Positions 1-64,000 of a stretch of DNA of 64,000 bases are shown one piece after another. Where the stretch lies: positions 4,811,501-4,875,500 of the forward strand of contig NZ_CP018171.1 of NCBI RefSeq assembly GCF_001889605.1. The letters are read 5' to 3'. Origin of the DNA: Aquibium oceanicum (lineage in GTDB: Bacteria > Pseudomonadota > Alphaproteobacteria > Rhizobiales > Rhizobiaceae). The notes beneath the pieces were generated by a model, which worked only from the letters and a program-made list of their open reading frames with translations, searched no databases and was not told the DNA's origin. The translations under genes and the position numbers were made by a program. Position 1 is the first letter of the stretch, and each line of letters starts with the position of its first letter.

Positions 1-143
1 TGGCCGAGGATAGCCAGAACGTCGTCGATCTCCTGGAGCCACTCGTTGGCCTCGCGCAGGCGACGCGAGATCCGCGAGATCGCGACCGGCAGGCTCATCG
101 CGTGCGATCGGCCCGCAAGCGGGACAGCCGAGGCTTCGTTCAT
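1..143 (-). CDS. N-terminal fragment of an unidentified protein
   Basis: An open frame starts at the ATG at 143 and runs off the left edge, giving about 47 residues (MNEASAVPLAGRSHAMSL...). No domain can be recognised in this piece. It lies 33 bases downstream of the response regulator on the same strand, so it is probably co-transcribed with it. A sensor kinase partner is a natural guess, but the visible part has neither a membrane segment nor a kinase motif. An internal ATG (residue 16) could be the real start. Confidence 0.5.
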   Translation of the reverse strand, partial: MNEASAVPLAGRSHAMSLPVAISRISRRLREANEWLQEIDDVLAILG

Positions 144-176
144 GCCGGCGCGACCTCCCTGCCAGGCGTATCCGGA

Positions 177-920
177 TCAGTGGCCATCGCCGCCAGGAAG
201 CGAGAAGACGTAGCCCTCGCCGCGCACCGTCTTGAGGAAGCGCGGGCTTGCCGGATCCGGCTCGATCTTCTTGCGCAGGCGCATAATGCGGATGTCGAGG
301 GCGCGCGAGGATTCCAGGTCCTCGCTGAAGCCGATCGCTTCCGAGATCGCCGAACGCGTCAGCAGACGGTTCGGCCGGGTGAGGAAAACCTCCAGGACGT
401 CGAACTCGCTCTTGGCGAGTTCGATCGGCGAGCCGTCGGGGCCGATCACCAGCCTGCCGTCGAGATCGGCGCTATAGGATCCGAAGGAGACGACCTTGTT
501 GGCGGGACGTTTCGAGGCCGCCGGTGCGGGGGCGTCCGCCGCCGCGGCGTCCGCCTGCGGCACCCGCCGCAACACGCTGCGCACCCGCGCCAGGAGTTCG
601 CGCAGTTCGTAGGGCTTGACGATATAGTCGTCGGCGCCGAGTTCGAGCCCGACGATGCGGTCGATCGCGGTGCCGGCGGCGGTGGCGAAGATGATGCCGA
701 GCGGCATCTGCGAGCGAAGCCATCGCCCGAGCGCCAGCCCGTCTTCACCGGGCATGGCGATGTCGAGGATGGCGAGATCGAAACTGTGCACCGCGACCAG
801 CTCGCGCATCTCCGCGGCGCTCGCGGCGGTCATGACGTCGTATCCGCTCGCCGCGAGATACTCTGCCACCGCATCACGCAGATCGGGCTCGTCGTCGACG
901 ACTGCGATACGCGACCGCAT
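177..920 (-). CDS. OmpR-family two-component response regulator
   Basis: This is a cytoplasmic transcription factor of 247 residues. The receiver domain covers residues 1-115, with the acidic pair D9/D10, phosphoacceptor D53 (AILDIAMP) and the lysine of the DYIVKPY motif. An alanine/proline-rich linker leads to a C-terminal winged-helix domain ending in the usual TVRGEGYVFS motif. I chose the ATG at 920 because GGGGGA lies just upstream; a longer frame to 986 has no such signal. The target genes are unknown. It is divergent from the pseudo-receiver regulator at 1013, with a shared intergenic region of about 90 bases. Confidence 0.9.
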   Translation of the reverse strand: MRSRIAVVDDEPDLRDAVAEYLAASGYDVMTAASAAEMRELVAVHSFDLAILDIAMPGEDGLALGRWLRSQMPLGIIFATAAGTAIDRIVGLELGADDYIVKPYELRELLARVRSVLRRVPQADAAAADAPAPAASKRPANKVVSFGSYSADLDGRLVIGPDGSPIELAKSEFDVLEVFLTRPNRLLTRSAISEAIGFSEDLESSRALDIRIMRLRKKIEPDPASPRFLKTVRGEGYVFSLPGGDGH

Positions 921-1012
921 CGCTGTATCCCCCTGGTTTCCGGCAATAAGTAGATTGGGTATAAACATCTTGTCCAGCCTGTTCATCGGGCGTGTGTATC
1001 AAGGATCCGGAA

Positions 1013-1687
1013 GTGGGCCGAAGACCGGTCGTAGCGCGCATCTGCAGCAGGAACGAAGCCGACGAGGCGCTGGCCGACTATCTCGACCGGCGCGGCTACG
1101 ACGTGCGATTCGCGCACGAGGAATGGAGCGCGATGGCGCTTCTCGGCGCGGACGACGTCGACGTGGCGCTGGTCGACCTGCGGCTCGGCGGTCTGAGCGG
1201 AACCGACCTGCTGCGGAAATTCTCCGGAAGCGGCACGACGGCCTTCGTCATGATCGGCACCAACAGCGAGCCGGTCGACCGCATCCTGGCGCTGGAGCTC
1301 GGCGCTGCCGATTTCCTGGATGCGCCGGTGGTGCCGCGCGAACTCGCGAGCCGCCTCAATCGTCTGCTGGCTCGGCGCGGCCGGCCGATCGGCGATCTGG
1401 TGACGCTGGAAAATTCCAGCGTGGACATGAGAGCGGCGCTGGTCATGCGCAATTCCGGCGAGGAAGAGCAGCTCTCCCCAGGTCAGATCGCCCTGCTGCG
1501 GCTCTTCGTCGGAAATCCGGGCCGCGTGCTCGGCCGCGAGGACATCATGGCCGCGGCACCGGCCGAAAGCTTCGATGCGTTCGACCGCTCCGTCGATTCG
1601 CGCATCGTGCGCCTGCGCCGCAAGCTCGACACCGAGAGCATCGTGACGGTGCGCGGCGCGGGCTACCGTTTCGATCCACCGGTCTGA
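1013..1687 (+). CDS. OmpR-type regulator with degenerate (pseudo-) receiver
   Basis: The C-terminal half is a normal OmpR winged helix (LSPGQIALLRLFVGN ... TVRGAGYRF), so DNA binding is expected. The N-terminal half follows the receiver fold and keeps the phosphoacceptor-like Asp in VALVDLRLGG. The acidic pair is replaced by RICSRNEAD and the conserved Lys by Ala (FLDAPVVP, where the neighbour at 177 reads YIVKPY). Phosphorylation-independent control is therefore likely. The GTG at 1013 is preferred because AAGGA lies 7 bases upstream; the GTG at 992 has no ribosome-binding site. It is divergent from and probably paralogous to the regulator at 177. The signal and the targets are unknown. Confidence 0.82.
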   Translation: MGRRPVVARICSRNEADEALADYLDRRGYDVRFAHEEWSAMALLGADDVDVALVDLRLGGLSGTDLLRKFSGSGTTAFVMIGTNSEPVDRILALELGAADFLDAPVVPRELASRLNRLLARRGRPIGDLVTLENSSVDMRAALVMRNSGEEEQLSPGQIALLRLFVGNPGRVLGREDIMAAAPAESFDAFDRSVDSRIVRLRRKLDTESIVTVRGAGYRFDPPV

Positions 1688-1829
1688 TGCGGACGGCCTA
1701 GCCGAACCCGCGCGCATCAAGCGCCCACCAGCGTGCCAGGCACCGCTTCGCCGTGCCGAACGGAATGCACCGCCACGTCATGTTCCGCGGGCGCTGGACC
1801 CGAAAAAACGGAGTATCCGTGGTAGCCCA

Positions 1830-2000
1830 TCATCTCACCATGGCGCCGGTTTCGGCGGCGGCGGAAAGGGTGCGGGTCTCCGGCATGACGCGCTGCGGCG
1901 CCTCGTCCTTCATCGCGAGCGCGGCAACCGCGGCGGCGCCGAAGACGATCTGGCCTGCCAGGAGAGCCTGGAGCACCATTCCGGCAAATCGGGTGCGCAT
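1830..2000 (-). CDS. small single-pass membrane protein, unknown
   Basis: A 56-residue frame starts at the ATG at 2000 behind a clear GAGGAA ribosome-binding sequence. Residues 8-29 (MVLQALLAGQIVFGAAAVAA) form one hydrophobic segment, followed by a short polar tail containing KDEAPQRV. No family is recognised. A 38-residue frame (1717-1833) overlaps its stop codon in ATGGTGAGATGATG style and could be coupled to it, but nothing else supports that frame. It is probably a real small membrane protein. Confidence 0.5.
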   Translation of the reverse strand: MRTRFAGMVLQALLAGQIVFGAAAVAALAMKDEAPQRVMPETRTLSAAAETGAMVR

Positions 2001-2282
2001 TTTCTTCGTTCCTCGAAGCTTTGAGACGGGCCCATGCGGTCCGATCTTGTTGGCACAGCATCGCCGCATTCTGTTTCCGGACCATGCCGCTCGACCGGGC
2101 CGGCGTTGCAAGCCGGTGACACCGCAAGCCGTTGTGGTGAAACGCCAAATTGAGCCTCGCCGAGTCCGCCGTCCTAGTGCCCAAACGGAAACGGGGAGCC
2201 GAGGGGTTACGGGTGAGACGGGTCGTCGCGACCAAGCGTCCTTGGCCGTCCCTTTTTGGGGCGCGTTCATGCCAAACTTCGC
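2001..2282. other. gene-poor stretch upstream of the ars operon
   Basis: About 280 bases lie between the small membrane protein and the ars promoter. No coding frame with a ribosome-binding site, hairpin terminator or regulator box is visible. It presumably holds the promoter of the small membrane protein on the minus strand. Confidence 0.5.
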
Positions 2283-2336
2283 TTGACGAGCAAGCTGTGC
2301 TGGAATACAAAGCCTTAAATCTGGAATTTTGGATAT
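2283..2336 (+). promoter_or_regulatory. ars operon promoter and probable ArsR operator
   Basis: TTGACG (2283-2288) and TACAAA (2306-2311) are separated by 17 bases and form a good housekeeping promoter. Between the -10 element and the arsR ATG lies the imperfect dyad ATCTGGAATTTTGGAT (2319-2334), placed where bound ArsR would block transcription. The leader is very short and has no clear Shine-Dalgarno sequence. The arrangement fits classical ArsR autorepression relieved by As(III). The operator assignment is inference. Confidence 0.6.
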
Positions 2337-2669
2337 ATGGATAAGACCACGGCTCTGGCCGCCCTGGCGGCACTCGGGCAGGACACGCGTCTGGAGGTAT
2401 TCCGGCTGCTGGTGAAGTGTGGCGAGGCCGGCCTGCCCGCAGGGGAGATCGCGACGCGGCTGAACATCGTCCAGAACACTATGTCCGCGCATCTCAAGGT
2501 CCTGGCCCATGCGGGCCTGATCCGGCCGGAGCGGGACGGTCGCACGATCCGATATCTCGCGGACATGACCGGCCTGCGCGACCTGCTCGCCTACCTGATG
2601 GAAGACTGCTGCAACGGTTCTCCGGAGCTTTGCCGCCCCGTCATCAACGCCATCACTTGCGACTGTTGA
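2337..2669 (+). CDS. arsR: ArsR-family arsenic-responsive repressor
   Basis: A 110-residue winged-helix repressor of the ArsR/SmtB type. The helix-turn-helix spans about residues 33-60 ([27 protein letters not shown]), followed by the wing RDGRTIRY. The probable As(III)-binding cysteines cluster at the C-terminus ([10 protein letters not shown] and the terminal CDC) rather than in the helix-turn-helix, as in some other ArsR subgroups. It is the first gene of the ars operon, with 11 bases to the next gene, and probably represses itself and the downstream genes through the dyad at 2319-2334. Confidence 0.93.
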
Positions 2670-2680
2670 GAGGCTTTGCA

Positions 2681-3190
2681 ATGAGCGATCCCATATACAA
2701 CGTGCTTTTCCTCTGCACCGGCAACTCGGCCCGGTCCATTCTCGCGGAAGCGATCCTGAACCGCGTCGGCCAGGGCCGCTTCCGGGCCTTTTCGGCGGGC
2801 TCGCAGCCGAAGGGCGAGGTGCATCCCTTCTCGCTGGAACTCCTCAAGAGCCTCAACCACGACACCTCCTTCGCCCGCTCAAAGAACTGGGAGGAGTTCG
2901 CGCAGGCGGGCGCGCCGGAGATGAACTTCGTCTTCACGGTCTGCGACAATGCCGCCAACGAGGCCTGCCCGGTATGGCCGGGCCAGCCGATGACAGCGCA
3001 CTGGGGCGTGCCCGACCCGGCGGCGGTGGAGGGCACGGAGGCGGAGAAGCGCCTTGCCTTCGCCGACGCCTACCGCATGCTCAACAACCGCATCTCGATC
3101 TTCACCAGCCTGCCCCTGAACTCGCTCGACCGCCTGGCTCTGCAGAAGCGGCTGTCCGAGATCGGCGGCAACCTTGCAGAGGCGGGATGA
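2681..3190 (+). CDS. arsC: arsenate reductase, low-molecular-weight phosphatase type
   Basis: This 169-residue cytosolic enzyme reduces arsenate to arsenite using thioredoxin-type cysteine relay chemistry. The phosphatase loop CTGNSARS starts at C12 and ends with R18/S19. A second conserved Cys lies in FTVCDNA. The general-acid region appears as [10 protein letters not shown], typical of the ArsC branch of the family. The ATG at 2681 follows GAGAGG. Its stop codon overlaps the acr3 start (ATGA), which indicates translational coupling. It is the first of two unrelated arsenate reductases in the operon. Confidence 0.92.
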
Positions 3191-4299
3191 CCCGTGAAAC
3201 GACGGCGAGCGGCGACATGACAGATCAGACATTGGACGCCTCGGCGAATGCCGCCGGGGGAATCGGCTTCTTCGAAAAGTGGCTTTCGGCATGGGTGGCG
3301 CTGTGCATCGTGGCCGGCATCGTTCTTGGCAACCTGCTGCCGGGCCTGTTCAGCGTCCTCGCCGGCCTGGAGTTCGCGTCGGTCAATCTCGTCGTGGCGG
3401 TTCTCATCTGGGCCATGGTCTTCCCGATGATGGTCAACGTCGACTTCGGCAGCCTCAGCCATGTTGGCGACCGACCCAAGGGACTGGTGCTGACGATCGT
3501 CGTGAACTGGCTGATCAAGCCGTTCACAATGGCCGCACTGGGCGTGCTGTTCTTCGATTATGTGTTCGCTGCATGGATCGCGCCGGCCGACGCGCAGCAG
3601 TACATCGCCGGCCTCATCCTCCTCGGCGCAGCACCCTGCACCGCGATGGTGTTCGTCTGGAGCCAGATGACGAAGGGGGATCCGAACTATACCCTGGTGC
3701 AGGTTTCGGTGAACGACATCATCATGATCTTCGCCTTCGCGCCGATCGTCGCGCTGCTGCTCGGCGTGACCGACATAACCGTGCCATGGGAGACGCTGCT
3801 CCTGTCGGTCGGGCTCTACGTGGTAATTCCGCTGATCGCCGGCGCGCTTACTCGCAAGCGGCTGCTGGACCGGGCCGGCGGAGGTCCGAAGGCGGAGGCG
3901 GCGGTCTCGGAGTTCACCGGGCGCCTGAAACCCCTGTCGGTGATCGGACTGCTGGCGACGGTCGTGCTCCTGTTCGGCTTCCAGGGAGAAGTCATCACCG
4001 GCAACCCGCTGCTGATCGTGCTCATCGCGGTGCCGCTGCTGATCCAGTCGTACGGCATCTTTTTCATCGCTTACGGGGCGGCGAAAGCGTGGAAAGTGCC
4101 GTTCAACGTCGCGGCGCCCTGTGCTTTGATCGGAACATCGAACTTCTTCGAACTCGCCGTCGCGGTGGCCATCAGCCTCTTCGGACTGAACTCGGGCGCC
4201 GCGCTGGCAACCGTCGTCGGCGTGCTGGTGGAGGTGCCGGTGATGCTGTCGCTGGTTGCTTTCGCCAACCGAACCCAGCACTGGTTCCCCAAGGCATGA
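3187..4299 (+). CDS. acr3: Acr3-type arsenite efflux permease
   Basis: A 370-residue inner-membrane carrier of the bile acid:sodium symporter superfamily that exports arsenite. About ten hydrophobic segments are visible. The Acr3 signature region with its catalytic cysteine is seen in [21 protein letters not shown], and [13 protein letters not shown] is also characteristic. The start at 3187 overlaps the preceding arsC stop; an internal ATG at 3217 is possible because the first ten residues are polar. The 3' end overlaps the next arsC start (ATGA). Confidence 0.94.
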
Positions 4300-4721
4300 A
4301 CGACATGACGATCACCATCTATCATAATCCCGCTTGCGGCACGTCCCGCAACACGCTCGCAATGATCCGCCAGTCGGGCGAGGAGCCGGAGGTGATCGAG
4401 TACCTGAAGACGCCGCCATCGCGCGCGAGGCTGGTCGAACTCATCGACGCGATGGGGATCACGCCGCGCCAGCTCCTGCGCGAAAAGGGAACGCCCTTTC
4501 ACGAACTCGGGCTCGGCGACCCGAAATGGACCGACGACCAGATCGTCGACTTCATGATCCAGCACCCGATCCTCATCAACCGGCCGATCGTGGTGACACC
4601 ACTCGGCACGAAGCTCTGCCGTCCCTCGGAAGAGGTGCTTTCGATCCTGCCCAACCCCGTGGGCAGCTTCGAGAAGGAAGATGGCGAAGTCGTGAACGAC
4701 CCCAGGCGCGGAACTGCCTGA
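4296..4721 (+). CDS. arsC: arsenate reductase, glutaredoxin/ArsC type
   Basis: A 141-residue protein of the Spx/ArsC thioredoxin-fold family, which reduces arsenate with glutathione and glutaredoxin. The active site [10 protein letters not shown] has C14 as the nucleophile. The conserved [16 protein letters not shown] segment supplies the substrate-binding arginines. The start at 4296 overlaps the acr3 stop; the ATG at 4305 is an alternative. It is the last gene of the ars operon. A second, mechanistically different reductase may give robustness when either thiol pool is limiting (inference). Confidence 0.93.
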
Positions 4722-4742
4722 CCGGCAGGTCGACCACTGCGC

Positions 4743-5087
4743 TCACTTCGGCTGGAGCGTGTCCATGTAGTCTATGATCGCGCCGATCTGCTCCGGCGAC
4801 GCCTTGAATTCGGGCATGTCGGGGTGACCAGTCGAGACGCCTTCCACGAAGGCCTCCTCCAGGGCGTCGAGCGGGTATCGCTCGGACAGGGTCCGGAATG
4901 GCGGCGCCTCCGGATGCGTGCTCTCGTCAGACGCGCCCACCGCGTGGCAGCGCGCGCAGTTGGTCTCCACCAGGGCCTTGCCATAGGCGACCTGATCCTC
5001 GGCGAAGGCGGACGACGCCATACCGACGAGCGTTCCCGCGAGGTAGATCGCGCCGACTGCCAGCCGCATTGTGTGGTTCGTGTTCAT
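4743..5087 (-). CDS. small periplasmic cytochrome c
   Basis: A 114-residue class I cytochrome c. Residues 1-29 form a Sec signal peptide ending SSAFA. One haem site, CARCH, is followed by the probable axial Met in HPDMPEF near the C-terminus. It resembles the cytochrome at 15220 in size and in its AIIDYMDTLQ-type terminal helix, so the two are likely paralogues. An FNR/FixK box lies 34 bases upstream of the start, which suggests induction at low oxygen. Its electron partner is not visible. It converges on the ars operon. Confidence 0.9.
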   Translation of the reverse strand: MNTNHTMRLAVGAIYLAGTLVGMASSAFAEDQVAYGKALVETNCARCHAVGASDESTHPEAPPFRTLSERYPLDALEEAFVEGVSTGHPDMPEFKASPEQIGAIIDYMDTLQPK

Positions 5088-5120
5088 CTTCCCAGATTGT
5101 CACAGCCCGGCGATGGTTCA

Positions 5121-5134
5121 TTGACCTCGGTCAA
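5121..5134 (-). promoter_or_regulatory. FNR/FixK box upstream of cytochrome c (4743)
   Basis: TTGACCTCGGTCAA is a perfect dyad of the TTGAY-N4-RTCAA type recognised by FNR/FixK/Anr proteins. It overlaps the last codons of the P-type ATPase gene, and its centre is about 40 bases upstream of the cytochrome start. Confidence 0.75.
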
Positions 5135-7806
5135 GAACCGGCCGGTAGCGGCCGTTTCGCAATGTCGCGCGGACCCCGGCGCCTGTCCCACCACTTCTCG
5201 AGCTCCATCACCACGACGAGGGAGGCAGCGATCGAGAGCAGCACGCCCCACTGGAGCGGCGTCACCGGCGCGATGCCAAGCGTGTCGCTGAGGACCGGAA
5301 CATGCATGGCGGCGATGTGCAGCAACTGCGCGCCGGCGACGCCGACGACGAGGAAGGGATTGGCCATGAGGCTCTGGCCGAACACGGAGTGGCGCTCCGA
5401 ACGGCTGTTGAACGTCTGGACGTTGGCGAAGAGCACGAAGAGCAGCAGCAGGAGATTGCGCGCCTCGAACTCGGAATAACCGTTCTCGAGCAGCCACCAG
5501 AAGACGCCGAAGCCTCCGAGGCCCATCACGGCGGTGGAGTGCAGGATGCGCCGCAGCATCACGCGGTCGAAGATCGGCTCGCGCGGATCGCGGGCGGAAT
5601 AGGAAAGTTCGTCGCCCTCCGCGCCTTCGGTCGCCAGCGCGACGTCCTGGATGCCCTGCGTGACGAGGTTCAGCCACAGGAGCTGCACCGCCGTCAGCGG
5701 CATAGGCATGCCGATCGGAATGGCGAGCAGGAACAGGACGACCTCCGCCGCGCCGGTCGAGACCAGCATGAACACCACCTTGCGGATGTTGGCATAGGAG
5801 ACTCGGCCCTCCCGGATACCGGCGACGATGGAGGCGAAATTGTCGTCCGTGACGATGATGTCGGCGCTTTCCTTCGCGACGTCCGTTCCCTTGCGCCCCA
5901 TGGCTACGCCGACATGCGCGTGTTTGAGGGCCGGCGCGTCGTTGACGCCATCGCCCGTAACCGCGACGAAATGGCCGTTGCGGGCCATCGACAGCACGAT
6001 GGCGAGCTTCTGCGCCGGCTCGACGCGCGCATAGATGCGCGCGCTACGGGTGAGTTCGTCCAGCGCGGCCTCGCCCGCTTCCTCCGCCTCGCGCACGGCG
6101 ATGCCGGTGACCACCTGATCGTCCTCGAAGGGAATGCCCGCTTCCCGCGCGATGGCGCTGGCGGTCCTGGGGTCGTCGCCGGTCACCATGGCTATCCCGA
6201 CGCCCGCCGCCGAGCAGGCCTCGATCGCCTCGCCGACGCCGGGCCGCAGCGGGTCCTGCATTCCCGCGAGGCCTAGGAAGACCAGGTCGACGAGATGACC
6301 GTGCCCGTACTCGCCGTTCTCCTGGCGCGCGATCCGGCCTTCGGCGAAGGCGAGTACCCGAAGACCGCGCCCCGCGAGGTCCTCTTTCTGGGCGATGAGG
6401 GCATCGCGGTCGATCGGAACCGCCGCGTCGCCGCGGTCCATGCGGCTCGCCATGTCGATCAGCGTATCGGGCGCGCCCTTGACGAAGATGCGCACCTCTT
6501 CCTCAGCCTCGTGAAAGGATGCGGCGTATTTGAGGTCCGGCTCGTAGGGGATGCGCGCGACCAGCCGGTGCTGCTCGGCAACCTCCTCGCGGGCGAAGCC
6601 GCCCTTCCTGGCCGCCGCAAGGAGGGCGACGTCGACCGTGTCGCCTATGCCCTTCCAGCCGTCCTCCTCATGGCGCAGATGCCCTTCGTTGGGCAGCACC
6701 GCCGCCTTCAGAAGTTCGGACGCGCGCTCGTTCGCCCGCGCGTCGTCCACGTGCGGCGAGCGCAGGGAACAGGCGTCGAGGTCCTCGCCCGTCTCGAAGG
6801 TAACGACCGTGCCGTCCGGCAGCGACACCTCGGTTACCGTCAGCTCGTTCATGGTGAGGGTGCCGGTCTTGTCGGTGGCGATCATCGTGCAGGAGCCCAG
6901 CGCCTCGATCGCCGCCATGCGCCGCACGATCACGTGGGCCCTGGCCATGCGCCGCATGCCGATGGCCAGCGCGATCGAGATCGCGACCGGCAGGCCTTCC
7001 GGTATCGCGGCGACCGCCAACCCGACCGACATCAAGAAGAGGTCGTGATAGCCCATCCCGCGCAGCAGCCCGACCGAGAAGAGCGCGGCGATGGCGATGC
7101 CGACCGTAACGGCGATGGTTCGCGAAAAGCGTTCGAGACGCAGCATCAGCGGCGGCCGCGAAACCGACCGTTTCGCGATCATCTCGGCGATCCTGCCGAT
7201 CTCGGTCGCCGCACCCGTGGCCGTGACAATACCCCGGCCGCGCCCGCGAACGGCGATCGTGCCGGCGAACGCGAGCGAGCCTTGCGCGGCATCCGCATCC
7301 GCACCGGCTCCCTTGGCAAGCGGATGCGACTCGCCCGTCAGCAGGGATTCGTCGCACTGGAGGTTCTCGGCCGAATCGAGCTCCAGGTCCGCCGGAACGC
7401 GGTTTCCTGCTTCCACGAGGACGAGGTCGCCGGGCACGAGGTCGCGCGCATCGATCTCGCGCTGCATGCCGTCGCGGATGACGGTCGCATGCGGCTGTTC
7501 CAGGCTGCGCAGCGCAGCGGCGGCGCGCCCGGCCGAATATTCCTGGATCGTGCCGATCGTTCCGTTGATCAGGAGCACGGCGCCGATGAAGACGGCATCC
7601 TTGACGTCGCCGAGCGCCATGGAGACGAGCGCGGCGGCAAGCAGGATGTAGATCAGCGGGCTGAGGAACTGTCGCAGGAAGACGGCTGTCAGCGACGGAG
7701 GCCTCGCCTCGGGCAGCGCGTTCGGCCCGATCTCGAGCAAGCGCCCGGCCGCCTCGGCCTGCGTGAGTCCGCGCTCGCGCGATACTGGAAAGGTCTCGGC
7801 GTTCAT
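5131..7806 (-). CDS. cation-transporting P-type ATPase (P2-type)
   Basis: An 891-residue inner-membrane pump. Visible motifs are the actuator LLTGES, the P2-ATPase transmembrane motif AAIPEGLPVAISIAL, the phosphorylation site DKTGTLT, and the hinge TGDGVNDAPALKHAHVGVAMG. Four membrane segments flank the cytoplasmic loops in the N-terminal half and about six lie after residue 650. The PEGLP motif suggests Ca2+ or another divalent cation, but the substrate is not certain. I chose the ATG at 7806 because a longer TTG start (7869) would place the FNR box inside the gene. Similar ATPases occur in anaerobic regulons of other Proteobacteria (general knowledge). The stop overlaps the box for the downstream cytochrome. 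Confidence 0.92.
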   Translation of the reverse strand: MNAETFPVSRERGLTQAEAAGRLLEIGPNALPEARPPSLTAVFLRQFLSPLIYILLAAALVSMALGDVKDAVFIGAVLLINGTIGTIQEYSAGRAAAALRSLEQPHATVIRDGMQREIDARDLVPGDLVLVEAGNRVPADLELDSAENLQCDESLLTGESHPLAKGAGADADAAQGSLAFAGTIAVRGRGRGIVTATGAATEIGRIAEMIAKRSVSRPPLMLRLERFSRTIAVTVGIAIAALFSVGLLRGMGYHDLFLMSVGLAVAAIPEGLPVAISIALAIGMRRMARAHVIVRRMAAIEALGSCTMIATDKTGTLTMNELTVTEVSLPDGTVVTFETGEDLDACSLRSPHVDDARANERASELLKAAVLPNEGHLRHEEDGWKGIGDTVDVALLAAARKGGFAREEVAEQHRLVARIPYEPDLKYAASFHEAEEEVRIFVKGAPDTLIDMASRMDRGDAAVPIDRDALIAQKEDLAGRGLRVLAFAEGRIARQENGEYGHGHLVDLVFLGLAGMQDPLRPGVGEAIEACSAAGVGIAMVTGDDPRTASAIAREAGIPFEDDQVVTGIAVREAEEAGEAALDELTRSARIYARVEPAQKLAIVLSMARNGHFVAVTGDGVNDAPALKHAHVGVAMGRKGTDVAKESADIIVTDDNFASIVAGIREGRVSYANIRKVVFMLVSTGAAEVVLFLLAIPIGMPMPLTAVQLLWLNLVTQGIQDVALATEGAEGDELSYSARDPREPIFDRVMLRRILHSTAVMGLGGFGVFWWLLENGYSEFEARNLLLLLFVLFANVQTFNSRSERHSVFGQSLMANPFLVVGVAGAQLLHIAAMHVPVLSDTLGIAPVTPLQWGVLLSIAASLVVVMELEKWWDRRRGPRDIAKRPLPAGS

Positions 7807-7842
7807 GCGGGGAGGCTTAGCGCCGGGACGCCGCACCGGTCC

Positions 7843-7856
7843 TTGACCCGGGTCAA
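7843..7856 (-). promoter_or_regulatory. FNR/FixK box upstream of the P-type ATPase
   Basis: TTGACCCGGGTCAA is a perfectly symmetrical 14-base dyad centred about 43 bases upstream of the ATPase ATG. It belongs to the same TTGAC-N4-GTCAA subtype as the box at 5121. Confidence 0.75.
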
Positions 7857-7939
7857 GTTCGGGGGCCAACGGGAGAATTCACGAGCAAGTTTCTCCGCAA
7901 CGCTACTTCTGGAAGGAGCGCGGGGCCAGGGGTGCGGGA

Positions 7940-7953
7940 TTGATCGGCGTCAA
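7940..7953 (+). promoter_or_regulatory. FNR/FixK box upstream of cytochrome c (8011)
   Basis: TTGATCGGCGTCAA matches the TTGAY-N4-RTCAA consensus on both arms. It is centred about 64 bases upstream of the ATG at 8011, leaving room for a -10 element and leader. With the box at 7843 it makes this intergenic region a divergent low-oxygen promoter. Confidence 0.72.
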
Positions 7954-8010
7954 GGCCGGTTCGGCTACACGCGGTATGTGTCGTTCGTCCAGTTCCGCGA
8001 GGGAGAACTC

Positions 8011-8418
8011 ATGATCAAGCAGATCGCCGCCGCCGTCTCGATGCTCGCGGCGCTGGGTGCCCCTGCCTCCGCCCAAGAGGAGATGCCCTACGGAGAGGCC
8101 GAGTTCCTGAATTCCTGCGCCGCTTGCCATGGCGAGCGGGGAATGGGCGACGGTCCGCTGGCGAGCGTCCTGACAACGCCTCCCGCCGACCTGACCCGGC
8201 TGAGCGAGGGTAACAAGGGCGCCTTTCCCTATTACCGTGTCTTTTCCGTCATAGATGGGCGCTATCTCGTTCCCGGTCATGGCGAACGCGAGATGCCGGT
8301 GTGGGGACAGCAGTTCGTCGAGGAAGACGCAAAGACCTACGGCCCGAACGGCGGGGAACTGATCACCACCGAACGAATCCACGAGCTGACCAGTTATATC
8401 GAGACGTTGCAGCGGTGA
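8011..8418 (+). CDS. periplasmic mono-haem cytochrome c
   Basis: A 135-residue exported protein. Its signal peptide (residues 1-21) ends ASAQ. The haem-binding site is CAACH, followed by GERGMGDGPLA as in many cytochromes of alternative respiratory chains, and the probable sixth ligand is the Met of EMPVWG. The C-terminal helix ends ELTSYIETLQR. The ATG at 8011 follows GGGAGAAC. It is divergent from the P-type ATPase and preceded by an FNR/FixK box. The kinase-fusion gene at 8465 follows after 46 bases and may be co-transcribed. Confidence 0.9.
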   Translation: MIKQIAAAVSMLAALGAPASAQEEMPYGEAEFLNSCAACHGERGMGDGPLASVLTTPPADLTRLSEGNKGAFPYYRVFSVIDGRYLVPGHGEREMPVWGQQFVEEDAKTYGPNGGELITTERIHELTSYIETLQR

Positions 8419-8464
8419 ACGGATCCGCACTTGCAGATGCGACGGCCAAACTGGAGGAGCGCAG

Positions 8465-9997
8465 ATGATCGTCGAGGACCAGAGCGCTACGGTGGCCTTT
8501 CTCCAGGACCCGTCTTGCGTCGGCTCGGCAGCGCCCGTGGAGACGATCGACACCCATATCTCCCGCATCTTTCTCGCCGGCGACCATGCCTTCAAGATGA
8601 AGCGGGCGGTGAAGCTGCCCTATGCCGATTTCTCGACCCCTGCCCTTCGCCTTGCGGCCTGCGAGAAGGAGATCGAGCTGAACGGCGCCACGACGCCTGA
8701 AATCTATCTCGGCGTCCGCCGCATCACGCGCATGCCGGACGGCGGAGCCGAGTTCGACGGAGATGGCGAACTCCTGGACGCAGTGGTCGAGATGAAGCGT
8801 TTCGACCAGGAATGCATCTTCGACCATCTGGCGAGCGAGGGCCTCCTGACGCACGGGTTAATGACTGAGACCGCGCGCATGATCGTGCAGTTTCACCGCA
8901 CCGCGCCGGTAGTCCACATGACCAGCGGTTCGCAAAACATCGGCGGCGTGCTGGACATCAACGAGGCGGCCTTCGCCGGCAGCCATGTCTTCGGCGACGC
9001 GGAGGTGGCAGATCTGAACCGCGCCTTCCGCGAGGCTCTGTCGCGTCATTCGCCGCTGCTCGACCGTCGCGAGGCGGCGGGCAAGGTGCGTCGCTGCCAC
9101 GGCGATCTCCACCTGCGCAACATCTGCCTGCTGGACGGTGCTCCTCGCCTGTTCGACTGCATCGAATTCAACGACGCGATCGCCACGGTGGACGTGCTCT
9201 ACGACCTCGCCTTCCTGCTGATGGACCTCTGGCATCGCGGCTTCCCGGAGCATGCGAACCTCGTCATGAACCGCTACCTGGACGAGGCGGACGACGAGGA
9301 CGGGTTCCCGCTGCTGCCGTTTTTCATGGCGGTTCGCGCGGCCGTGCGCGCCCATGTGACGGCCACGCGCATCGAGGACGGCGGCGCCTCGGGGACGCTG
9401 ACCGACGAAGCGCGGTCCTATTTCGATCTCGCGCGGACGCTGCTGGGCGATCAGCGGCCTCGCCTGGTCACGATCGGCGGGTTGAGCGGCACGGGCAAGA
9501 CGACCGTCGCCGAAGCGCTGGCGCCGCGGCTCGGCCCGCCGCCGGGCGCCCGGATCGTGGAGAGCGACCGCGTCCGCAAGGCCATGCACGGGGTTCCGGC
9601 CGAGACCCGCCTGCCTGCAAAGGCCTATGCGCCACAGGTTTCGGAGCGGGTCTACCGAGAGATGGCCTGGCGATCGGCGCCGATCCTCGCCGAGGGAGGG
9701 TCCGTCGTCGCCGACGCGGTCTTCGACAGGAGCGAGAACCGCGAGGCGATCGAAAAGGCGGCCGGCAACGAGCATGCCCCCTTCACCGGCATATGGCTGC
9801 AGACCGATCCCGCCATCCTGTGGGATCGGGTGGGCGCGCGCCGGGACGGTCCTTCGGACGCGACGGTGGATGTCCTGTCGCGGCAGCAGGAGCGCCGCAT
9901 CGAAGGCGTCACCTGGCACCGGATCGACGCAGGCAGGCCCGTCGAGGACATCGCCGACGCGATCCTGTCGCTCTGCCGGCTGCACGAACCGCCCTGA
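8465..9997 (+). CDS. APH-like domain fused to a P-loop kinase domain
   Basis: A 510-residue soluble protein in two halves. Residues 1-330 look like an aminoglycoside-phosphotransferase-type kinase with the catalytic loop CHGDLHLRNICLLDG and the metal-binding region LFDCIEFND. Residues 335-510 form an AAA_33-type P-loop kinase with Walker A GLSGTGKTT. The substrate is unknown, and such fusions are annotated only in general terms. The ATG at 8465 follows GGAGG. It lies just downstream of an FNR-controlled cytochrome and is probably part of the low-oxygen response. Confidence 0.85.
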   Translation: MIVEDQSATVAFLQDPSCVGSAAPVETIDTHISRIFLAGDHAFKMKRAVKLPYADFSTPALRLAACEKEIELNGATTPEIYLGVRRITRMPDGGAEFDGDGELLDAVVEMKRFDQECIFDHLASEGLLTHGLMTETARMIVQFHRTAPVVHMTSGSQNIGGVLDINEAAFAGSHVFGDAEVADLNRAFREALSRHSPLLDRREAAGKVRRCHGDLHLRNICLLDGAPRLFDCIEFNDAIATVDVLYDLAFLLMDLWHRGFPEHANLVMNRYLDEADDEDGFPLLPFFMAVRAAVRAHVTATRIEDGGASGTLTDEARSYFDLARTLLGDQRPRLVTIGGLSGTGKTTVAEALAPRLGPPPGARIVESDRVRKAMHGVPAETRLPAKAYAPQVSERVYREMAWRSAPILAEGGSVVADAVFDRSENREAIEKAAGNEHAPFTGIWLQTDPAILWDRVGARRDGPSDATVDVLSRQQERRIEGVTWHRIDAGRPVEDIADAILSLCRLHEPP

Positions 9998-10019
9998 CGT
10001 CTCCGCCGGCCGGGGACGT

Positions 10020-12701
10020 TCAGACGAGGTCCAGCGTGGCGAGGCTGACGCCGGCTTCCTGCGGGTGGCGGTCGAGCGTGAAACCGAAATCGCGGCACAT
10101 GTCGAGCATCCTGCGGTTTTCCGTCAGCACGATACCCTCCACCCGGCGGATGCCTTCCGATCGGGCATAGTCGATGATGCGGCGAAGCAGGGCGAAGCCG
10201 AGGCCGTGTCCCTGGAGATCGGTGCGCACCAGCAGCGCATATTCGGCGGAGACGTGGTCGGGATCGCTGGAGAGGCGTCCGATGCCGGCAAGCTCGCCGG
10301 TATCCTGTCTTATGGCGACGAACGCCATGTCGCGCTCGTAGTCGAGTTGGGTCAGCCGCTTCAGCATGTCATCGGTGAAGCGCTTGCGCGGGGCCAGAAA
10401 GCGGAAGCGGATGTCGTCGGGCGAGGTCTTGTCGAGAAATTCCGGATAGAGCGCGATGTCGGCCGGCTTGATCGGCCGGATCAGGAAATCCATGCCACCG
10501 GCCGAGAAGGTCTGCTCCCATTCCGCGGGATAGGGGCGGATGGCGAGGTCGGGGTTGGGGCCGGCCTCCTCGACGCGGGCGGGATCGATCTCGACGCGCG
10601 CATCGAGCGCGATGACGCCTTGCGGATCGGCGAGCAGCGGATTGACGTCGAGCGAGGCGATGCAGGGAAAGTCGACGATCAGCTGCGACAGGCCGTTGAG
10701 GGCCAAGGCGATCGCGGCGCGGTCGGCCGGCTTTCGGTCGCGGTAGCCCTTGAGCAGCCGTCCGATACGGGTGCGATCCATCAGGTCCCCGGCGAGCACG
10801 TCGTCGAGCGGCGGTAGCGCAATGGCCGTGTCGTCCATGATCTCGACCGCCGTGCCGCCGGCGCCGAACAGCACCACCGGCCCGAAGATCGGATCGCGGC
10901 TCATGCCGAGGATGAGTTCCTGCGCGTGGCGGCGGACCACCATCGGCTGCACTGCGAAGCCATCGACGGCGGACCCCGGCGCCTTTTTCGCGACGCGGTC
11001 CCGGATGGTCTCGGCGGCCTCGAAGGCGGCCTCCTCGCTGTCGATGTCGAGGACGACGCCGCCGATGTCGGACTTGTGCGAAATCTCCCTGGAGAGGAGC
11101 TTCACGACGATCCTGTCCCAATCCTTCAGCAGTTTGCGCGCCGCGTCCCGCGCTTCTCCCGGCGTCTCCGCGACGATCGTCTCCGGGACCGGGATGCCAT
11201 AGGCGCCGATGACCGCCTTTGCTTCCGGCTCGGTCAGCATGCGCCGGCCTTCGCGCGCGACGGTGCGGAAGATTTCGAGGACGGCGGCGCGATCGCTCGG
11301 CGCGTCCTCGCTGCGGCTCGACGGCACGCGCATGAGCGCTTCCTGGGCGCGCGACCAATCGCTGAGGTAAGAGACAGCCATGGCCGTGTCGGCCGGGGTC
11401 GCATAGCTCGCCACGCCGGCATCGTGGAGGATCTGGCGGCCTTCCCTTGCCGTATGTTCGCCAAGCCAACAGGTGAGCACGGGCTTGCGGTTGATCGTGC
11501 CGTTGTGTGTCAGCGCCGCGACCGCCCGGGCCGCGTCCACCGGCGAGGCTAGGCCGGTCGGGCAGTTGAGCACCATGATCGCGTCCGTGCCCGGATCGTC
11601 CGCTACGGCCTGCACCGCCGCGACGTAGCGCTCGGGCGGCGCGTCGCCGATGATGTCGACGGGATTGGCATGGGACCATGTCGCCGGCAGCGACGCGTTC
11701 AGCTTCTCGATCGTTTCGGGAGAGAGTTCAGCCAATTCGCCCTTGCAATCGATCAACTGGTCTACGGCGAGAACGCCGGCCCCACCGCCATTGGTGACGA
11801 TGCCGACACGCGATCGGGCGAGCGGCGAGAACCGCGCCGTCGTCTCGGCGGCGTCGAAGAGTTCGGCCAGTCCCTCGACGCGCAGGATGCCGGCGCGCGA
11901 CAGCGCCGCGTCCACCACCCGATCGGCACCCGACAGCGCGCCCGTATGTGTCGCGGCCGCGGCCGCAGCCTGTTCGTGGCGGCCCGACTTTACCACGATG
12001 ACCGGCTTGATGCGGGCCGCCGCGCGGGCGGCGGACATGAACTTCCGCGGATTGGGGATCGTCTCGAGATACATGACGATCGCCTTCGTGCCGGCGTCGC
12101 CCGCCAGCATGTCGAGATAGTCGCCGACGTCGACGTCGGCCATGTCGCCCAGCGAGACGAGATGGGAAAAGCCGAGATTGTTGTCGGCGGCCCAATCGAT
12201 GAGCGAGGTTGCGATGGCGCCGGACTGCGAAAGCAACGCGATCTTGCCCGCCCTCGGGGCCATGTGGGCGAAACCGGCGTTGAGCTTCAGCGGCGGGATC
12301 ATGAGGCCGAGCGTGTTCGGCCCGATGATGCGGAAAAGATACGGCCTGGCCGCATCCAGCATCGCCTGCCGAAGCCCGTTCTCCCGCGTGAGCCCTGCGG
12401 TAATGACCACGGCCGCGCGCGTGCCCTTCTCGCCGAGTTCGCGGATCACCTGAGGCACCACCTGCGGCGGCGTTACGACGACGCCAAGGTCGGGAACACC
12501 CGGAAGCGATGCCGCATCGGGGTAGCAGGGGATGCCAGAAACCTCCCCGTACTTCGGGTTCACCGGCCAGATATCGCCCTCGAAGCCGCCATTGACGATG
12601 TTGTCCGTGACCACGCGCCCCACCGACCCCGGCTTGACCGAGGCACCGATTATGGCGACCGAGCGTGGGCGCACCGCGAATTCGAGATTTCTGATCGTCA
12701 C
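10020..12701 (-). CDS. bifunctional acyl-CoA synthetase (NDP-forming) / GNAT acetyltransferase
   Basis: An 893-residue protein with the architecture of protein lysine acetyltransferase Pat/YfiQ. It has a CoA-binding domain (residues 5-130, RPRSVAIIGAS), a succinyl-CoA-ligase-like domain (150-460, LSQSGAIATSLIDW), an ATP-grasp domain (490-710, FAVQPMVV ... ILGMSRDPIFGPVVLFGAGG) and a C-terminal GNAT domain (730-893) with the acetyl-CoA loop RTDLQGHGLGFALL. It may acetylate metabolic enzymes or make acetate plus ATP from acetyl-CoA; the sequence alone does not decide. A box-like dyad at 12754 lies upstream, so it may be induced at low oxygen to adjust carbon metabolism. Confidence 0.9.
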   Translation of the reverse strand: MTIRNLEFAVRPRSVAIIGASVKPGSVGRVVTDNIVNGGFEGDIWPVNPKYGEVSGIPCYPDAASLPGVPDLGVVVTPPQVVPQVIRELGEKGTRAAVVITAGLTRENGLRQAMLDAARPYLFRIIGPNTLGLMIPPLKLNAGFAHMAPRAGKIALLSQSGAIATSLIDWAADNNLGFSHLVSLGDMADVDVGDYLDMLAGDAGTKAIVMYLETIPNPRKFMSAARAAARIKPVIVVKSGRHEQAAAAAATHTGALSGADRVVDAALSRAGILRVEGLAELFDAAETTARFSPLARSRVGIVTNGGGAGVLAVDQLIDCKGELAELSPETIEKLNASLPATWSHANPVDIIGDAPPERYVAAVQAVADDPGTDAIMVLNCPTGLASPVDAARAVAALTHNGTINRKPVLTCWLGEHTAREGRQILHDAGVASYATPADTAMAVSYLSDWSRAQEALMRVPSSRSEDAPSDRAAVLEIFRTVAREGRRMLTEPEAKAVIGAYGIPVPETIVAETPGEARDAARKLLKDWDRIVVKLLSREISHKSDIGGVVLDIDSEEAAFEAAETIRDRVAKKAPGSAVDGFAVQPMVVRRHAQELILGMSRDPIFGPVVLFGAGGTAVEIMDDTAIALPPLDDVLAGDLMDRTRIGRLLKGYRDRKPADRAAIALALNGLSQLIVDFPCIASLDVNPLLADPQGVIALDARVEIDPARVEEAGPNPDLAIRPYPAEWEQTFSAGGMDFLIRPIKPADIALYPEFLDKTSPDDIRFRFLAPRKRFTDDMLKRLTQLDYERDMAFVAIRQDTGELAGIGRLSSDPDHVSAEYALLVRTDLQGHGLGFALLRRIIDYARSEGIRRVEGIVLTENRRMLDMCRDFGFTLDRHPQEAGVSLATLDLV

Positions 12702-12753
12702 CTGTCTGCTCTCCTTCGCGTCGTCTCATGCGGCGGGGCGGTGCCGGGCGTCG

Positions 12754-12767
12754 TTGTCCTGGATCAA
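12754..12767 (-). promoter_or_regulatory. imperfect FNR/FixK box upstream of the acyl-CoA synthetase
   Basis: TTGTCCTGGATCAA has one perfect ATCAA arm and one TTGTC arm. It is centred about 59 bases upstream of the start at 12701 and also lies upstream of the divergent DUF302 gene (12891). It is weaker than the other boxes in the island and is supported mainly by its position. Confidence 0.5.
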
Positions 12768-12890
12768 TGCCGCGCTGCCGTTCGCAGCCTAGCAAGGTAA
12801 CCTGCGAACGCGACCGTCTTGCAAATGCAGGACGGATGCAAGCTGCGTCGGCCGCAGCAACCCAAAACGAGACAAAGAGAGGAAACGACC

Positions 12891-13277
12891 ATGGGCTACT
12901 ATTTCAGCAAGACCGTCAGCATGCCGTTCGACGAGGCGGTCGACCATGTCACCAAAGCACTGGCCGACAAGGGCTTCGGCGTGCTCACCACCATCGACGT
13001 GAGGGCGACGATGAAGAACAAGCTCGGCGTCGACGGCAAGCCCTACACGATCCTCGGCGCTTGCAATCCCCATCTCGCCTGGCGTGCGCTGCAGGCCGAG
13101 GACAAGATCGGGACCATGCTGCCTTGCAACGTCATCGTCACCGAACATGCACCGGGCGAGGTGGAGATCGCCGCGGTCGATCCGGTCGCTTCCATGCAGG
13201 CGATTGAGAACCCGTCCCTGGGCGAGGTCGCCGAGGAGGTCCGGACCATGCTTTCCGAGGTGATCGACAGCCTTTGA
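12891..13277 (+). CDS. DUF302 family protein
   Basis: A 128-residue cytosolic protein matching the DUF302 family (YYFSKTVSMPFDEAVDHVTKALADKGFGVLTTIDV ... LGACNPHLAWRAL ... LPCNVIV). The family's function is unknown. Conserved Cys residues in GACNP and LPCN could bind a metal or haem, but this is not established. The start is well supported by AGAGAGGAAACGACC before the ATG. The stop overlaps the start of the heavy-metal ATPase gene (TGATG), so the two are translationally coupled, which hints at a shared role in metal handling under low oxygen. Confidence 0.9.
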   Translation: MGYYFSKTVSMPFDEAVDHVTKALADKGFGVLTTIDVRATMKNKLGVDGKPYTILGACNPHLAWRALQAEDKIGTMLPCNVIVTEHAPGEVEIAAVDPVASMQAIENPSLGEVAEEVRTMLSEVIDSL

Positions 13278-15187
13278 TGCGGTCGTCTGCCGTGGCCGCT
13301 CCGAATGAAAGCTTGCTGCGCAGGGCGTTGCTGCTCCTTGCAGTGGGCGGCCTTCTCGCGGGCTTCCTTCTACCGGCAGATAGCGGCCGGCTTTCGCAGG
13401 ACCTCGTCTGGACCGCCGCGACGCTGCCGCTGGTCCTGACACTTGCAGTCTCCATCGTGCGGGACTTCTGGATCGGGCGCTTCGGTGTCGACGCGATCGC
13501 GCTGGTCTCCATGTCGGCGGCGCTGCTGCTCGACCAGGCGCTGGCCGCCGTGGTGGTGGCAATCATGTATGCCGGTGGCAGCGTTCTGGAGGACTTCGCC
13601 AGAGGCCGGGCCGAGCGCAACCTGAAGGCGCTCACCGACCGGTCGCCCCGCTTCGCGCGGCGGCTCGCAGGCGGCAAGCTGGAGGAGATACCGGCCGATG
13701 AGGTGGCGGTCGGCGACGAACTCCTGGTCCGCGCCGGCGAAGTGCTTCCGGTCGACGGGGTCCTGCTCGATGAGCATGCCTCCATCGACGCGGCGGCGGT
13801 GACGGGCGAGCCGCTTCCCGAGCGGTGCCGGCTCGGCGACGTTCTCCTCAGCGGCACCGTGAATGCCGCCGAGAGCTTTCGCATGCGGGCGACCGCCATC
13901 GCGGGCGAAAGCACCTATGCGGGGATCGTGCGGATGGTGCAGGCCGCGCAGACCGCCAAGGCGCCCTTCATGCGCATGGCGGATCGCTTCGCCCTCCTGC
14001 TCCTGCCCGCCACGCTCATCATCGCCGCAGCCGCATGGCTTGGTTCGGGAGACCCGATCCGTGCGCTGGCCGTGCTGGTGGTCGCGACCCCCTGCCCGCT
14101 GATCCTGGCCGCGCCGGTGGCCTTTATCTCCGGCGTCTCGCGTGCCGCGCGCGCCGGCGTCCTGATGAAGGGAAGCGCGGCGCTCGAGGCGCTGGCCCAG
14201 ACGAAAACCGTCATCTTCGACAAGACCGGAACGCTGACCCATGGCGGTGCCGGGCTGCTCGAGATCGAGGCCGCGCCGGGACGTGACGGCGACGAGGTTC
14301 TGCGACTGCTCGGGTCCCTCGAGCAGGCCTCGGGCAACGTGGTCGCCCTCGCGGCGGTGGAAGCTGCGAGGAGCCACGCGCTCGCCCTGTCGCCGCCGCG
14401 CGAGGTGAAGGAATCTCGCGGCTCGGGGTTGCAAGGCATCGTGGACGGGGTCCGCGTGATCGCCGGGTCGCGCGCATTCGTGTGCGGCACGGAACCACTG
14501 CCGTTGTGGGCGGAGAAGACGATCAAGCGCTACGAAGGTCAGCCGGTGCTTACCGTTTATCTGTCGGCGAACGGGATGCTCGTGGGCATATTCGTGTTCG
14601 GCGACGGCGTGAGGGCAGATGCGCACGCCACCATCGCCGCGCTGCGCCGAAACGGCATCGGCCGCGCAGTGATGCTGACGGGAGACGACGAGGCCGCGGC
14701 CGCGCGCGTCGCGGCTCCGCTCGGCCTCGACCGGGTGCTCGCCGGCGCGACCCCGTCCGGCAAGGTGGACGTCGTGCGCGAGGAGCGCGCGAGCGCGCCG
14801 ACGCTGATGGTCGGCGACGGCATCAACGACGCACCGGCGCTCGCAGCCGCCACGGTGGGGATCGCGATGGGCGCGCGCGGCGCGACCGCCTCCTCGCAGG
14901 CGGCCGACATCGTGATCCTGACCGACAGCCTGAAGCCGGTGGCCGAGGCCGTCGCGATCGCCCGCCGCACCCGTGCCATCGCCTATCAGAGCGTCGTCAC
15001 TGGCCTCGCCCTTTCCGGTATCGCGATGCTCTTCGCCGCCTTCGGCTATGTCACGCCGGTCGCCGGGGCGCTTCTGCAGGAGGGGATCGACGTGGCGGTG
15101 ATCGTCAACGCCCTGCGGGCGCTACGCGGCGGCGTGGGCCAGTCGTCGTTTGACGCCAATCAAGGACGCATGCGGCAGCCGGCCTAG
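13277..15187 (+). CDS. heavy-metal-type (P1B-like) P-type ATPase without metal-binding domain
   Basis: A 636-residue membrane pump with actuator AVTGEP, transmembrane motif TPCPL, phosphorylation site DKTGTLTH and hinge GDGINDAPALAAATVGIAMG. It lacks the N-terminal HMA or histidine-rich metal-binding domain seen in most P1B ATPases. The metal-site motif is CPL instead of CPC. The nucleotide-domain HP motif appears as HA (RSHALALS). The substrate metal cannot be named. The ATG at 13277 overlaps the DUF302 stop. An FNR/FixK box for the next gene lies inside its last codons. Confidence 0.88.
   Translation: MRSSAVAAPNESLLRRALLLLAVGGLLAGFLLPADSGRLSQDLVWTAATLPLVLTLAVSIVRDFWIGRFGVDAIALVSMSAALLLDQALAAVVVAIMYAGGSVLEDFARGRAERNLKALTDRSPRFARRLAGGKLEEIPADEVAVGDELLVRAGEVLPVDGVLLDEHASIDAAAVTGEPLPERCRLGDVLLSGTVNAAESFRMRATAIAGESTYAGIVRMVQAAQTAKAPFMRMADRFALLLLPATLIIAAAAWLGSGDPIRALAVLVVATPCPLILAAPVAFISGVSRAARAGVLMKGSAALEALAQTKTVIFDKTGTLTHGGAGLLEIEAAPGRDGDEVLRLLGSLEQASGNVVALAAVEAARSHALALSPPREVKESRGSGLQGIVDGVRVIAGSRAFVCGTEPLPLWAEKTIKRYEGQPVLTVYLSANGMLVGIFVFGDGVRADAHATIAALRRNGIGRAVMLTGDDEAAAARVAAPLGLDRVLAGATPSGKVDVVREERASAPTLMVGDGINDAPALAAATVGIAMGARGATASSQAADIVILTDSLKPVAEAVAIARRTRAIAYQSVVTGLALSGIAMLFAAFGYVTPVAGALLQEGIDVAVIVNALRALRGGVGQSSFDANQGRMRQPA
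15150..15163 (+). promoter_or_regulatory. FNR/FixK box upstream of cytochrome c (15220)
   Basis: TTGACGCCAATCAA lies within the 3' end of the ATPase gene, centred about 63 bases upstream of the cytochrome ATG. Both arms fit TTGAY/RTCAA. The spacing repeats that seen for the cytochrome at 8011. Confidence 0.7.
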
Positions 15188-15219
15188 AGTGCGATAGTGG
15201 TGCGGGTGGGGAGTGATCT

Positions 15220-15543
15220 ATGAAGACCAAGGAGCTTGCAGTCTGTGCGGCACTGGCGCTTACCTGCGGCAGCGCGATCGCGGGCGATGCGGAGAGCGCC
15301 TTCCGCGGCAAGCGGATCGCCGAGGCGAACTGTGCCGAGTGCCACGCCATCGCGCGGTCCGATGCAGGCGCAAATCCGAGGGCACCGGCCTTCGGGGACC
15401 TCGGCAAGCTGCGGTCGCTGGAGACCCTGCGGCAGGAGATGCTCGGCGGATTGTTCCTGCGCCACGCGGTGATGCCGGATTTCGAGCCGGATGCCACGCA
15501 AGCGGATGACATCGTCACCTATATGGAGAGCATCCAGGAATGA
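15220..15543 (+). CDS. small periplasmic cytochrome c
   Basis: A 107-residue exported cytochrome. The signal peptide ends at about residue 21 (GSAIAG). The haem motif is CAECH, and the probable Met ligand lies in AVMPDFEP. Size and layout match the cytochrome at 4743, suggesting duplication. It begins a plus-strand run with trxC (24 bases on) and the DUF4010 gene. It is preceded by an FNR/FixK box, so low-oxygen induction is likely. The redox partner is unknown. Confidence 0.9.
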   Translation: MKTKELAVCAALALTCGSAIAGDAESAFRGKRIAEANCAECHAIARSDAGANPRAPAFGDLGKLRSLETLRQEMLGGLFLRHAVMPDFEPDATQADDIVTYMESIQE

Positions 15544-15567
15544 TCCCGGGCGCGAGGAGGAACCAGG

Positions 15568-16017
15568 ATGCTTGAGGAAAGCCTGATCGTTTGCAGCAAG
15601 TGCGCTGGCGTCAACCGGGTGCCGGCTTCGCGCCGCCCGGAGGACGCCAAATGCGGCAAGTGCCACGCGCCGCTGTTTTCGGGACATCCGGAGGACGTTG
15701 ACGGGGCGACCTTCGAGCGGCAGATCGGCCGCAGCAGCGTGCCGGTGCTGGTCGACGTCTGGGCCCCGTGGTGCGGCCCCTGCCGGATGATGGCGCCCGC
15801 CTTCGAGGCGGCGGCGCGCGAACTGGAGCCGAGTGTGAGGCTGATCAAGCTCAACTCGGATGCCGAACAGGCCGTGGCAGGCAATCTCGGCATCCGCGGC
15901 ATCCCGACGATGATCCTCTACCATGGCGGCAAGGAAATCGGCCGCGCCTCGGGCGCGATGAACACTTCCCAGATCGTGCGCTGGACCCGCGACCACCTTC
16001 CCATGGCGGACGCCTGA
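15568..16017 (+). CDS. trxC: thioredoxin 2 (TrxC type)
   Basis: A 149-residue cytosolic thiol-disulphide reductase. Two N-terminal CxxC pairs (CSKC and CGKC, residues 9-32) form the zinc ribbon typical of thioredoxin 2. The redox site is WCGPC in VDVWAPWCGPCRMMAP, and the cis-proline lies in GIRGIPTMIL. In E. coli TrxC is part of the oxidative stress response. Here it sits between an FNR-controlled cytochrome and a DUF4010 membrane protein, so it is probably co-expressed at low oxygen. Confidence 0.94.
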   Translation: MLEESLIVCSKCAGVNRVPASRRPEDAKCGKCHAPLFSGHPEDVDGATFERQIGRSSVPVLVDVWAPWCGPCRMMAPAFEAAARELEPSVRLIKLNSDAEQAVAGNLGIRGIPTMILYHGGKEIGRASGAMNTSQIVRWTRDHLPMADA

Positions 16018-16030
16018 AGAAGCCCAAGCG

Positions 16031-17314
16031 ATGGATCCCCTCATTCCGCGGCTCGGGCTGGCGCTGGCGATCGGACTTCTGGTCGGGCTGGAACGCGGCT
16101 GGCGCGAGCGCGACGCGCCGGACCGAAGCCGCACGGCGGGCATCCGCACCTACGGAATTTCGGGGCTCACCGGCGGGATCCTGGCGGCACTGGCGCAGCA
16201 GTTCGCAAGCGGGCTGATCCTGGCGGCAGGCTTCCTCGGCTACGGCGCGGTGCTTGCCTGGTTCAAGGCGCGCGAAGCCGCGCACGACGAGGACTACAGC
16301 GTCACCGGGGTGGTGGCCGGGCTCGCAGTCTTCGCGCTCGGTGCATTGGCCGTGGTCGGCGACTACGTCGCGGCGGCGGCGGGCGGCGCGTTCCTCGCCG
16401 CCGTGCTGGCGAGCCGCGAGGTGCTGCACGGGCTGCTGCGCCGCCTCACCTGGATCGAACTCCGCTCCGCCCTCGTGCTCGCCGTAATGACGGCGATCGT
16501 GCTGCCGATCCTGCCCGACCGCACCATCGACCCCTGGGGAGGGCTCAACCCCCACGAGATCTGGTTCTTCACCGTGCTGACGGCAGCCATCTCCTTCCTC
16601 GGCTATGCCGCGACGCGAATCTTCGGCGCGGCGCGGGGGCTCCTCGTCAGCGCCCTCACCGGCGCCATCGTCTCGTCCACCGCCGTGACGCTCGCGCTCG
16701 GCCGCGCCGCGAAGGCGGAGGGCGGGGCGGAGACGGGACGGTTCGCCGGCGCGGCCTGCTTCGCGGCCATGGTCTCGGTCCTGCGCGTTGCGGTGGTGAC
16801 GCTGATCATAGAACCGGGCGTGCTCGCATATACGGGGCTGCCGATCCTGGCCGCCGCGGCGGTCCTCGCCGGAGCGGGGACCTTGCTGCTCATCCGCGCC
16901 GCCGGCGGGAGCGCGCTCGAACCCGCAACCCGCAACCCGTTCGACGTCGGGCCCCTGCTCCTGTTCGCCCTCCTATTTGCGATCGTCTCCACGGCGAGCG
17001 CGGCGATCGCGGGGCTGATCGACGACCGGGGCCTCGTCGCGGTGTCCGCCATCTCGGGCACGTTCGACGTCGACGTGGCGGTGCTGAGTTCGCTGCGGCT
17101 GGTAGGCCAGGCGGTTCCGGCGGAGACTGTCGCGGTCGCGGTCCTGCTGGCGCTGGCGGCGAACGCGCTCGGCCGCCTGTTCGTCGCGGCCGTGGCCGGC
17201 CCCGTCCGCTACTGGACGCCCCTCGTCGTGGCGAGCGCCGCCGCGGCGGCGGTCGGATACGGCGCGTTCGTGCTTGCGCCCCATCTGCGCCTGGTACTCG
17301 CCCCGGCCGGCTGA
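16031..17314 (+). CDS. MgtC/DUF4010 family membrane protein
   Basis: A 427-residue integral membrane protein with about 12 hydrophobic segments. The N-terminus (LGLALAIGLLVGLERGWRER) is the MgtC/SapB-type start, with the conserved ERG and the RTAGIRTYGI segment; the remainder fits DUF4010. The family's function is unknown. It begins 13 bases after trxC and is probably in the same transcript. Tandem hydrophobic units suggest an internal duplication. Confidence 0.88.
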   Translation: MDPLIPRLGLALAIGLLVGLERGWRERDAPDRSRTAGIRTYGISGLTGGILAALAQQFASGLILAAGFLGYGAVLAWFKAREAAHDEDYSVTGVVAGLAVFALGALAVVGDYVAAAAGGAFLAAVLASREVLHGLLRRLTWIELRSALVLAVMTAIVLPILPDRTIDPWGGLNPHEIWFFTVLTAAISFLGYAATRIFGAARGLLVSALTGAIVSSTAVTLALGRAAKAEGGAETGRFAGAACFAAMVSVLRVAVVTLIIEPGVLAYTGLPILAAAAVLAGAGTLLLIRAAGGSALEPATRNPFDVGPLLLFALLFAIVSTASAAIAGLIDDRGLVAVSAISGTFDVDVAVLSSLRLVGQAVPAETVAVAVLLALAANALGRLFVAAVAGPVRYWTPLVVASAAAAAVGYGAFVLAPHLRLVLAPAG

Positions 17315-17323
17315 CCGCCGCTT

Positions 17324-17337
17324 TTGATGCCGATCAA
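17324..17337 (+). promoter_or_regulatory. perfect FNR/FixK box (TTGAT-N4-ATCAA)
   Basis: TTGATGCCGATCAA is an exact match to the canonical FNR/FixK consensus. It is centred about 58 bases upstream of the ATG at 17389 and is the best-matching box of the island. Confidence 0.82.
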
Positions 17338-17388
17338 GGCCCGGCTTTCCCGCCTCGCTAACAGTCGCGGCAGGAAAGGAAACCACCC

Positions 17389-17775
17389 ATGACACAGTTG
17401 AAGGACCTCACCCCGAAATTCCGCCACGTGCGCCTCCTGCTCGCGCGGGAGAAGGGGCACCCTGACGGTGACCGCGAGGAGGGCTACGACATCCTCGTGC
17501 CGCTCGAAACCGAAGGCCACCTCGACCCGGCCGAGTGGAAGAAGCATCAGGACGTCTGCCGGGTGAGGCATTTCCGCCATGGCGCCGACGATCGCATCGG
17601 CCGGCTGCGCCGCAAGCCCGGCGGCCAGTGGTACTTCGACTATGCTGAAGGCGATCGCGACGACGAGGTCGGCTTCCGGCTCGGCGAGGAACGCTTCGTG
17701 ACCGGCGAATACGTGTCCGTCAGCAGCGGCGGCGCCATGCACACCTATCAGGTGGCCCGCGTCGAGAAGCCCTAG
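17389..17775 (+). CDS. uncharacterised protein of the low-oxygen island
   Basis: A 128-residue soluble, charged protein with no signal peptide or membrane segment. I recognise no catalytic motif. Notable segments are YDILVPLETEGHLDPAEWKK, RHFRHGADDRIGRLRRKPGG and WYFDYAEGDRDDEVGFRLGEERF. The start follows AGGAAACCACC. It is a single-gene unit behind a perfect FNR/FixK box and ends before a GC-rich hairpin. It is probably an accessory stress protein, but no function can be assigned. Confidence 0.85.
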   Translation: MTQLKDLTPKFRHVRLLLAREKGHPDGDREEGYDILVPLETEGHLDPAEWKKHQDVCRVRHFRHGADDRIGRLRRKPGGQWYFDYAEGDRDDEVGFRLGEERFVTGEYVSVSSGGAMHTYQVARVEKP

Positions 17776-17798
17776 CGCTACGCAGGCGGCCGACACCG

Positions 17799-17832
17799 GA
17801 CCCCGGCCTGGCCGATCTGCCCGGCCGGGGTC
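17799..17832 (+). terminator. GC-rich hairpin after the 17389 gene
   Basis: GACCCCGGCC (17799-17808) pairs perfectly with GGCCGGGGTC (17823-17832) across a 14-base loop. There is no run of T after it, so it is either a weak terminator or an mRNA-end stabiliser. Confidence 0.5.
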
Positions 17833-18029
17833 TGCCGTTATCCCCGCTGCACCTGCCTTTGCCCGGATGGATCATTGACCACGCAGGGTGGAAGTTGCCA
17901 GTATCGGCGCATCGAGGAGTGGTTGCGCAGTGATGCCGGTCGAGATTGCGCCTTTGGACGAAGCGTTTCCCGCGCGCGTGCGCGGCAAGGCCGTGAGCGG
18001 AGGGAGCAGGCGGACGGCCGGACGGGCCG

Positions 18030-19550
18030 ATGCGTTCTAGCCCCGGTTCCGAGACCGTGCGGCGGAGTGCTTCCGCGACGTTGCTTGCCGAATGCCGCGG
18101 CGCGACCGCCTACGGCGTCGCGGCCGGAGCGGTGCTCGTGCTCTTCGTCATCCGCTATCTGCTTCACGGGTTCCTGGAGGACGGTGCCGTCTTCACGCCC
18201 TTCGTTCCGGCGATCCTGATCGCGGCAACGTTATGTGGTCTCGGGCCCGCGGTGCTGTCGCTGGCGCTCTCGCTCGGCGGCGCCTGGTACTTCGGCACAC
18301 TCGACGCCGCCGGGACCATCGGCCCGGTGGAATTCGCCGTCCACGCGGCGGTTGGCCTGGCCACGATCGCGATCGGCGAAGGCGTGCACCGTGCCCGCAC
18401 CATCGCCGCCCGCACCCAGGCGATGCTCGAGGAACGCGAGGCGCATCTCAAGTCGATCCTCGACACGGTGCTCGACGCCACCGTCGTGATCGAGAAGGAC
18501 GGCACGATCGTCTCGTTCAACTCCGCCGCCGTTCGCCAGTTCGGATACAAGTCCGACGAGGTGATCGGGCAGAACGTACGCATGCTGATGCCCGAACCCT
18601 ATCGCGGCGAGCACGACGGCTACATGCATCGCTATCTCGTGACCGGCGAAAAGCGGATCATCGGCACCGACCGCGTTGTGGTCGGCCGGAGGAAGGACGG
18701 TTCGACGTTTCCCATGAAGCTCGCGGTCGGCGAGATGAAAGCCAAGGACAGGCTCTACTTCACCGGCTTCATCCGCGACCTGACGGAGCGGGAGGAATCG
18801 GAAGCCCGCCTCCAGGAGGTGCAGGGCGAGCTCGCACGGCTGGCGCGTCTGAACGAACTGGGCGAAATGGCCTCGACGCTGGCGCACGAGCTCAACCAGC
18901 CGCTCTCGGCGATCGCCAACTATGCGCAAGGCTGCAGCCGGCTCCTGCGCAATGTCGAGGACGAAATGGCCTCGCGCATGCGCGAGGCGCTGGAGGAGAT
19001 ATCACGGCAGTCGCTGCGGGCCGGACAGATCATCCGGCACCTGCGCGAATTCGTCATGCGCGGGGAAACCGAGAAGACCGCCGAGGACATCCGCAAGGTG
19101 GTGGAGGAAGCCGGCGCGCTGGCGCTCGTCGGCTCGCGCGAGCGTGGTGTCCGCACCGTCTTCGACTACCACCCCGGCGCGAGCCTCGTGCTCGCGGACC
19201 GCGTCCAGGTCCAGCAGGTGCTGATCAACCTGATGCGCAACGCCATGGAAGCCATGCGCGACAGCGACAAGCGCGAATTGACGATCCGGACCTTGCCCGA
19301 CGGCGGCGAAATGGTGGCCGTGGAGGTGTCGGACACCGGACCGGGCGTCTCGGAGGAGATCGCGGCGCGACTGTTCCAGCCCTTCGTCACCTCGAAGGCC
19401 GGGGGAATGGGGATCGGGCTTTCGATTTCGAAGCGAATCATAGAGTCCCATGGCGGCCGCATGGAAGCGAGCCCCAATGCCGGCGGCGGGGCCACCTTCC
19501 GCTTCACCCTGCCGGCAATCAGGAACGAGGGCTCCGATGGAGAGAGGTGA
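18030..19550 (+). CDS. fixL: oxygen-sensing haem histidine kinase FixL
   Basis: A 506-residue membrane kinase that phosphorylates FixJ when its haem loses O2. Four hydrophobic segments lie in residues 25-120 (DUF4118-like). The haem PAS domain (about 135-255) has the probable proximal ligand H195 in [12 protein letters not shown], the distal arginine R215 in GTDRVV, and the FixL signature [12 protein letters not shown] ... [13 protein letters not shown]. The HisKA phosphoacceptor is H286 ([17 protein letters not shown]), followed by an ATPase domain ([28 protein letters not shown]). An in-frame stop at 17994 makes the ATG at 18030 the first possible start. It overlaps fixJ by 14 bases. Confidence 0.96.
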
Positions 19551-20154
19551 CTACATCGTCCACATCGTCGACGACGAGGAACCGGTGCGCAAATCGCTGG
19601 CCTTCATGCTGACCGTTTCCGGCTTCGCGGCGCGCCTGCATGAGTCGGCGACGGCCTTTCTTGCGGCCGCACCGACGATCCGCGACGGATGCCTGGTGAC
19701 AGACCTACGCATGCCCGACCTCAGCGGCGTCGACCTGATCCGGAAACTGAAGGATGCGGGGGTGAACATTCCGGCCATCGTCATCACGGGCCACGGCGAC
19801 GTGCCGATGGCTGTGGAGGCGATGAAGGCTGGGGCGCTCGACTTCATCGAGAAGCCTTTCGAGGACGAGGTGCTGATCGCGGCGATCGAACGCGCGGCGC
19901 GGGAACTCGACCGCAACGCCGGCGGCCAGGATGTCCATGCGATCCTCGAGCGGCTCGGCCAACTGAGCGAGCGGGAGCGCGAGGTGCTCTCGGGCGTGGT
20001 GGCGGGCCATGCCAATAAGACGATCGCCTACGACCTCGACATCAGCCCCCGGACCGTCGAGGTCCACCGCGCCAACGTGATGGCCAAGATGGAGGCGCGC
20101 AGCCTGCCGGAGCTGGTGCGGATGGCGCTCGCGGCCGGTTTCGGTCTGAAATAG
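19537..20154 (+). CDS. fixJ: response regulator FixJ
   Basis: A 205-residue NarL/LuxR-type activator phosphorylated by FixL. The receiver has the acidic pair D12/D13, phosphoacceptor D56 ([12 protein letters not shown]) and Lys in FIEKPF. The C-terminal helix-turn-helix is [40 protein letters not shown]. The start lies inside the end of fixL. The known role is activation of fixK at low oxygen, and a matching FixJ-like site is found at 20635 before the local fixK. Confidence 0.96.
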
Positions 20155-20173
20155 CTTCTGCCCCAGCGCAATT

Positions 20174-20187
20174 TTGATTTGGCTCAA
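20174..20187 (+). promoter_or_regulatory. FNR/FixK box upstream of the fixT-like gene
   Basis: TTGATTTGGCTCAA has one perfect arm and one with a single mismatch (CTCAA). It is centred about 84 bases upstream of the TTG at 20265, consistent with FixK feeding back on this gene. Confidence 0.65.
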
Positions 20188-20264
20188 GGTGCATTCCGCC
20201 GCATCGGTGTAGACGATTCCCCCTTGCCGGACCTTTCGTCCGCGCATGCGCGGGAGAAAAGACG

Positions 20265-20642
20265 TTGCAGCCGCCGAAGACCGTTCTGGTCGTAGTTCCA
20301 GCCGCGGAACTTCGCAGATCGATCGAGTTCACCCTCGAAGCGGAGGGCCTGAAGGTCGTTTCGCACGACGGCTTCGGCACGTTCTTTTCCGCGCCGGAGG
20401 AGGTCGGCTTCTCGTGCGCGATCGTGGACGAGGATGCGATCGTGGGCGGGGAACAGAGCCTGGCGCGGCTGGCCGAACTGGCCGGCGCCTCGCGCCCCGT
20501 CGTGGTGCTGCTGGACAAGCTTCCCGTCCCAGCCGGAAAGTTCGTGTTCCGGTCGCTGCCGAAGCCGCTCCTGGGCCCGGCGCTCATCGAAGCGATCTCG
20601 GACGCTGCCCTCGAAGCGGTGACGACGACACCGTCTACGTAG
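20265..20642 (+). CDS. FixT-like stand-alone receiver protein
   Basis: A 125-residue single-domain protein with a receiver-like fold pattern (KTVLVVVPAAELRRSIEFTLEAEGLKVVS ... CAIVDEDAI ... VVVLLDKLPVPAG ... RSLPKPLL). It keeps an Asp at the phosphoacceptor position and the Lys of LPKP, but the acidic pair is replaced by PAAE. In Caulobacter and Sinorhizobium, FixT proteins encoded beside fixLJ are FixK-induced inhibitors of FixL, and Caulobacter FixT is a single-domain receiver with an Fe-S cluster. This protein has only one Cys, so a cluster is unlikely. TTG is taken as start because GGGAG lies upstream. Confidence 0.7.
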   Translation: MQPPKTVLVVVPAAELRRSIEFTLEAEGLKVVSHDGFGTFFSAPEEVGFSCAIVDEDAIVGGEQSLARLAELAGASRPVVVLLDKLPVPAGKFVFRSLPKPLLGPALIEAISDAALEAVTTTPST

Positions 20643-20648
20643 TTCCCC
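20635..20648 (+). promoter_or_regulatory. FixJ-binding-site-like sequence upstream of fixK
   Basis: CTACGTAGTTCCCC closely fits the FixJ site pattern known from rhizobial fixK promoters (GTAnGTAnTTnCCC, recalled from the literature), with a single mismatch at the first base. It overlaps the stop codon of the fixT-like gene and lies about 75 bases before the fixK ATG, which matches activation of fixK by FixJ. Confidence 0.65.
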
Positions 20649-20723
20649 GTAGGGACATGACCGAATTTCGCCCGCCGCCGATTTGGGCGAGGTTCTTCCC
20701 GACACCAAGAGCGGGAGCGATCG

Positions 20724-21380
20724 ATGACCATCCACACCTCCAGGGAATTCCGTAGCGCCACTCCCCTCGGCACCGGAGCCGGGACGGGCTTCGAGGCGCT
20801 GCTGCCACCATCTTCTGTGCAACCCGCTACGCTCTACGCGGCCGGGTCCGAGATCTATGCCCAGGGCGAGAAGGCCGGCGACCTCTATCAGGTGGAATTC
20901 GGCGCGGTTCGCGTCTACAGGCTCCTGGCCGACGGACGCCGCCAGATCGCTGCCTTCCATCTCGCCGGCGAGGTCTTCGGATTCGAGACCGGCAAGACGC
21001 ACCACTTCTTTGCCGAGACGATCGGCGCGACCGGCATCCGCGTGATCCGCCAGCATGCCGGTGCCGACGCATCCCGCGAACTCCTTCCCCTCGCCCTCGA
21101 GAGCCTTGTTCGGGCACAGGAACATCTCCTGGTGCTCGGCCGCCAGAACGCCGCCGAACGCGTGGCAGCCTTCCTGATGGACATGGCGGCGCGCCAGGGC
21201 GATCTGGAGGAGATCGAACTGCCGATGTCGCGCGGCGACATCGGCGACTATCTCGGTCTCACCATCGAGACCGTGTCGCGCGTTTTTTCCAAGCTGAAGG
21301 AGAAGGGCATCGTGCGCCTTCCGAGCCTTCGCAAGGTGAAGATCGTCAAGATGCAGACCCTTCGCGACATGAGCGAGTAG
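20724..21380 (+). CDS. fixK: Crp/Fnr-family activator FixK
   Basis: A 218-residue regulator with an N-terminal cyclic-nucleotide-like beta-barrel (residues 35-145) and a C-terminal helix-turn-helix (SRGDIGDYLGLTIETVSRVFSKLKEKG). The E..SR recognition pattern is that of proteins that read TTGAT-N4-ATCAA. There is no N-terminal or internal Cys cluster, so it should not sense oxygen itself. This is the FixK rather than FNR type, controlled through FixL/FixJ. It is the likely reader of the FNR-type boxes between 5.1 and 20.2 kb. Confidence 0.93.
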   Translation: MTIHTSREFRSATPLGTGAGTGFEALLPPSSVQPATLYAAGSEIYAQGEKAGDLYQVEFGAVRVYRLLADGRRQIAAFHLAGEVFGFETGKTHHFFAETIGATGIRVIRQHAGADASRELLPLALESLVRAQEHLLVLGRQNAAERVAAFLMDMAARQGDLEEIELPMSRGDIGDYLGLTIETVSRVFSKLKEKGIVRLPSLRKVKIVKMQTLRDMSE

Positions 21381-21395
21381 ACCGGGACAGACGGC

Positions 21396-22651
21396 TCAGG
21401 CCTGCGAAAGAAGCCCCATGACCTGGCGCGCCGCCGCGCGTCCGGCGATGATGGCGCCTTCCACGTAGCCGGGGAAGCTCGGCGAGAGTTCCGAGAAGGC
21501 GAAGCGGATGCGCGAAAAGCCTTCGCGCAGAACGGCCTCGGCGTCCGTCGCCGCGACATCCATGATCACGTCGCCATAGCCGCCGTCTTCCGGCGCCATC
21601 CAGACGCGCAGGTCGAAGGCAGCTTGGTTGCGCGCCTGCGGTCCGAGCGCCGCGGCGAGGCGGGCGGAGATGTCGTCACGCATCTCCTGTTCCGACAGCC
21701 CCCTCATCGCCCTCGCGGCCGGGCCGCCGGCAAAGAAGGAAAGGGTCGGTCGATCGTCGGACTGGCTGGTGTCGCAGGCGAAGAGCCCGACCGGATCGTG
21801 CCACATGACCACACCGCTCCTGCCCGCCTCCCGCCAGAAACGGCGGGATAGCGGATTACGGCCTTGACGACGCTGCCCGAGGCCCAGGCGTCGAGCGCGT
21901 GGCGCAGCCGCGGCGCCGGCACGGGATCGAACGCGATACGCGCAGCCGCCGCCGGGGGAACGGCGAGGACGACGGCCTTTGGCTCGACGAGCGACTGCGC
22001 TGTCCTGACTTCGACAAAGTTCCCGGATTGGCGGAGGGCGATCACCCCTTCCCGCAGCCGCACGTCGAGGCCTTCGGCAAGGTCCTCGGCGAGCGAATGC
22101 ATGGTCTCGGTGATCTGGTACTGCAACTCCGACTGTTGGTTGGTGATGCGGCGGTCGGTCTCGGCGAGATGCCACAACGGCATGTCCTCCAGTGCATGGC
22201 ACCAGAGGCCTTCGATCATGGATCGAAAGCCGGCTTTCTGAACCGCACTCTCCGGCTGCTTTGCCAGCCACCCGGCAACGGTGAGCCCGGCGATCGCGGG
22301 ATCGGCGGGGTCGATACGGTTCAGCCTCTCGCGAAGCGCGGTGGCCCCCTGCCCGGCCAAGGCGAAATCGCGCTGCGGCAGGGGCGGCTGCGCGATGTCG
22401 TCGCCCTCAAAGGAGGTCTCCGCCAGCGTCTTTCCATGGCGGCGCGCGAGAGCCATCACCTCCGGCATGTCGTCGCACAGGAACTGTCCGCCCGTGTCGA
22501 AGCGCTCGCCGAGCCCGTTCACCGCCGATTCCACGCGCCCGCCGACGCGGTCGCGTGCCTCCAGCACCAGTGTGCGAAAACCCTTGTCCGTCAGTTCCCG
22601 CGCGGCCGAAAGGCCAGCGAACCCGGCGCCGACGACGATGACATCCATCAT
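21396..22651 (-). pseudogene. flavin-containing amine oxidase, frameshifted
   Basis: The start at 22651 encodes a good FAD-binding N-terminus (MMDVIVVGAGFAGLSAARELTDKGFRTLVLEARDRVGGRV). The frame runs to about residue 270 (GSVVKAVIRYP). After base 21848 the matching C-terminal half continues in another frame (FWREAGRSGVVMWHDPVGLFACD ... GYVEGAIIAGRAAARQV) to the stop at 21396. One base appears to be missing in the C/G-rich stretch at 21841-21848. The joined protein would be a monoamine-oxidase-like enzyme of about 418 residues. It could be a recent pseudogene or a sequencing error. Confidence 0.85.
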
Positions 22652-22886
22652 GATGATTTCCTGTTCCGGTATCGCTTATCCACAGACGCCGAACCTGGCC
22701 AGCATCGATGGCAAGCCCTCGTTGCCGCGCGTTTGCGCGGCGCAGCGTCGCTGCCGGGTTCGCTTCCTTTTCGTCAGCCGGCGAATGTCATCGAAGTGAA
22801 ACAAAACTGTTGTCCCGGCGTCGCACAGGAACGATACTCCCATCCGCGGAATTCCCCTCCGCCAATGAAGACATCGGGAGTGAAAC

Positions 22887-24197
22887 ATGTCTCTTCGCAC
22901 CACGACAGCGGCTTTGTCAGCCGGCTTTCTCATCTTTTCCGCCGTCCCTTCCCTAGCCGTAACGGACATTTCCTGGTGGCACGCCATGACGGGTGCCAAC
23001 AACGAGGTCGTCGAGACCCTGTCGAAGGAGTTCAACGAGAGCCAGTCCGAATACAAGGTCACGCCCGTCTTCAAGGGCACCTATCCCGAGACGCTGAACG
23101 CCGGGATCGCGGCGTTCCGCGCCAACCAGACACCGCACATCATCCAGGTCTTCGACGTCGGCACCGGCGTCATGATGTCGGCCGAGGGCGCCGTGAAGCC
23201 TGTTGCCGAGATCCTGTCCATGGGCGGCGGCACGTTCGACAAGAGCAAGTACCTGCCGGGCATCGTCGCCTACTATTCCAAGCCCGACGGCACGATGCTC
23301 TCCTTCCCCTACAACTCCTCCTCGCCAATCCTCTACTACAACAAGGACGTCTTCGAGAAAGCCGGCCTCGATCCGGCCAATCCGCCCAAGACCTGGCCGG
23401 AAGTGTTCGACGCCGCCCGCAAGATCAAGGAAAGCGGCGCGGCGGCCTGCGGCTACACCACGACCTGGCTGACCTGGATCGGGCTCGAGAACTTCTCGGC
23501 CTGGAACAACCTGCAGTACGCCACCAACGAAAACGGCCTGGCGAGCACGGACATCGAACTGACGTTCAACACCGAGCCCTTCGTCAGGCACTTCCAGAAC
23601 ATCGCCGACCTGGCGAAGGAAGAGGTGTTCCGTTACGGTGGCCGCACCTCCGAGGCCAAGCAGCTCTTTCTCTCGGGCGAATGCGGCATCTTGACTGAAT
23701 CGTCGGGCGGTCTCGGCGACGTCGTGAAGTCGGGCATCAACTACGGCATCGGCCAGCTGCCTTACTATCCCGACCTCGAAGGCGCGCCGCAGAACACCAT
23801 TCCCGGCGGCGCCAGCCTCTGGGTCTTCGCCGGCCATGACGACGCCGAGTACGAAGGCGTGTCGGCCTTCTTCCAGTTCCTCTCGCAGCCCGAGATCCAG
23901 CAGCGCCTCCACCAGGCGTCGGGATATCTCCCGGTGACCATGGAGGCCTACGAGGCGACGAAGGCGTCGGGCTTCTACGACAAGAACCCCGGCCGCGAGA
24001 CCCCGATCACCCAGATGATGGGCAAGGAGCCGACGGCGAACTCGAAGGGCATCCGCATCGTCAACATGCCGCAGGTCCGCGACATCGAGAATGAGGAATT
24101 CGAGAAGATGCTCGCCGGCGAACAGACCGCGCAGCAGGCCCTCGACAACGCGGTGGAACGCGGCAACGCGGCCATCCAGCAGGCGCTCGGCAACTAA
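22887..24197 (+). CDS. ugpB: glycerol-3-phosphate ABC transporter, periplasmic binding protein
   Basis: A 436-residue extracellular solute-binding protein (family 1). The signal peptide covers about residues 1-24 (SLAV). The mature start TDISWWHAMTGANNEVVETL and the segments YNSSSPILYYNKDVFEKAGL and QNTIPGGASLWVFAG are characteristic of UgpB. The ATG follows GGGAG. It is the first gene of ugpBAEC. A hairpin follows at 24223, as expected when the binding protein is made in excess over the membrane parts. The operon probably imports sn-glycerol-3-phosphate or its diesters for phosphate and carbon. Confidence 0.93.
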   Translation: MSLRTTTAALSAGFLIFSAVPSLAVTDISWWHAMTGANNEVVETLSKEFNESQSEYKVTPVFKGTYPETLNAGIAAFRANQTPHIIQVFDVGTGVMMSAEGAVKPVAEILSMGGGTFDKSKYLPGIVAYYSKPDGTMLSFPYNSSSPILYYNKDVFEKAGLDPANPPKTWPEVFDAARKIKESGAAACGYTTTWLTWIGLENFSAWNNLQYATNENGLASTDIELTFNTEPFVRHFQNIADLAKEEVFRYGGRTSEAKQLFLSGECGILTESSGGLGDVVKSGINYGIGQLPYYPDLEGAPQNTIPGGASLWVFAGHDDAEYEGVSAFFQFLSQPEIQQRLHQASGYLPVTMEAYEATKASGFYDKNPGRETPITQMMGKEPTANSKGIRIVNMPQVRDIENEEFEKMLAGEQTAQQALDNAVERGNAAIQQALGN

Positions 24198-24222
24198 TAG
24201 AAGCCGGCATTCGATCCCCTTC

Positions 24223-24251
24223 CCGCCCGCGTGGACAAGCCGCGCGGGCGG
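24223..24251 (+). terminator. intercistronic hairpin between ugpB and ugpA
   Basis: CCGCCCGCG (24223-24231) pairs with CGCGGGCGG (24243-24251). No T-run follows immediately. It probably stabilises the ugpB mRNA or attenuates transcription into ugpA. Confidence 0.5.
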
Positions 24252-24278
24252 ACATCGATTTTTTCCGAAGGATAGCCC

Positions 24279-25163
24279 GTGACGGCACGCGGCACATTTC
24301 CCCACCGTCTGCTGCCCTACCTGCTCCTGGCGCCGCAGCTCGCCATCACCCTGGTTTTCTTCTACTGGCCGGCCGCGCAGGCGCTCTATCAGTCGCTGCT
24401 GCGCGAGGACCCGTTTGGGCTGAAGTCGCGCTTCGTGGGGCTCGCCAATTTCAAGCGCGTGCTCGCCGAGCCGAGCTATCTCAATTCGGTCGAGGTGACC
24501 GTGATCTTCTCCGTCGCCACCGCCGTCAGCGCCATGGCGATCGCGCTGCTTCTGGCGACCATGGCCGACAAGATCGTCAAGGGCCGCGGCATCTACCGCA
24601 CGCTGATGATCTGGCCCTATGCGGTGGCACCGGCGATCGCCGGCATGCTGTGGCTGTTCCTGTTCAACCCGACCATGGGAACCTTCGCCTACATGCTGCG
24701 CTCCACCGGCTACAACTGGGACCCGCTGCTCAACGGCAACCAGGCGATGGTGCTGATCATCGCGGCGGCGGCGTGGAAGCAGATCAGCTACAATTTCCTG
24801 TTCTTCGTGGCGGGGCTACAGTCCATCCCCAAGACGCTCATCGAAGCCGCCGCGATCGACGGGGCCGGCGAGACCAAGCGGTTCTGGACCATCGTCTTTC
24901 CCCTGCTGGCGCCGATCACCTTCTTTCTGTTGGTGATCAACACCACCTATGCCTTCTTCGATACCTTCGGCATCATCCATGCCGTGACCGGCGGCGGACC
25001 GGGCAAGGCCACAGAGACGCTGGTCTACAAGGTCTACAACGACGGCTTCGTGAACCTGCAGCTGGGCACTTCGGCCGCGCAGTCGGTCATCCTGATGATC
25101 ATCGTCATCGCGCTGACGGCCGTGCAGTTCCGCTACGTCGAAAAGAAGGTGCACTATGGCTGA
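24279..25163 (+). CDS. ugpA: glycerol-3-phosphate ABC transporter permease UgpA
   Basis: A 294-residue inner-membrane permease with six hydrophobic segments (first [21 protein letters not shown]). The binding-protein-dependent transport loop contains [24 protein letters not shown]. It starts at GTG (24279) behind GAAGGA. It forms the membrane channel with UgpE. Confidence 0.94.
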
Positions 25164-25199
25164 CGCCGGCCTGCTCTTTCACGGCAGAGGGCTGGCGCC

Positions 25200-26048
25200 G
25201 TGATCGGACAGTCGCGCAGCCGCACCGTCGTGGCGCATCTGGTGATGATCGTCGGGATCCTCATCGTCGCCTTCCCGATCTACTACACCTTCGTCGCCTC
25301 GACGCTGACGCTGCGAGAAATCCTGCGGCCGCCATTGCCGCTGCTGCCGGGCGGCGAGTTCTTCCACAACTACTACACGGCCCTTTTCGGCGGCATCGGG
25401 CGGATCGGCGGCGTGGGCGTCGACCGGTTGCTGATCAACAGCACGATCATGGCGCTTGGCATTGCGGTCGGGAAGATCGTGATCTCGATCCTGTCGGCCT
25501 ACGCGATCGTCTTCTTCCGGTTTCCGCTCCGGATGTTCTTCTTCTGGACGATCTTCATCACGCTCATGCTGCCGGTCGAGGTGCGCATCCTGCCGACCTA
25601 CAAGGTGATGGTCGACCTCAACCTGATCGACACCTACACCGGGCTCATCCTGCCGCTGATCGCGTCCGCGACCGCGACGCTCTTGTTCCGGCAATTCTTC
25701 ATGACCATCCCCGCCGAACTCCTGGAGGCGGCGCGGGTCGACGGAGCAGGTCCGTGGCGCTTCTTCAAGGACATCCTGCTTCCCCTGTCGCGCACCAACA
25801 TCGCGGCGCTGTTCGTGATCCTCTTCATCTACGGCTGGACGCAGTATCTGTGGCCGCTGCTGGTGACCAACAGCAACGACATGAACACGATCGTCATCGG
25901 ACTGCGCAAGATGATCTCCTTTGCCGACGCCGACACGGAATGGCACCTGGTGATGGTGACCTGCATGCTGGCCATCCTGCCGCCGGTGCTGGTGGTGGTG
26001 CTGATGCAGCGCTGGTTCGTGCGCGGCCTCGTCGAAACCGAGAAGTGA
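25200..26048 (+). CDS. ugpE: glycerol-3-phosphate ABC transporter permease UgpE
   Basis: A 282-residue permease with six hydrophobic segments (VAHLVMIVGILIVAFPIYYT first). Its EAA-type loop reads LLEAARVDGAGPWRFFKDILLPLSRTN. The GTG at 25200 is taken as start; the gap of 36 bases to ugpA is short. The UgpE-typical C-terminus ends QRWFVRGLVETEK. Six bases separate it from ugpC. Confidence 0.94.
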   Translation: MIGQSRSRTVVAHLVMIVGILIVAFPIYYTFVASTLTLREILRPPLPLLPGGEFFHNYYTALFGGIGRIGGVGVDRLLINSTIMALGIAVGKIVISILSAYAIVFFRFPLRMFFFWTIFITLMLPVEVRILPTYKVMVDLNLIDTYTGLILPLIASATATLLFRQFFMTIPAELLEAARVDGAGPWRFFKDILLPLSRTNIAALFVILFIYGWTQYLWPLLVTNSNDMNTIVIGLRKMISFADADTEWHLVMVTCMLAILPPVLVVVLMQRWFVRGLVETEK

Positions 26049-26053
26049 TCTGA

Positions 26054-27124
26054 ATGGCAACCGTCGATCTGAAGAACGTCAGGAAAACCTATCCGGGAGG
26101 CGTCGAGGCGGTCAAAGGCGTCTCGATCGACATAGCCGATGGTGCGATGTGCGTGCTTGTGGGCCCGTCCGGCTGCGGGAAGTCCACGCTGCTGAGAATG
26201 GTCGCGGGGCTGGAGACGATCACCGCCGGCGACATCTCGATCGACGGCAAGGTGGTGAACGCCATCGGTCCGGCCGAGCGCGACATCGCCATGGTGTTCC
26301 AGAACTACGCGCTCTACCCGCACATGAAGGTCTACGACAACATGGCCTACGGGCTGCGCAACCGGGGCATGGACAAGGCCGAGATCGACAGGCGGGTGAA
26401 CGAGACCGCCCGGATCCTCGAACTGTCGAACCTCCTGCAGCGGCGACCGCGCGAGCTTTCCGGCGGGCAGCGCCAGCGGGTCGCCATGGGGCGGGCGATC
26501 GTGCGCAGCCCCAAGGTGTTCCTGTTCGACGAGCCGCTGTCGAACCTCGACGCCAAGCTGCGCGGCCAGATGCGGGTCGAGATCAAGAACCTGCAGCGGT
26601 CGCTCGGCGTGACCTCCGTCTACGTCACCCACGACCAGCTGGAGGCGATGACGCTGGCCGACAAGCTGGTGGTCATGAACGCCGGCATCGTCGAGCAGGT
26701 CGGCGCGCCGCTCGACATCTACGAGAAGCCGGCGAGCACCTTCGTGGCGAGCTTCATCGGCGCGCCACCGATGAACCTGCTGCCGGTGACGGCAAATGGA
26801 ACGGGGCTCGCCTTCGCGGACGGCTCCGCCGTCGCGGGCGACGGATTCGCGGGAAGCAAGGTGGCGCAGGTCGGCTTCCGGCCGGAGGACGTGGTGGTGG
26901 GCCAGGCGGACGGCGGGCTGTCGCTGGACTTCAAGGCCGTCGCGGTGGAGCCCGTGGGAGCGGAGAGCTTCCTGCACGGCACCGCGGCGGGAAGCCCGGT
27001 GATCGTGCGCGTCGCGGGCCGGGCGAGCGCCAGGCCGGGAGACAGCATTGCGATCTCCGTACCCAAGGCGAAGCTCCACGCCTTCGACGCGGCTGGCAAG
27101 AGGATCGAGCCGTCGCATCCATGA
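26054..27124 (+). CDS. ugpC: glycerol-3-phosphate ABC transporter ATPase UgpC
   Basis: A 356-residue cytoplasmic ATPase of the MalK/UgpC group. Walker A is GPSGCGKST, the signature is [16 protein letters not shown], Walker B is [13 protein letters not shown], and the switch His is in [10 protein letters not shown]. The C-terminal TOBE-like domain (residues 240-356) is somewhat short. A 13-base perfect hairpin spans its stop codon. It might also energise the orphan binding protein encoded at 27195, but nothing shows this. Confidence 0.94.
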
Positions 27125-27135
27125 TGCGACGGCTC
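27107..27135 (+). terminator. perfect hairpin spanning the ugpC stop codon
   Basis: GAGCCGTCGCATC (27107-27119) pairs with GATGCGACGGCTC (27123-27135) around a CAT loop. The TGA stop (27122-27124) lies at the loop boundary. No T-run follows on either strand. It sits between convergent genes and may act as a bidirectional 3' end. Confidence 0.6.
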
Positions 27136-27194
27136 GCTGCGGACGCCGGCCGCGATCCGCCCCCGCGAAGACCGGCAGCGGCGCCCGCGAAAGG

Positions 27195-28289
27195 TCAGTA
27201 GCCGGCTTTGATCTTCTCGAACTCGGCGATCATCTTGAGCTTGAGTTCCGGCGGCAGGGGCGACTGGAAGAGCGTCTTGTCGACGAACTTGTCCACGCTC
27301 GCATAGCCCTTCTCCTCCAGCACCGCGGGATCGACGGCGGACATGGACTTGGCGTTGCCGTGACCGTAGCCCCAGTCGTTGACGAGGTACTTGGCGACTT
27401 CCGGATCGGCGTTGACGGCGCTCAGGTAATCATAGGCCTTGTCGAGGCTGCCGGGCGCATCCTTCAGGAGAACGTAGCCGCAGACCCAGGTGGTCACGCC
27501 TTCCTCCGTGTTCTTGTTCATGGCTACCGGCTTGTCGTCGAGCTGGAGCTGGGTCGCCGCGTCGTTCCAGGCCCAGGCGAGATCGACCTCGCCGCCGCCC
27601 ATCGCCTGGACAATCTCGGTGTTGTCGGTCCAGTACATGCGTACGTTCTTGTGTACCTCGCGCAGGAAGTCCGACGCCTGCTGGAACTGCTCGTCCGTCA
27701 TCTGCGTCCAGTCCGTGAGACCGATGGCGAGCGAAGCCAGCGCATAGGCATCGTCGACATTGTCGGGAAGCGAGACGCGGTCCTGGAACTTGGGATCGGC
27801 GAAAGCCTTGAGGCTTCCAACATCCTCGAGCGCGATCTTCTCGGTGTTGTAGGTGAGCGAAGTGTTGCCCCAGTCCCAGGGCATGAACCACGCCTTGCCG
27901 TCTTCGGTCGTGGCGAGATCCTTCATCGACATCAGGCCCGGCAGGAGATCATCCCATCCTTCGATCCGGGACGTGTCGAGCGGCTGCAACAGGCCCGCCT
28001 CGCGCCATTTCGAGACGCTCTGCGAGCATGGATGCGACAGGTCCGCCTTGAAGCCGGAACGCAGTTTCTCGAACGCCTCGTCCTCGTCGCCGAAGAAGGT
28101 GAAGGTCGGCGAATCGCCATACTTTTCGGTGTAGCGCGGATGGAAGGCGGGGTCCTCATAGCCGGACCAGTCGAAGATGACGAGATCGCCGTCGGCGGCG
28201 AGCGCCGGCCCGATCACAGGCAGTGTCAGAAGGCCGGCGAGCGCCAGCGCGGTGGAATGTCCCAGTCGTTCCCTGAAGGTCTTCATCAT
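27195..28289 (-). CDS. PotD-like ABC transporter substrate-binding protein (orphan)
   Basis: A 364-residue periplasmic binding protein of the spermidine/putrescine type. The signal peptide covers residues 1-31 (GPALAA). The mature start GDLVIFDWSGYEDPAFHPRY and the segments AWFMPWDWGNTSLTYNTEK and GEVDLAWAWNDAATQL are family features. MM at 28289 is preceded by GGGAGCATGC. No permease or ATPase accompanies it. It lies 26 bases after a TetR regulator and forms the third gene of a methyltransferase-TetR-binding protein unit. The substrate could be a polyamine or a quaternary amine; the sequence does not settle it. Confidence 0.85.
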   Translation of the reverse strand: MMKTFRERLGHSTALALAGLLTLPVIGPALAADGDLVIFDWSGYEDPAFHPRYTEKYGDSPTFTFFGDEDEAFEKLRSGFKADLSHPCSQSVSKWREAGLLQPLDTSRIEGWDDLLPGLMSMKDLATTEDGKAWFMPWDWGNTSLTYNTEKIALEDVGSLKAFADPKFQDRVSLPDNVDDAYALASLAIGLTDWTQMTDEQFQQASDFLREVHKNVRMYWTDNTEIVQAMGGGEVDLAWAWNDAATQLQLDDKPVAMNKNTEEGVTTWVCGYVLLKDAPGSLDKAYDYLSAVNADPEVAKYLVNDWGYGHGNAKSMSAVDPAVLEEKGYASVDKFVDKTLFQSPLPPELKLKMIAEFEKIKAGY

Positions 28290-28315
28290 GCATGCTCCCA
28301 TTTTTCGTTTGATTT

Positions 28316-29026
28316 TCATGCTGGTTTGATCTTCCCGCCTGCCTCCCTTGCGAAATGCTTCGGGAAGGTGGCCGAGAGCATCTCGGCCGCCGCGGCGAAA
28401 GCGGTTTCGCGGGAAACTTCCTCGGTGCTCATCATCAGGCGCAGCCAGAGCCCTTCCAGCATCGCATTGATGGCGAGCGCCGTCGCGCGCGGTTCGATGG
28501 CGTAGCCGCCCTGGTCGCGAAGCCGCGTGCAGATGTCGACAAGCACGTTCTGATAAGTCTGGTCGCGCGATCCACAGAGCGCCTGATAGGTCGGGCGCGA
28601 CTTCGCCTCGCCCCAGAAGGCGCACCATGCGGCGAGCTTGCGGCGGTTGCACACCGCGCGATCGAAATCGGCCGCGCAGAGCGCCCAGAGCTGGCGCGCC
28701 GGATCCTCGCCGGCCTTGTCGAGCGCCGCGCGCCAGTGCGCCGCATACTCCTCCGACATGAACTGCAGGGTGGCGACGAGCAGCTTTTCCTTGCTCTCGA
28801 AATGGAAGTTTACGATGCCGCGCGACAGGCCGGCGCCGTCGGCGACGTCGGCCAGCGTCGTCTCGGCATAACCGCGCTTCGCGAGCGAATCGATCGTGGC
28901 GTCAATTAGCTGCTGCCTGCGGACTTCCTTCGAGGCCTTGCGTCCCTTCTTCTCGGCATCGGGCCGGCGGTCGCTGACCGTCGTTTCGGACATGATGGCG
29001 TCACTCTGTTTGGGTGCGAGCAGCAT
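28316..29026 (-). CDS. TetR-family repressor, BetI-like
   Basis: A 236-residue regulator. The N-terminal helix-turn-helix is DATIDSLAKRGYAETTLADVADGAGLSRGIVNFHFESKEKLL. The ligand domain resembles BetI (WCAFWGEAKSRPTYQALC ... ALAINAMLEGLWLRLMMS). The ATG at 29026 overlaps the stop of the methyltransferase gene (ATGA) and has GGGAGG upstream; MSET at 28993 is an alternative start. The dyad TTGAACATTCAA at 29908 in the divergent promoter region is the likely operator. BetI proteins sense choline, which fits a methylated-amine theme for this cluster. Confidence 0.88.
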   Translation of the reverse strand: MLLAPKQSDAIMSETTVSDRRPDAEKKGRKASKEVRRQQLIDATIDSLAKRGYAETTLADVADGAGLSRGIVNFHFESKEKLLVATLQFMSEEYAAHWRAALDKAGEDPARQLWALCAADFDRAVCNRRKLAAWCAFWGEAKSRPTYQALCGSRDQTYQNVLVDICTRLRDQGGYAIEPRATALAINAMLEGLWLRLMMSTEEVSRETAFAAAAEMLSATFPKHFAREAGGKIKPA

Positions 29027-29817
29027 CAGCCCGGCTTCCTCCCTCTCAGATGAGTGGGACGGTGCTCGCCGCTGTCAAGCACCTTCTGCATCGCTTCCCA
29101 TGTGTGGATGTTCTTGTCGACATAGGCTTCGCCGACGGCCGCCGCTGCTCTTTCGTAGAGCGGACCCTTCAGTTTCTCGAGCTCGGCGCGGGCGACATCG
29201 CGGTACCACGGATTGCGGTCGACCGTGGTGACGGCGACGAACCCCGCCTTCTCCATCGCCGCGCGGTAGCGTTTGGGAGAGGCCATGGCGAAGCTCAATC
29301 CCTCCGCCGCGACATAGGCCTTCATGTCCTCGGACGGCTCTCCGTCATGGGAGATCATCCAGTCGCTCGCAGCGAATTCACCGCCCGGCCTGAGGATGCG
29401 GAAAATGTCCGCGAACAGCGCGTCCTTGTCCGGCACGTGCAGGAGAGCATCCTTGGAAAAGACGACGTCGAAGCTGGCGTCGCGAAAGCGCAGCCGGCCG
29501 GGCGGGGCCTGGATGAAGTCCACCCGACCCGAAAGGCCGCGCCGCCAGGCGCGGTCGCGCGCCGTCACGATCACCGGCTCCTCCACGTCGAAGCCGGTGG
29601 CGTGCGCCGCGTCGTGGCGCTCCACCAGATGCATGGTGATGCCTCCGGCCCCGCAGCCGATGTCGAGCACAGTCTTGCCCATTAGAGACATGCCGGTGAG
29701 CACCCGGTCGACCTCTTCGGGACCGCCCGGCGACAGATAGCCTTCGCCCCACAGCGCCTCGAGGAAGCGGATGGCGGCATCGTCGTATTCGGGCTCGCTC
29801 ACCAGCGGTTCATCCAT
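29026..29817 (-). CDS. SAM-dependent methyltransferase, phosphoethanolamine methyltransferase-like
   Basis: A 263-residue class I methyltransferase. Motif I is [16 protein letters not shown], the acidic residue ending strand 2 is in GFDVEEP, and motif IV is [16 protein letters not shown]. The last motif and the [11 protein letters not shown] segment recall phosphoethanolamine or sarcosine/dimethylglycine N-methyltransferases. The ATG at 29817 is chosen because GGGAATAGGAG precedes it. It is the first gene of the minus-strand unit with the BetI-like repressor and is divergent from two FAD oxidoreductases. The true substrate is unproven. Confidence 0.82.
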
Positions 29818-29907
29818 ACTCCTATTCCCGGTCTCCGATCTCGTGCGACAAGGATGAAAAACTACCGCAAAGCCTAGCGCACCATGAGGAAAACGCAACC
29901 TCGTTTG

Positions 29908-29919
29908 TTGAACATTCAA
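29908..29919. promoter_or_regulatory. dyad, probable operator of the BetI-like repressor
   Basis: TTGAACATTCAA is a perfect palindrome with two central bases. It lies between the divergent methyltransferase and FAD oxidoreductase genes. It resembles the TTGAACGTTCAA-like sites known for BetI repressors (from memory) and could control both directions. Confidence 0.6.
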
Positions 29920-29993
29920 TCAAAATGGCTGGACAGGCGCGGATCGCTCATGCCAGATTTGCGCCGAGAGAGCAGGTTTCGTCAGGCAGACGC

Positions 29994-31613
29994 ATGAAGG
30001 AATGGGACGCCATCGTCGTCGGTGCGGGGCATAACGGCCTCGTCAACGCGTGCTATCTGCAGCGCGCCGGTCTCGACGTGCTGGTGGTCGAAAAGAACGA
30101 CTGGATCGGCGGCGCCGCGGTCAGCCGTTCGCTGACACCGGGCTTCACCTATTCGAACTGCTCTTATGTCTGCTCGCTGTTCCGGCCCGAGATCATGCGC
30201 GACCTGGAACTGCCGCGGCACGGGCTGCAGGTCATCGCCTACGAGGGCGGCGCGGTGTTCACGCGCGACGGCGACTATCTCGCCAACTACCGCGACCACG
30301 ACGCGCACCGGCGCGAGTTCGCCCGCTTCTCCCCACGCGACGCCGAGGCCTACGACCGCTATTCACGCGACGTGACGCGCCAGTGCCGCTTCATCCAGCC
30401 GCTGCTCATGCGCACCGCGCCCGACCCCACCTCGCTCCGGCCGCGCGACCTCGGCGAACTCCTGTATCTCGGCCGGAAGTTCGCGGGGCTAGGCGCCGAC
30501 GAGATGGCGCGGACGCTACGGTTCTGGACCATGTCGATCGCCGACTTCCTCGACGAGTATTTCGAGACCGACGTCATCAAGGCGTATTTCGCCCTCTCGG
30601 GCATCATCGGCACCGCGCTCGGGCCGATGTCGCCCGGCACCGCCTACATCCTGCTGCACCACTACATGGGTGAGGTCGACGGCTCGGTCGGCGCATGGGG
30701 TTTCGCGCGCGGCGGCATGGGCGCGGTGAGCAACGCGCTCGCCGCCTCCTTCCAGGCGTCCGGGGGAACGATCCGCACCGGCGTGGAAGTCGCTAGCATC
30801 CTCGTGCGAGACGGCAAGGCGCAAGGCGTGGTCCTGGCCGGCGGCGAGGAAATCCGTGCGAAAATGGTGGTATCGAACGCCGACGTGAAGCGGACTTTCC
30901 TGACCCTGGTCGAGGAACGCGACCTGCCCGAAACCTTCCTGCGCCAGGTGAAGAACTTCAAGATCCGGGGCTCGTCGGGCAAGGTCAACATCGCTCTGGA
31001 CACGATGCCGGAGTTTCCCGCCCTGCCCAAGGATTCGCCCTGCATGCAGGCCGACCTGCACTTCACTGATTCGATCGAGCGGATGGAGCGCGCCTACGAC
31101 GACTGGAAGGACGGGCGCTGGTCGGCCGACCCGTTCCTCGACGTCGTCATTCCGACCACGCTCGACCCGACGATGGCGCCGCCGGGAAAACACTTCATGT
31201 CCTGCTTCGTGCAGTACTGTCCGCCGAAGGTGGAGGGCCGCGACTGGACGGACGCCGACCGCGACGCCTTCGGCGAGACTGTGATCTCGCAGATCGCGGA
31301 ATATTCGCCGGGCTTCCGCGACCGCATCGTGCACATGGAGGTGCGCACACCGCGAGAACTCGAGGCGGAGGTGGGGCTGACCGAGGGCAACATCTTCCAG
31401 GGCGAACTGACCTTCGACCAGTTGCTGTTCAACCGCCCGGTACCGGGATACGCGCAGTACCGCTCGCCGATCGGCGGGCTCTATATGTGCGGCTCGTCGA
31501 CCCATCCCGGCGGCGGCGTCATGGGCGCGCCCGGGCGCAACGCCGCGGCCGAGATCCTGCGCGATTTGAAGCGCGGCGCCAAGCACATGAGCCCGGCCCA
31601 TGACGTCATCTGA
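29994..31613 (+). CDS. FAD-dependent oxidoreductase, phytoene-desaturase-like
   Basis: A 539-residue flavoprotein. The Rossmann motif is AIVVGAGHNGLVNACYLQRAGLDVLVVEKNDWIGGAA, and the C-terminal FAD motif is GLYMCGSSTHPGGGVMGAPGRNAAAEIL. It belongs to the phytoene-dehydrogenase-related (PYROXD2-like) branch, whose bacterial substrates are mostly unknown. The ATG at 29994 is preferred; an earlier ATG at 29925 would add a poorly conserved, basic N-terminus and run through the dyad region. It overlaps the next gene by 14 bases. Carotenoid genes are absent, so a carotenoid role is unlikely. Confidence 0.85.
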   Translation: MKEWDAIVVGAGHNGLVNACYLQRAGLDVLVVEKNDWIGGAAVSRSLTPGFTYSNCSYVCSLFRPEIMRDLELPRHGLQVIAYEGGAVFTRDGDYLANYRDHDAHRREFARFSPRDAEAYDRYSRDVTRQCRFIQPLLMRTAPDPTSLRPRDLGELLYLGRKFAGLGADEMARTLRFWTMSIADFLDEYFETDVIKAYFALSGIIGTALGPMSPGTAYILLHHYMGEVDGSVGAWGFARGGMGAVSNALAASFQASGGTIRTGVEVASILVRDGKAQGVVLAGGEEIRAKMVVSNADVKRTFLTLVEERDLPETFLRQVKNFKIRGSSGKVNIALDTMPEFPALPKDSPCMQADLHFTDSIERMERAYDDWKDGRWSADPFLDVVIPTTLDPTMAPPGKHFMSCFVQYCPPKVEGRDWTDADRDAFGETVISQIAEYSPGFRDRIVHMEVRTPRELEAEVGLTEGNIFQGELTFDQLLFNRPVPGYAQYRSPIGGLYMCGSSTHPGGGVMGAPGRNAAAEILRDLKRGAKHMSPAHDVI

Positions 31614-33183
31614 GGCGACGAAGTGGGACACGATCGTCATCGGCGGCGGCCATAACGGCCTCGCCTGCGCCGCGGCACTCGGCCGCAGCGGCCGCAAGGT
31701 GCTGGTTCTGGAGGCGGCGGACGCACCGGGAGGCGGCGCCTGCACGCACGAATTCGCGCCCGGCTTCCGCGTCTCCGGGCTGGCGCATATCGTCAACCGG
31801 CTGCACCCGGAAATGGTGAAGGGTCTCGACCTAGCCCGGCACGGTCTCGCTTTCGAGAGCGGCCCCGGCGCGTCGTCAACGGCACTTTCGCCGGACGGCA
31901 ATCCGCTGACGCTTTCCGGCGCCTATGGCGAGACGCTGGAGGGCGCGGTGGACGGCACGGAAAAGGCGGCATGGTCCGAACTGCGGGCGCTGCTCTTCCG
32001 CCAGGCCAGAATCCTGAAGCCGTTTTTGTCGCGCCGCCCGCCGGATCTCGCCTCCATGAACCTGTCGCAGGCGTCCGCGCTCGGCTCCGCCGCGCTGTCG
32101 CTGCGCCGTCTCGGCAAGGAGGACATGCGCGAGTTCCTGCGCATGATGCTGATGAACGTCGCGGACGTTCTCGACGAACACCTCGCCGACGACCGGTTGA
32201 AGGGACTGGTCGCCTTCGACGCGACGCTCGGCGCGCATCTGGGGCCACGTTCGCCGACCTCACTGCTCGGACTCTATTACCGACTGGCAGGGGAGACGGG
32301 AGGTGTCCCCGGCGCACAAGCGATGCCGAAGGGCGGGATGGGCGCGGTTGTCGCGGCGATCGCCAGCGCGGCGGGTGCCGCGGGCTGCACCGTGCGCTGC
32401 GGCGCCGACGTGCGGCGGATCATCGTCGAGAACCATCGGGCAGCAGGCGTGATCCTCGAAGACGGCGAGGAGATCCGCGCCCGCACGGTGGTTTCTGCCA
32501 TCAATCCGCGTACGACGTTCATCGATCTCGTCGGCGCGCGCCATGTCGGCACCGGCTTCGTGCGCGCGCTTAACAACGTCCGGATGAAGGGGGACGCGGC
32601 CAAGCTGCATCTGGCGCTGGACCGGCCGCCCAAGATTGCCGGCGTGAGCCCGGAGGCGATGCGCGGGCGACTGGTGATCGCGCCGTCGGTCGACCACGTC
32701 GAACGCGCCTTCAATCCGTGCAAGTATGGTGAATTCTCGCCCGAGCCGGTGATGGAGATCACCCTGCCGAGCCTGACCGACGCCTCGCTCGCGCCAAGCG
32801 GCGCCTGCGTGCTTTCGGCGGTGGTGCAGTATGCGCCGTATGCCTTGAAGGAGGGGTGGGAAACGGGCAAGCCGAAGTTCCAGGCGGCGATCCTCGATGT
32901 GCTGGAGCGATACTCGCCCGGCATTGGCAAGACCGTTCGCCACGCCGAACTCCTGACCCCGGCCGACATCGAGGCGCGGTTCCGCATGCCGGGCGGGCAC
33001 TGGCACCACGGCGAGTTGCAGGTCGACCAGATGCTGATGAACCGGCCGGTGCACGGCGCCGACGGCTACGACACGCCGCTGGAGGGGCTGTTCCTTGCCG
33101 GCGCTGGCTCACATCCGGGCGGCGGCATCTCCGGCGCGCCGGGATGGAACGCGGCCAAGCGTATCATCGAGATGCGGGTGTGA
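31600..33183 (+). CDS. second FAD-dependent oxidoreductase, phytoene-desaturase-like
   Basis: A 527-residue paralogue of the preceding protein. It has TIVIGGGHNGLACAAALGRSGRKVLVLEAADAPGGGA at the N-terminus and GLFLAGAGSHPGGGISGAPGWNAAKRI at the C-terminus. The tandem, overlapping arrangement suggests that the two act on the same or successive substrates, or as a heteromer (inference). It is followed by a very small frame and a GcvT-fold gene. Confidence 0.85.
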   Translation: MTSSEATKWDTIVIGGGHNGLACAAALGRSGRKVLVLEAADAPGGGACTHEFAPGFRVSGLAHIVNRLHPEMVKGLDLARHGLAFESGPGASSTALSPDGNPLTLSGAYGETLEGAVDGTEKAAWSELRALLFRQARILKPFLSRRPPDLASMNLSQASALGSAALSLRRLGKEDMREFLRMMLMNVADVLDEHLADDRLKGLVAFDATLGAHLGPRSPTSLLGLYYRLAGETGGVPGAQAMPKGGMGAVVAAIASAAGAAGCTVRCGADVRRIIVENHRAAGVILEDGEEIRARTVVSAINPRTTFIDLVGARHVGTGFVRALNNVRMKGDAAKLHLALDRPPKIAGVSPEAMRGRLVIAPSVDHVERAFNPCKYGEFSPEPVMEITLPSLTDASLAPSGACVLSAVVQYAPYALKEGWETGKPKFQAAILDVLERYSPGIGKTVRHAELLTPADIEARFRMPGGHWHHGELQVDQMLMNRPVHGADGYDTPLEGLFLAGAGSHPGGGISGAPGWNAAKRIIEMRV

Positions 33184-33185
33184 AG

Positions 33186-33284
33186 ATGACCGTCGGTTGC
33201 GTCAGCTTTCCTGTATTTGCCTATGCCATCGCGTCGCGCTCGGTCGCCTTCGCCGGCACGAAGCAGAAAGGCGCGGCGGCATGA
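33186..33284 (+). CDS. possible 32-residue coupled peptide
   Basis: The ATG at 33186 lies 2 bases after the previous stop. The frame (MTVGCVSFPVFAYAIASRS...) ends in an ATGA overlap with the next gene. It fills a gap that would otherwise be untranslated and could serve translational coupling. There is no family support, and it may be an artefact of the short gap. Confidence 0.3.
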   Translation: MTVGCVSFPVFAYAIASRSVAFAGTKQKGAAA

Positions 33285-34513
33285 TCGCGATCGAAGAAAG
33301 CGCCACCGCGGCCCGCATCGCACGCCAGGATCACTGGCGGACCTTGCGCCGCGAGACGCCGTTCCACCCGCGGCTGGCCGCACTCGCCCACACCAACGAC
33401 TGGTACAACTGGGCCGGCTGCAAGGCGCCGCACTCGCTGTGGGACGAGGAGCTCGAATACTTCGCCATCCGCAGCCAATCGGCGCTGTTCGACATCTCGC
33501 CGATGGTCAAGTACCGCATCGAAGGACCGGAGGCCGAGGCCTGCCTGGAACGGGTGATGGTGCGGAACGTGGGCAAGCTCAAGCCCGGCCGCGTGCATTA
33601 CACCTGCTGGTGCGACGACGAGGGGCACGTGCTCGATGACGGCACGCTGTTCCGCCTCTCCGAAACGCGGTTCCGGCTCTGCTGCCAGGAGCGGCACCTG
33701 CCCTGGTTGCTCGACAGCGCGGCCGGCTTCGACGTCACGGTCGCGGATGAGACGGACGAGGTCGCCGGGCTGGCGCTGCAAGGTCCGACCTCCTGTGCCC
33801 TGCTGCGCGACGCCGGCTTCGAAGGCATCGAGCGGTTGAAGGCGTTCGACATCGCCGAGTTCGCGCATGAGGGCGGCGCGGTGACGATCTCGCGGACCGG
33901 CTTCACCGGCGATCTCGGCTACGAGCTCTTCGTGGATGCCGCAGCGGCGCTTTCTCTGTGGGACCGCCTGTGGGAAGCCGGGCGGCTGCGCGGTCTGCGC
34001 GCCATCGGCTACGCTGCACTGAACCGGGCGCGGATCGAGGCAGGTTTCATCGTCGCCAATGCCGACTTCGTGACTGCCGAGCACGCGGTGCGCCAGGATC
34101 GCGTGCGCATGCCCGACGAGATCGGACTCGGGTGGATGGTGGACGCGGAAAAGCCCTTCTTCAACGGCCGGCGCGCCATTCTCGATGCGCGGCGGAAGGG
34201 TACGCTGAAGCACATCCTGCTGGGGCTGGAGGTCGAGGGCAACGTGCCGGCCGAGCACGCGATCGTCTATCACGGGAAGAAGAAGGAGGCGGGGCTCGTC
34301 TCGGCCGCGATCTGGTCACCGCTCGCCAAGCGCAACATCGCCATCGCCAGCCTGACGCGCCCATACGGCGACACTCGCAACGACGATCTCTGGGTAGAGA
34401 TCTATGCCATGCGCGAGCAGCAATACATCAAGATGATGAAGCGGGCGAAGGTGGTGCCGCGCCCGTTCTTCAAGCTCGACCGGCGCACGGCCACACCGCC
34501 CGCGGATTTCTGA
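33281..34513 (+). CDS. GcvT-fold aminomethyltransferase / demethylase family protein
   Basis: A 410-residue protein with the glycine-cleavage T-protein fold. Features are SQSALFDISPMVKYRIEGPEAEACLERV, the tetrahydrofolate-domain motif TGFTGDLGYELFV and the C-terminal barrel around ILLGLEVEGNVPAEHAIVYH. It lacks the rest of the glycine cleavage system nearby. Relatives such as DmdA, LigM/DesA and dimethylglycine or sarcosine demethylases move one-carbon groups onto folate. With FAD oxidoreductases and a methyltransferase next to it, demethylation of a methylated amine or aryl/sulphonio compound is plausible but not proven. Confidence 0.85.
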   Translation: MIAIEESATAARIARQDHWRTLRRETPFHPRLAALAHTNDWYNWAGCKAPHSLWDEELEYFAIRSQSALFDISPMVKYRIEGPEAEACLERVMVRNVGKLKPGRVHYTCWCDDEGHVLDDGTLFRLSETRFRLCCQERHLPWLLDSAAGFDVTVADETDEVAGLALQGPTSCALLRDAGFEGIERLKAFDIAEFAHEGGAVTISRTGFTGDLGYELFVDAAAALSLWDRLWEAGRLRGLRAIGYAALNRARIEAGFIVANADFVTAEHAVRQDRVRMPDEIGLGWMVDAEKPFFNGRRAILDARRKGTLKHILLGLEVEGNVPAEHAIVYHGKKKEAGLVSAAIWSPLAKRNIAIASLTRPYGDTRNDDLWVEIYAMREQQYIKMMKRAKVVPRPFFKLDRRTATPPADF

Positions 34514-34514
34514 G

Positions 34515-34769
34515 ATGCCCAACGAAGCCGACGCCGCGCGCGAGGACGCGGAGAACTGGGACCTGATCCGGACGCCGCTCGGCGAGCCGTGGTCCGGCCG
34601 CACGCGCTATGCGGCCGCCATGTACTTCTACAAGAAGGGCGACATGAACGCCGAGACGCTGGAAGTCTATCGCCTCTCCTCGCGGCTGGACCATCAGGAC
34701 CCGCTGTCGATCATAAGGGATCGGGGGGTCGGGAAGGCTTGGTTGGAGCGAGTAGGGAGTAGGGAGTAG
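34515..34769 (+). CDS. small uncharacterised protein ending in a tandem repeat
   Basis: An 84-residue frame starts one base after the GcvT-fold gene (TGAGATG). The first 65 residues (RTPLGEPWSGRTRYAAAMYFYKKGDMNAETLEVYRLSSRLDHQDPL) look like a real protein. The last part runs into the GAGTAGG repeat, where the stop TAG is supplied by the repeat itself, so the original C-terminus may have been replaced. No family is recognised. It is co-transcribed with the FAD and GcvT genes. Confidence 0.65.
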   Translation: MPNEADAAREDAENWDLIRTPLGEPWSGRTRYAAAMYFYKKGDMNAETLEVYRLSSRLDHQDPLSIIRDRGVGKAWLERVGSRE

Positions 34770-34886
34770 GGAGTAGGGAGTAGGGAGTAGGCAAAAGTCT
34801 TTGGGCTCGAAGCAAGCTGCAAGGATGGATTCTTGCTGCCCGCGATAGGATCGCTCCGTCCCTACTCCCTACTCCCTACTCGCTCC
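34745..34886. repeat. GAGTAGG tandem repeat with inverted copy
   Basis: Six GAGTAGG units occupy 34750-34791. Three units of the complement CCTACTC occupy 34861-34881. Both ends carry GAGC-type flanks (GGAGCGAGTAGGG on the left, CCTACTCGCTCC on the right), so about 27 bases can pair across a loop of some 90 bases. On the plus strand, GGG runs spaced by AGTA fit a G-quadruplex pattern. The structure lies between convergent genes and may end transcription for both. Confidence 0.85.
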
Positions 34887-34887
34887 C

Positions 34888-35955
34888 TCACCCGATCGTC
34901 CGCTCCAGCATTCCCACCCAGTTCCGCCAGGCGATCTTTTCGACCAGCTCGCGGCCGTAGCCGTGCTCCAGCATGGCGTCGATCAGCCTCGGCAAGCCGG
35001 TGACGTCTCGGATCGAGGCGGAAACGAGGGCGCCGTCGAAGTCGGAGCCGAGGCCGACGCCGTCCTCGCCGAGCGCTTCAAGCAGGGCGTCGATGTGGCG
35101 CAGCATGATGACCAGGCCGGTGTTGGAGACCATGCGGCCGTCCTCGCGCAGGAAGCCGGTGGCGAAGTTGAGGCCAACCATGCCGCGGCTTTCGCGGATC
35201 GCGCCGAGCTGCCAGTCGGTCAGGTTGCGCGCGGAGGCGCAGATGGCGTGGACGTTGGAGTGGGTGGCGACCAGCGGGACGTCGGTGATGGCAGCAACGT
35301 CGCGGAAGCCCTTCTCGTTGAGGTGGGACAGGTCCACGAGGATCCTCCGCCGGTTGCAGGCCTTGACCAGCGCCTTGCCGGCGTCGGTCAGCCCGTCACC
35401 GGTGTCGGGGGAGGATGGAAAGCGGAAGGGGACGCCTTCGCCGAAGATGTTGCGGCGGCTCCAGACCGGGCCGATCGAGCGCAGCCCGGCGGCGTGAAGC
35501 ACGTCCAGCATCTGAAGATCGGGATCGATGGCTTCCGCACCCTCGATGTGGAACACCGCGGCGATGGAGTTCCGCTCCATGGCCAAGCGGATGTCGGCCG
35601 CGCTCCGGCAGATCGTCAGCGCCCCTTCGGAGGCCCGTTCCAGCCGAAAGAGGATCGAGGCCATGGCGAGCGTCGATTGCGTCGCGTCGGCCTGGGAGAG
35701 TTCGGCGGGCAGGCCGGCGTTCCTGCCGGCGCCCGGAGGCGGCCCTGAAATGTCCATGGACCGGCCGACGGGCGGTGGGAAGATGGCGAAGAACCCGCCG
35801 GCGAAGCCGCCCTGTCGCGCGCGCGGCAGGTCGATATGGCCTTTGGGCGTGCCGTCGAGGAACATGCGTTCCGGCTCCGCCCCGCCCAAAGTCATGAGCT
35901 TAAGCAGCACGTCGTTGTGGCCGTCGAAGACCGGTATGAGCTCGCGTTCTGTCAT
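34888..35955 (-). CDS. membrane dipeptidase (peptidase family M19)
   Basis: A 355-residue zinc hydrolase. Metal-binding motifs include DGHND near the N-terminus, the bridging Glu in FHIEGAEAID, and His residues in VDLSHLNEKG and VATHSNVHAICASARN; GLGSDFDG is the C-terminal signature. No signal peptide is visible, so it is probably cytoplasmic. Bacterial M19 members cleave dipeptides, and some are linked to one-carbon or amine catabolic loci such as those for proline betaine. It converges on the GcvT cluster. Confidence 0.9.
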   Translation of the reverse strand: MTERELIPVFDGHNDVLLKLMTLGGAEPERMFLDGTPKGHIDLPRARQGGFAGGFFAIFPPPVGRSMDISGPPPGAGRNAGLPAELSQADATQSTLAMASILFRLERASEGALTICRSAADIRLAMERNSIAAVFHIEGAEAIDPDLQMLDVLHAAGLRSIGPVWSRRNIFGEGVPFRFPSSPDTGDGLTDAGKALVKACNRRRILVDLSHLNEKGFRDVAAITDVPLVATHSNVHAICASARNLTDWQLGAIRESRGMVGLNFATGFLREDGRMVSNTGLVIMLRHIDALLEALGEDGVGLGSDFDGALVSASIRDVTGLPRLIDAMLEHGYGRELVEKIAWRNWVGMLERTIG

Positions 35956-36074
35956 GAGGGCGCTTCAGGTTCCGGAGAGAGCCCGACGCGAAACGCACAG
36001 GCACCCGACCCTCCTAGCCGATGCCGGCGGAGGGGGCAAATCGGCTGGGACGCGGGCGAGTGGCTGCAATAGGA

Positions 36075-36371
36075 TCAGCGCGCCAGCACGTCGTCCCATT
36101 CCGGGGTGTGACGCTTGAACTCGTCGGCGACGAACCAGCAGGTCGGCGTGATCGTGTAGCCGCCGGCGCGCGCGTCGGCGATGAGCCGCTCGACCATCCG
36201 TTCCGCGATCCCCTGCTCGCGATAGGGCACCGGCACGAAGGTATGATCCGCGATGACGCGGTCTTGGCTCACCCGCACGAAGGTGAGCCGCGAATCCTCG
36301 CCGTTCGGCATGGGGACGAAGTAGCGGCCGCCTTTCAGCGTCTCCTCGAACTGGATTTCCTGTCCGGTCAT
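36075..36371 (-). CDS. mini-GNAT (YjdJ-type) N-acetyltransferase-like protein
   Basis: A 98-residue protein of the short GNAT group (HTFVPVPYREQGIAERMVERLIADARAGGYTITPTCWFVADEFKRHPEW-like). The reduced acetyl-CoA loop is YREQGIA. The start at 36371 has an excellent AGAGGTGAAGAC leader. Only 4 bases separate it from its tandem paralogue. The substrate is unknown. Confidence 0.82.
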   Translation of the reverse strand: MTGQEIQFEETLKGGRYFVPMPNGEDSRLTFVRVSQDRVIADHTFVPVPYREQGIAERMVERLIADARAGGYTITPTCWFVADEFKRHTPEWDDVLAR

Positions 36372-36375
36372 GTCT

Positions 36376-36675
36376 TCACCTCTTGAGGACGTCTGCCCAT
36401 TCGGGATGCTTCTTGAACTGCGCGTTCGCGAAGGGGCAGAGCGGGATGATCTTCTTTCCGGCAGCGCGGGCATCTTCCACGGCGCGGGTGACCAGCCGCA
36501 GGCCGGCCCCCTGCCCTCGGAAGGAGTCCGGCACTTCGGTGTGATCGATGATCAACTGGTGCTGGCCGACATTGGAATAGGTCGTCTCGGCAATGGAACC
36601 GTCGGGTGCGCGCAGGAAGTAGCGGCCCTTGGAGCCATTGTCCTCGTGCTCGATGGCGATGGGTGCGTCGGTCAT
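36376..36675 (-). CDS. mini-GNAT (YjdJ-type) N-acetyltransferase-like protein
   Basis: A 99-residue paralogue of the preceding protein (DHTEVPDSFRGQGAGLRLVTRAVEDARAAGKKIIPLCPFANAQFKKHPEWADVL). FRGQGAGL is the acetyl-CoA loop. Its start overlaps the stop of the esterase gene (ATGA), so esterase and both acetyltransferases form one operon. The duplication is visible along the full length. Confidence 0.85.
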   Translation of the reverse strand: MTDAPIAIEHEDNGSKGRYFLRAPDGSIAETTYSNVGQHQLIIDHTEVPDSFRGQGAGLRLVTRAVEDARAAGKKIIPLCPFANAQFKKHPEWADVLKR

Positions 36676-37310
36676 GCCTGTTCTCCTTGCGCCTGTGTCG
36701 GCGTGCTCCCGGCCAGAAAGGCCTTCGCTGCGGAAAGTTCCCCGGGACGGACTTCATGGCCGCCCGAATGCCAGTCTAGCGTCACGTCGGCTTCCGCCGC
36801 GATCAGCCAGGATTCCAGCCGCGCCGTCAGGTTCGGCGGGCAGATAGGATCGTGCCGCCCGGCCGTGATGAGGATGCGCTTTCCCTTGAGCGAACCTTCG
36901 ATCCGCGGCTGGAACGGGATGAGCGGATGCATCAGAACAACAGCGTCGAAGAGGTCGGGGCGAGCGAACATCGTGGTGGCGAGGATGTTCGCGCCGTTGG
37001 AATAGCCGATGCCGAGCACCTGGCCAGACCCGGTGTCGGCTGCGTGCGCCTCGACGAAGCCGATCATCTTGGCGGTCGCGCGGGCGAGGTCGTCCATGTC
37101 GTAGACGCCCTCCCCGGTGCGGCGGAAGAAGCGGGCGGCGCCGTGCTCGGAAACGTCTCCGCGCGGCGAGACGATCGTCCCGCCAGGTACGAGATCCCAC
37201 GCCATCGCCAGAAGCTGGTCTTCGCCGCCGCCGGTGCCGTGGAAGGCGAAGACGAGCGGGCGGCCGGGCTCCCCGGGTTCTAAACGGTGGATGTAGATGT
37301 CTTTCGACAT
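36672..37310 (-). CDS. alpha/beta hydrolase, phospholipase/carboxylesterase type
   Basis: A 212-residue esterase. The oxyanion region is FAFHGTGGGEDQLL, the nucleophile elbow is GIGYSNGANI, and the acid and His are in GRHDPICPP and SGGHEVRPGE. The start at 37310 follows GGAGCACACC. Members next to MhqO-like dioxygenases (as here, 44 bases upstream on the same strand) occur as MhqD in quinone-responsive operons of other bacteria, which supports a role in detoxifying quinones or aromatics. Confidence 0.88.
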   Translation of the reverse strand: MSKDIYIHRLEPGEPGRPLVFAFHGTGGGEDQLLAMAWDLVPGGTIVSPRGDVSEHGAARFFRRTGEGVYDMDDLARATAKMIGFVEAHAADTGSGQVLGIGYSNGANILATTMFARPDLFDAVVLMHPLIPFQPRIEGSLKGKRILITAGRHDPICPPNLTARLESWLIAAEADVTLDWHSGGHEVRPGELSAAKAFLAGSTPTQAQGEQA

Positions 37311-37354
37311 GGTGTGCTCCATGGACGGGCCGGCGGCCGAAGCCGCCGCCCTCC

Positions 37355-38287
37355 TCAATCGGTGATCGGCTGCAGATGCTCTTCCAGCGACTTGCGCAGG
37401 TGCTCGTGCTGGGTCGGCAGCTTCAGCGCCTCTCCGAGATGCGCGGTGTCCTCGTCGCGGTCGAAACCGGGTTCGTTCGTGGCGACTTCAAACAGGACGC
37501 CGCCCGGCGTGCGGAAGTAGATCGCCCAGAAATAGTCGCGGTCGATCACCGGCGTCACCTGGTAGCCTGTGTCCATCAGCGACTTGCGCACCTCGAGCTG
37601 CTTTGCGCGGTTCTCGACGGCGAAGGCCACGTGGTGCACCGATCCGGCACCGAGGCCGGCGCGGTTGCCGCCCGGCATCGTCTCGATGTCGACGAAATCG
37701 GCTCCGTTGCCGCCTGGGATCGCCAGGCGCTTGACGTTTCCGGACGTGTCGACCGGCTGGTAGCCCATGAAACCGAGAAGTTCCTCCGTCGCACCGCCGT
37801 CCTTGAGCCGCAGCGACACCGAGTGGAAGCCGCGGATCGCCTCGTCGGCGGGAACGTCGCTTCTGGTCCACGGCTCGCGCGGGTCATCCGCGGTCTCGAC
37901 GAGGGCGAAGGCATCGCCGTCGGGACCGGCGAAGGACAAGCGCTTCTCGCCGAAACTTTCATCGAGAGACAGCCCGTCTACCCCTTCGCTCTCGAAGCGG
38001 TTCTGCCAGTAGCCGAGCGTGCCCTGCGGAACGGAGAAGACCGTGGTTCCGACCTCGCCGGTGCCGGGATGCCTGCGGGCGATGTTCGGAAACGGGAAAT
38101 AGGTCATCACCGTGCCCGGCGTGCCGACTTCGTTGCCGTAGTAAAGATGATAGACGTCGGGCGCATCGAAATTGACGGTCTTCTTGACCCGGCGCAGGCC
38201 GAGATTTCCGGTGAAGAAGGCGTTGTTCTGCCGCGCTTCCTTCGCCATGGACGTGACGTGATGCAGGCCCCTGATCTGGTCGAGCAT
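37355..38287 (-). CDS. ring-cleaving dioxygenase-like glyoxalase family protein (MhqO type)
   Basis: A 310-residue protein with two vicinal-oxygen-chelate halves. Probable metal ligands are the His residues of LHHVTSM and VHHVAFAV and the Glu in GVLFEVATNEPGF. It resembles MhqO/MhqA proteins induced by quinones. The ATG at 38287 is chosen because AGGAGCACCAGC precedes it; the upstream MSEP start lacks a ribosome-binding site. The inverted repeat at 38391 lies in its promoter region. Confidence 0.88.
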   Translation of the reverse strand: MLDQIRGLHHVTSMAKEARQNNAFFTGNLGLRRVKKTVNFDAPDVYHLYYGNEVGTPGTVMTYFPFPNIARRHPGTGEVGTTVFSVPQGTLGYWQNRFESEGVDGLSLDESFGEKRLSFAGPDGDAFALVETADDPREPWTRSDVPADEAIRGFHSVSLRLKDGGATEELLGFMGYQPVDTSGNVKRLAIPGGNGADFVDIETMPGGNRAGLGAGSVHHVAFAVENRAKQLEVRKSLMDTGYQVTPVIDRDYFWAIYFRTPGGVLFEVATNEPGFDRDEDTAHLGEALKLPTQHEHLRKSLEEHLQPITD

Positions 38288-38390
38288 GCTGGTGCTCCTT
38301 TCCGGTTCACTCATGGATCGCGATGGCGATCCCTTCGTGACACAATGTCGGGTCTTGCCACCCGGAATGGAAGCATCGTGACTTGGAATA

Positions 38391-38415
38391 CATCGTTCGA
38401 TAATAATGAACGATG
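38391..38415. promoter_or_regulatory. 8-base inverted repeat, probable repressor operator
   Basis: CATCGTTC (38391-38398) and GAACGATG (38408-38415) are separated by an A/T-rich 9-base spacer. It lies about 105 bases upstream of the dioxygenase-like gene in otherwise GC-rich DNA. It fits a MarR- or TetR-type operator, but no regulator gene adjoins. Confidence 0.55.
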
Positions 38416-38490
38416 AGGGACGCTTCGTTCAGGCATCCTGCTCTGGCCGGCGGGTGTATCCGATGGGGCAAGACGCTTCCCGCGTTCTCG

Positions 38491-38527
38491 AAAAAGAAAA
38501 GGACCCGCCGCGATTGCGACGGGTCCC
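38491..38527 (-). terminator. intrinsic terminator of the PRC-barrel gene
   Basis: On the minus strand GGGACCCGTCGC pairs with the GCGGCGGGTCC that follows (38501-38527), and a T-rich tail (complement of AAAAAGAAAA, 38491-38500) comes after it. It lies 24 bases beyond the stop at 38552. Confidence 0.85.
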
Positions 38528-38551
38528 TTCGTTCGTGGGTAGAGCGAGAGA

Positions 38552-39703
38552 TTAGCTGCGCGGGACGACCAAGCGCATCTCGTCACGGCGCTCAGCGTAG
38601 GAGCCTTCGTCGTAGGCCGGCTGGGCCTCGAGCTGCTCTTCCGTGAAGTTCGTGTAGAGATAACGATTGCCGTCCTCGTCGGTCAGGAACTCGAGCTGGT
38701 CCATGCCGACCGCGACTTCCTTCTCGCCAATGCCGAGGAAACCGCCGACGTCGATGATGAAGGCATCGATCTGCCCGTCCTGGCCGAGCACGATGTCGCC
38801 GATTTCGCCGACATTGTCATCATTGGCGCCATAGACGGTCGTGCCGATGAAGTCCTCGGCCGACATACCCGTCGCATCGACAGGCTGCAGGGTCGAACGA
38901 TCGATCGCAGCGGTCTCCATCTGATCCGCGTTGTCGTTCATCGGAGCAACTTCCTCGGCCGGAGCCTGGGCAGTCTCCTCGTTCGCGTCCTCGCCTTCGG
39001 CGGGCTCGACCACGACGACATCGACATCAGATTCGCCTTCGGCGGCGGCCGGAGCGGTCTCTTCGGCGGGCGCGGCAGCCATGGTGTCGGTCTGCTCAGT
39101 CTCTGCGGCCGGAGCCTCAGCCATCGTTTCCGTCTCAGTGGTGGTGGCACCATCGGCCGGAGCAGTGGCTACGGTGTCGCCCTCTGCCTGGTCAGCTTCG
39201 ACCGGAGCGTTGGCAAGGTCTTCCGCCGTCGCCGGCTTGGTTTCGGCGACATTCGCATCAGCCGGCATCGGCTGATAAGCGAGACGGTCGAATTCCTGCT
39301 GCGCCTTCAGCGCGTCAGCGGTGGTTTCGACGACCATCCAGCGGTCATCGTCGCGGTCGACCCACTCGACGAGATTGTATTCGATGGCGACGTCCTTCTG
39401 GCCGATGCCGAGGAACCCGCCGACGCCGATCACGACGGCCTGGATGCTGCCGTCCTTGCCGATGACGAGATCGTTAACTTCGCCGATGTTCTCTGCATCG
39501 TCGCCGGTGCCGTTGTAGACTTCCTCGCCGATGATGTTGGATGCGAGGTTGCCTTCAGCCTTGATCTGCATCGGGGCGTCCTGCTGCATCGTCGCTGCTG
39601 CGGGATCCTGCGTCGCCGGCTGGGTCGGGGTGGTGGTCTGCGCAATAGCGCCGGTAGAGATAAGAGTTGCGACCGCAGTGGTCGCCAAGAGGTTGCGGAT
39701 CAT
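38552..39703 (-). CDS. exported protein with two PRC-barrel domains
   Basis: A 383-residue protein with a signal peptide (residues 1-21, STGAIA). The first PRC-barrel covers about residues 52-140 (IGEVNDLVIGKDG ... VGGFLGIGQKDVAIEY). A long acidic, Ala/Glu/Thr-rich linker spans about 145-270. The second PRC-barrel covers 280-365 (VGEIGDIVLGQDG ... VGGFLGIGEKEVAVGM). The domains are clear duplicates. The cellular role is unknown; such proteins are common in rhizobial stress regulons. An exact EcfG promoter lies at 39798-39822 and a terminator follows. Confidence 0.88.
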   Translation of the reverse strand: MIRNLLATTAVATLISTGAIAQTTTPTQPATQDPAAATMQQDAPMQIKAEGNLASNIIGEEVYNGTGDDAENIGEVNDLVIGKDGSIQAVVIGVGGFLGIGQKDVAIEYNLVEWVDRDDDRWMVVETTADALKAQQEFDRLAYQPMPADANVAETKPATAEDLANAPVEADQAEGDTVATAPADGATTTETETMAEAPAAETEQTDTMAAAPAEETAPAAAEGESDVDVVVVEPAEGEDANEETAQAPAEEVAPMNDNADQMETAAIDRSTLQPVDATGMSAEDFIGTTVYGANDDNVGEIGDIVLGQDGQIDAFIIDVGGFLGIGEKEVAVGMDQLEFLTDEDGNRYLYTNFTEEQLEAQPAYDEGSYAERRDEMRLVVPRS

Positions 39704-39797
39704 GTTAGTCTCTCCTTGTGCATTTCACATGCATGGCCGCGCAACAGTCCGATCGTCGCTGTGAGGGTTTGGTGCGCGGCCTATTCAACGCCGGGTC

Positions 39798-39822
39798 AAC
39801 GCGGCTCTCGGAAAGTTGTTCC
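39798..39822 (-). promoter_or_regulatory. EcfG promoter of the PRC-barrel gene
   Basis: On the minus strand, GGAAC and CGTT are spaced by exactly 16 bases, matching the EcfG consensus (GGAAC-N16/17-CGTT) known from alphaproteobacteria. The -10 element lies about 95 bases upstream of the ATG. Confidence 0.82.
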
Positions 39823-39880
39823 GACAGTGAAGTACCGCCGAAACATTTTCTGCAGCCGCTAGAAAGCCGCACTTTCGCGG

Positions 39881-39905
39881 GGAACCTGCCAGCCTTGCGT
39901 GCGTT
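39881..39905 (+). promoter_or_regulatory. EcfG promoter of the diacylglycerol-kinase-like gene
   Basis: GGAAC (39881-39885), 16 bases, then CGTT (39902-39905), about 53 bases before the ATG. It is divergent from the promoter at 39798. Confidence 0.82.
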
Positions 39906-39957
39906 GCTGCCTGTTCGATTCTCCAGCCAGAAACCTGTTCATCCGGGACCATCCTGA

Positions 39958-40875
39958 ATGCATTTCCTCGCGATCCTGAACCGCGAAGGCGGGACCCTGC
40001 GGACCACCGACCTCGACGCGCTTTCCGACTACATGCGCCGGATCTTGAGCGATGCGGGACACAGCATCGAGATCGAGATCGTTCAGGGAGCCGAGATCTC
40101 CGACGCATTGGAGAAGGCCGCCGCACGCGCGGACGTGGACGTGGTAATGGCCGGAGGCGGAGACGGAACGATCTCGGCCGCGGCCGCCACGCTGATGGAC
40201 ACGGGCAAGGCGCTCGCCGTCCTGCCGGCGGGCACGATGAACCTCTTCGCGCGCGGCTTGCGAATCCCGTTGACGCTAGAGGAGGCGATCGACGCCTACG
40301 CGCACGGCGAGGAACGGGCGGTGGACATCGCCACCGCGAACGGGAAGCCGTTCGTGCACCAGTTCTCCATCGGTCTTCACGCACGCATGGTGCAACTCAG
40401 GTCCCGCTTCGAATACGGGTCGCGGCTCGGCAAGATCGTCGCTTCATGGCGCGCGGCGTTCACCGTGATGGCTCACCCACCGGCAATCGACATCTCGCTC
40501 GACATCGGTAGCACCGAGATCCGGACGAGAACCACCGGTCTCGGCATATCGAACAACGTGTTCGGGGAAGGCCACCTGCCCTATGCCGACAAGCCCGATG
40601 CAGGGGTGCTGGGCATCTACATTGCCAGCGCCGCGAACCGGCTGGAGATCCTGTGGTTCTTCCTGGCCATGATGATTGGACGGTGGAAGGACCTGGAGAA
40701 GGTCGAAATCCACGAATGCGAGACGGCAGTTCTGACGATCCGCTCGCGCCTGCGCCGCCACCCTTGCGTCATCGACGGCGAGTTGCGGGAGCTGGAAAAG
40801 AAGACCGTGCTCGAGATCCGCCCGAAGGCGCTGCGCGTGCTGGTGCCCTCGGTCGAGGCCATGGCGGAGAACTGA
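39958..40875 (+). CDS. diacylglycerol/lipid kinase family protein
   Basis: A 305-residue cytosolic enzyme of the DAGK catalytic-domain family. The nucleotide motif GGGDGTISAAAATLMDTGKALAVLPAGTMN is intact. The C-terminal half fits the YegS/BmrU fold (GLGISNNVFGEGHLPYADKPDAGVLGIY). It phosphorylates a lipid hydroxyl group; the exact substrate is not visible. The gene has its own EcfG promoter, so it belongs to the general stress regulon, perhaps for membrane lipid remodelling. Confidence 0.88.
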   Translation: MHFLAILNREGGTLRTTDLDALSDYMRRILSDAGHSIEIEIVQGAEISDALEKAAARADVDVVMAGGGDGTISAAAATLMDTGKALAVLPAGTMNLFARGLRIPLTLEEAIDAYAHGEERAVDIATANGKPFVHQFSIGLHARMVQLRSRFEYGSRLGKIVASWRAAFTVMAHPPAIDISLDIGSTEIRTRTTGLGISNNVFGEGHLPYADKPDAGVLGIYIASAANRLEILWFFLAMMIGRWKDLEKVEIHECETAVLTIRSRLRRHPCVIDGELRELEKKTVLEIRPKALRVLVPSVEAMAEN

Positions 40876-40906
40876 GGCCCGCGGCCAGGGCCGGAGCAGG
40901 CTCCGG

Positions 40907-41374
40907 TCAATAGTAGTCGTCGTCGCGCTCTTCCGGGTACTCTTCCGTCCGCCCGCGGTTCTTCTGATAGATCGCATAGGCGGCGATCGCCGCCAGCGGA
41001 ATTGCCACGGTTCCCACCCATCCGGCAGAGCGTATCAGGGCAGGCGCCGCGGCCACCGCGGCGGCCGTCGCCATCGACCTGAACTGATCGGAACGTTCCT
41101 CACGCTTGCGGCGGCGGGCGCGCATGGCCGAGATGGTGCGGTGGACGACCAGGATGACGGCGGAAATCGCGAGAAACCCGAGACCAAACCAGAGAGCGGC
41201 ATAAAAGCTACCGTAGCGCTCCGCGACGTAGATGAAACCCGCGGCGATGAGGAAACCGAAGCCGAGCAGGAAGGCGACACCGGCGAGGGCGAAGTCGAGC
41301 ACAGCGCGCCTGATGCGCCGCGCCGTGCGCGCCGCATCCAGATTGATGATCATGTCGAAGATGGAGCCCAGCAC
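40907..41374 (-). CDS. phage-holin-like (DUF1469-type) membrane protein
   Basis: A 155-residue protein with three hydrophobic segments (FALAGVAFLLGFGFLIAAGF, FYAALWFGLGFLAISAVILVV and VGTVAIPLAAIAAYAIY) and an acidic C-terminus. The layout matches the holin superfamily III/YqjE-type proteins that accompany DUF883 proteins. It starts at GTG, 9 bases after the DUF883 stop, so the two are one operon under the EcfG promoter at 41768. Confidence 0.8.
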   Translation of the reverse strand: MLGSIFDMIINLDAARTARRIRRAVLDFALAGVAFLLGFGFLIAAGFIYVAERYGSFYAALWFGLGFLAISAVILVVHRTISAMRARRRKREERSDQFRSMATAAAVAAAPALIRSAGWVGTVAIPLAAIAAYAIYQKNRGRTEEYPEERDDDYY

Positions 41375-41383
41375 GAACCGGCT

Positions 41384-41734
41384 CTAGCGGCGGGTGATGA
41401 GCGCGAAGAGAAAGCCGACGCCCGCCGCAATCGCCAGGGAGGTCACGGGCTTCTCGCGCACCGTCATGACGATCTGGGCTTCCATGTCGCGGGCATTGGC
41501 GCGAATGTCGTCTAGGGCAGCCTCGCCCTGGGCACGAAGATGCTCGGCGCCGCTGATAGCGGCCCGCCGCGCCGCCGCAGCGGAGCGCTCGCCGGAGCTG
41601 GACAGTTGCGCCTTCAGAAGCGCCATTTCTTCGCGAAGAAGGGCGATCTGCGCTTCAAAATCCTCGCGGGAATCGACCTTCTCGACCTCCGGGTCGTTGG
41701 TCGGCTTGTCGCTCTTGGCTTGTGTCGCGCTCAT
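41384..41734 (-). CDS. DUF883 family protein (ElaB/YqjD-like)
   Basis: A 116-residue protein. The N-terminal two thirds form an amphipathic coiled coil (DFEAQIALLREEMALLKAQL ... AALDDIRANARDMEAQ), followed by one C-terminal membrane segment (PVTSLAIAAGVGFLFALITRR). E. coli relatives bind ribosomes at the membrane in stationary phase. It has an exact EcfG promoter, consistent with the known inclusion of such proteins in alphaproteobacterial stress regulons. Confidence 0.85.
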   Translation of the reverse strand: MSATQAKSDKPTNDPEVEKVDSREDFEAQIALLREEMALLKAQLSSSGERSAAAARRAAISGAEHLRAQGEAALDDIRANARDMEAQIVMTVREKPVTSLAIAAGVGFLFALITRR

Positions 41735-41767
41735 GAAATTGCTTGTCCTCTTCCAAATAGAAGGTGG

Positions 41768-41792
41768 AACGCGGATAAAGCCGCCCGGTTCC
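41768..41792 (-). promoter_or_regulatory. EcfG promoter of the DUF883 operon
   Basis: On the minus strand GGAAC, 16 bases, CGTT. Its -35 element forms one arm of the inverted repeat 41783-41816 that contains both divergent -35 elements. Confidence 0.83.
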
Positions 41793-41806
41793 GGAATGTC
41801 CATTAA

Positions 41807-41832
41807 GGAACCGGGCCATATGAAAGTGCGTT
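41807..41832 (+). promoter_or_regulatory. EcfG promoter of the AI-2E family gene
   Basis: GGAAC (41807-41811), 17 bases, then CGTT (41829-41832), 32 bases before the ATG at 41864. It is divergent from and symmetrical with the promoter at 41768. Confidence 0.8.
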
Positions 41833-41863
41833 TCGTCGCGGGAGTCCAGCCGGAAATAGCCTG

Positions 41864-43000
41864 ATGCAGTCCCGCCTCCCCGAGAAGCCGTCCACGCGAC
41901 GTCTTCCGCCCAAGTCCAACATTGAACTCCTGATCTCCAAATCGGCCGAAGTGGCGGCGATCGCGGTCGGCGTCGTGGCGGTCGTTTTTGCCCTCGACGC
42001 AGCAGAATTCGTCCTGGCGCCGGTGGTCACCGCCATCGTCGTCGGCTTGATGCTAGGCCCCGTTGCGACAAGCCTCGAACGCCATGGCGTGCCTGCGACG
42101 GTTTCGGCAGGCGCGGTGGTCATCCTTTTCCTGGTCATTCTCGCGATCGCCGCGGCGGCGCTCGCCGCGCCGCTCTCGACCTGGATGAGCCGGGGGCCGC
42201 AGATCTGGCAGGAACTCCAGATCCATCTCTCCCAGTTGCGCGAGCCGCTGGCGACCCTCCAGGACCTCCGCGACCAATTGCGCTCCACTGTTGGCGGCGA
42301 GGGCGTGACGGTCTCGGTCGAAGAGGAGTCGGCCATGGAGAGCGTCGCGACCCTGGCCCCGGCGATTGTCGGGCAGGTCCTGCTCTTCCTCGCCAGCCTC
42401 TATTTCTTCGTCGCCACCCGCTATCAAACGCGCCACTCGATCCTGCAGGTCTGCGTATCCCGCAAGCTCCGCTGGCGGGTGGCGCACATCTTCCGCGACG
42501 TCGAGCGCAGCGTATCGCGCTACCTGCTGTCGATCTCGATCATCAACGTGGGACTCGGCGTCGCGGTGGCGATCGCGATGCTGGCGATCGGCATGCCGTC
42601 GCCGGCGCTCTGGGGCGCGCTGGCCGGTCTCCTGAACTTCGTGGTCTATCTCGGACCCGCGGTGATGGCGGTGATCCTGTTCGCGGTCGGCCTCACGCAG
42701 TTCGACACGCTGGGCGGGAGCCTCGTTCCGCCGCTGGTCTATCTGGCGCTCAATCTCATTGAGGCGCAGTTCGTAACGCCGCACGTCATCGGACGCGCCA
42801 TGACGATGAACCCCTTCGTAGTAATCCTGTCCATCGCCTTCTGGATATGGATCTGGGGCCCGCTCGGCGGCTTCATCGCCATCCCCGTCCTGCTTGTCCT
42901 CTACTCTATCGCCGCGAACATCATCCCGGGGATCGCGTGGATACCCGAGGAACGTACCGTGGTCATGCGCCCGGCGGACCCGAGGAACGTCCGCCGCTGA
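41864..43000 (+). CDS. AI-2E family (PerM-like) membrane protein
   Basis: A 378-residue integral membrane protein with about eight hydrophobic segments and the C-terminal family core (LWGALAGLLNFVVYLGPAVMAVI ... IEAQFVTPHVIGRAMTMNPFVVILSIAFW). The family includes the TqsA exporter and Na+/H+ antiporter members, so the substrate cannot be told. EcfG control implies a stress role, perhaps ion or osmotic homeostasis. Confidence 0.88.
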   Translation: MQSRLPEKPSTRRLPPKSNIELLISKSAEVAAIAVGVVAVVFALDAAEFVLAPVVTAIVVGLMLGPVATSLERHGVPATVSAGAVVILFLVILAIAAAALAAPLSTWMSRGPQIWQELQIHLSQLREPLATLQDLRDQLRSTVGGEGVTVSVEEESAMESVATLAPAIVGQVLLFLASLYFFVATRYQTRHSILQVCVSRKLRWRVAHIFRDVERSVSRYLLSISIINVGLGVAVAIAMLAIGMPSPALWGALAGLLNFVVYLGPAVMAVILFAVGLTQFDTLGGSLVPPLVYLALNLIEAQFVTPHVIGRAMTMNPFVVILSIAFWIWIWGPLGGFIAIPVLLVLYSIAANIIPGIAWIPEERTVVMRPADPRNVRR

Positions 43001-43084
43001 GCATCCGGCCGCCCGCCCCGTGGACTTCCGCGTTTGCTGCTGCGATGAAGGCGCACGGACGGACTAGCGGAGACGGCAAGCCTC

Positions 43085-43927
43085 ATGGAAGACTACGCGC
43101 AATGGATAGGCAGGACGGAGACACGGCGAGACATCGTCGCCGCAGGTCCACTCGACCGCCTCGCAGCCACGCTTGACCGCTCCGACCCGCCGTTGCGGCC
43201 GGGCGACCCCGCCCCTCCCCTCGCCCACTGGCTGATGTTTCTGCCGGGCGAACCCCAGTCCGCTCTCGGACAGGACGGCCATCCGAAGCGCGGCGGCTTC
43301 CTTCCTCCCGTCCACGAATTGCCGCGCCGGATGTGGGCTGGAAGCCGGATGAGCTTTCCCGGCACCTTGCGCGTCGGGATGGAGGTGGAACGAAGGTCGG
43401 TTATCGCGGACGTGAAGCAGAAGGAGGGTGGAACGGGTAGCCTGGTCTTCGTCACTGTGCGGCACGAGATCGGCGAGCCGGGTGGGCCGGCGCTGGTGAT
43501 CGACGAGCATGACATCGTCTATCGCGGCCTGTCCGGCGCCGCCGCCAAGGGCGCCACCCCTGCCCCGGCGGCGGGCGGGTGGCGGCGCGAACTTATGCCG
43601 GACCCGGTCCTCCTCTTCCGTTACTCCGCGCTTACCTTCAACGGCCACCGCATCCATTACGACCGCGAATACACCGTGCGTGAGGAAAGTTATCCGGGGC
43701 TCGTGGTGCACGGCCCGCTGATCGCGACGCTCCTGCTCGATCTCGTGCGTCGGGAGCGCCCGGAGAGCCGGATCGAAGCGTTCTCGTTCCGCGCGATGTC
43801 TCCGCTTTTCGACGGGCGCCGGATGGCTGTCAACGGCACCTCGCCGGATGCGGAGGGAAATGTCACCCTATGGGCCGAGAACGCCGATGGCGGCCTGGCG
43901 ATGAAGGCGGAAGCGAGGATCGAGTGA
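43085..43927 (+). CDS. HTD2-type hydratase/dehydratase (mesaconyl-C4-CoA hydratase-like)
   Basis: A 280-residue hot-dog-fold protein with two halves. Residues 20-130 are a FAS1-like dehydratase N-domain (RPGDPAPPLAHWLMFLPG). The second half carries the MaoC-type catalytic segment (LFRYSALTFNGHRIHYDREYT ... PGLVVHGPLIATLLLDL), with Asp and His of the hydratase-2 motif. Relatives hydrate mesaconyl-C4-CoA or itaconyl-CoA, or act in fatty acid synthesis. It stands alone here with no CoA-pathway neighbours. Confidence 0.85.
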   Translation: MEDYAQWIGRTETRRDIVAAGPLDRLAATLDRSDPPLRPGDPAPPLAHWLMFLPGEPQSALGQDGHPKRGGFLPPVHELPRRMWAGSRMSFPGTLRVGMEVERRSVIADVKQKEGGTGSLVFVTVRHEIGEPGGPALVIDEHDIVYRGLSGAAAKGATPAPAAGGWRRELMPDPVLLFRYSALTFNGHRIHYDREYTVREESYPGLVVHGPLIATLLLDLVRRERPESRIEAFSFRAMSPLFDGRRMAVNGTSPDAEGNVTLWAENADGGLAMKAEARIE

Positions 43928-44022
43928 GGCGGGGGCAAGTACAGGGAAGACGGGAGAGCGCTTAGACCTGGCTGGCGAACGATCGTCTGCGCGCGACGCC
44001 CCCTTTTCAGCAGGGCTTGGAA

Positions 44023-44778
44023 TCAGACCAGCGGCCGCTTGGTCTCGGCGGGAAACTCCGAATGGGCGATATCGCGCAGGCGGTCCAAGTCCAGCACCTC
44101 GCAGCCGCGGTCGCGCCAGCGAATCAGGCCGCGGTCGGCGAGCTTGCGCATCGTCTTGTTGGTGTGAACCAGTGACAGCCCGAGTGTATCGGCGACGAGC
44201 TGCTGCGTGATCGGCAGGCCGACGGCAGCGTTGCCGTTCAAGCCGACGGCCTTCGCGCGCATGGTCAGCGACGCGATCAGAAAGGCGGCGCGCTCGAGAG
44301 CGGTACGCCTGCCGACGCTGAGCAGGTTTTCGTCAAGCATCTGCTCCTCGCGGGCGGCGAGCCAGGTGATGTCGAAGGCGAGCCCCGGATGGCATTTGTA
44401 GAGTTGATCCAGCTTGCTGCGTTCGAACACGCACAGGAGCAGCGGCGAAAGCGCCTCCACCGAATGCTGCATCTCGCCCATCAGGGTTCCCTGCAAACCG
44501 ATGAGATCGCCGGGCATGACATAGTTCAGCACCTGGCGGCGGCCGTCTCGCAACATCTTGTAGCGAAAGCCCCAGCCGGAAAGAACGGTGTAGAGATGCG
44601 CGTTGTGGCTGCCTTCGATGAGCACTGAGGCGCCGCGCTCGGCGGTCAATTCACCCTTCTTGAACGACGCCACGAAATCGAGCTCGCTCTCGGCGAACTC
44701 CCTGAAGATCGGCAGCGGCCGCAGCGGACACCGCTCGCACGTGTGCTGCCTGGTTGCCTGCTGCCTCTGCTCGTTCAC
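44023..44778 (-). CDS. Crp/Fnr-family transcriptional regulator
   Basis: A 251-residue regulator. An N-terminal CERCPLRP motif is followed by a cyclic-nucleotide-like domain (residues 25-150) and a C-terminal helix-turn-helix (ITQQLVADTLGLSLVHTNKTMRKLADRG). The recognition helix lacks the E..SR pattern of FNR/FixK, so it should bind a different site. The GTG at 44778 follows GGGGTAAAC; the longer GTG start at 44814 has no ribosome-binding site. It is divergent from a receiver-only protein in the general stress locus. The signal is unknown. Confidence 0.87.
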   Translation of the reverse strand: MNEQRQQATRQHTCERCPLRPLPIFREFAESELDFVASFKKGELTAERGASVLIEGSHNAHLYTVLSGWGFRYKMLRDGRRQVLNYVMPGDLIGLQGTLMGEMQHSVEALSPLLLCVFERSKLDQLYKCHPGLAFDITWLAAREEQMLDENLLSVGRRTALERAAFLIASLTMRAKAVGLNGNAAVGLPITQQLVADTLGLSLVHTNKTMRKLADRGLIRWRDRGCEVLDLDRLRDIAHSEFPAETKRPLV

Positions 44779-44915
44779 GCGTTTACCCCGGTGACGCGGC
44801 GACCCGAATTGCACTGCGGTGCACGGCGGGCGCCTCTACGTCTTATTTAAATGACTTTGCGAGCCACCGGTGGCATGAAAACGCCTTCGCCACAAGATTT
44901 TCGGGAGACAAGAAA

Positions 44916-45311
44916 TTGGCCGAACGCCAACTTGCGGGACGTTCGATTCTCATCCTGGAGGATGAGTTCCTGATTGCAATGGACGTGGAGCAGACCTGTC
45001 TCGACTGGGGAGCGGACAAGGTCACCATCATCCGCGCGCTCGACCAGTTGGGGCAGGATCCGTTCCGCCAGCACGAGTTCGACAGTGCCATCCTGGACGT
45101 CAGGCTCGGCGGAAACTCGACCGTGGAATTCGCCCGCGAACTCCATTGCCGCGGTATCCCGTTCGTGTTCGCCACCGGAATGAGCGACCAGAACGATTTC
45201 GCCACGCGCTTTCCCGGCGTGGCGATCGTTTCCAAGCCCTACTCCGGCGAAGAGCTTCTCAAGATGCTCGTCGCCGCGATCGATGGAACGGAACTAAGCC
45301 GCAGCGCCTGA
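44916..45311 (+). CDS. stand-alone receiver-domain response regulator
   Basis: A 131-residue single-domain receiver (SILILEDEFLIAMDVEQTCL ... AILDVRLGGNSTVEFARELHCRGIPFVFATG ... VSKPYSGEELL). All catalytic positions are present: acidic E/D pair, Asp in LDVRLGG, Thr in FATG and Lys in SKPY. TTG at 44916 is the start because GGGAGACAAG precedes it. It overlaps the 3' end of ecfG by 18 bases on the opposite strand. Receivers of this kind often modulate HWE kinases such as the one at 47369. Confidence 0.82.
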   Translation: MAERQLAGRSILILEDEFLIAMDVEQTCLDWGADKVTIIRALDQLGQDPFRQHEFDSAILDVRLGGNSTVEFARELHCRGIPFVFATGMSDQNDFATRFPGVAIVSKPYSGEELLKMLVAAIDGTELSRSA

Positions 45312-45845
45312 GCCGAGAACCTGCGAGGCGATCGCATCGGGACCGAATTCGCCCTCTCCGTCGATCGACAGAACCTCCTGGAGCCGCACGCGCGCCCGGC
45401 TGACCCGGCTCTTGATGGTACCGACGGCACATTCGCAAATCTCGGCGGCTTCCTCGTAGGAGAAGCCCGAAGCGCCAATCAGGATGATCGCTTCGCGCTG
45501 ATCCTCCGGAAGCGTATCGAGCGCGGCGCGGAAATCCTTAAGATCGAGCGTACCGTGCTGGCTGGGGTGAACGGCGAGTCGTGCCGTCATCGTGCCTTCG
45601 CTGTCCTGGACCTCGCGGCCCCGCTTGCGCATCTGCGAGTAGAATTCGTTGCGCAGGATGGTGAACAGCCAGGCCTTGAGGTTCGTCCCCGGCTGGAAAC
45701 TGCTCTGCTTGTCCCACGCCTTCACCAGCGTTTCCTGCACGAGGTCGTCCGCCTTGTCGCTGTTGTGCGACAGCGACACCGCGAAGGCACGCAGACTCGG
45801 GATGGCTCCCAGCAGGCCCGTCTTGAACGCGGCTGCATCGCTCAT
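45294..45845 (-). CDS. ecfG: general stress response sigma factor EcfG
   Basis: A 183-residue ECF sigma factor (ECF15 group). Region 2 contains LSHNSDKADDLVQETLVKAWDKQSSFQPGTNLKAWLFTILRN. Region 4 is LPEDQREAIILIGASGFSYEEAAEICECAVGTIKSRVSRARVRL. It directs RNA polymerase to GGAAC-N16/17-CGTT promoters, several of which occur nearby. The start overlaps the nepR stop (ATGA), so sigma factor and anti-sigma factor are translationally coupled. Confidence 0.96.
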   Translation of the reverse strand: MSDAAAFKTGLLGAIPSLRAFAVSLSHNSDKADDLVQETLVKAWDKQSSFQPGTNLKAWLFTILRNEFYSQMRKRGREVQDSEGTMTARLAVHPSQHGTLDLKDFRAALDTLPEDQREAIILIGASGFSYEEAAEICECAVGTIKSRVSRARVRLQEVLSIDGEGEFGPDAIASQVLGSGAAA

Positions 45846-46045
45846 TGAGCGTCCCCATCCTTGTCCTTGGACGCCTCGGCGTGTTCCAGCTTGCTCAAGA
45901 GGTCCGTGAACCGATCCGGCACGTCGTCCGACATCAGATCCTGGTAGTACTCCCGCAACTTGCGGCCGATCTCCGAATTCGTGCCCAAGGGATCATCCCC
46001 CCGGCGCGGCTTCGGAGCGGCCGTAGCCGACTTCTGCTCTGTCAT
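45842..46045 (-). CDS. nepR: anti-sigma factor NepR
   Basis: A 67-residue protein that holds EcfG inactive until it is taken up by phosphorylated PhyR. The NepR core is visible: IGRKLREYYQDLMSDDVPDRFTDLLSKLE, two helices joined by the conserved DDVPDRF link. The ATG at 46045 is taken as start; an ATG at 46132 would add a basic 29-residue extension. It is divergent from phyR across 209 bases. Confidence 0.93.
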   Translation of the reverse strand: MTEQKSATAAPKPRRGDDPLGTNSEIGRKLREYYQDLMSDDVPDRFTDLLSKLEHAEASKDKDGDAQ

Positions 46046-46135
46046 TACTGGTAACACCCCTGCCTGTATACGCGGCTTTCGCCACCCCTTCTTCTTCGAG
46101 ACTCGCGCCGCCGCACGTGCCATATTCCGATCCAG

Positions 46136-46160
46136 AATGTATGTTGTGCGAAAAAGTTCC
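46136..46160 (-). promoter_or_regulatory. probable EcfG promoter of nepR-ecfG
   Basis: On the minus strand GGAAC is followed after 16 bases by CATT, one mismatch from CGTT. The location upstream of nepR supports the autoregulation known for this operon. Confidence 0.6.
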
Positions 46161-46168
46161 CGTCGTCC

Positions 46169-46193
46169 GGAACTTTTTTCGGCAACGCCCGTT
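46169..46193 (+). promoter_or_regulatory. EcfG promoter of phyR
   Basis: GGAAC (46169-46173), 16 bases, then CGTT (46190-46193), 61 bases before the phyR ATG. The consensus match is exact. Confidence 0.85.
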
Positions 46194-46254
46194 TTAACGC
46201 GATATGCCGCGGTGGCGCATGCTGCCCGGATCTGAGTGAGGGAGACTATCTGGA

Positions 46255-47049
46255 ATGAGCCTGTCCGCAAGTATCGCACCGCACTTGCCCTATCTGCGCC
46301 GCTTCTCGCGAGCGGTTTCCGGCTCCCAGGCAAGCGGCGACGCTCTTGTTGGCGCCGTACTGGAAGCCATCATTGCCGACATCAGCATATTTCCGGAGGC
46401 AAGCAGCCCCAAGGTCGGGCTCTACAAGGTCTTTACGAAGCTTTTTTCCTCCATTGCCGTTCACATCCCTACCGGGACGCCGTCCTCGGCCTGGGAGGCG
46501 CGCGCCGCCGCCAACCTCTCGGCGATCGCACCGCTTCCGCGCCAGGCTTTCGTCCTCGTTGCCGTGGAAGGCTTCAGCGACAGTGAGGCGGCAGAGATCC
46601 TCGATGTGACGGAAGAGCGGTTCGCCGCCCTACTCGGCGAGGCCTCGAAGGAAATTTCCCGCCAGGTCGAAACCGATATCATGATCATCGAGGACGAACC
46701 GCTCATCGCGATGGACATCGAAGAGATGGTCGAGAGCCTCGGCCACAGGGTGGTGGGCACCGCCCGCACCCACTCGGAGGCAACCGCCCTGTTCCGCAAG
46801 ACCCAGCCGCGGATGGTTCTTGCCGACATCCAGCTCGCGGACGGCAGCTCGGGTATCGACGCGGTAAACGAGATCCTCGCCAACGCGCCGGTTCCGGTGA
46901 TCTTCATCACCGCCTTCCCGGAACGTCTCCTCACCGGCGAGCGCCCCGAACCCGCCTTCCTGGTCACGAAGCCCTTCAACCCAGACATGGTGAAGGCGCT
47001 GATCAGCCAGGCGCTGTTCTTCGATCGCCAGGCCAAGGCCGCCGCCTGA
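46255..47049 (+). CDS. phyR: anti-anti-sigma factor PhyR
   Basis: A 264-residue hybrid regulator. Residues 1-130 are a sigma-factor-like domain (LPYLRRFSRAVSGSQASGDALVGAVLEAII ... LPRQAFVLVAVEGFSDSEAAEILDVT). The C-terminal receiver has the acidic pair in IIEDEPLIAMDIEEMV, phosphoacceptor D191 (LADIQLADGSSGIDA) and Lys in VTKPFN. When phosphorylated it sequesters NepR and frees EcfG. It has its own EcfG promoter and is followed by an intrinsic terminator. Confidence 0.97.
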   Translation: MSLSASIAPHLPYLRRFSRAVSGSQASGDALVGAVLEAIIADISIFPEASSPKVGLYKVFTKLFSSIAVHIPTGTPSSAWEARAAANLSAIAPLPRQAFVLVAVEGFSDSEAAEILDVTEERFAALLGEASKEISRQVETDIMIIEDEPLIAMDIEEMVESLGHRVVGTARTHSEATALFRKTQPRMVLADIQLADGSSGIDAVNEILANAPVPVIFITAFPERLLTGERPEPAFLVTKPFNPDMVKALISQALFFDRQAKAAA

Positions 47050-47075
47050 TCCGTCGCCAGTGCGCAAAAGTACCG

Positions 47076-47102
47076 AAAGCCGCCCCAGGGCGGCTTTCTT
47101 TT
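47076..47102 (+). terminator. intrinsic terminator after phyR
   Basis: AAAGCCGCCC (47076-47085) pairs with GGGCGGCTTT (47088-47097) across a two-base loop, followed by CTTTTC. Confidence 0.9.
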
Positions 47103-47309
47103 CGACCGTTTCCGGGTGAAGCAAGCGCAAACGCTGCGATCTAGCCGCGAAGTTACGGGGAGAAGCTAGGACGCTCAAATGAGCCGGCATCCTCCTGGGG
47201 CAGTCAAAATAGGCTTTACATCACCAACGCGGTGGCATCCGCGCAGCGCGTTCGCCTTGACGGCCTCATGGACCGTGGCTCTGCAGGTACTTGGGAGAGC
47301 CGTTCTTGT

Positions 47310-47335
47310 GGAACTGAATACGAGCATCGCCCGTT
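47310..47335 (+). promoter_or_regulatory. EcfG promoter of the HWE kinase
   Basis: GGAAC (47310-47314), 17 bases, then CGTT (47332-47335), 33 bases before the kinase ATG. No coding frame is supported in the remaining interval from 47103 to 47309. Confidence 0.8.
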
Positions 47336-47368
47336 GGCCTGCCACGACATCAGCGAAACAGGGCGAAC

Positions 47369-48406
47369 ATGGGTCCCAGAGCGGAAGACGGCGCGAGCTT
47401 CGGAATCGATGCCGCGCCGGCGCATTCCGGTGGCGGCCGGACCGAAGGGTTCGAGCGCAACCTGCTACGCGCACTGGAAAACACGAACATTTCCGTCCTG
47501 TATCAGGATTGCGATTTTCGCTACCTGTGGTCGAAGAACGTTCCCAGTCTGTGGTCGACCGCTCCCCTCGCCGGAACCACCGACAGTGACCTGTTTCCCG
47601 AATCGGAAGCCAAACGGCTTACCGAAGCGAAACATCTCGTCATGGAAACGGGAGATCAGGCTCGCCTCGAAATCAAGTTACGTGAGGATGACGTTTTCCG
47701 CTGGTTCGACCTGTGGATCGATCTGGACCGGGGCGCGGACGGCGCGGTAGCCGGTGTCGTCACGACCTCCGTCGAAATTACCGAGCAGAAAAGGCGTGAG
47801 CAAACGCTGCGCGCACTCTTGCGCGAGGTGAGCCACAGATCCAAGAATCTGCTTGCCATAATCCAGTCGATCGCCACGCAGACCGGACGCTATTCGGGGA
47901 CCGTCGGCGATTTCCTGGAGCGGTTTCGGGGCCGCCTGCAATCCCTTGCCGCCTCGCAGGATCTGGTGACCTCCTCCAACTGGCGCGGCGCCGACCTGCA
48001 TGAACTGATTGCCGGCCAGGTGGTGCGGTTCTGTGCCGATCCCCTGCGCAACGTCAGACTGGAAGGCACGAACCCGTATCTGAACCCGAACGCCGCCTTG
48101 CATGTGGGGTTGGCCCTTCACGAGCTCGCGGTCAACTCGGTGAGCTACGGAGCCCTTTCGCAGAGCGACGGCGTCGTGGTGATATCGGCAACGACCGCCA
48201 CCCATGACGACCGCTCGGTGCTCGAACTCGCCTGGAAGGAGAAGTCTGGCGGCAGGCCGGACCTTTCCGGTCGGCGCCGCTTCGGCAGCGTCGCCCTGGA
48301 AAAAATCGTCCCGGCTTCGCTCAACGGCACGGCGACCATGACGAGCGATGAAGACGGTCTCACCTACCGGCTCGCGATTCCCGCCGAGAACTTCGAGCTG
48401 GATTGA
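47369..48406 (+). CDS. PAS-HWE family sensor histidine kinase
   Basis: A 345-residue soluble kinase. A PAS domain covers about residues 28-140 (LENTNISVLYQDCDFRYLWSKN ... VTTSVEITEQKRRE). The HWE-type phosphoacceptor region is LLREVSHRSKNLLAIIQSIATQTGR. The ATPase domain has HVGLALHELAVNSVSYGALS and a FGSVALEKIVP segment. No membrane segment is present. HWE/HisKA_2 kinases next to phyR are the usual phosphodonors of PhyR. Its own EcfG promoter suggests positive feedback on the stress switch. Confidence 0.9.
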   Translation: MGPRAEDGASFGIDAAPAHSGGGRTEGFERNLLRALENTNISVLYQDCDFRYLWSKNVPSLWSTAPLAGTTDSDLFPESEAKRLTEAKHLVMETGDQARLEIKLREDDVFRWFDLWIDLDRGADGAVAGVVTTSVEITEQKRREQTLRALLREVSHRSKNLLAIIQSIATQTGRYSGTVGDFLERFRGRLQSLAASQDLVTSSNWRGADLHELIAGQVVRFCADPLRNVRLEGTNPYLNPNAALHVGLALHELAVNSVSYGALSQSDGVVVISATTATHDDRSVLELAWKEKSGGRPDLSGRRRFGSVALEKIVPASLNGTATMTSDEDGLTYRLAIPAENFELD

Positions 48407-48723
48407 CGCCGCGCCTCTCCGCGCACCCCATGCTCCGGACAAAAAGAAAGCCGGCGCGAGCCGGCTTGAATAAGGCGGAGAAGACATGGGCGGGGGGCGG
48501 GTCTGTCTTCTTCCGCAACGTGCCGGCTTCTGGGGGGTGCCGCCACGCTTTACCGGGCATGAACGACGCAAAGCTGCTTCGGTTCCATCCCGCCGACGAT
48601 TTTTTTCGGAACACCTGATTTTTGACATTGATACAGAACCGCCGCCGGCACAGCGCGGGTGCGTTACATCGCCCGACTAGACACTACCGTGAGACGGACC
48701 GGTGCCGCTTTCGCCGCTATGCG
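48407..48723. other. intergenic stretch with hairpin, no supported gene
   Basis: This interval of over 300 bases after the kinase holds the hairpin 48448-48467. AAGCCGGC and GCCGGCTT pair around a GCGA loop, with a T-rich tail only on the minus strand. Open frames over it have no ribosome-binding site. The EcfG promoter of the next gene follows at 48724. Confidence 0.6.
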
Positions 48724-48748
48724 GGAACCAGCGGCGCTTCGATCCGTT
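48724..48748 (+). promoter_or_regulatory. EcfG promoter of the 48772 gene
   Basis: GGAAC (48724-48728), 16 bases, then CGTT (48745-48748). The ATG follows after only 23 bases, leaving room for just the AAGGAG ribosome-binding site. Confidence 0.82.
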
Positions 48749-48771
48749 AATGGCTCCGAAGGAGTTTGGTC

Positions 48772-49122
48772 ATGGAACACATTGCTGCATTGCTGATGGT
48801 GATAGGCTGTTCCGGCGATCTCAAGGTCTGCGAAGAGATTCCGACCGAGGTTTCCGTTTTCGAGACGCGACAGGATTGCGCCGCAGAGCTCGTCTCGGCC
48901 CAGCGCCTTTACGGGCGCCATCACGACACCGCGTTCTTCAAGTGCGTCAGCGTCGATCCGGCAGTGGACGACGCGTCCGCTGACCTCGTATGGGACATCA
49001 ATCCGGACGGCGTCCTGCATGCAGCGGTCGAGACGCTGGAGGAGCCGGGCGCGATGGTGGCCTATGCCGAAACCACGCCGCGCCACAATCGCGCCATGCC
49101 GAACACATTTGCGGCCAACTGA
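48772..49122 (+). CDS. small stress-regulon protein, unknown
   Basis: A 116-residue protein. The start has AAGGAG 7 bases upstream. An N-terminal hydrophobic segment (MEHIAALLMVIGC) is followed by a Cys-containing soluble part (LKVCEEIPTEVSVFETRQDCAAEL ... FFKCVSVDP). It resembles short rhizobial proteins of unknown function, but I cannot name a family. It is directly preceded by an EcfG promoter. Confidence 0.78.
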   Translation: MEHIAALLMVIGCSGDLKVCEEIPTEVSVFETRQDCAAELVSAQRLYGRHHDTAFFKCVSVDPAVDDASADLVWDINPDGVLHAAVETLEEPGAMVAYAETTPRHNRAMPNTFAAN

Positions 49123-49178
49123 TTTGGCAGTGTGAGACCGGACGGGACTTCGAAGCAGTAACCAGGAGAGAGAAGACA

Positions 49179-49430
49179 ATGCGGAATACAATTTTTGCGG
49201 CGCTGGCAGCAATCTCGCTGACAGGAACCGCCTGCACGACGGCGGAGCAGGCGGGAACCGTTGGCGCTGTCGGCGGCGCGCTCATCGGCGGCGCGGCGGG
49301 CGGTACGGAAGGCGCCCTGATCGGCGCTGTGGCCGGCGGTGTCGGCGGTTATCTCATCGGCCGCACCGCGGATGGCCGTTGCCAGTATCGTACGCGGACG
49401 GGCGCGATCGTCTACGATCGCTGCTACTAA
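49179..49430 (+). CDS. glycine-zipper exported protein (possible lipoprotein)
   Basis: An 83-residue protein. A signal peptide ends near C19 (ISLTGTACTT), a near-lipobox with a non-ideal -3 residue. A glycine-zipper region follows (GTVGAVGGALIGGAAGGTEGALIGAVAGGVGGYLIG), then a Cys-containing tail (RCQYRTRTGAIVYDRCY). Such proteins sit in or on the outer membrane and are common near stress genes. It has AGGAG before the ATG and a strong terminator after it. It may be co-transcribed with the gene at 48772 (56-base gap). Confidence 0.82.
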   Translation: MRNTIFAALAAISLTGTACTTAEQAGTVGAVGGALIGGAAGGTEGALIGAVAGGVGGYLIGRTADGRCQYRTRTGAIVYDRCY

Positions 49431-49454
49431 GCGACGGCGTACGCGGAATCAGGA

Positions 49455-49487
49455 AGCGGACCCAGCCATGGCCGGGTCCGCTTTTTT
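49455..49487 (+). terminator. intrinsic terminator after the glycine-zipper gene
   Basis: AGCGGACCC (49455-49463) pairs with GGGTCCGCT (49474-49482) across a ten-base loop and is followed by six T. It ends the general stress locus. Confidence 0.9.
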
Positions 49488-49508
49488 GTATCGAGAGTCC
49501 GGTCTTGA

Positions 49509-50303
49509 TCAGGCAGCCTGTTCCGCGGTCATCGCCCCGGGGCCGGGCACCGCACCGGGCGGGCATTTGCCCAGGATGATCATTCCGAGCACCTCATCCT
49601 TTGTCACGTCGTCCGTGTTCGCCGTTCCGACCACCTGACCGTTCTTCATCACGCAGACGCGGTCAGCGAGGTCGAAAACGTCATGGATGTCGTGACTAAT
49701 CAGGAAAATTCCGATGCCGTCGGCCTTCAGCTGCTTGACCAGTTCGCCGACCTGGGCGGTCTCCTGTGGCCCGAGCGCCGCCGTCGGCTCGTCCATGATC
49801 AGGATGCGGGCATTGAACAGGATGGCACGGGCGATCGCCACCGATTGCCGCTGCCCGCCAGAGAGCGACTTGACCGGATCCTTGAAACGCTGGAAGCGCG
49901 GATTGAGGCGGCCCATGACCTTGCGCGCTTCCGATTCCATGGCGGCGTCGTCTAGCGTTCCCCACTTCGTCTTCAGTTCGCGGCCGAGGAACAGGTTGGC
50001 TGCCGCGTCGACATTGTCGGCGAGCGCCAGCGTCTGGTAGATCGTCTCGATGCCGTAGTTCTTGGCGTCGCGCGGATTGTTGATCTGAACGACGTCGCCG
50101 TTGACGCGGATCTCGCCGTGGTCGCGCTTGTAGGCGCCCGACAGGACCTTGATCAGTGTCGACTTGCCGGCGCCGTTGTGGCCGAGCAGGGCCACCACCT
50201 CCCCCGCGTGCAGATCGATCGAGGCGTCGTCCACGGCGCGGATGCCGCCGAAGGCGATGGAGATGTTCTTCAGTTCGACGAGTGGCGTACCGGTCCGTTC
50301 CAT
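49509..50303 (-). CDS. xylG: D-xylose ABC transporter ATPase XylG (single-domain form)
   Basis: A 264-residue ATPase with Walker [10 protein letters not shown], signature [15 protein letters not shown], Walker [14 protein letters not shown] and switch His in [10 protein letters not shown]. It is half the length of the enterobacterial XylG because it has one nucleotide-binding domain; such short forms occur with FrcA/XylG transporters in rhizobia. It follows xylH after 16 bases. It could equally serve another pentose. Confidence 0.88.
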
Positions 50304-50319
50304 CCTGCTTCTCCCGTCC

Positions 50320-51633
50320 CTACTGGACCGTGCGGCGGTAGATCGTGTCGAGCCACACGGCGACGACCAGCACCAGGCCGACCACGATGTTCTGCAGCGG
50401 CGTGTCGACGCCGAGCAGGATCATGCCGGTCGCCAGCGATTGCATGAGCACGGCCCCCAGCATGGCACCGGCAACGGTTCCCGAACCGCCGGCAAGCGAG
50501 GTGCCGCCGATCACCGCCGCGGCGATGACGAGCAGCTCGTCGAGCGTCCCCTGGGCATTGGTGGCGGCGTTGAGCCGGGCGGTCGAGATCGCCGCGCCGA
50601 TTGCCGCGAGCGCGCCCATCAGCATGAAGATCTTCATGGTGACCCAGCGGGTATTGATGCCCGCCAGTTCCGCGGCTTCCGGATTGCCGCCGATGGCGAA
50701 GACATAGCGGCCGAAGCTTGTGCGGGTGGACAGGAACGTCATGACGATGCCGACGCCGATGGCGATCAGTACGGGAATGGCGATGCCGTGCGCGATGAAC
50801 AGCCCGCCCTCCGGCATGGTGAGGCCGTTTTCCTGCACGTAGCGCCGCACGATCCCGATCGGCCAGGGATAGGAATTGGCGACGGCCACCGCGCCGAGGA
50901 TGACCGCGCAGGCGACGATCCCGAGGAAGTACTCCGCCCAGACGGGGCGCAGAGGGAAGTCGAAGCGCTTGCGCTGATTGCGGCCGACATAAAGCAGCAG
51001 CAGCACCGCGACGCATGCGACGATGCCGACGATCCAGCTCGCCGTCGCGCCGATCGAGCCGGCGGGGCCGCCGCCCATGAGTCTGAAGGTTTCGTCCATC
51101 GGCGCGACCGTGCGCCCGCTGGTTACCCACCACGCCGCGCCGCGCCAGACCAGCAGCCCCCCGAGCGTGACGATGAAGGCAGGAACGCCAAGATAGGCGA
51201 TGACGTAGCCTTGCAGGCCGCCGATGATCACGCCGACCGCGATGCCGGCGGCCAGCGCCAGCACCCAAATGACCGGATTTCCGAAGTCGAGATATTGCGG
51301 CAGGATCTCTGCCTGCGTCACGCCCATGATCATCCCGACGAAGCCGAGGATTGAACCCACGGACAGGTCGATGTTGCGCGTGACGATGACCAGGACCATG
51401 CCCGTGGCCATCACCGCGATGGAGGAGGACTGAACCGAGAGGTTCCACAGGTTGCGCGGCGTCAGGAAGATGCCGCCGGAGAAGATGTGGAAACCGAGCC
51501 AGATGATGAGCAACGCGCCCACCATGCCGAGCATGCGCGTATCGAGTTCGGTGGCCTTGAGGAAGCTCCCGACGGGGCCGAGTTCATTGGCGCGGGCGCG
51601 ATCGGCAGGCGCCGTCGAGGTCGCTTCGGACAT
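50320..51633 (-). CDS. xylH: D-xylose ABC transporter permease XylH
   Basis: A 437-residue permease of the ribose/xylose family with about 10-12 hydrophobic segments. Typical segments are [45 protein letters not shown] and [25 protein letters not shown]. An N-terminal polar stretch of about 30 residues precedes the first membrane segment. The start at 51633 is followed by a clear family match. Confidence 0.92.
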
Positions 51634-51694
51634 CGTTTCCTCCCCCGCTGGGGCTGTCTCCGGCGGTCCGGATTGTTCTTGAAGGTAGTTAAGC

Positions 51695-51727
51695 CTGCGC
51701 CGCGGCTTTCGTCAAACCGCGGCGCAG
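51695..51727 (-). terminator. hairpin between xylF and xylH
   Basis: An 11-base perfect stem (CTGCGCCGCGG, 51695-51705, with CCGCGGCGCAG, 51717-51727) surrounds an 11-base loop. It lies 20 bases after the xylF stop with no strong T-run, so it likely protects xylF mRNA and limits read-through to xylHG. Confidence 0.6.
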
Positions 51728-51747
51728 ATTCCGTTCGAACGCAATGA

Positions 51748-52782
51748 TCAGTCGCAGACGGCGACCTTGCCGGCGTCGACGCCCTGGCAAAGCGCTTCCT
51801 TGGAGATCCAGCCGGCGTCGACGACGACGTCGAGATTGTCCTTGGTGATCGGAACCGGGGTGAGGAACACCGCGTCGACTTCCTTGCCGCCGGGGGTCGT
51901 GAACTTCACGGCGTTCGCAATGGCGCTCATTTCGGTTCCGTCGGCCAGCGCCGAAGCGATCTCGGCCGCGTTCTTGCCGAGTTCGCGCGCGTCCTTCCAC
52001 ACCGAAACGGTCTGGGTGCCGAGCGCGACGCGGTTCAGCGCGGCGTGGTCGCCGTCCTGACCCGAAACCGGAATGCCCGCCATGCCCTGGGCAGAAAGAG
52101 CTGCCACGACACCGCCGGCCGTGCCGTCGTTCGAAGCGACGACCGCGTCGACCTCGTTGTTGTTGGCTGTCAGGATCTGCTCCATGTTCTTCTGGGCGTT
52201 GGCCGGAAGCCAGCCGTCCGTATAGGCCTCGCCGACGTTCTTGACCTTGCCCGAATCGATGGCTTCCTTCAGCACTTCCATCTGGCCGGAGAACAGGAAG
52301 TCCGCGTTCGGATCGGCCGAGGAACCCTTGATGAAGGCGTAGTTGCCTTCCGGCTGGACCTTGAACACTTCGCGGGCCTGCATGCGGCCCACTTCCTTGT
52401 TGTCGAAGGTGAGATAGAAGGCGTTCTCGTTTTCGATCAGGCGGTCGTATCCGACCACCGGAATGCCTTCGTTGACCGCCTTCTCGACGGCCGGGCCGAT
52501 GGCCGAGGCGTCCTGGGCGAGAATGATGAGCGCATCCGCGCCCTGGGCGATCAGCGCTTCCACGTCAGTCAGCTGCTTGGCTGCCGAGGACTGCGCGTCG
52601 GCGGAGATGTACTTGTCGCCGGCTGCCTCGATGGCGGACTTCATCGCCGCTTCATCGGTCTTCCAACGCTCTTCCTGGAAGTTCGACCACGAAACGCCGA
52701 TGGTCTTGTCCTTGGCGAGCGCCCCGCCGGCGAAAGAAATGCTGAATACGGCGCAGCTAAGCGCCAGCATCGTCTTGTTCAT
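51748..52782 (-). CDS. xylF: D-xylose-binding periplasmic protein XylF
   Basis: A 344-residue sugar-binding protein of the ribose-binding family. The signal peptide covers residues 1-23 (GGALA). The sequence fits Xyl[31 protein letters not shown] ... [39 protein letters not shown] precedes the ATG at 52782. It is the first gene of xylFHG and divergent from the ROK regulator. No xylA or xylB is in the window. Confidence 0.93.
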
Positions 52783-52859
52783 GCTATCCTCCCGGTGCAT
52801 CGTTGCACATGACATGCCGACGGTCCCGCAAGGGGTTTTCGCCAGCCCAGCCTCTTTAA

Positions 52860-52935
52860 TTCGAGGCTCGAAAAAAATAGTGACTCACCCACCGCGCTGT
52901 GTCAAGATGAATCTCGATCGAGCTAACGTATTGCA
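52860..52935. promoter_or_regulatory. palindromes in the xylF-ROK divergent promoter region
   Basis: The 210-base gap between xylF and the ROK gene holds TTCGAG-G-CTCGAA (52860-52872), the palindrome CTCGATCGAG (52913-52922) and the inverted repeat TTGCAGCGCAA (about 52931). One or more of these is the likely operator of the ROK repressor, controlling both directions. Which one is not clear. Confidence 0.5.
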
Positions 52936-52992
52936 GCGCAACAATAAATCGCCGCACTGCAAACGTTGGCTGACAGGGAGGGATACGCCGCG

Positions 52993-54240
52993 ATGACGGC
53001 GGTGACGCGCTCGGACGATGTGCGCCGGCAGAACCGGCGGGTGGTGATTGGGACGCTGCGCAATGGCGGCCGCCTCTCCCGTACCGACATCTGCGCGCAG
53101 ACCGGCCTGAGCGCCTCCACGGTCTCGGCCATCACGGCCGACCTCATCGAAGAGGACATCCTGCGCGAGATCCGCGACGGCGAGGCTGCCACGTTGCGCA
53201 GGGGCCGGCCGCAGGTCGCGCTCGGCCTCAATCCCGACGCGGCGACGGTCGTGGCGGTGGTGCTGTCGATGAACTCGCTTTCCGCGGCCCTCATCGATTA
53301 TGCCGGCGAGATTGTCGATGCCAGGCAGATGCGGCTGGAGACGTTGCGCCTTTCGAAGGGCGAACTCGTCGATGCGGCGAGCACGGTGATCGGCGAACTG
53401 GTCGCGCGATCGAACAAGAGCGGCCGGCGGGTGCGCCGTATCGCTTTCGGGGTCCAGGGAATCACCGATTCCGGCGCGCGCAAACTGCTGTGGTCGCCGA
53501 TCACGCCGCATACCGACATCGCCTTCGCCGACCTGCTCGAAGACGCGTTCGGCATTCCGGTCACCGTGGAGAACGACTGCAACATGATCGCGCTCGCCCT
53601 GCGAACGAGGCGGCCGGAGCGCTATTCGGAGAACTTCATCGCGATCCTTCTCTCCCACGGCATCGGTATGGGGCTGATGCTGAACGGGCAGCTCTTCACG
53701 GGCACCACCTCCTCCGGCGCCGAGTTCGGCCACATGAACCACGTTCCCGACGGCGCGCTGTGCCGCTGCGGGCGCCGGGGATGCGTGGAAGCCTACGCCG
53801 GCAACTATGCGATCTGGCGCAACGCAAGGGGCCTCAACGAGGAAGACGCCTACGCAACCGACATAGGCGACGAGGAGATGCTGGCCCTGGCAGGTGCCGC
53901 GCGAGACCACCCGGGCGCCGAGCGAGAGGCGTTCCGGCGCGCCGGAGAAGCGATCGGCTTCGGGCTCGGCAGCCTTTTCGCCCTGATCGATCCCGCGCCC
54001 GTCGCCATCGTCGGACAGGGTGCGCTGGCCTTCGATCTCGTGGAAGGCCCGATGATCGAGGCGCTGTCCAAGACCGCCGGCGGTCAGCATCATGCGCTCC
54101 CCACATTCGAGACCGAACCGGACGAGATGCCGCTGATCCGCGAGGGCTGCGCCCTGCGCGCGCTGGCCTTCATCGACCGCGAAATCTTCGCCGCCGGCGC
54201 GGCGGGCCTATCAAGCCGGACAGGAAAGGAGATCGCATGA
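52993..54240 (+). CDS. ROK-family transcriptional repressor (XylR-like)
   Basis: A 415-residue regulator. The N-terminal winged helix (RRQNRRVVIGTLRNGGRLSRTDICAQTGLSASTVSAITADLI) is fused to a ROK sugar-kinase-like domain with the zinc-binding motif CRCGRRGCVEAYAG and GAEFGHMNHVPDGALC. It is divergent from xylFHG, so xylose sensing is likely. Its stop overlaps the start of the di-haem gene (ATGA), which is unusual because sugar regulators normally stand alone or with sugar genes. The ATG at 52993 is preferred over an upstream TTG. Confidence 0.88.
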   Translation: MTAVTRSDDVRRQNRRVVIGTLRNGGRLSRTDICAQTGLSASTVSAITADLIEEDILREIRDGEAATLRRGRPQVALGLNPDAATVVAVVLSMNSLSAALIDYAGEIVDARQMRLETLRLSKGELVDAASTVIGELVARSNKSGRRVRRIAFGVQGITDSGARKLLWSPITPHTDIAFADLLEDAFGIPVTVENDCNMIALALRTRRPERYSENFIAILLSHGIGMGLMLNGQLFTGTTSSGAEFGHMNHVPDGALCRCGRRGCVEAYAGNYAIWRNARGLNEEDAYATDIGDEEMLALAGAARDHPGAEREAFRRAGEAIGFGLGSLFALIDPAPVAIVGQGALAFDLVEGPMIEALSKTAGGQHHALPTFETEPDEMPLIREGCALRALAFIDREIFAAGAAGLSSRTGKEIA

Positions 54241-55670
54241 AACCGCTGATCACAACCGCATCGTTCGCGGCGCTCGCGACCGCCATTCTGCTGCCTGGGA
54301 CGGCGCCGGCCAATCCCTGGTCGGAGCGGGTCGTCACCGAACACGTCGATCAGACCGGTCTGGCCGGGACGCTGGACCGCGACGCCCTGATAGCGCTGCG
54401 CGAGAAGGGCGAGCATCTCTTTACGGGCCGCTTCACGACGCTGGACGGGGTCGGCCGGCCGCTGGCCACCCAGGCGATCATTCCCACCAAGCGCAAGCAT
54501 GCGCCGGAGACCTCGTTCGCCCGGACTTCCGGCATGGACGCGAACGCCTGCTCGTCATGCCACAACCAGCCCGTCGTGGGCGGCGCAGGCGATTTCGTCA
54601 CCAATGTCTTCGTGTCCGAGGGTTTCGAGAGCGCCGATTTCGATTCCACCGACCCGCAGTTTTCCAACGAGCGGGGCTCGAACCACCTGTTCGGCGCCGG
54701 CCTGATCGAGCTTCTGGCGCGCGAGATCACCGCCGATCTTCGCGAGATACGCAGGAAGTCGCTCGCCGATGCGCGCGCGGGCGGCGCCGACGTGCGTCGG
54801 AAGCTCGTCTCCAAGGGCATCGGATACGGCTGGATCACAGCGGCGCCCGACGGGGTGCTCGACATGTCGGAGATTGAAGGCGTCGATGCCGACCTGACGG
54901 TCAGGCCCTTCAGCCAGAAAGGCGTCATGACCTCGCTGCGGCAGTTCACCGTCAACGCGCTCAACCACCACCACGGCATGCAGTCCGACGAGCGCTTCGG
55001 GTTGCGCTGGACAGGCGAACGGGACCACGACGGCGACGATCACGACGACGAAATCCGGGAAGGCGACGTCTCCGCGATGGTCGCCTGGCAGGCGACCTTG
55101 CCGCCGCCCGGCCGGATGGTGCCCGACAGTGCCGAATGGCGCGCCGCCGCCGAGCGCGGCGAGATGGTCTTCGGCTCGATCGGCTGCGAGGGCTGCCACA
55201 AGCCGTCCCTGCCCCTTTCGTCCCTATCCTTCGCCGATCCCGGGCCGTTCGACATGGCGGGAACTCTGCGGACCGGGGACGTGCGGGCGCCGGCCGTCTA
55301 CGATCTCGCCCTGCTCGAATGGGCCAGGCACCTGCCCCGCAACGACAAAGGTGAAGTTCTGGTGCCTTTGTTCGGCGACCTGAAGCGGCACGCCATCGCG
55401 GATCAGTACGTCGCGACGCTCGGCAACGAACTGCTCGCCCAGCGTTTCGTGGAACGCAACGTCTTCATGACCGCGGAACTGTGGGGCGTCGGATCGACCG
55501 ATCCCTACGGCCACCGCAACGACATCGCTTCGCTCGACGGCGTCATCCGCGCCCATGGCGGCCAGGCGCGCGACACCCGCGACCGCTACATCGCGCTTCC
55601 CGATGAGGATCGCCACGCCATCATCGCTTTCCTGAAGACGCTGGTGATCGAGCCGGAGGAGGTGAAATGA
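54237..55670 (+). CDS. periplasmic di-haem oxidoreductase (DUF1111 family)
   Basis: A 477-residue exported protein with a signal peptide (residues 1-25, TAPAN). Two haem sites are present, CSSCH (105-109) and CEGCH (317-321). The family signatures FNERGSNHLFGAGLIE-like and NALNHHHGMQSDERFG are visible, and EVRDHD-like acidic stretches (GERDHDGDDHDDEI) follow. The family is annotated as putative thiol oxidoreductase or peroxidase, but its function is not established. It is coupled to the ROK regulator in front and overlaps the FG-GAP gene behind (ATGA). Confidence 0.88.
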   Translation: MKPLITTASFAALATAILLPGTAPANPWSERVVTEHVDQTGLAGTLDRDALIALREKGEHLFTGRFTTLDGVGRPLATQAIIPTKRKHAPETSFARTSGMDANACSSCHNQPVVGGAGDFVTNVFVSEGFESADFDSTDPQFSNERGSNHLFGAGLIELLAREITADLREIRRKSLADARAGGADVRRKLVSKGIGYGWITAAPDGVLDMSEIEGVDADLTVRPFSQKGVMTSLRQFTVNALNHHHGMQSDERFGLRWTGERDHDGDDHDDEIREGDVSAMVAWQATLPPPGRMVPDSAEWRAAAERGEMVFGSIGCEGCHKPSLPLSSLSFADPGPFDMAGTLRTGDVRAPAVYDLALLEWARHLPRNDKGEVLVPLFGDLKRHAIADQYVATLGNELLAQRFVERNVFMTAELWGVGSTDPYGHRNDIASLDGVIRAHGGQARDTRDRYIALPDEDRHAIIAFLKTLVIEPEEVK

Positions 55671-57358
55671 TCAGGCATCGAAAACTCCTTCTGGCGCTGG
55701 CGGCAGTCGCCGCGATGTCGTCGGTTTCCGCAGCACACTCGGAAGACGCTTTCCCCGCCCCGATCAGCACCGACATTCCGCTGATGCATGAGGAAGCGGC
55801 GGCGGCAGGCATCGTGCATGCCTATCGCGGACCGTGGGAGTACTTCGTCGGCGGCGGCGGGGCCTCGCTGGACTGCAACGACGACCGCATGCCCGACATC
55901 TTCCTGGCCGGCGGCCGCGACGCGGCACGCTTCTACGTCAACCGGAGCACCGCCGGAGGACCGCTGCGTTTCGAGGAGAAGCCGATCGCCATCGATCCAG
56001 AAGACCTTGAAAAGGTGCTCGGCGCCTATGCGCTCGACATCGACGGCGACGGCATGCGCGACCTCGTTCTGATGCGGGTCGGCGAGAACGTGATTCTCAA
56101 GGGCGGGCCGGAGTGCACCTACTCGAAAGCCAACCGGGAATTCACCTTCGACGGCGGCAAGGCCTGGACGACCTCGTTCGCCGCGACCTGGGAAGCCGGC
56201 CAGAAATTTCCCACCCTCGCCTTCGGCAACTATGTCGACCGCCATGCGCCGGGCTCGCCCTGGGGCACGTGCCACGACAACGACCTGTTCCGGCCGGAGG
56301 CCGGCGACAGGCCCGACTATTCCGACCGCCAGGCATTGCGGCCCGGTCATTGCGCGCTTTCGATGCTCTTCACCGACTGGAACCGCTCCGGCACGCCGTC
56401 GCTGCGGATCACCAACGACCGCCAGTATTATCGCGGTGGCGAGGAACAGCTCTGGCGGGTCGAGCCGGACCGGCCGGCGAAGCTCTACGGCAAATCGGAC
56501 GGCTGGCAGCATCTGACGATCTGGGGCATGGGCATCGCCGAGGGCGATCTCGACGGCGACGGTTTTCCGGAATACGCGCTCACTTCGATGGGCGACACCA
56601 AGCTGCAGAAACTGTCGGAGGACGCAGACGAGGACGAGCCGCTCTACACCGACATCGCCTTTGCCAGGCATGCCACCGCCCACCGTCCCTATGTCGGCGA
56701 CGACCTGAAGCCCTCGACCGGCTGGCATTCGGAGTTCGCCGACTTCAACAATGACGGCCTGCTCGACCTCTACATCGCCAAGGGCAACGTGGAGCGCATG
56801 CCCGACTTCGCCGGTTTCGACCCTGACAACCTGCTGCTCGGCCAATGGGACCAGACATTTGCCGAGGCCGGCCACCAGGCGGGGATCGACCTGCCGACCA
56901 AGGGGCGCGGCGCCCTTGTCGAGGACTTCAACGCCGACGGCATGCTCGACCTGCTGGTCGTGAACCGCGAACAGAACGTCTCGCTGTTCCGCAACTCAGG
57001 TGCAGTGACCGAATACGGCTCACGGCCGATGGGCAATTTCGTCGCGATCGAACTCGAGCAGCCGGCGCCGAACGGAAACGCCGTCGGCGCGCTGATCTCC
57101 GTCAAGGCCGGCAATTCCACCTTCAACCGTACGGTCCAGGCCGGTGGCGGCCATGCGTCGGGCCATACCGGCTTCGTCCATGTCGGGGTCGGCACCGCCG
57201 AGCGCGCTGAAATCCGCGTCAAGTGGCCGGACGGCGAATGGAGCGCGCCCTACCGGGTGTTCGCCAACAATTTCGTCCTCATCGGCAGGGAAGCGAAGGC
57301 CGCGCGCTACTGGTATCCGCCGGAAGACGATTCCTGGCAGGCCTCGTCGGCGCAGTAG
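55667..57358 (+). CDS. FG-GAP/VCBS repeat protein with ASPIC/UnbV C-terminus
   Basis: A 563-residue exported protein (signal peptide residues 1-26). At least five Ca2+-binding DxDxDG-type repeats (DCNDDRMPD, DIDGDGMRD, DLDGDGFPE, DFNNDGLLD, DFNADGMLD) suggest a beta-propeller. The C-terminus (about 450-540) fits ASPIC/UnbV (QAGGGHASGHTGFVHVGVG ... EIRVKWPDG). Such proteins act as periplasmic or surface adhesion or assembly proteins, but none is understood here. It overlaps the di-haem gene and is followed by the CHAT-domain gene after 9 bases. Confidence 0.87.
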   Translation: MIRHRKLLLALAAVAAMSSVSAAHSEDAFPAPISTDIPLMHEEAAAAGIVHAYRGPWEYFVGGGGASLDCNDDRMPDIFLAGGRDAARFYVNRSTAGGPLRFEEKPIAIDPEDLEKVLGAYALDIDGDGMRDLVLMRVGENVILKGGPECTYSKANREFTFDGGKAWTTSFAATWEAGQKFPTLAFGNYVDRHAPGSPWGTCHDNDLFRPEAGDRPDYSDRQALRPGHCALSMLFTDWNRSGTPSLRITNDRQYYRGGEEQLWRVEPDRPAKLYGKSDGWQHLTIWGMGIAEGDLDGDGFPEYALTSMGDTKLQKLSEDADEDEPLYTDIAFARHATAHRPYVGDDLKPSTGWHSEFADFNNDGLLDLYIAKGNVERMPDFAGFDPDNLLLGQWDQTFAEAGHQAGIDLPTKGRGALVEDFNADGMLDLLVVNREQNVSLFRNSGAVTEYGSRPMGNFVAIELEQPAPNGNAVGALISVKAGNSTFNRTVQAGGGHASGHTGFVHVGVGTAERAEIRVKWPDGEWSAPYRVFANNFVLIGREAKAARYWYPPEDDSWQASSAQ

Positions 57359-57367
57359 CGATCCGCC

Positions 57368-59392
57368 GTGCGTTCCGCGGCCAAACTGCTTCTCGCCACC
57401 CTGACGGCGGGCTGGCTGTGCGCGGGTGCGGCCCCCGCCCTTTCGGGCCCGACGGCCGATCATGCGTGCCCGTCCTTTGAAGACGCGGTCAAAGCAAGTG
57501 GCGAGCAGCTCGTCACGCTCGCGGCGACACGCGGCCTGACATACGAGCTGCAACCCTTTCCCAACGATCTGCGCGGCGCGATCCTCTCTTATGTCGGCTT
57601 CCGCGTCTCGCCCTCGGATGACCGGAGCAACGGCCTCATCTTCTATCTCCGCAGCGGCAGGATCGTCTGCGGCTATCTCTGGCGCGATCGCACCGGGGGA
57701 GCCGATGGAGCGCATCGTGGCACGGGGAAACCGCATGCGGACGTCCGGGAGCCGGATGCAATCTTCCGATTGCCGGTGCGCGACGTGGGCGAACTGGTCG
57801 ACCTGATCGAACGGGTGCGCAATGCACTGACGGCGGGCGGCAACAGCGCAGAGCGCAGCCCCAGGCTTCGCGATGAAAACTCGTTCGGTACCACGCGCGG
57901 CGCACGGGCTTTGGCAGACGCATCCGAACCTTCCGGAGAGCAGCGAGCGGCAATGCTGGCGGACCTGTCACAAAAGCTCTTCGGAGAAACCGAAAGCATC
58001 ATCGAGGAATTCGCCAACCTGACGGTCGTGCCGGCGCTCAACATCGGCACGGTGCCCTTTGGCGTCCTCGACCCGAATGGCGACGGGATTCCGCTGGTCC
58101 ACTCGACTGCAGTCAACGTCGAGGCGTCGATGAACGACGTGGCGGCGGGACGGCTGTTTGCGATCGCGCCCGAAGTGCGGCCCCAGACGATCGCCGGCGA
58201 TCCGGACGCCACGGGCGATCCGGAATGGATCTTCCCGCGGCTGCCTGGTGCCGCGGCCGAGGCGCGCACGATCGCCGCCCGCTTCGAGGCGACGCCGATC
58301 ATCGGCTCCGACGCGACGATCGAGACGGTGACCCGCCACCTAGCCGAGGACACCTACATCCACCTCGCCGCCCATGGCCTCAGCAGCATCACGGATCCGG
58401 TGGACGGCAGCTTCATCGCGCTCAGCGATGGCAGGCTCACGGCCCGCGCGATCCAGGAGATGCGGCTTTCGAACAACCCGCTCGTGGTGCTGAGCGCCTG
58501 CCAGACCGGGCTGGGCAACCCGCTCGACGCCGGGATCGTCGGGCTTGCGCGCGCCTTCATGCTTGCCGGCGCGAGCAGCGTCATCGTCAGCCTCTGGAAC
58601 GTCGACGACGAGGCGACCTCGTGGATCATGACGCGCTTCGTCGATTTCCTGACCAACCACCCGCCGGGCACGGCGCTACGCCTGGCGCAGGACGCGGCGC
58701 GCGAGCGCTGGCCCGAACCCTCGAAGTGGGGCGCTTTCGTGCTGTTCGGGTCACGCACGGTGGTGCTGGCTCCCGCGGACGACGACCGCCCCATGTCGGT
58801 AGCGCTGAACGTGCTTCCTCTGGTGAAGCGCGTGGGCAGCGAGGACATGGACCCTATCGGACCAGGCGCGGCGGTTCGGGTCGGCGCCGGAGACGAGCTT
58901 CATCTCGACATCGCCAACCTCGGCGGCAAGCCAGTCGATCTCGACGTCCTCTATGCGGACGCGGAGGGGACGGTCTCGCATCTCCTGTCGGAGCGCGTGC
59001 CGGCGGGCGACGAAGAGCGCCTTGGCCTCGTCCGCTTCACCGACACGACGGTGGGAATGGAACGGGCGATCATCGTGGTACGTGAAGCCGCGCCCGCATC
59101 GCCGCTGCGTCCGCTGTCGGATTTTGAAAGCGTGCCGGGCACGATGCTGGCGCACCTGCTGCTCAGTCCCGCGTCGCTGCGGACATTGCTGCCCGGCGGC
59201 ATCCGCAAGGTCTCGCAGTTCGGCGGACGGGAGTTCCTCGGGTCGTTCGTGGGAGCGAGCGAGCGCTTCGAACTGGCGCTGTCGGAGGCCCGGCACATGG
59301 GTGCAAGGGGGTCGCCCTCGCGCGAACAGCCATCCGCCGCCTCTCGGCGGCGGGCGGGCGTGATGGTCGTGCCGTTCGAGGTGTCGCGGTAG
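57368..59392 (+). CDS. secreted CHAT-domain (caspase-like) protein
   Basis: A 674-residue protein with a signal peptide (residues 1-27). An N-terminal region up to about residue 200 has no recognised fold. The CHAT domain (about 215-470) has the catalytic His336 in IHLAAHGLSS and Cys378 in VVLSACQTGLG, then the family segment GLARAFMLAGASSVIVSLWNVDD. The C-terminal 200 residues look like a beta-rich domain. The dyad residues are intact, so protease activity is possible. The start is a GTG. It ends 7 bases before the convergent phoB gene. CHAT proteins outside immunity systems are poorly understood. Confidence 0.86.
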   Translation: MRSAAKLLLATLTAGWLCAGAAPALSGPTADHACPSFEDAVKASGEQLVTLAATRGLTYELQPFPNDLRGAILSYVGFRVSPSDDRSNGLIFYLRSGRIVCGYLWRDRTGGADGAHRGTGKPHADVREPDAIFRLPVRDVGELVDLIERVRNALTAGGNSAERSPRLRDENSFGTTRGARALADASEPSGEQRAAMLADLSQKLFGETESIIEEFANLTVVPALNIGTVPFGVLDPNGDGIPLVHSTAVNVEASMNDVAAGRLFAIAPEVRPQTIAGDPDATGDPEWIFPRLPGAAAEARTIAARFEATPIIGSDATIETVTRHLAEDTYIHLAAHGLSSITDPVDGSFIALSDGRLTARAIQEMRLSNNPLVVLSACQTGLGNPLDAGIVGLARAFMLAGASSVIVSLWNVDDEATSWIMTRFVDFLTNHPPGTALRLAQDAARERWPEPSKWGAFVLFGSRTVVLAPADDDRPMSVALNVLPLVKRVGSEDMDPIGPGAAVRVGAGDELHLDIANLGGKPVDLDVLYADAEGTVSHLLSERVPAGDEERLGLVRFTDTTVGMERAIIVVREAAPASPLRPLSDFESVPGTMLAHLLLSPASLRTLLPGGIRKVSQFGGREFLGSFVGASERFELALSEARHMGARGSPSREQPSAASRRRAGVMVVPFEVSR

Positions 59393-59398
59393 CGCCGG

Positions 59399-60088
59399 TC
59401 AGGCCTCGCGGATCGCGTAGCCCGCGCCGCGGATCGTGCGGATGACGTCGGGCATGCGGCCGTTGTTGACCGCCTTGCGCAGGCGACCGACATGGACGTC
59501 GACGGTGCGTTCGTCGATGTAGATCGTCTCGCCCCAGACATTGTCCAGAAGCTGCCCGCGCGAGAAGACGCGACCGGGATGCTGCATCAGGAATTCGAGC
59601 AGGCGGAACTCGGTCGGTCCGAGCTTGATCTCGCTCTTCTTGCGATAGACGCGATGGGACTCGCGGTCGAGCACGATGTCGCCGACCTTGAGCACACTCG
59701 ACAGGACCTCCGGCTTGGCACGGCGCAGCAGAGCGCGGACGCGGGCGATGAATTCGGGGGTGGAGAAAGGCTTTACTAGGTAATCGTCGGCGCCGGTGGA
59801 GAGGCCGCGCACGCGATCGCTCTCCTCGCCGCGCGCCGTGAGCATGATGATCGGCAGGCGTTCCGTCTCAGGGCGCATTCTCAGCCGCCTGCACAGTTCG
59901 ATGCCCGAAATCGCGGGCACCATCCAGTCGAGCACCAGAAGATCCGGCACGCTCTCCTGCAGCCGTATCTCGGCCTCGTCGCCGCGGGTGACGATCTCGA
60001 CCTGATAACCTTCTGCTTCGAGGTTGTATTTGAGGAGGACGCAGAGCGGCTCCTCATCCTCGACCACCATGACCTTTGCTGCAATCAT
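59399..60088 (-). CDS. phoB: phosphate regulon response regulator PhoB
   Basis: A 229-residue OmpR-family activator. The receiver has the acidic pair in VVEDEEPLC, phosphoacceptor in LLVLDWMVPAISG, and Lys in YLVKPFS. The winged helix (EFRLLEFLMQHPGRVFSRGQLLDNVWG ... TVDVHVGRLRKAVN ... TIRGAGYAI) matches PhoB. It binds Pho boxes under phosphate limitation, and Ugp and Pst genes are usual targets. It is 12 bases after phoU in the pst operon. Confidence 0.95.
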   Translation of the reverse strand: MIAAKVMVVEDEEPLCVLLKYNLEAEGYQVEIVTRGDEAEIRLQESVPDLLVLDWMVPAISGIELCRRLRMRPETERLPIIMLTARGEESDRVRGLSTGADDYLVKPFSTPEFIARVRALLRRAKPEVLSSVLKVGDIVLDRESHRVYRKKSEIKLGPTEFRLLEFLMQHPGRVFSRGQLLDNVWGETIYIDERTVDVHVGRLRKAVNNGRMPDVIRTIRGAGYAIREA

Positions 60089-60100
60089 GCCGCGTCGTCC

Positions 60101-60808
60101 TCAGGCGTTCGCCCCGGCCATCACCGTCTCGTCGGTCTTGGGCCGCGCCATGGGCAGTTGCTTGCCGGTCATGACGTAGTAGGCGTTTTCCGCGATGTTC
60201 GTGACGTGATCGCCGATGCGCTCCAGGTTCTTGGCGCAGAACAGGAGATGGGTGCACGACGTGATGTTGCGCGGGTCTTCCATCATGTAGGTCAGGAGCT
60301 CGCGGAAGATCGCCGTGTACTTGATGTCGATCTTCTCGTCCTCGACGCGCAGCGGTACCAGCGCCTCGGCCTCGCGCGCGACGTACAGGTCGACCACCTT
60401 CTTGACCTGGCGGTGGACGAGCTCGGCCATGCTCTCGATCGAATAGGACAGGCTGGTCGGCGTCGAGGTCAGCCCCACAGCACCGACACGCTTGGCGATG
60501 TTCTTGGCGAGATCGCCGATGCGCTCCAGATCGCCGGCCATGCGGATGGCGCTGACGACGGCGCGCAGATCCTGCGCCATCGGCTGGCGGCGGGCGATCA
60601 GCGTGATTGCCTTGTCGTCGAGCTCGCGCTGCTTGGCGTCCATGATGGCATCGTCGGAGATGATGCGCTGGGCGAGCGCCGCGTCGGTGGAAAGCAGCGC
60701 GCGGGTGGCGTCGTCCACCATCGAGGCCGCGAGTTCGCCCATGTCGCACAGAAGGCGATCGATACTTTGAAGTTCCTCGTCGAAGGAGGCAACGGTGTGC
60801 TCGCCCAT
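60101..60808 (-). CDS. phoU: phosphate transport regulator PhoU
   Basis: A 235-residue helical protein with two PhoU repeats (each with an E/DxxxD motif region, DLERIGDLAKNIAKR and NLERIGDHVTNIAENAYY). It links the Pst transporter with PhoR/PhoB and limits phosphate uptake. It lies between pstB and phoB as in other alphaproteobacteria. Confidence 0.96.
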   Translation of the reverse strand: MGEHTVASFDEELQSIDRLLCDMGELAASMVDDATRALLSTDAALAQRIISDDAIMDAKQRELDDKAITLIARRQPMAQDLRAVVSAIRMAGDLERIGDLAKNIAKRVGAVGLTSTPTSLSYSIESMAELVHRQVKKVVDLYVAREAEALVPLRVEDEKIDIKYTAIFRELLTYMMEDPRNITSCTHLLFCAKNLERIGDHVTNIAENAYYVMTGKQLPMARPKTDETVMAGANA

Positions 60809-60836
60809 GGTCCTGTCCTCGTATCCTGGTGCCGGA

Positions 60837-61667
60837 TCAGCCGAAGCGACCGGTGATGTAGTCCTGGGTGCGCTTGTCGTCGGGGTTGGTGAACATCTTG
60901 TCCGTCGGGCCTTCCTCCACGAGGTAGCCGAGATGGAACATCGCGGTGCGCTGCGAGACGCGGGCGGCCTGCTGCATCGAGTGCGTGACGATAACGATCG
61001 TGTAGTTCTGGCGAAGCTCGTCGATCAGTTCCTCGACCTTGGCGGTGGCGATCGGATCGAGCGCCGAGCACGGCTCGTCCATGAGGATGACCTCCGGAGA
61101 GACCGCGATGGCGCGGGCGATGCACAGGCGCTGCTGCTGGCCGCCGGACAGGCCGGTGCCCGGCTCCTGAAGCCTGTCCTTGACCTCGTTCCAGATCGCC
61201 GCCTTCTGCAGGCTGGATTCCACCACGGCGTCGAGCTCGGCCTTGTTCGTGGTCAGGCCGTGGATGCGGGGGCCGTAGGCGATGTTCTCGTAGATCGACT
61301 TCGGAAACGGGTTCGGCTTCTGGAACACCATGCCGACACGGGCCCGGAGCTCCACGACGTCGATCTTCGGATCGTAGATGTCCTCGCCGTCGAGCGTGAT
61401 CTTGCCGCCGATCCTGGCGATGTCGATGGTGTCGTTCATCCGGTTCAGGCAGCGCAGGAAGGTGGACTTGCCGCAGCCCGACGGCCCGATGAGTGCCATC
61501 ACCTGCTTTTCCGGAACGTTCAGGTCGACGTCGAACAGCGCCTGCTTTTCCCCATAGTGCACCGTGACCTTTTCGCCCCGCATCTTGTAGCTGGTCATGG
61601 CATCGGGGGTCATGAGCTTCTTCTCGACTGCGGCTTCGCTCAGCATGTTCATGTCCTTGTACTCCAT
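60837..61667 (-). CDS. pstB: phosphate ABC transporter ATPase PstB
   Basis: A 276-residue ATPase. Walker A is GPSGCGKST, the signature [15 protein letters not shown], Walker [15 protein letters not shown], and the switch His lies in IVTHSMQQA. The PstB segment [19 protein letters not shown] is present. The ATG at 61667 overlaps the pstA stop (TAATG); an ATG at 61652 is an alternative. It energises PstCA. Confidence 0.96.
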
Positions 61668-62977
61668 TACCAGCGGCGTTCGAAGCGCCGGCGAAGTATG
61701 ATAGCGCCGATGTTCATGACCGCCAGGAACATCAGCAGGATGATGATGGCGCCCGACGTGCGCTCCACGAAGGCGCGCTCGGCTTCGTTGGCCCACATGT
61801 AGATCTGCACCGGCAGCGCCGTTGCGGGATCGAGCGGCGAAGTGGGATAATTGGCCACGAAGGCCACCATGCCGATCAGCAGCAGCGGCGCCGTTTCGCC
61901 GAGCGCCTGCGCCAGGCCGATGATGGTGCCGGTGAGGATACCGGGCGCGGCGAGCGGCAGGACGTGGTGGAACACCATCTGCGTCTTCGATGCGCCGAGC
62001 CCGAGCGCCGCGGCGCGGATCGAGGGCGGTACGGCCCGCAGGGCGGCGCGCGTGGCGATGATGATCGTCGGCAGGGTCATCAGGGTCAGCACCAGCCCGC
62101 CGACGAGCGACGCGGAACGGGGGAGTTCCATGAAGTTGATGAAGACCGCCAGCCCGAGCAGGCCGAAGACGATCGACGGCACCGCGGCCAGGTTGTTGAT
62201 GTTGACCTCGATGAGATCGGTGAAGCGGTTCTTCGGCGCGAACTCTTCCAGGTAGATGGAGGCCGCGACGCCGATCGGCAGCGCCAGGATCAGCACGATC
62301 AGCATCATGAAGAGCGAGCCGATGATCGCCACACCCATGCCGGCGGTCTCGGGACGGCTGGACGCGCCGTAGGTGAACAGGCCGGTATTGAACTTCTGTT
62401 CGATCACGCCCGCCTGCTGGAGCTGGCGTATCCACTCCAGTTGCTGATCGGAGACCTTGCGACGGGATTCCTCGACCGTCAGGTCCACCTGTCCCTTCAC
62501 CGCGGAATCCACGTCGGCGGTGGCCAGTACCCAGACGGTCTGCGTCGTTCCGATCACGGACCAGTCGCTGGTAACGAGATTGCGCAGCTGGTTCCTGACG
62601 CCGTTGGAGACCAGGCCGCCGGCCTCGCGCATGAGCTTCCGGTTCTCGGGATCGATGCCGAGCACCTTTGCGATCGCGGCATCGGCCAGCCTGGGGTAGT
62701 TGGCGGTCAGGAGCACGTTCGGATCCGTGTCGCGCTCGTTGTCGGGATCGATGATGCTTTCCTCGATCTCGATCGGCAGCTGGATCGAGGTCTGCCAGAA
62801 GGCGGTGTAGCCTTTCGAGAACACCGACCACATGAGCGCGAACAGGAAGAAGATGCCGATCGCGATGGCGACGATCCCGTAGATGCGGAACCGGCGTTCG
62901 GCCGCATACCGCTTCTTGATGCCGATGTCGCGGCGCGGATGGGGAGCCGCCGCGGTTTCGAAGGTGGCGTCGGTCAT
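61667..62977 (-). CDS. pstA: phosphate ABC transporter permease PstA
   Basis: A 436-residue inner-membrane permease. The N-terminal 190 residues include one membrane segment and a long periplasmic extension, as in rhizobial PstA. The rest holds the transport domain ([29 protein letters not shown] ... [17 protein letters not shown]). Its start overlaps the pstC stop (ATGA). Confidence 0.95.
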
Positions 62978-64000
62978 TCGTACTGCTCCCGGTACTTGCG
63001 CACGATGTAGAGCGCGAAGACGTTCATGCCGAGCGTGAGCACGAACAGGGTCATGCCCAGCGCGAAGGCGACGAGCGTCTGTGGCGACGTGAACTCGAGA
63101 TCGCCGGTCAGCTGGTTGACGATCTTGACCGTGATCGTGGTCATGGCCTCGAACGGATTTGCCGTCAGGTTGGCCGCCACTCCGGCCGCCAGCACCACGA
63201 TCATGGTCTCGCCGATGGCGCGCGATGCGGTGAGCAGAAGCGCCCCGACGATCCCCGGCAGGGCGGCCGGAAGGATGACGCGCTTGATGGTTTCCGAACG
63301 CGTGGCGCCGAGCCCCAGCGATCCGTCCCGCATGGAACCGGGAACGGCGGTGATGATGTCGTCGGACAGCGACGACACGAACGGGATGAGCATGATGCCC
63401 ATGACGAGGCCCGCGGTCAGCACGCTCTGCGCCTGGATGAAGCTGAAGCCGGCGATCGCCGCCGAGAGATCGCGCAGGAACGGACCGACCGTGACGAGCG
63501 CGAAGAAGCCGTAGACGATGGTGGGAATGCCGGCGAGGACCTCGAGCAGCGGCTTGACGATGGAGCGGACGCGCTTGGAGGCGTACTCGGCCATGTAGAT
63601 CGCCGCCATCAGGCCGATCGGAACCGCGAAGAGCATCGCGACGAACGCGATGTAGAGCGTTCCGGCAAGCAGCGGGATGAGCCCGTACTGCCCTTCCGCA
63701 CCGCCCGAACCGGCGGCCGCGAAACGCGGATCCCAGACGGTCCCGAAGAAGAAGTTCGTGAGCGACACCGACTGGAAGAAGTGGATCGTCTCGAACAGCA
63801 TCGAGAACACGATGCCGACCGTCGTCATGATGGCGATCGTCGAGGCGGCGATCAGCAGCCAGAGGATCACCCGTTCGACATTGTTGCGGGCGCGCGAACG
63901 CAGATGGATGCGCGAAACCGCGAGCCAGGCGCCACCGAGCGCCATGGCGATCGCCAGGATCGAACCGATCCAGGCCAGCGTCGACTGCATCGCGTTCATC
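62974..64000 (-). CDS. pstC: phosphate ABC transporter permease PstC, C-terminal part
   Basis: At least 341 residues of a permease are visible. The transport domain contains [44 protein letters not shown] and several hydrophobic segments. The ATG at 63999 ([12 protein letters not shown]) is probably internal, because rhizobial PstC has an N-terminal extension of more than 100 residues and the frame is still open at the window edge. It is marked as partial. Confidence 0.92.

Follow-up and report, generated by a model that had tools for sequence, protein, structure and literature searches.

Four closely spaced genes in the genome of Aquibium oceanicum raise the question of which of them form a conserved unit and what that unit might do. 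They lie in a stretch of 64,000 bp (the window; contig NZ_CP018171.1, positions 4,811,501 to 4,875,500), where the ORF coordinates bore out the arrangement given in a preliminary description: four plus-strand genes, two 4-base overlaps and a 9-base gap at 57359-57367. Its family calls (ROK, di-haem DUF1111, FG-GAP/ASPIC and CHAT) likewise held, all scoring over the Pfam cut-offs (Table 1). The ROK ORF has an alternative TTG start at 52966. The DHOR (DUF1111) and ASPIC proteins are probably exported, judging by signal-like N-terminal stretches read by eye. No Rfam match to a structured RNA reached the gathering score between 49000 and 61000.

Table 1. Features of the locus in window coordinates.
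Feature	Coordinates	Strand	Remarks
ATPase of sugar ABC importer (xylG place)	49509..50303	-	264 aa, single ATPase domain
Sugar ABC permease (xylH place)	50320..51633	-	NF040906 GguB 285 bits, below cut-off of 450
XylF, D-xylose-type binding protein	51748..52815	-	TIGR02634 442.4 bits, cut-off 389.55
Predicted ROK operator TTAATTCGAGGCTCGAAAAAA	52856..52876		Imperfect palindrome, divergent promoter region
ROK-family regulator	52993..54240	+	PF00480 116.7 bits, 1.8e-33; HTH matches too
P0002, DHOR/DUF1111 di-haem protein	54237..55670	+	PF06537 27.4 bits; signal-like N-terminus
P0003, FG-GAP/ASPIC (CRTAC1-type) beta-propeller	55667..57358	+	Pfam FG-GAP_3, UnbV_ASPIC; signal-like N-terminus
CHAT-domain protein	57368..59392	+	PF12770 161.9 bits; GTG start

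The preliminary description had treated all four genes as one undescribed conserved system, with co-occurrence of DUF1111, ASPIC and CHAT genes across genomes set beforehand as the test. The four-gene version failed it: conservation was found for the ROK, DUF1111 and ASPIC genes and not for the CHAT gene. A close CHAT homologue (E <= 1e-20) was present in 5 of 297 family genomes, the window's genome included, and among these five it stood beside a DHOR-ASPIC pair in the window's genome alone. The 80 named ASPIC loci gave no CHAT match at E <= 1e-8, and a second set of 39 ASPIC loci gave none at E <= 1e-10 (8 loci are common to both sets, and at least 1.5 kb beyond ASPIC was present in 114 of 119). 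Around each of the other four CHAT homologues found among the 297 genomes (L075 and L186-L188), the 18 kb examined contained neither DHOR nor ASPIC; two of the four, L075 and L188, are alike outside the CHAT gene too. Because of this distribution we judge the CHAT gene to be a one-lineage addition outside the conserved unit. The same distribution makes extremely improbable the earlier proposal of redox-controlled proteolysis, in which an exported caspase-like CHAT protease would cut the ASPIC or di-haem protein, even though the match to PF12770 is far above the cut-off of 24 bits, the catalytic dyad is intact as described (His336 in an AAHG context and Cys378 in an SACQTG context), the N-terminus is signal-like and 9 bases separate the gene from ASPIC. 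Assignment of the CHAT protein to Csx29, the CRISPR TPR-CHAT protein, was rejected (NF041237, 25.8 bits against a cut-off of 300), as was an anti-phage role: PADLOC matched the CHAT domain just weakly, to BovA at 21.8 bits, and gave no match to P0002 or P0003.

What is conserved instead is the propeller gene with a peroxidase-type gene at its side, and the recurrence of the DHOR–ASPIC pair exceeds chance. DHOR matches occurred in 30 and ASPIC matches in 52 of the 109 genera represented by the 297 family genomes, the best four to five candidates per genome being scored in this and the other family searches, and where DHOR was found ASPIC was nearly always present too. DHOR adjoined ASPIC on the same strand in 69 of the 70 family genomes with DHOR; DHOR without ASPIC was seen in one family genome (G121) and in L197 and L199 of the class sample, which overlaps the named loci (L195 with L110 and L196 with L174 on common contigs). 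A second kind of partner, a vanadium haloperoxidase homologue, was next to ASPIC in 43 of the 44 family genomes that have it, and a third, a CCP_MauG gene, lay within 0.6 kb of ASPIC in 9 of the 11 remaining ASPIC copies, 8 of them on the opposite strand. Altogether, 120 of 122 ASPIC-bearing family genomes carried one of the three peroxidase-type genes within 0.6 kb; of the other two, one locus was apparently split between contigs and one had no peroxidase-type gene. G008 and Ruegeria sp. TM1040 retain an ASPIC gene next to which no gene of any peroxidase type was found. The DHOR and vanadium kinds were together in none of the 297 family genomes. On plasmids, DHOR was found in only two distant records (32-34% identity, E <= 1e-30), with no CRTAC1-named gene within the annotated stretch.

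The partner kinds have been exchanged at a common site. When 45 chosen ASPIC sequences were placed in a tree, they fell into three groups by partner kind, with 4 label changes against a minimum of 3, so that each propeller appears to travel with its own peroxidase. The window's XylF and ROK proteins share 95% identity with their counterparts in a relative that has the vanadium kind, which indicates that whole cassettes have been exchanged; in a tree of XylF and ROK from 38 loci, in which CCP_MauG-partnered rows were carried as 'none', the vanadium kind required 4 changes and the window was sister to the vanadium-bearing G002. An integration site that happens to be convenient could underlie such exchange. 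The vanadium-kind partner of relatives matched 4cit, the vanadium-dependent haloperoxidase from Zobellia, at 254 bits (E 2.7e-74), and the vanadate-site motifs KX6RP, PSGH and SRX5H were found in 8 of 8 such partners. Its Pfam match to PAP2 exceeded the cut-off (43 against 27.2 bits), whereas that to VCPO_2nd fell below it (21.5 against 27). The PAP2 fold to which this kind belongs also includes phosphatases. The window's genome itself had no match to the vanadium-kind gene at E <= 1e-30. As DHOR and CCP_MauG have a common fold, the vanadium kind alone is, strictly, unrelated. Among the open-licence papers searched, and apart from the leads cited below, we found no description of the conserved unit or of an ASPIC–DUF1111/di-haem or ASPIC–haloperoxidase pairing.

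The conserved unit also extends to the left of the ROK gene, where the genes of an xylF-H-G importer diverge from ROK–DHOR–ASPIC, the predicted palindromic operator lying in the region that separates them. The earlier reading of the locus included neither the importer nor the operator, nor did it note that other kinds can replace DHOR. The XylF gene product is the sole TIGR02634 match over cut-off in the genome, one more falling below it. The ATPase in the xylG place matched sugar ABC ATPases best among NCBIfam models (222-223 bits, all below the full-length cut-offs), and both it and the gene in the xylH place have syntenic homologues in the loci of relatives. The ROK protein scored far below the NagC and Mlc equivalogs of NCBIfam (117 bits, cut-off 650; 115 bits, cut-off 530). 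XylF was present in 38 of 39 and in 72 of 80 ASPIC loci. The link to the importer is supported by DHOR-ASPIC standing in one string with it in two other orders, as xylF-H-G-DHOR-ASPIC in L132 and as DHOR-ASPIC-xylF-H-G in L198 and L215; two named loci, L108 and L110, had the pair with neither XylF nor ROK within the available stretch. In Phaeobacter inhibens, whose CRTAC1 and CCP genes are PGA1_RS18335 and PGA1_RS18330 in strain DSM 17395, the CCP gene is overlapped by an aldose epimerase gene.

Operator matches of at least 10 bits were found in 92 of 105 regions against 2 of 105 shuffled ones, a partly circular comparison since the matrix was trained on the same regions. Sites in L074, L091 and L092 came from a scan of the whole locus, those of CCP-type loci were weaker or absent, and L132 and L215 had no site of at least 14 bits. 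Vanadium cassettes are transcribed towards ROK from their own promoter and had no strong operator upstream in the 7 of 8 that could be scanned, the one match being of 12.4 bits (L098), so that for them co-regulation with sugar uptake is no more than a possibility. In the window's genome the IUPAC pattern of the operator had one site with zero mismatches and three more at 2 mismatches. The locus thus resembles a xylose ABC importer with a ROK regulator in its XylF equivalog and ROK protein, but differs in having two putatively exported, redox-type proteins attached and in that its perfect operator match is single. ROK as a general xylose regulator was rejected, xylA being about 190 kb away with the operator pattern unmatched near it. 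In Ruegeria pomeroyi a transporter named xylFGH is reported to be required for growth on glucose and xylose, and the pooled mutant test missed xylose (PMC10130141). To judge by name and kinship, that transporter may be of this locus type.

P0002 probably belongs to a borderline, divergent branch of DHOR/DUF1111. Its PF06537 match exceeds the cut-off of 22 bits and covers just the C-terminal part of the model, and an orthologue, L056, falls just below that cut-off at 21.3 bits. P0002 has two CXXCH motifs, as do 101 of 106 relatives; a single motif is present in the remaining 5. The haem-motif residues C105/C108/H109 and C317/C320/H321 were invariant in 47 sequences, apart from C320, conserved in at least 90%. 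Weak similarity to the CCP/MauG superfamily was found by profile search (best E 2.9e-04), and the first 25 Foldseek matches were CCPs or the gamma chain of hydrazine synthase (HZS; best E 5.8e-04, probability 1.00, but with a low TM-score of 0.26/0.39); the model is poor near haem 1 (residues 94-149, pLDDT <50). His440, invariant in the 47 sequences, aligned to a Met of 1iqc in a weak alignment (E 0.11). MauG has a Tyr ligand at its high-potential haem.

P0003 exceeds the cut-offs for both UnbV_ASPIC (PF07593, 37.4 against 23.4 bits) and FG-GAP_3 (PF13517, 73.3 against 26.9 bits). Its predicted model (pLDDT 88.6) has murine CRTAC1 as top structural match (fold E 3.4e-20), and vertebrate CRTAC1 (9etn) is its only match of solved sequence (profile E 1.4e-20), but identity is 17% and CRTAC1 is an extracellular matrix protein. 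CRTAC1/ASPIC proteins range from bacteria to vertebrates; to our knowledge they have no assigned enzymatic activity, and we know of no peroxidase partner of vertebrate CRTAC1.

Two further known systems come near. Methanethiol oxidase, the product of mtoX, is a propeller. The mtoX-SCO1/senC-mauG operon sets an enzyme gene beside a di-haem MauG-type gene and is conserved across bacteria (PMC5739008), but the window's two genes have no SCO1/SenC gene between them and another propeller family, and in the ASPIC unit the peroxidase kind is exchangeable and a sugar importer linked. In homologues of hydrazine synthase, clades I-III, a CRTAC1/FG-GAP gene is described alongside CCP/MauG-like haem-domain proteins (PMC12758564), and the HZS gamma chain 5c2v_C is the fifth-ranked structural match of P0002 (E 2.2e-03, TM 0.24/0.34); unlike there, the window's propeller neighbours are not HZS subunits by Pfam or NCBIfam, and the setting is an alphaproteobacterial sugar locus.

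It is quite possible, and our tentative preference, that the two proteins are an exported propeller–peroxidase couple made together with sugar uptake, in which the peroxidase supplies generic peroxide chemistry for the propeller, in what would be an undescribed oxidative step tied to that uptake. One ROK regulator, acting at one operator, would govern the glucose/xylose-type importer and both exported proteins, with the propeller, of the calcium type, as the constant, substrate-specific half. The DHOR protein would clear H2O2 arising from the propeller's reaction or, alternatively, would use H2O2 so that the propeller or its bound substrate stays oxidised, much as peroxidases keep copper-radical oxidases oxidised. 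That a vanadium or CCP_MauG kind may take DHOR's place suggests that what the job requires is peroxide chemistry rather than a particular haem architecture. The gene unit, its conservation, the common operator region and the exchange of kinds are direct findings; we infer export, peroxidase activity for all three kinds, a physical partnership, a substrate linked to sugar and the direction in which the chemistry runs. This explanation has no need of the CHAT protein. A bolder version, in which the ASPIC propellers of this clade would be exported sugar oxidases of a new class (or sugar-acting enzymes activated by oxidation) that need a dedicated peroxidase, a post filled three times over by DHOR, vanadium and CCP/MauG kinds, we hold to be improbable.

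An alternative gives the di-haem enzyme a MauG-like role, the oxidation or cross-linking of propeller residues after export. The MauG-like genes beside mtoX, for which a TTQ cofactor is proposed (PMC5739008), offer a precedent, P0002 is di-haem with the weak superfamily similarity noted above, and Trp525 of the propeller was conserved in 107 of 107 DHOR-partnered and 0 of 8 vanadium-partnered sequences (CCP_MauG-partnered rows being carried as 'none', a five-row class that also includes L145, which has DHOR, and both L073 and L171, which are one locus). However, the Trp525 difference falls along a deep division between clades and may be descent alone, Trp525 is retained in G008 without an adjacent DHOR gene, P0002 is far below the MauG cut-off of TIGR03791 (17.8 against 443.85 bits), and a specific protein-modifying enzyme would have to be replaced by a vanadium haloperoxidase homologue; we regard such maturation as unlikely. 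We are similarly doubtful of a defensive role, in which the peroxidase, induced with sugar uptake, would serve in the periplasm as a general shield from peroxide or halide stress, and the propeller as a calcium-binding scaffold keeping it at the cell surface: all three kinds are in, or resemble, peroxide-using families and several hosts are, by genus name, presumably marine or saline, but, as a matter of argument rather than test, a general shield would need neither the tight tie to one importer locus nor a constant propeller. Were the propeller instead a sugar lyase or dehydratase, the peroxidase merely adjusting redox state, its second-best structural match, aldos-2-ulose dehydratase 4a7k (E 4.5e-09), would be explained; yet the TM-scores are 0.51/0.34 at 10% identity and integrin-type and other propellers score nearly equally, so the match mostly reports the fold and this role is very unlikely.

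For the propeller family, a locus with one constant propeller, beside which peroxidases of unrelated metal chemistries take turns, limits what the propeller itself may do. Glucose/xylose-type uptake would provide a physiological setting for this branch of DUF1111/DHOR and for the vanadium-haloperoxidase homologues of this bacterial family, and in marine bacteria that can be cultured, Phaeobacter inhibens DSM 17395 among them, the locus is open to a genetic test.

Open reading frame calls and Pfam searches bore out the positions and families that the preliminary description had given for the ROK regulator, the DHOR (DUF1111) di-haem protein, the FG-GAP/ASPIC propeller of CRTAC1 type and the CHAT protein, all encoded in a 5.32 Mb genome of two contigs that, judging by which relatives make up the sample, probably belongs to Rhizobiaceae in the broad sense. 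Its inclusion of the CHAT gene in one system with the other three did not stand. Close homologues of the CHAT protein (E <= 1e-20) occur in only five of the 297 family genomes, the window's own counted, and no CHAT match turned up when 119 other ASPIC loci were searched (111 once shared loci are counted a single time; 114 of the 119 extend at least 1.5 kb past ASPIC). The four fetched neighbourhoods of CHAT homologues held neither DHOR nor ASPIC; two of these four other genomes had no match to either anywhere at E <= 1e-30, and in G004 and G256 the matches lie elsewhere in the genome. G256 carries the closest relative of the window's DHOR–ASPIC pair (DHOR 80%, ASPIC 78%), with a PhoB gene 21 bases past the ASPIC match and the CHAT homologue about 1.1 Mb away. 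By this distribution the CHAT gene is judged not to be a member of the conserved unit. Residues ~466-587 of the CHAT protein, after the CHAT domain, resemble the C-terminus of Peptidase_C14 (caspase) proteins encoded by related genomes and of one encoded on the window genome's own 166 kb contig C2, so that both peptidase families have a C-terminal region, unnamed by Pfam, in common.

Features of the window and of relatives (G, genomes of the 297-genome family sample; L, fetched loci)
Feature	Position	Strand	Observation
Importer ATPase gene	49509-50303		Divergent, left of the four genes, with xylF; 264 aa, one ATPase domain; XylG/RbsA models (~500 positions) matched over first half only
Permease gene			Divergent, left of the four genes, with xylF
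xylF	51748-52815	-	Divergent, left of ROK; TIGR02634, 442.4 bits, above cut-off
Predicted operator	52856-52876		TTAATTCGAGGCTCGAAAAAA
ROK	52993-54240	+	
DHOR	54237-55670	+	
ASPIC	55667-57358	+	
CHAT	57368-59392	+	
Response regulator gene			Putative PhoB type; right of CHAT, oriented towards it
ASPIC C-terminus fragment, G108	L082 5952-6221		~1.9 kb downstream of full gene
ASPIC C-terminus fragment, G023	G023:C5:562103-562288		~0.3 kb downstream of full gene
xylG-H-F / ROK-CRTAC1 locus	L202 4320-12906		Phaeobacter inhibens DSM 17395, 262 kb plasmid pPGA1_262; also CCP peroxidase, aldose epimerase
DHOR-ASPIC pair, Denitrobaculum	L110 1329-8322		Away from xylF, near histidine kinase and ABC exporter (best scores CydC/CydD models, below cut-off)

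XylF was present in 38 and ROK in 37 of 39 ASPIC loci. The named loci, from Alpha- and Gammaproteobacteria, are the 80 top-ranking ones among 593 relatives; of these 80, DHOR adjoins ASPIC in 79, XylF is present in 72 and ROK in 71; six of the eight loci lacking XylF are interrupted by contig ends, and L108 and L110 are true exceptions. The DHOR/ASPIC junction is a 4-base overlap in 72/106 loci and spans -17 to +11 bases in 86/106, the corresponding figures for ROK/DHOR being 36/97 and 81/97. Variation in gene order is telling: a Bauldia locus (L132) reads xylF-xylH-xylG-DHOR-ASPIC on a single strand, and L198 and L215 read DHOR-ASPIC-xylF-xylH-xylG. Few genomes beyond the family encode the DHOR protein (6/385 class genomes, the window's own counted); ASPIC is adjacent in three of the five others and XylF near in three.

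The propeller is constant, and the peroxidase beside it differs in metal and fold. In the four other sampled genomes of the genus the propeller lies beside ROK with a PAP2-fold protein, that of G001 scoring 254 bits against vanadium haloperoxidase 4cit. Vanadate-site motifs are kept in 8/8 loci of this vanadium kind; the cut-off of the Pfam VCPO_2nd model was not reached, so that haloperoxidase activity would be only a guess. A third kind, a CCP_MauG di-haem protein (PF03150, 116 bits), adjoins ASPIC in P. inhibens and also ASPIC copies without a DHOR or vanadium partner. Across the family sample, 122/297 genomes have ASPIC, with DHOR adjacent in 69 and the vanadium kind in 43; nine copies have CCP beside them, of which eight belong to genomes not yet counted and the ninth is an additional ASPIC copy of G160. 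G139 has its vanadium gene and ASPIC close to the ends of two separate contigs, G008 has ASPIC with none of the three kinds adjacent, and G121 has DHOR with no ASPIC match. DHOR and vanadium kinds occur together in none of the 297 genomes (carriers 70 and 44; hypergeometric P 2.4e-6, uncorrected for kinship). The two propeller cassettes of G160 (L207, L212), one with a CCP-type and one with a vanadium-type peroxidase, showed no XylF match inside the 18 kb fetched.

A tree of 45 chosen ASPIC sequences, built by a quick method with SH-aLRT support only, gave three groups corresponding to the three peroxidase kinds, with four changes against a minimum of three; two peroxidase-less rows sit inside these groups. 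Placing the vanadium label on a tree of XylF+ROK takes four changes. In that tree the window groups as sister of G002, to which its XylF+ROK are 95% identical, whereas the ASPIC proteins of both are only 53-56% alike. By these observations, each peroxidase seems to travel together with its propeller, as a cassette that enters a fixed site. The ASPIC C-terminus fragments in G108 and G023 are possible scars of such exchange. Homologues of the window's propeller also occur on plasmids, in 64 records, of which Phaeobacter accounts for 58.

The xylF–ROK intergenic regions have a palindrome in common, the IUPAC form of which matches the genome with zero mismatches only at the window copy and with two at three further places; a reversed control pattern had no match in the genome. 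Because the DHOR–ASPIC pair follows ROK behind this palindrome in the DHOR arrangement, co-regulation is likely. Vanadium cassettes have their own promoter and run towards ROK, and no strong operator site was found upstream of them. CCP-type loci have weaker sites, the scanned L208 and L210 having none at 14 bits; P. inhibens has an additional site, of 17.2 bits, immediately 5' of the gene pair for epimerase and CCP, which is no more than suggestive.

The DHOR model (pLDDT 77.5, haem-1 region poor) had its structural matches, at low TM-scores, among bacterial cytochrome c peroxidases and in the gamma chain of hydrazine synthase. In a weak alignment His440, invariant among relatives, takes the position of a Met that serves as haem ligand in peroxidase 1iqc; this would be consistent with bis-His ligation of the second haem. 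For the propeller (pLDDT 88.6), CRTAC1 was by far the top structural match, and four cysteines are conserved, each in 97% or more of the DHOR-type sequences and in 8/8 of the vanadium type.

The component families are all already known; no description of the three-kind peroxidase exchange, the gene combination or the sugar-importer tie was found in the open-licence literature searched. Nearest are CRTAC1 genes flanked by hydrazine-synthase homologues, as described in PMC12758564, and the mtoX–mauG system. The Ruegeria pomeroyi transporter named xylFGH, whose locus we infer to be of the window's type, is reported, from the growth of mutants and from drawdown, to serve for both glucose and xylose, the xylose role having been missed in a pooled mutant test (PMC10130141).

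Maturation of the propeller by the di-haem enzyme in the manner of MauG is a less likely alternative, with mtoX–mauG as reported precedent (PMC5739008), and is weakened by the exchange of peroxidase kinds. A generic peroxide job is favoured because a vanadium enzyme would hardly replace a protein-specific modifying enzyme. Copper-radical oxidases and their peroxidases offer a comparison case for the couple. We infer peroxide chemistry in which the peroxidase would serve a propeller with sugar-linked activity, either by consuming H2O2 coming from the propeller or by oxidatively activating it.
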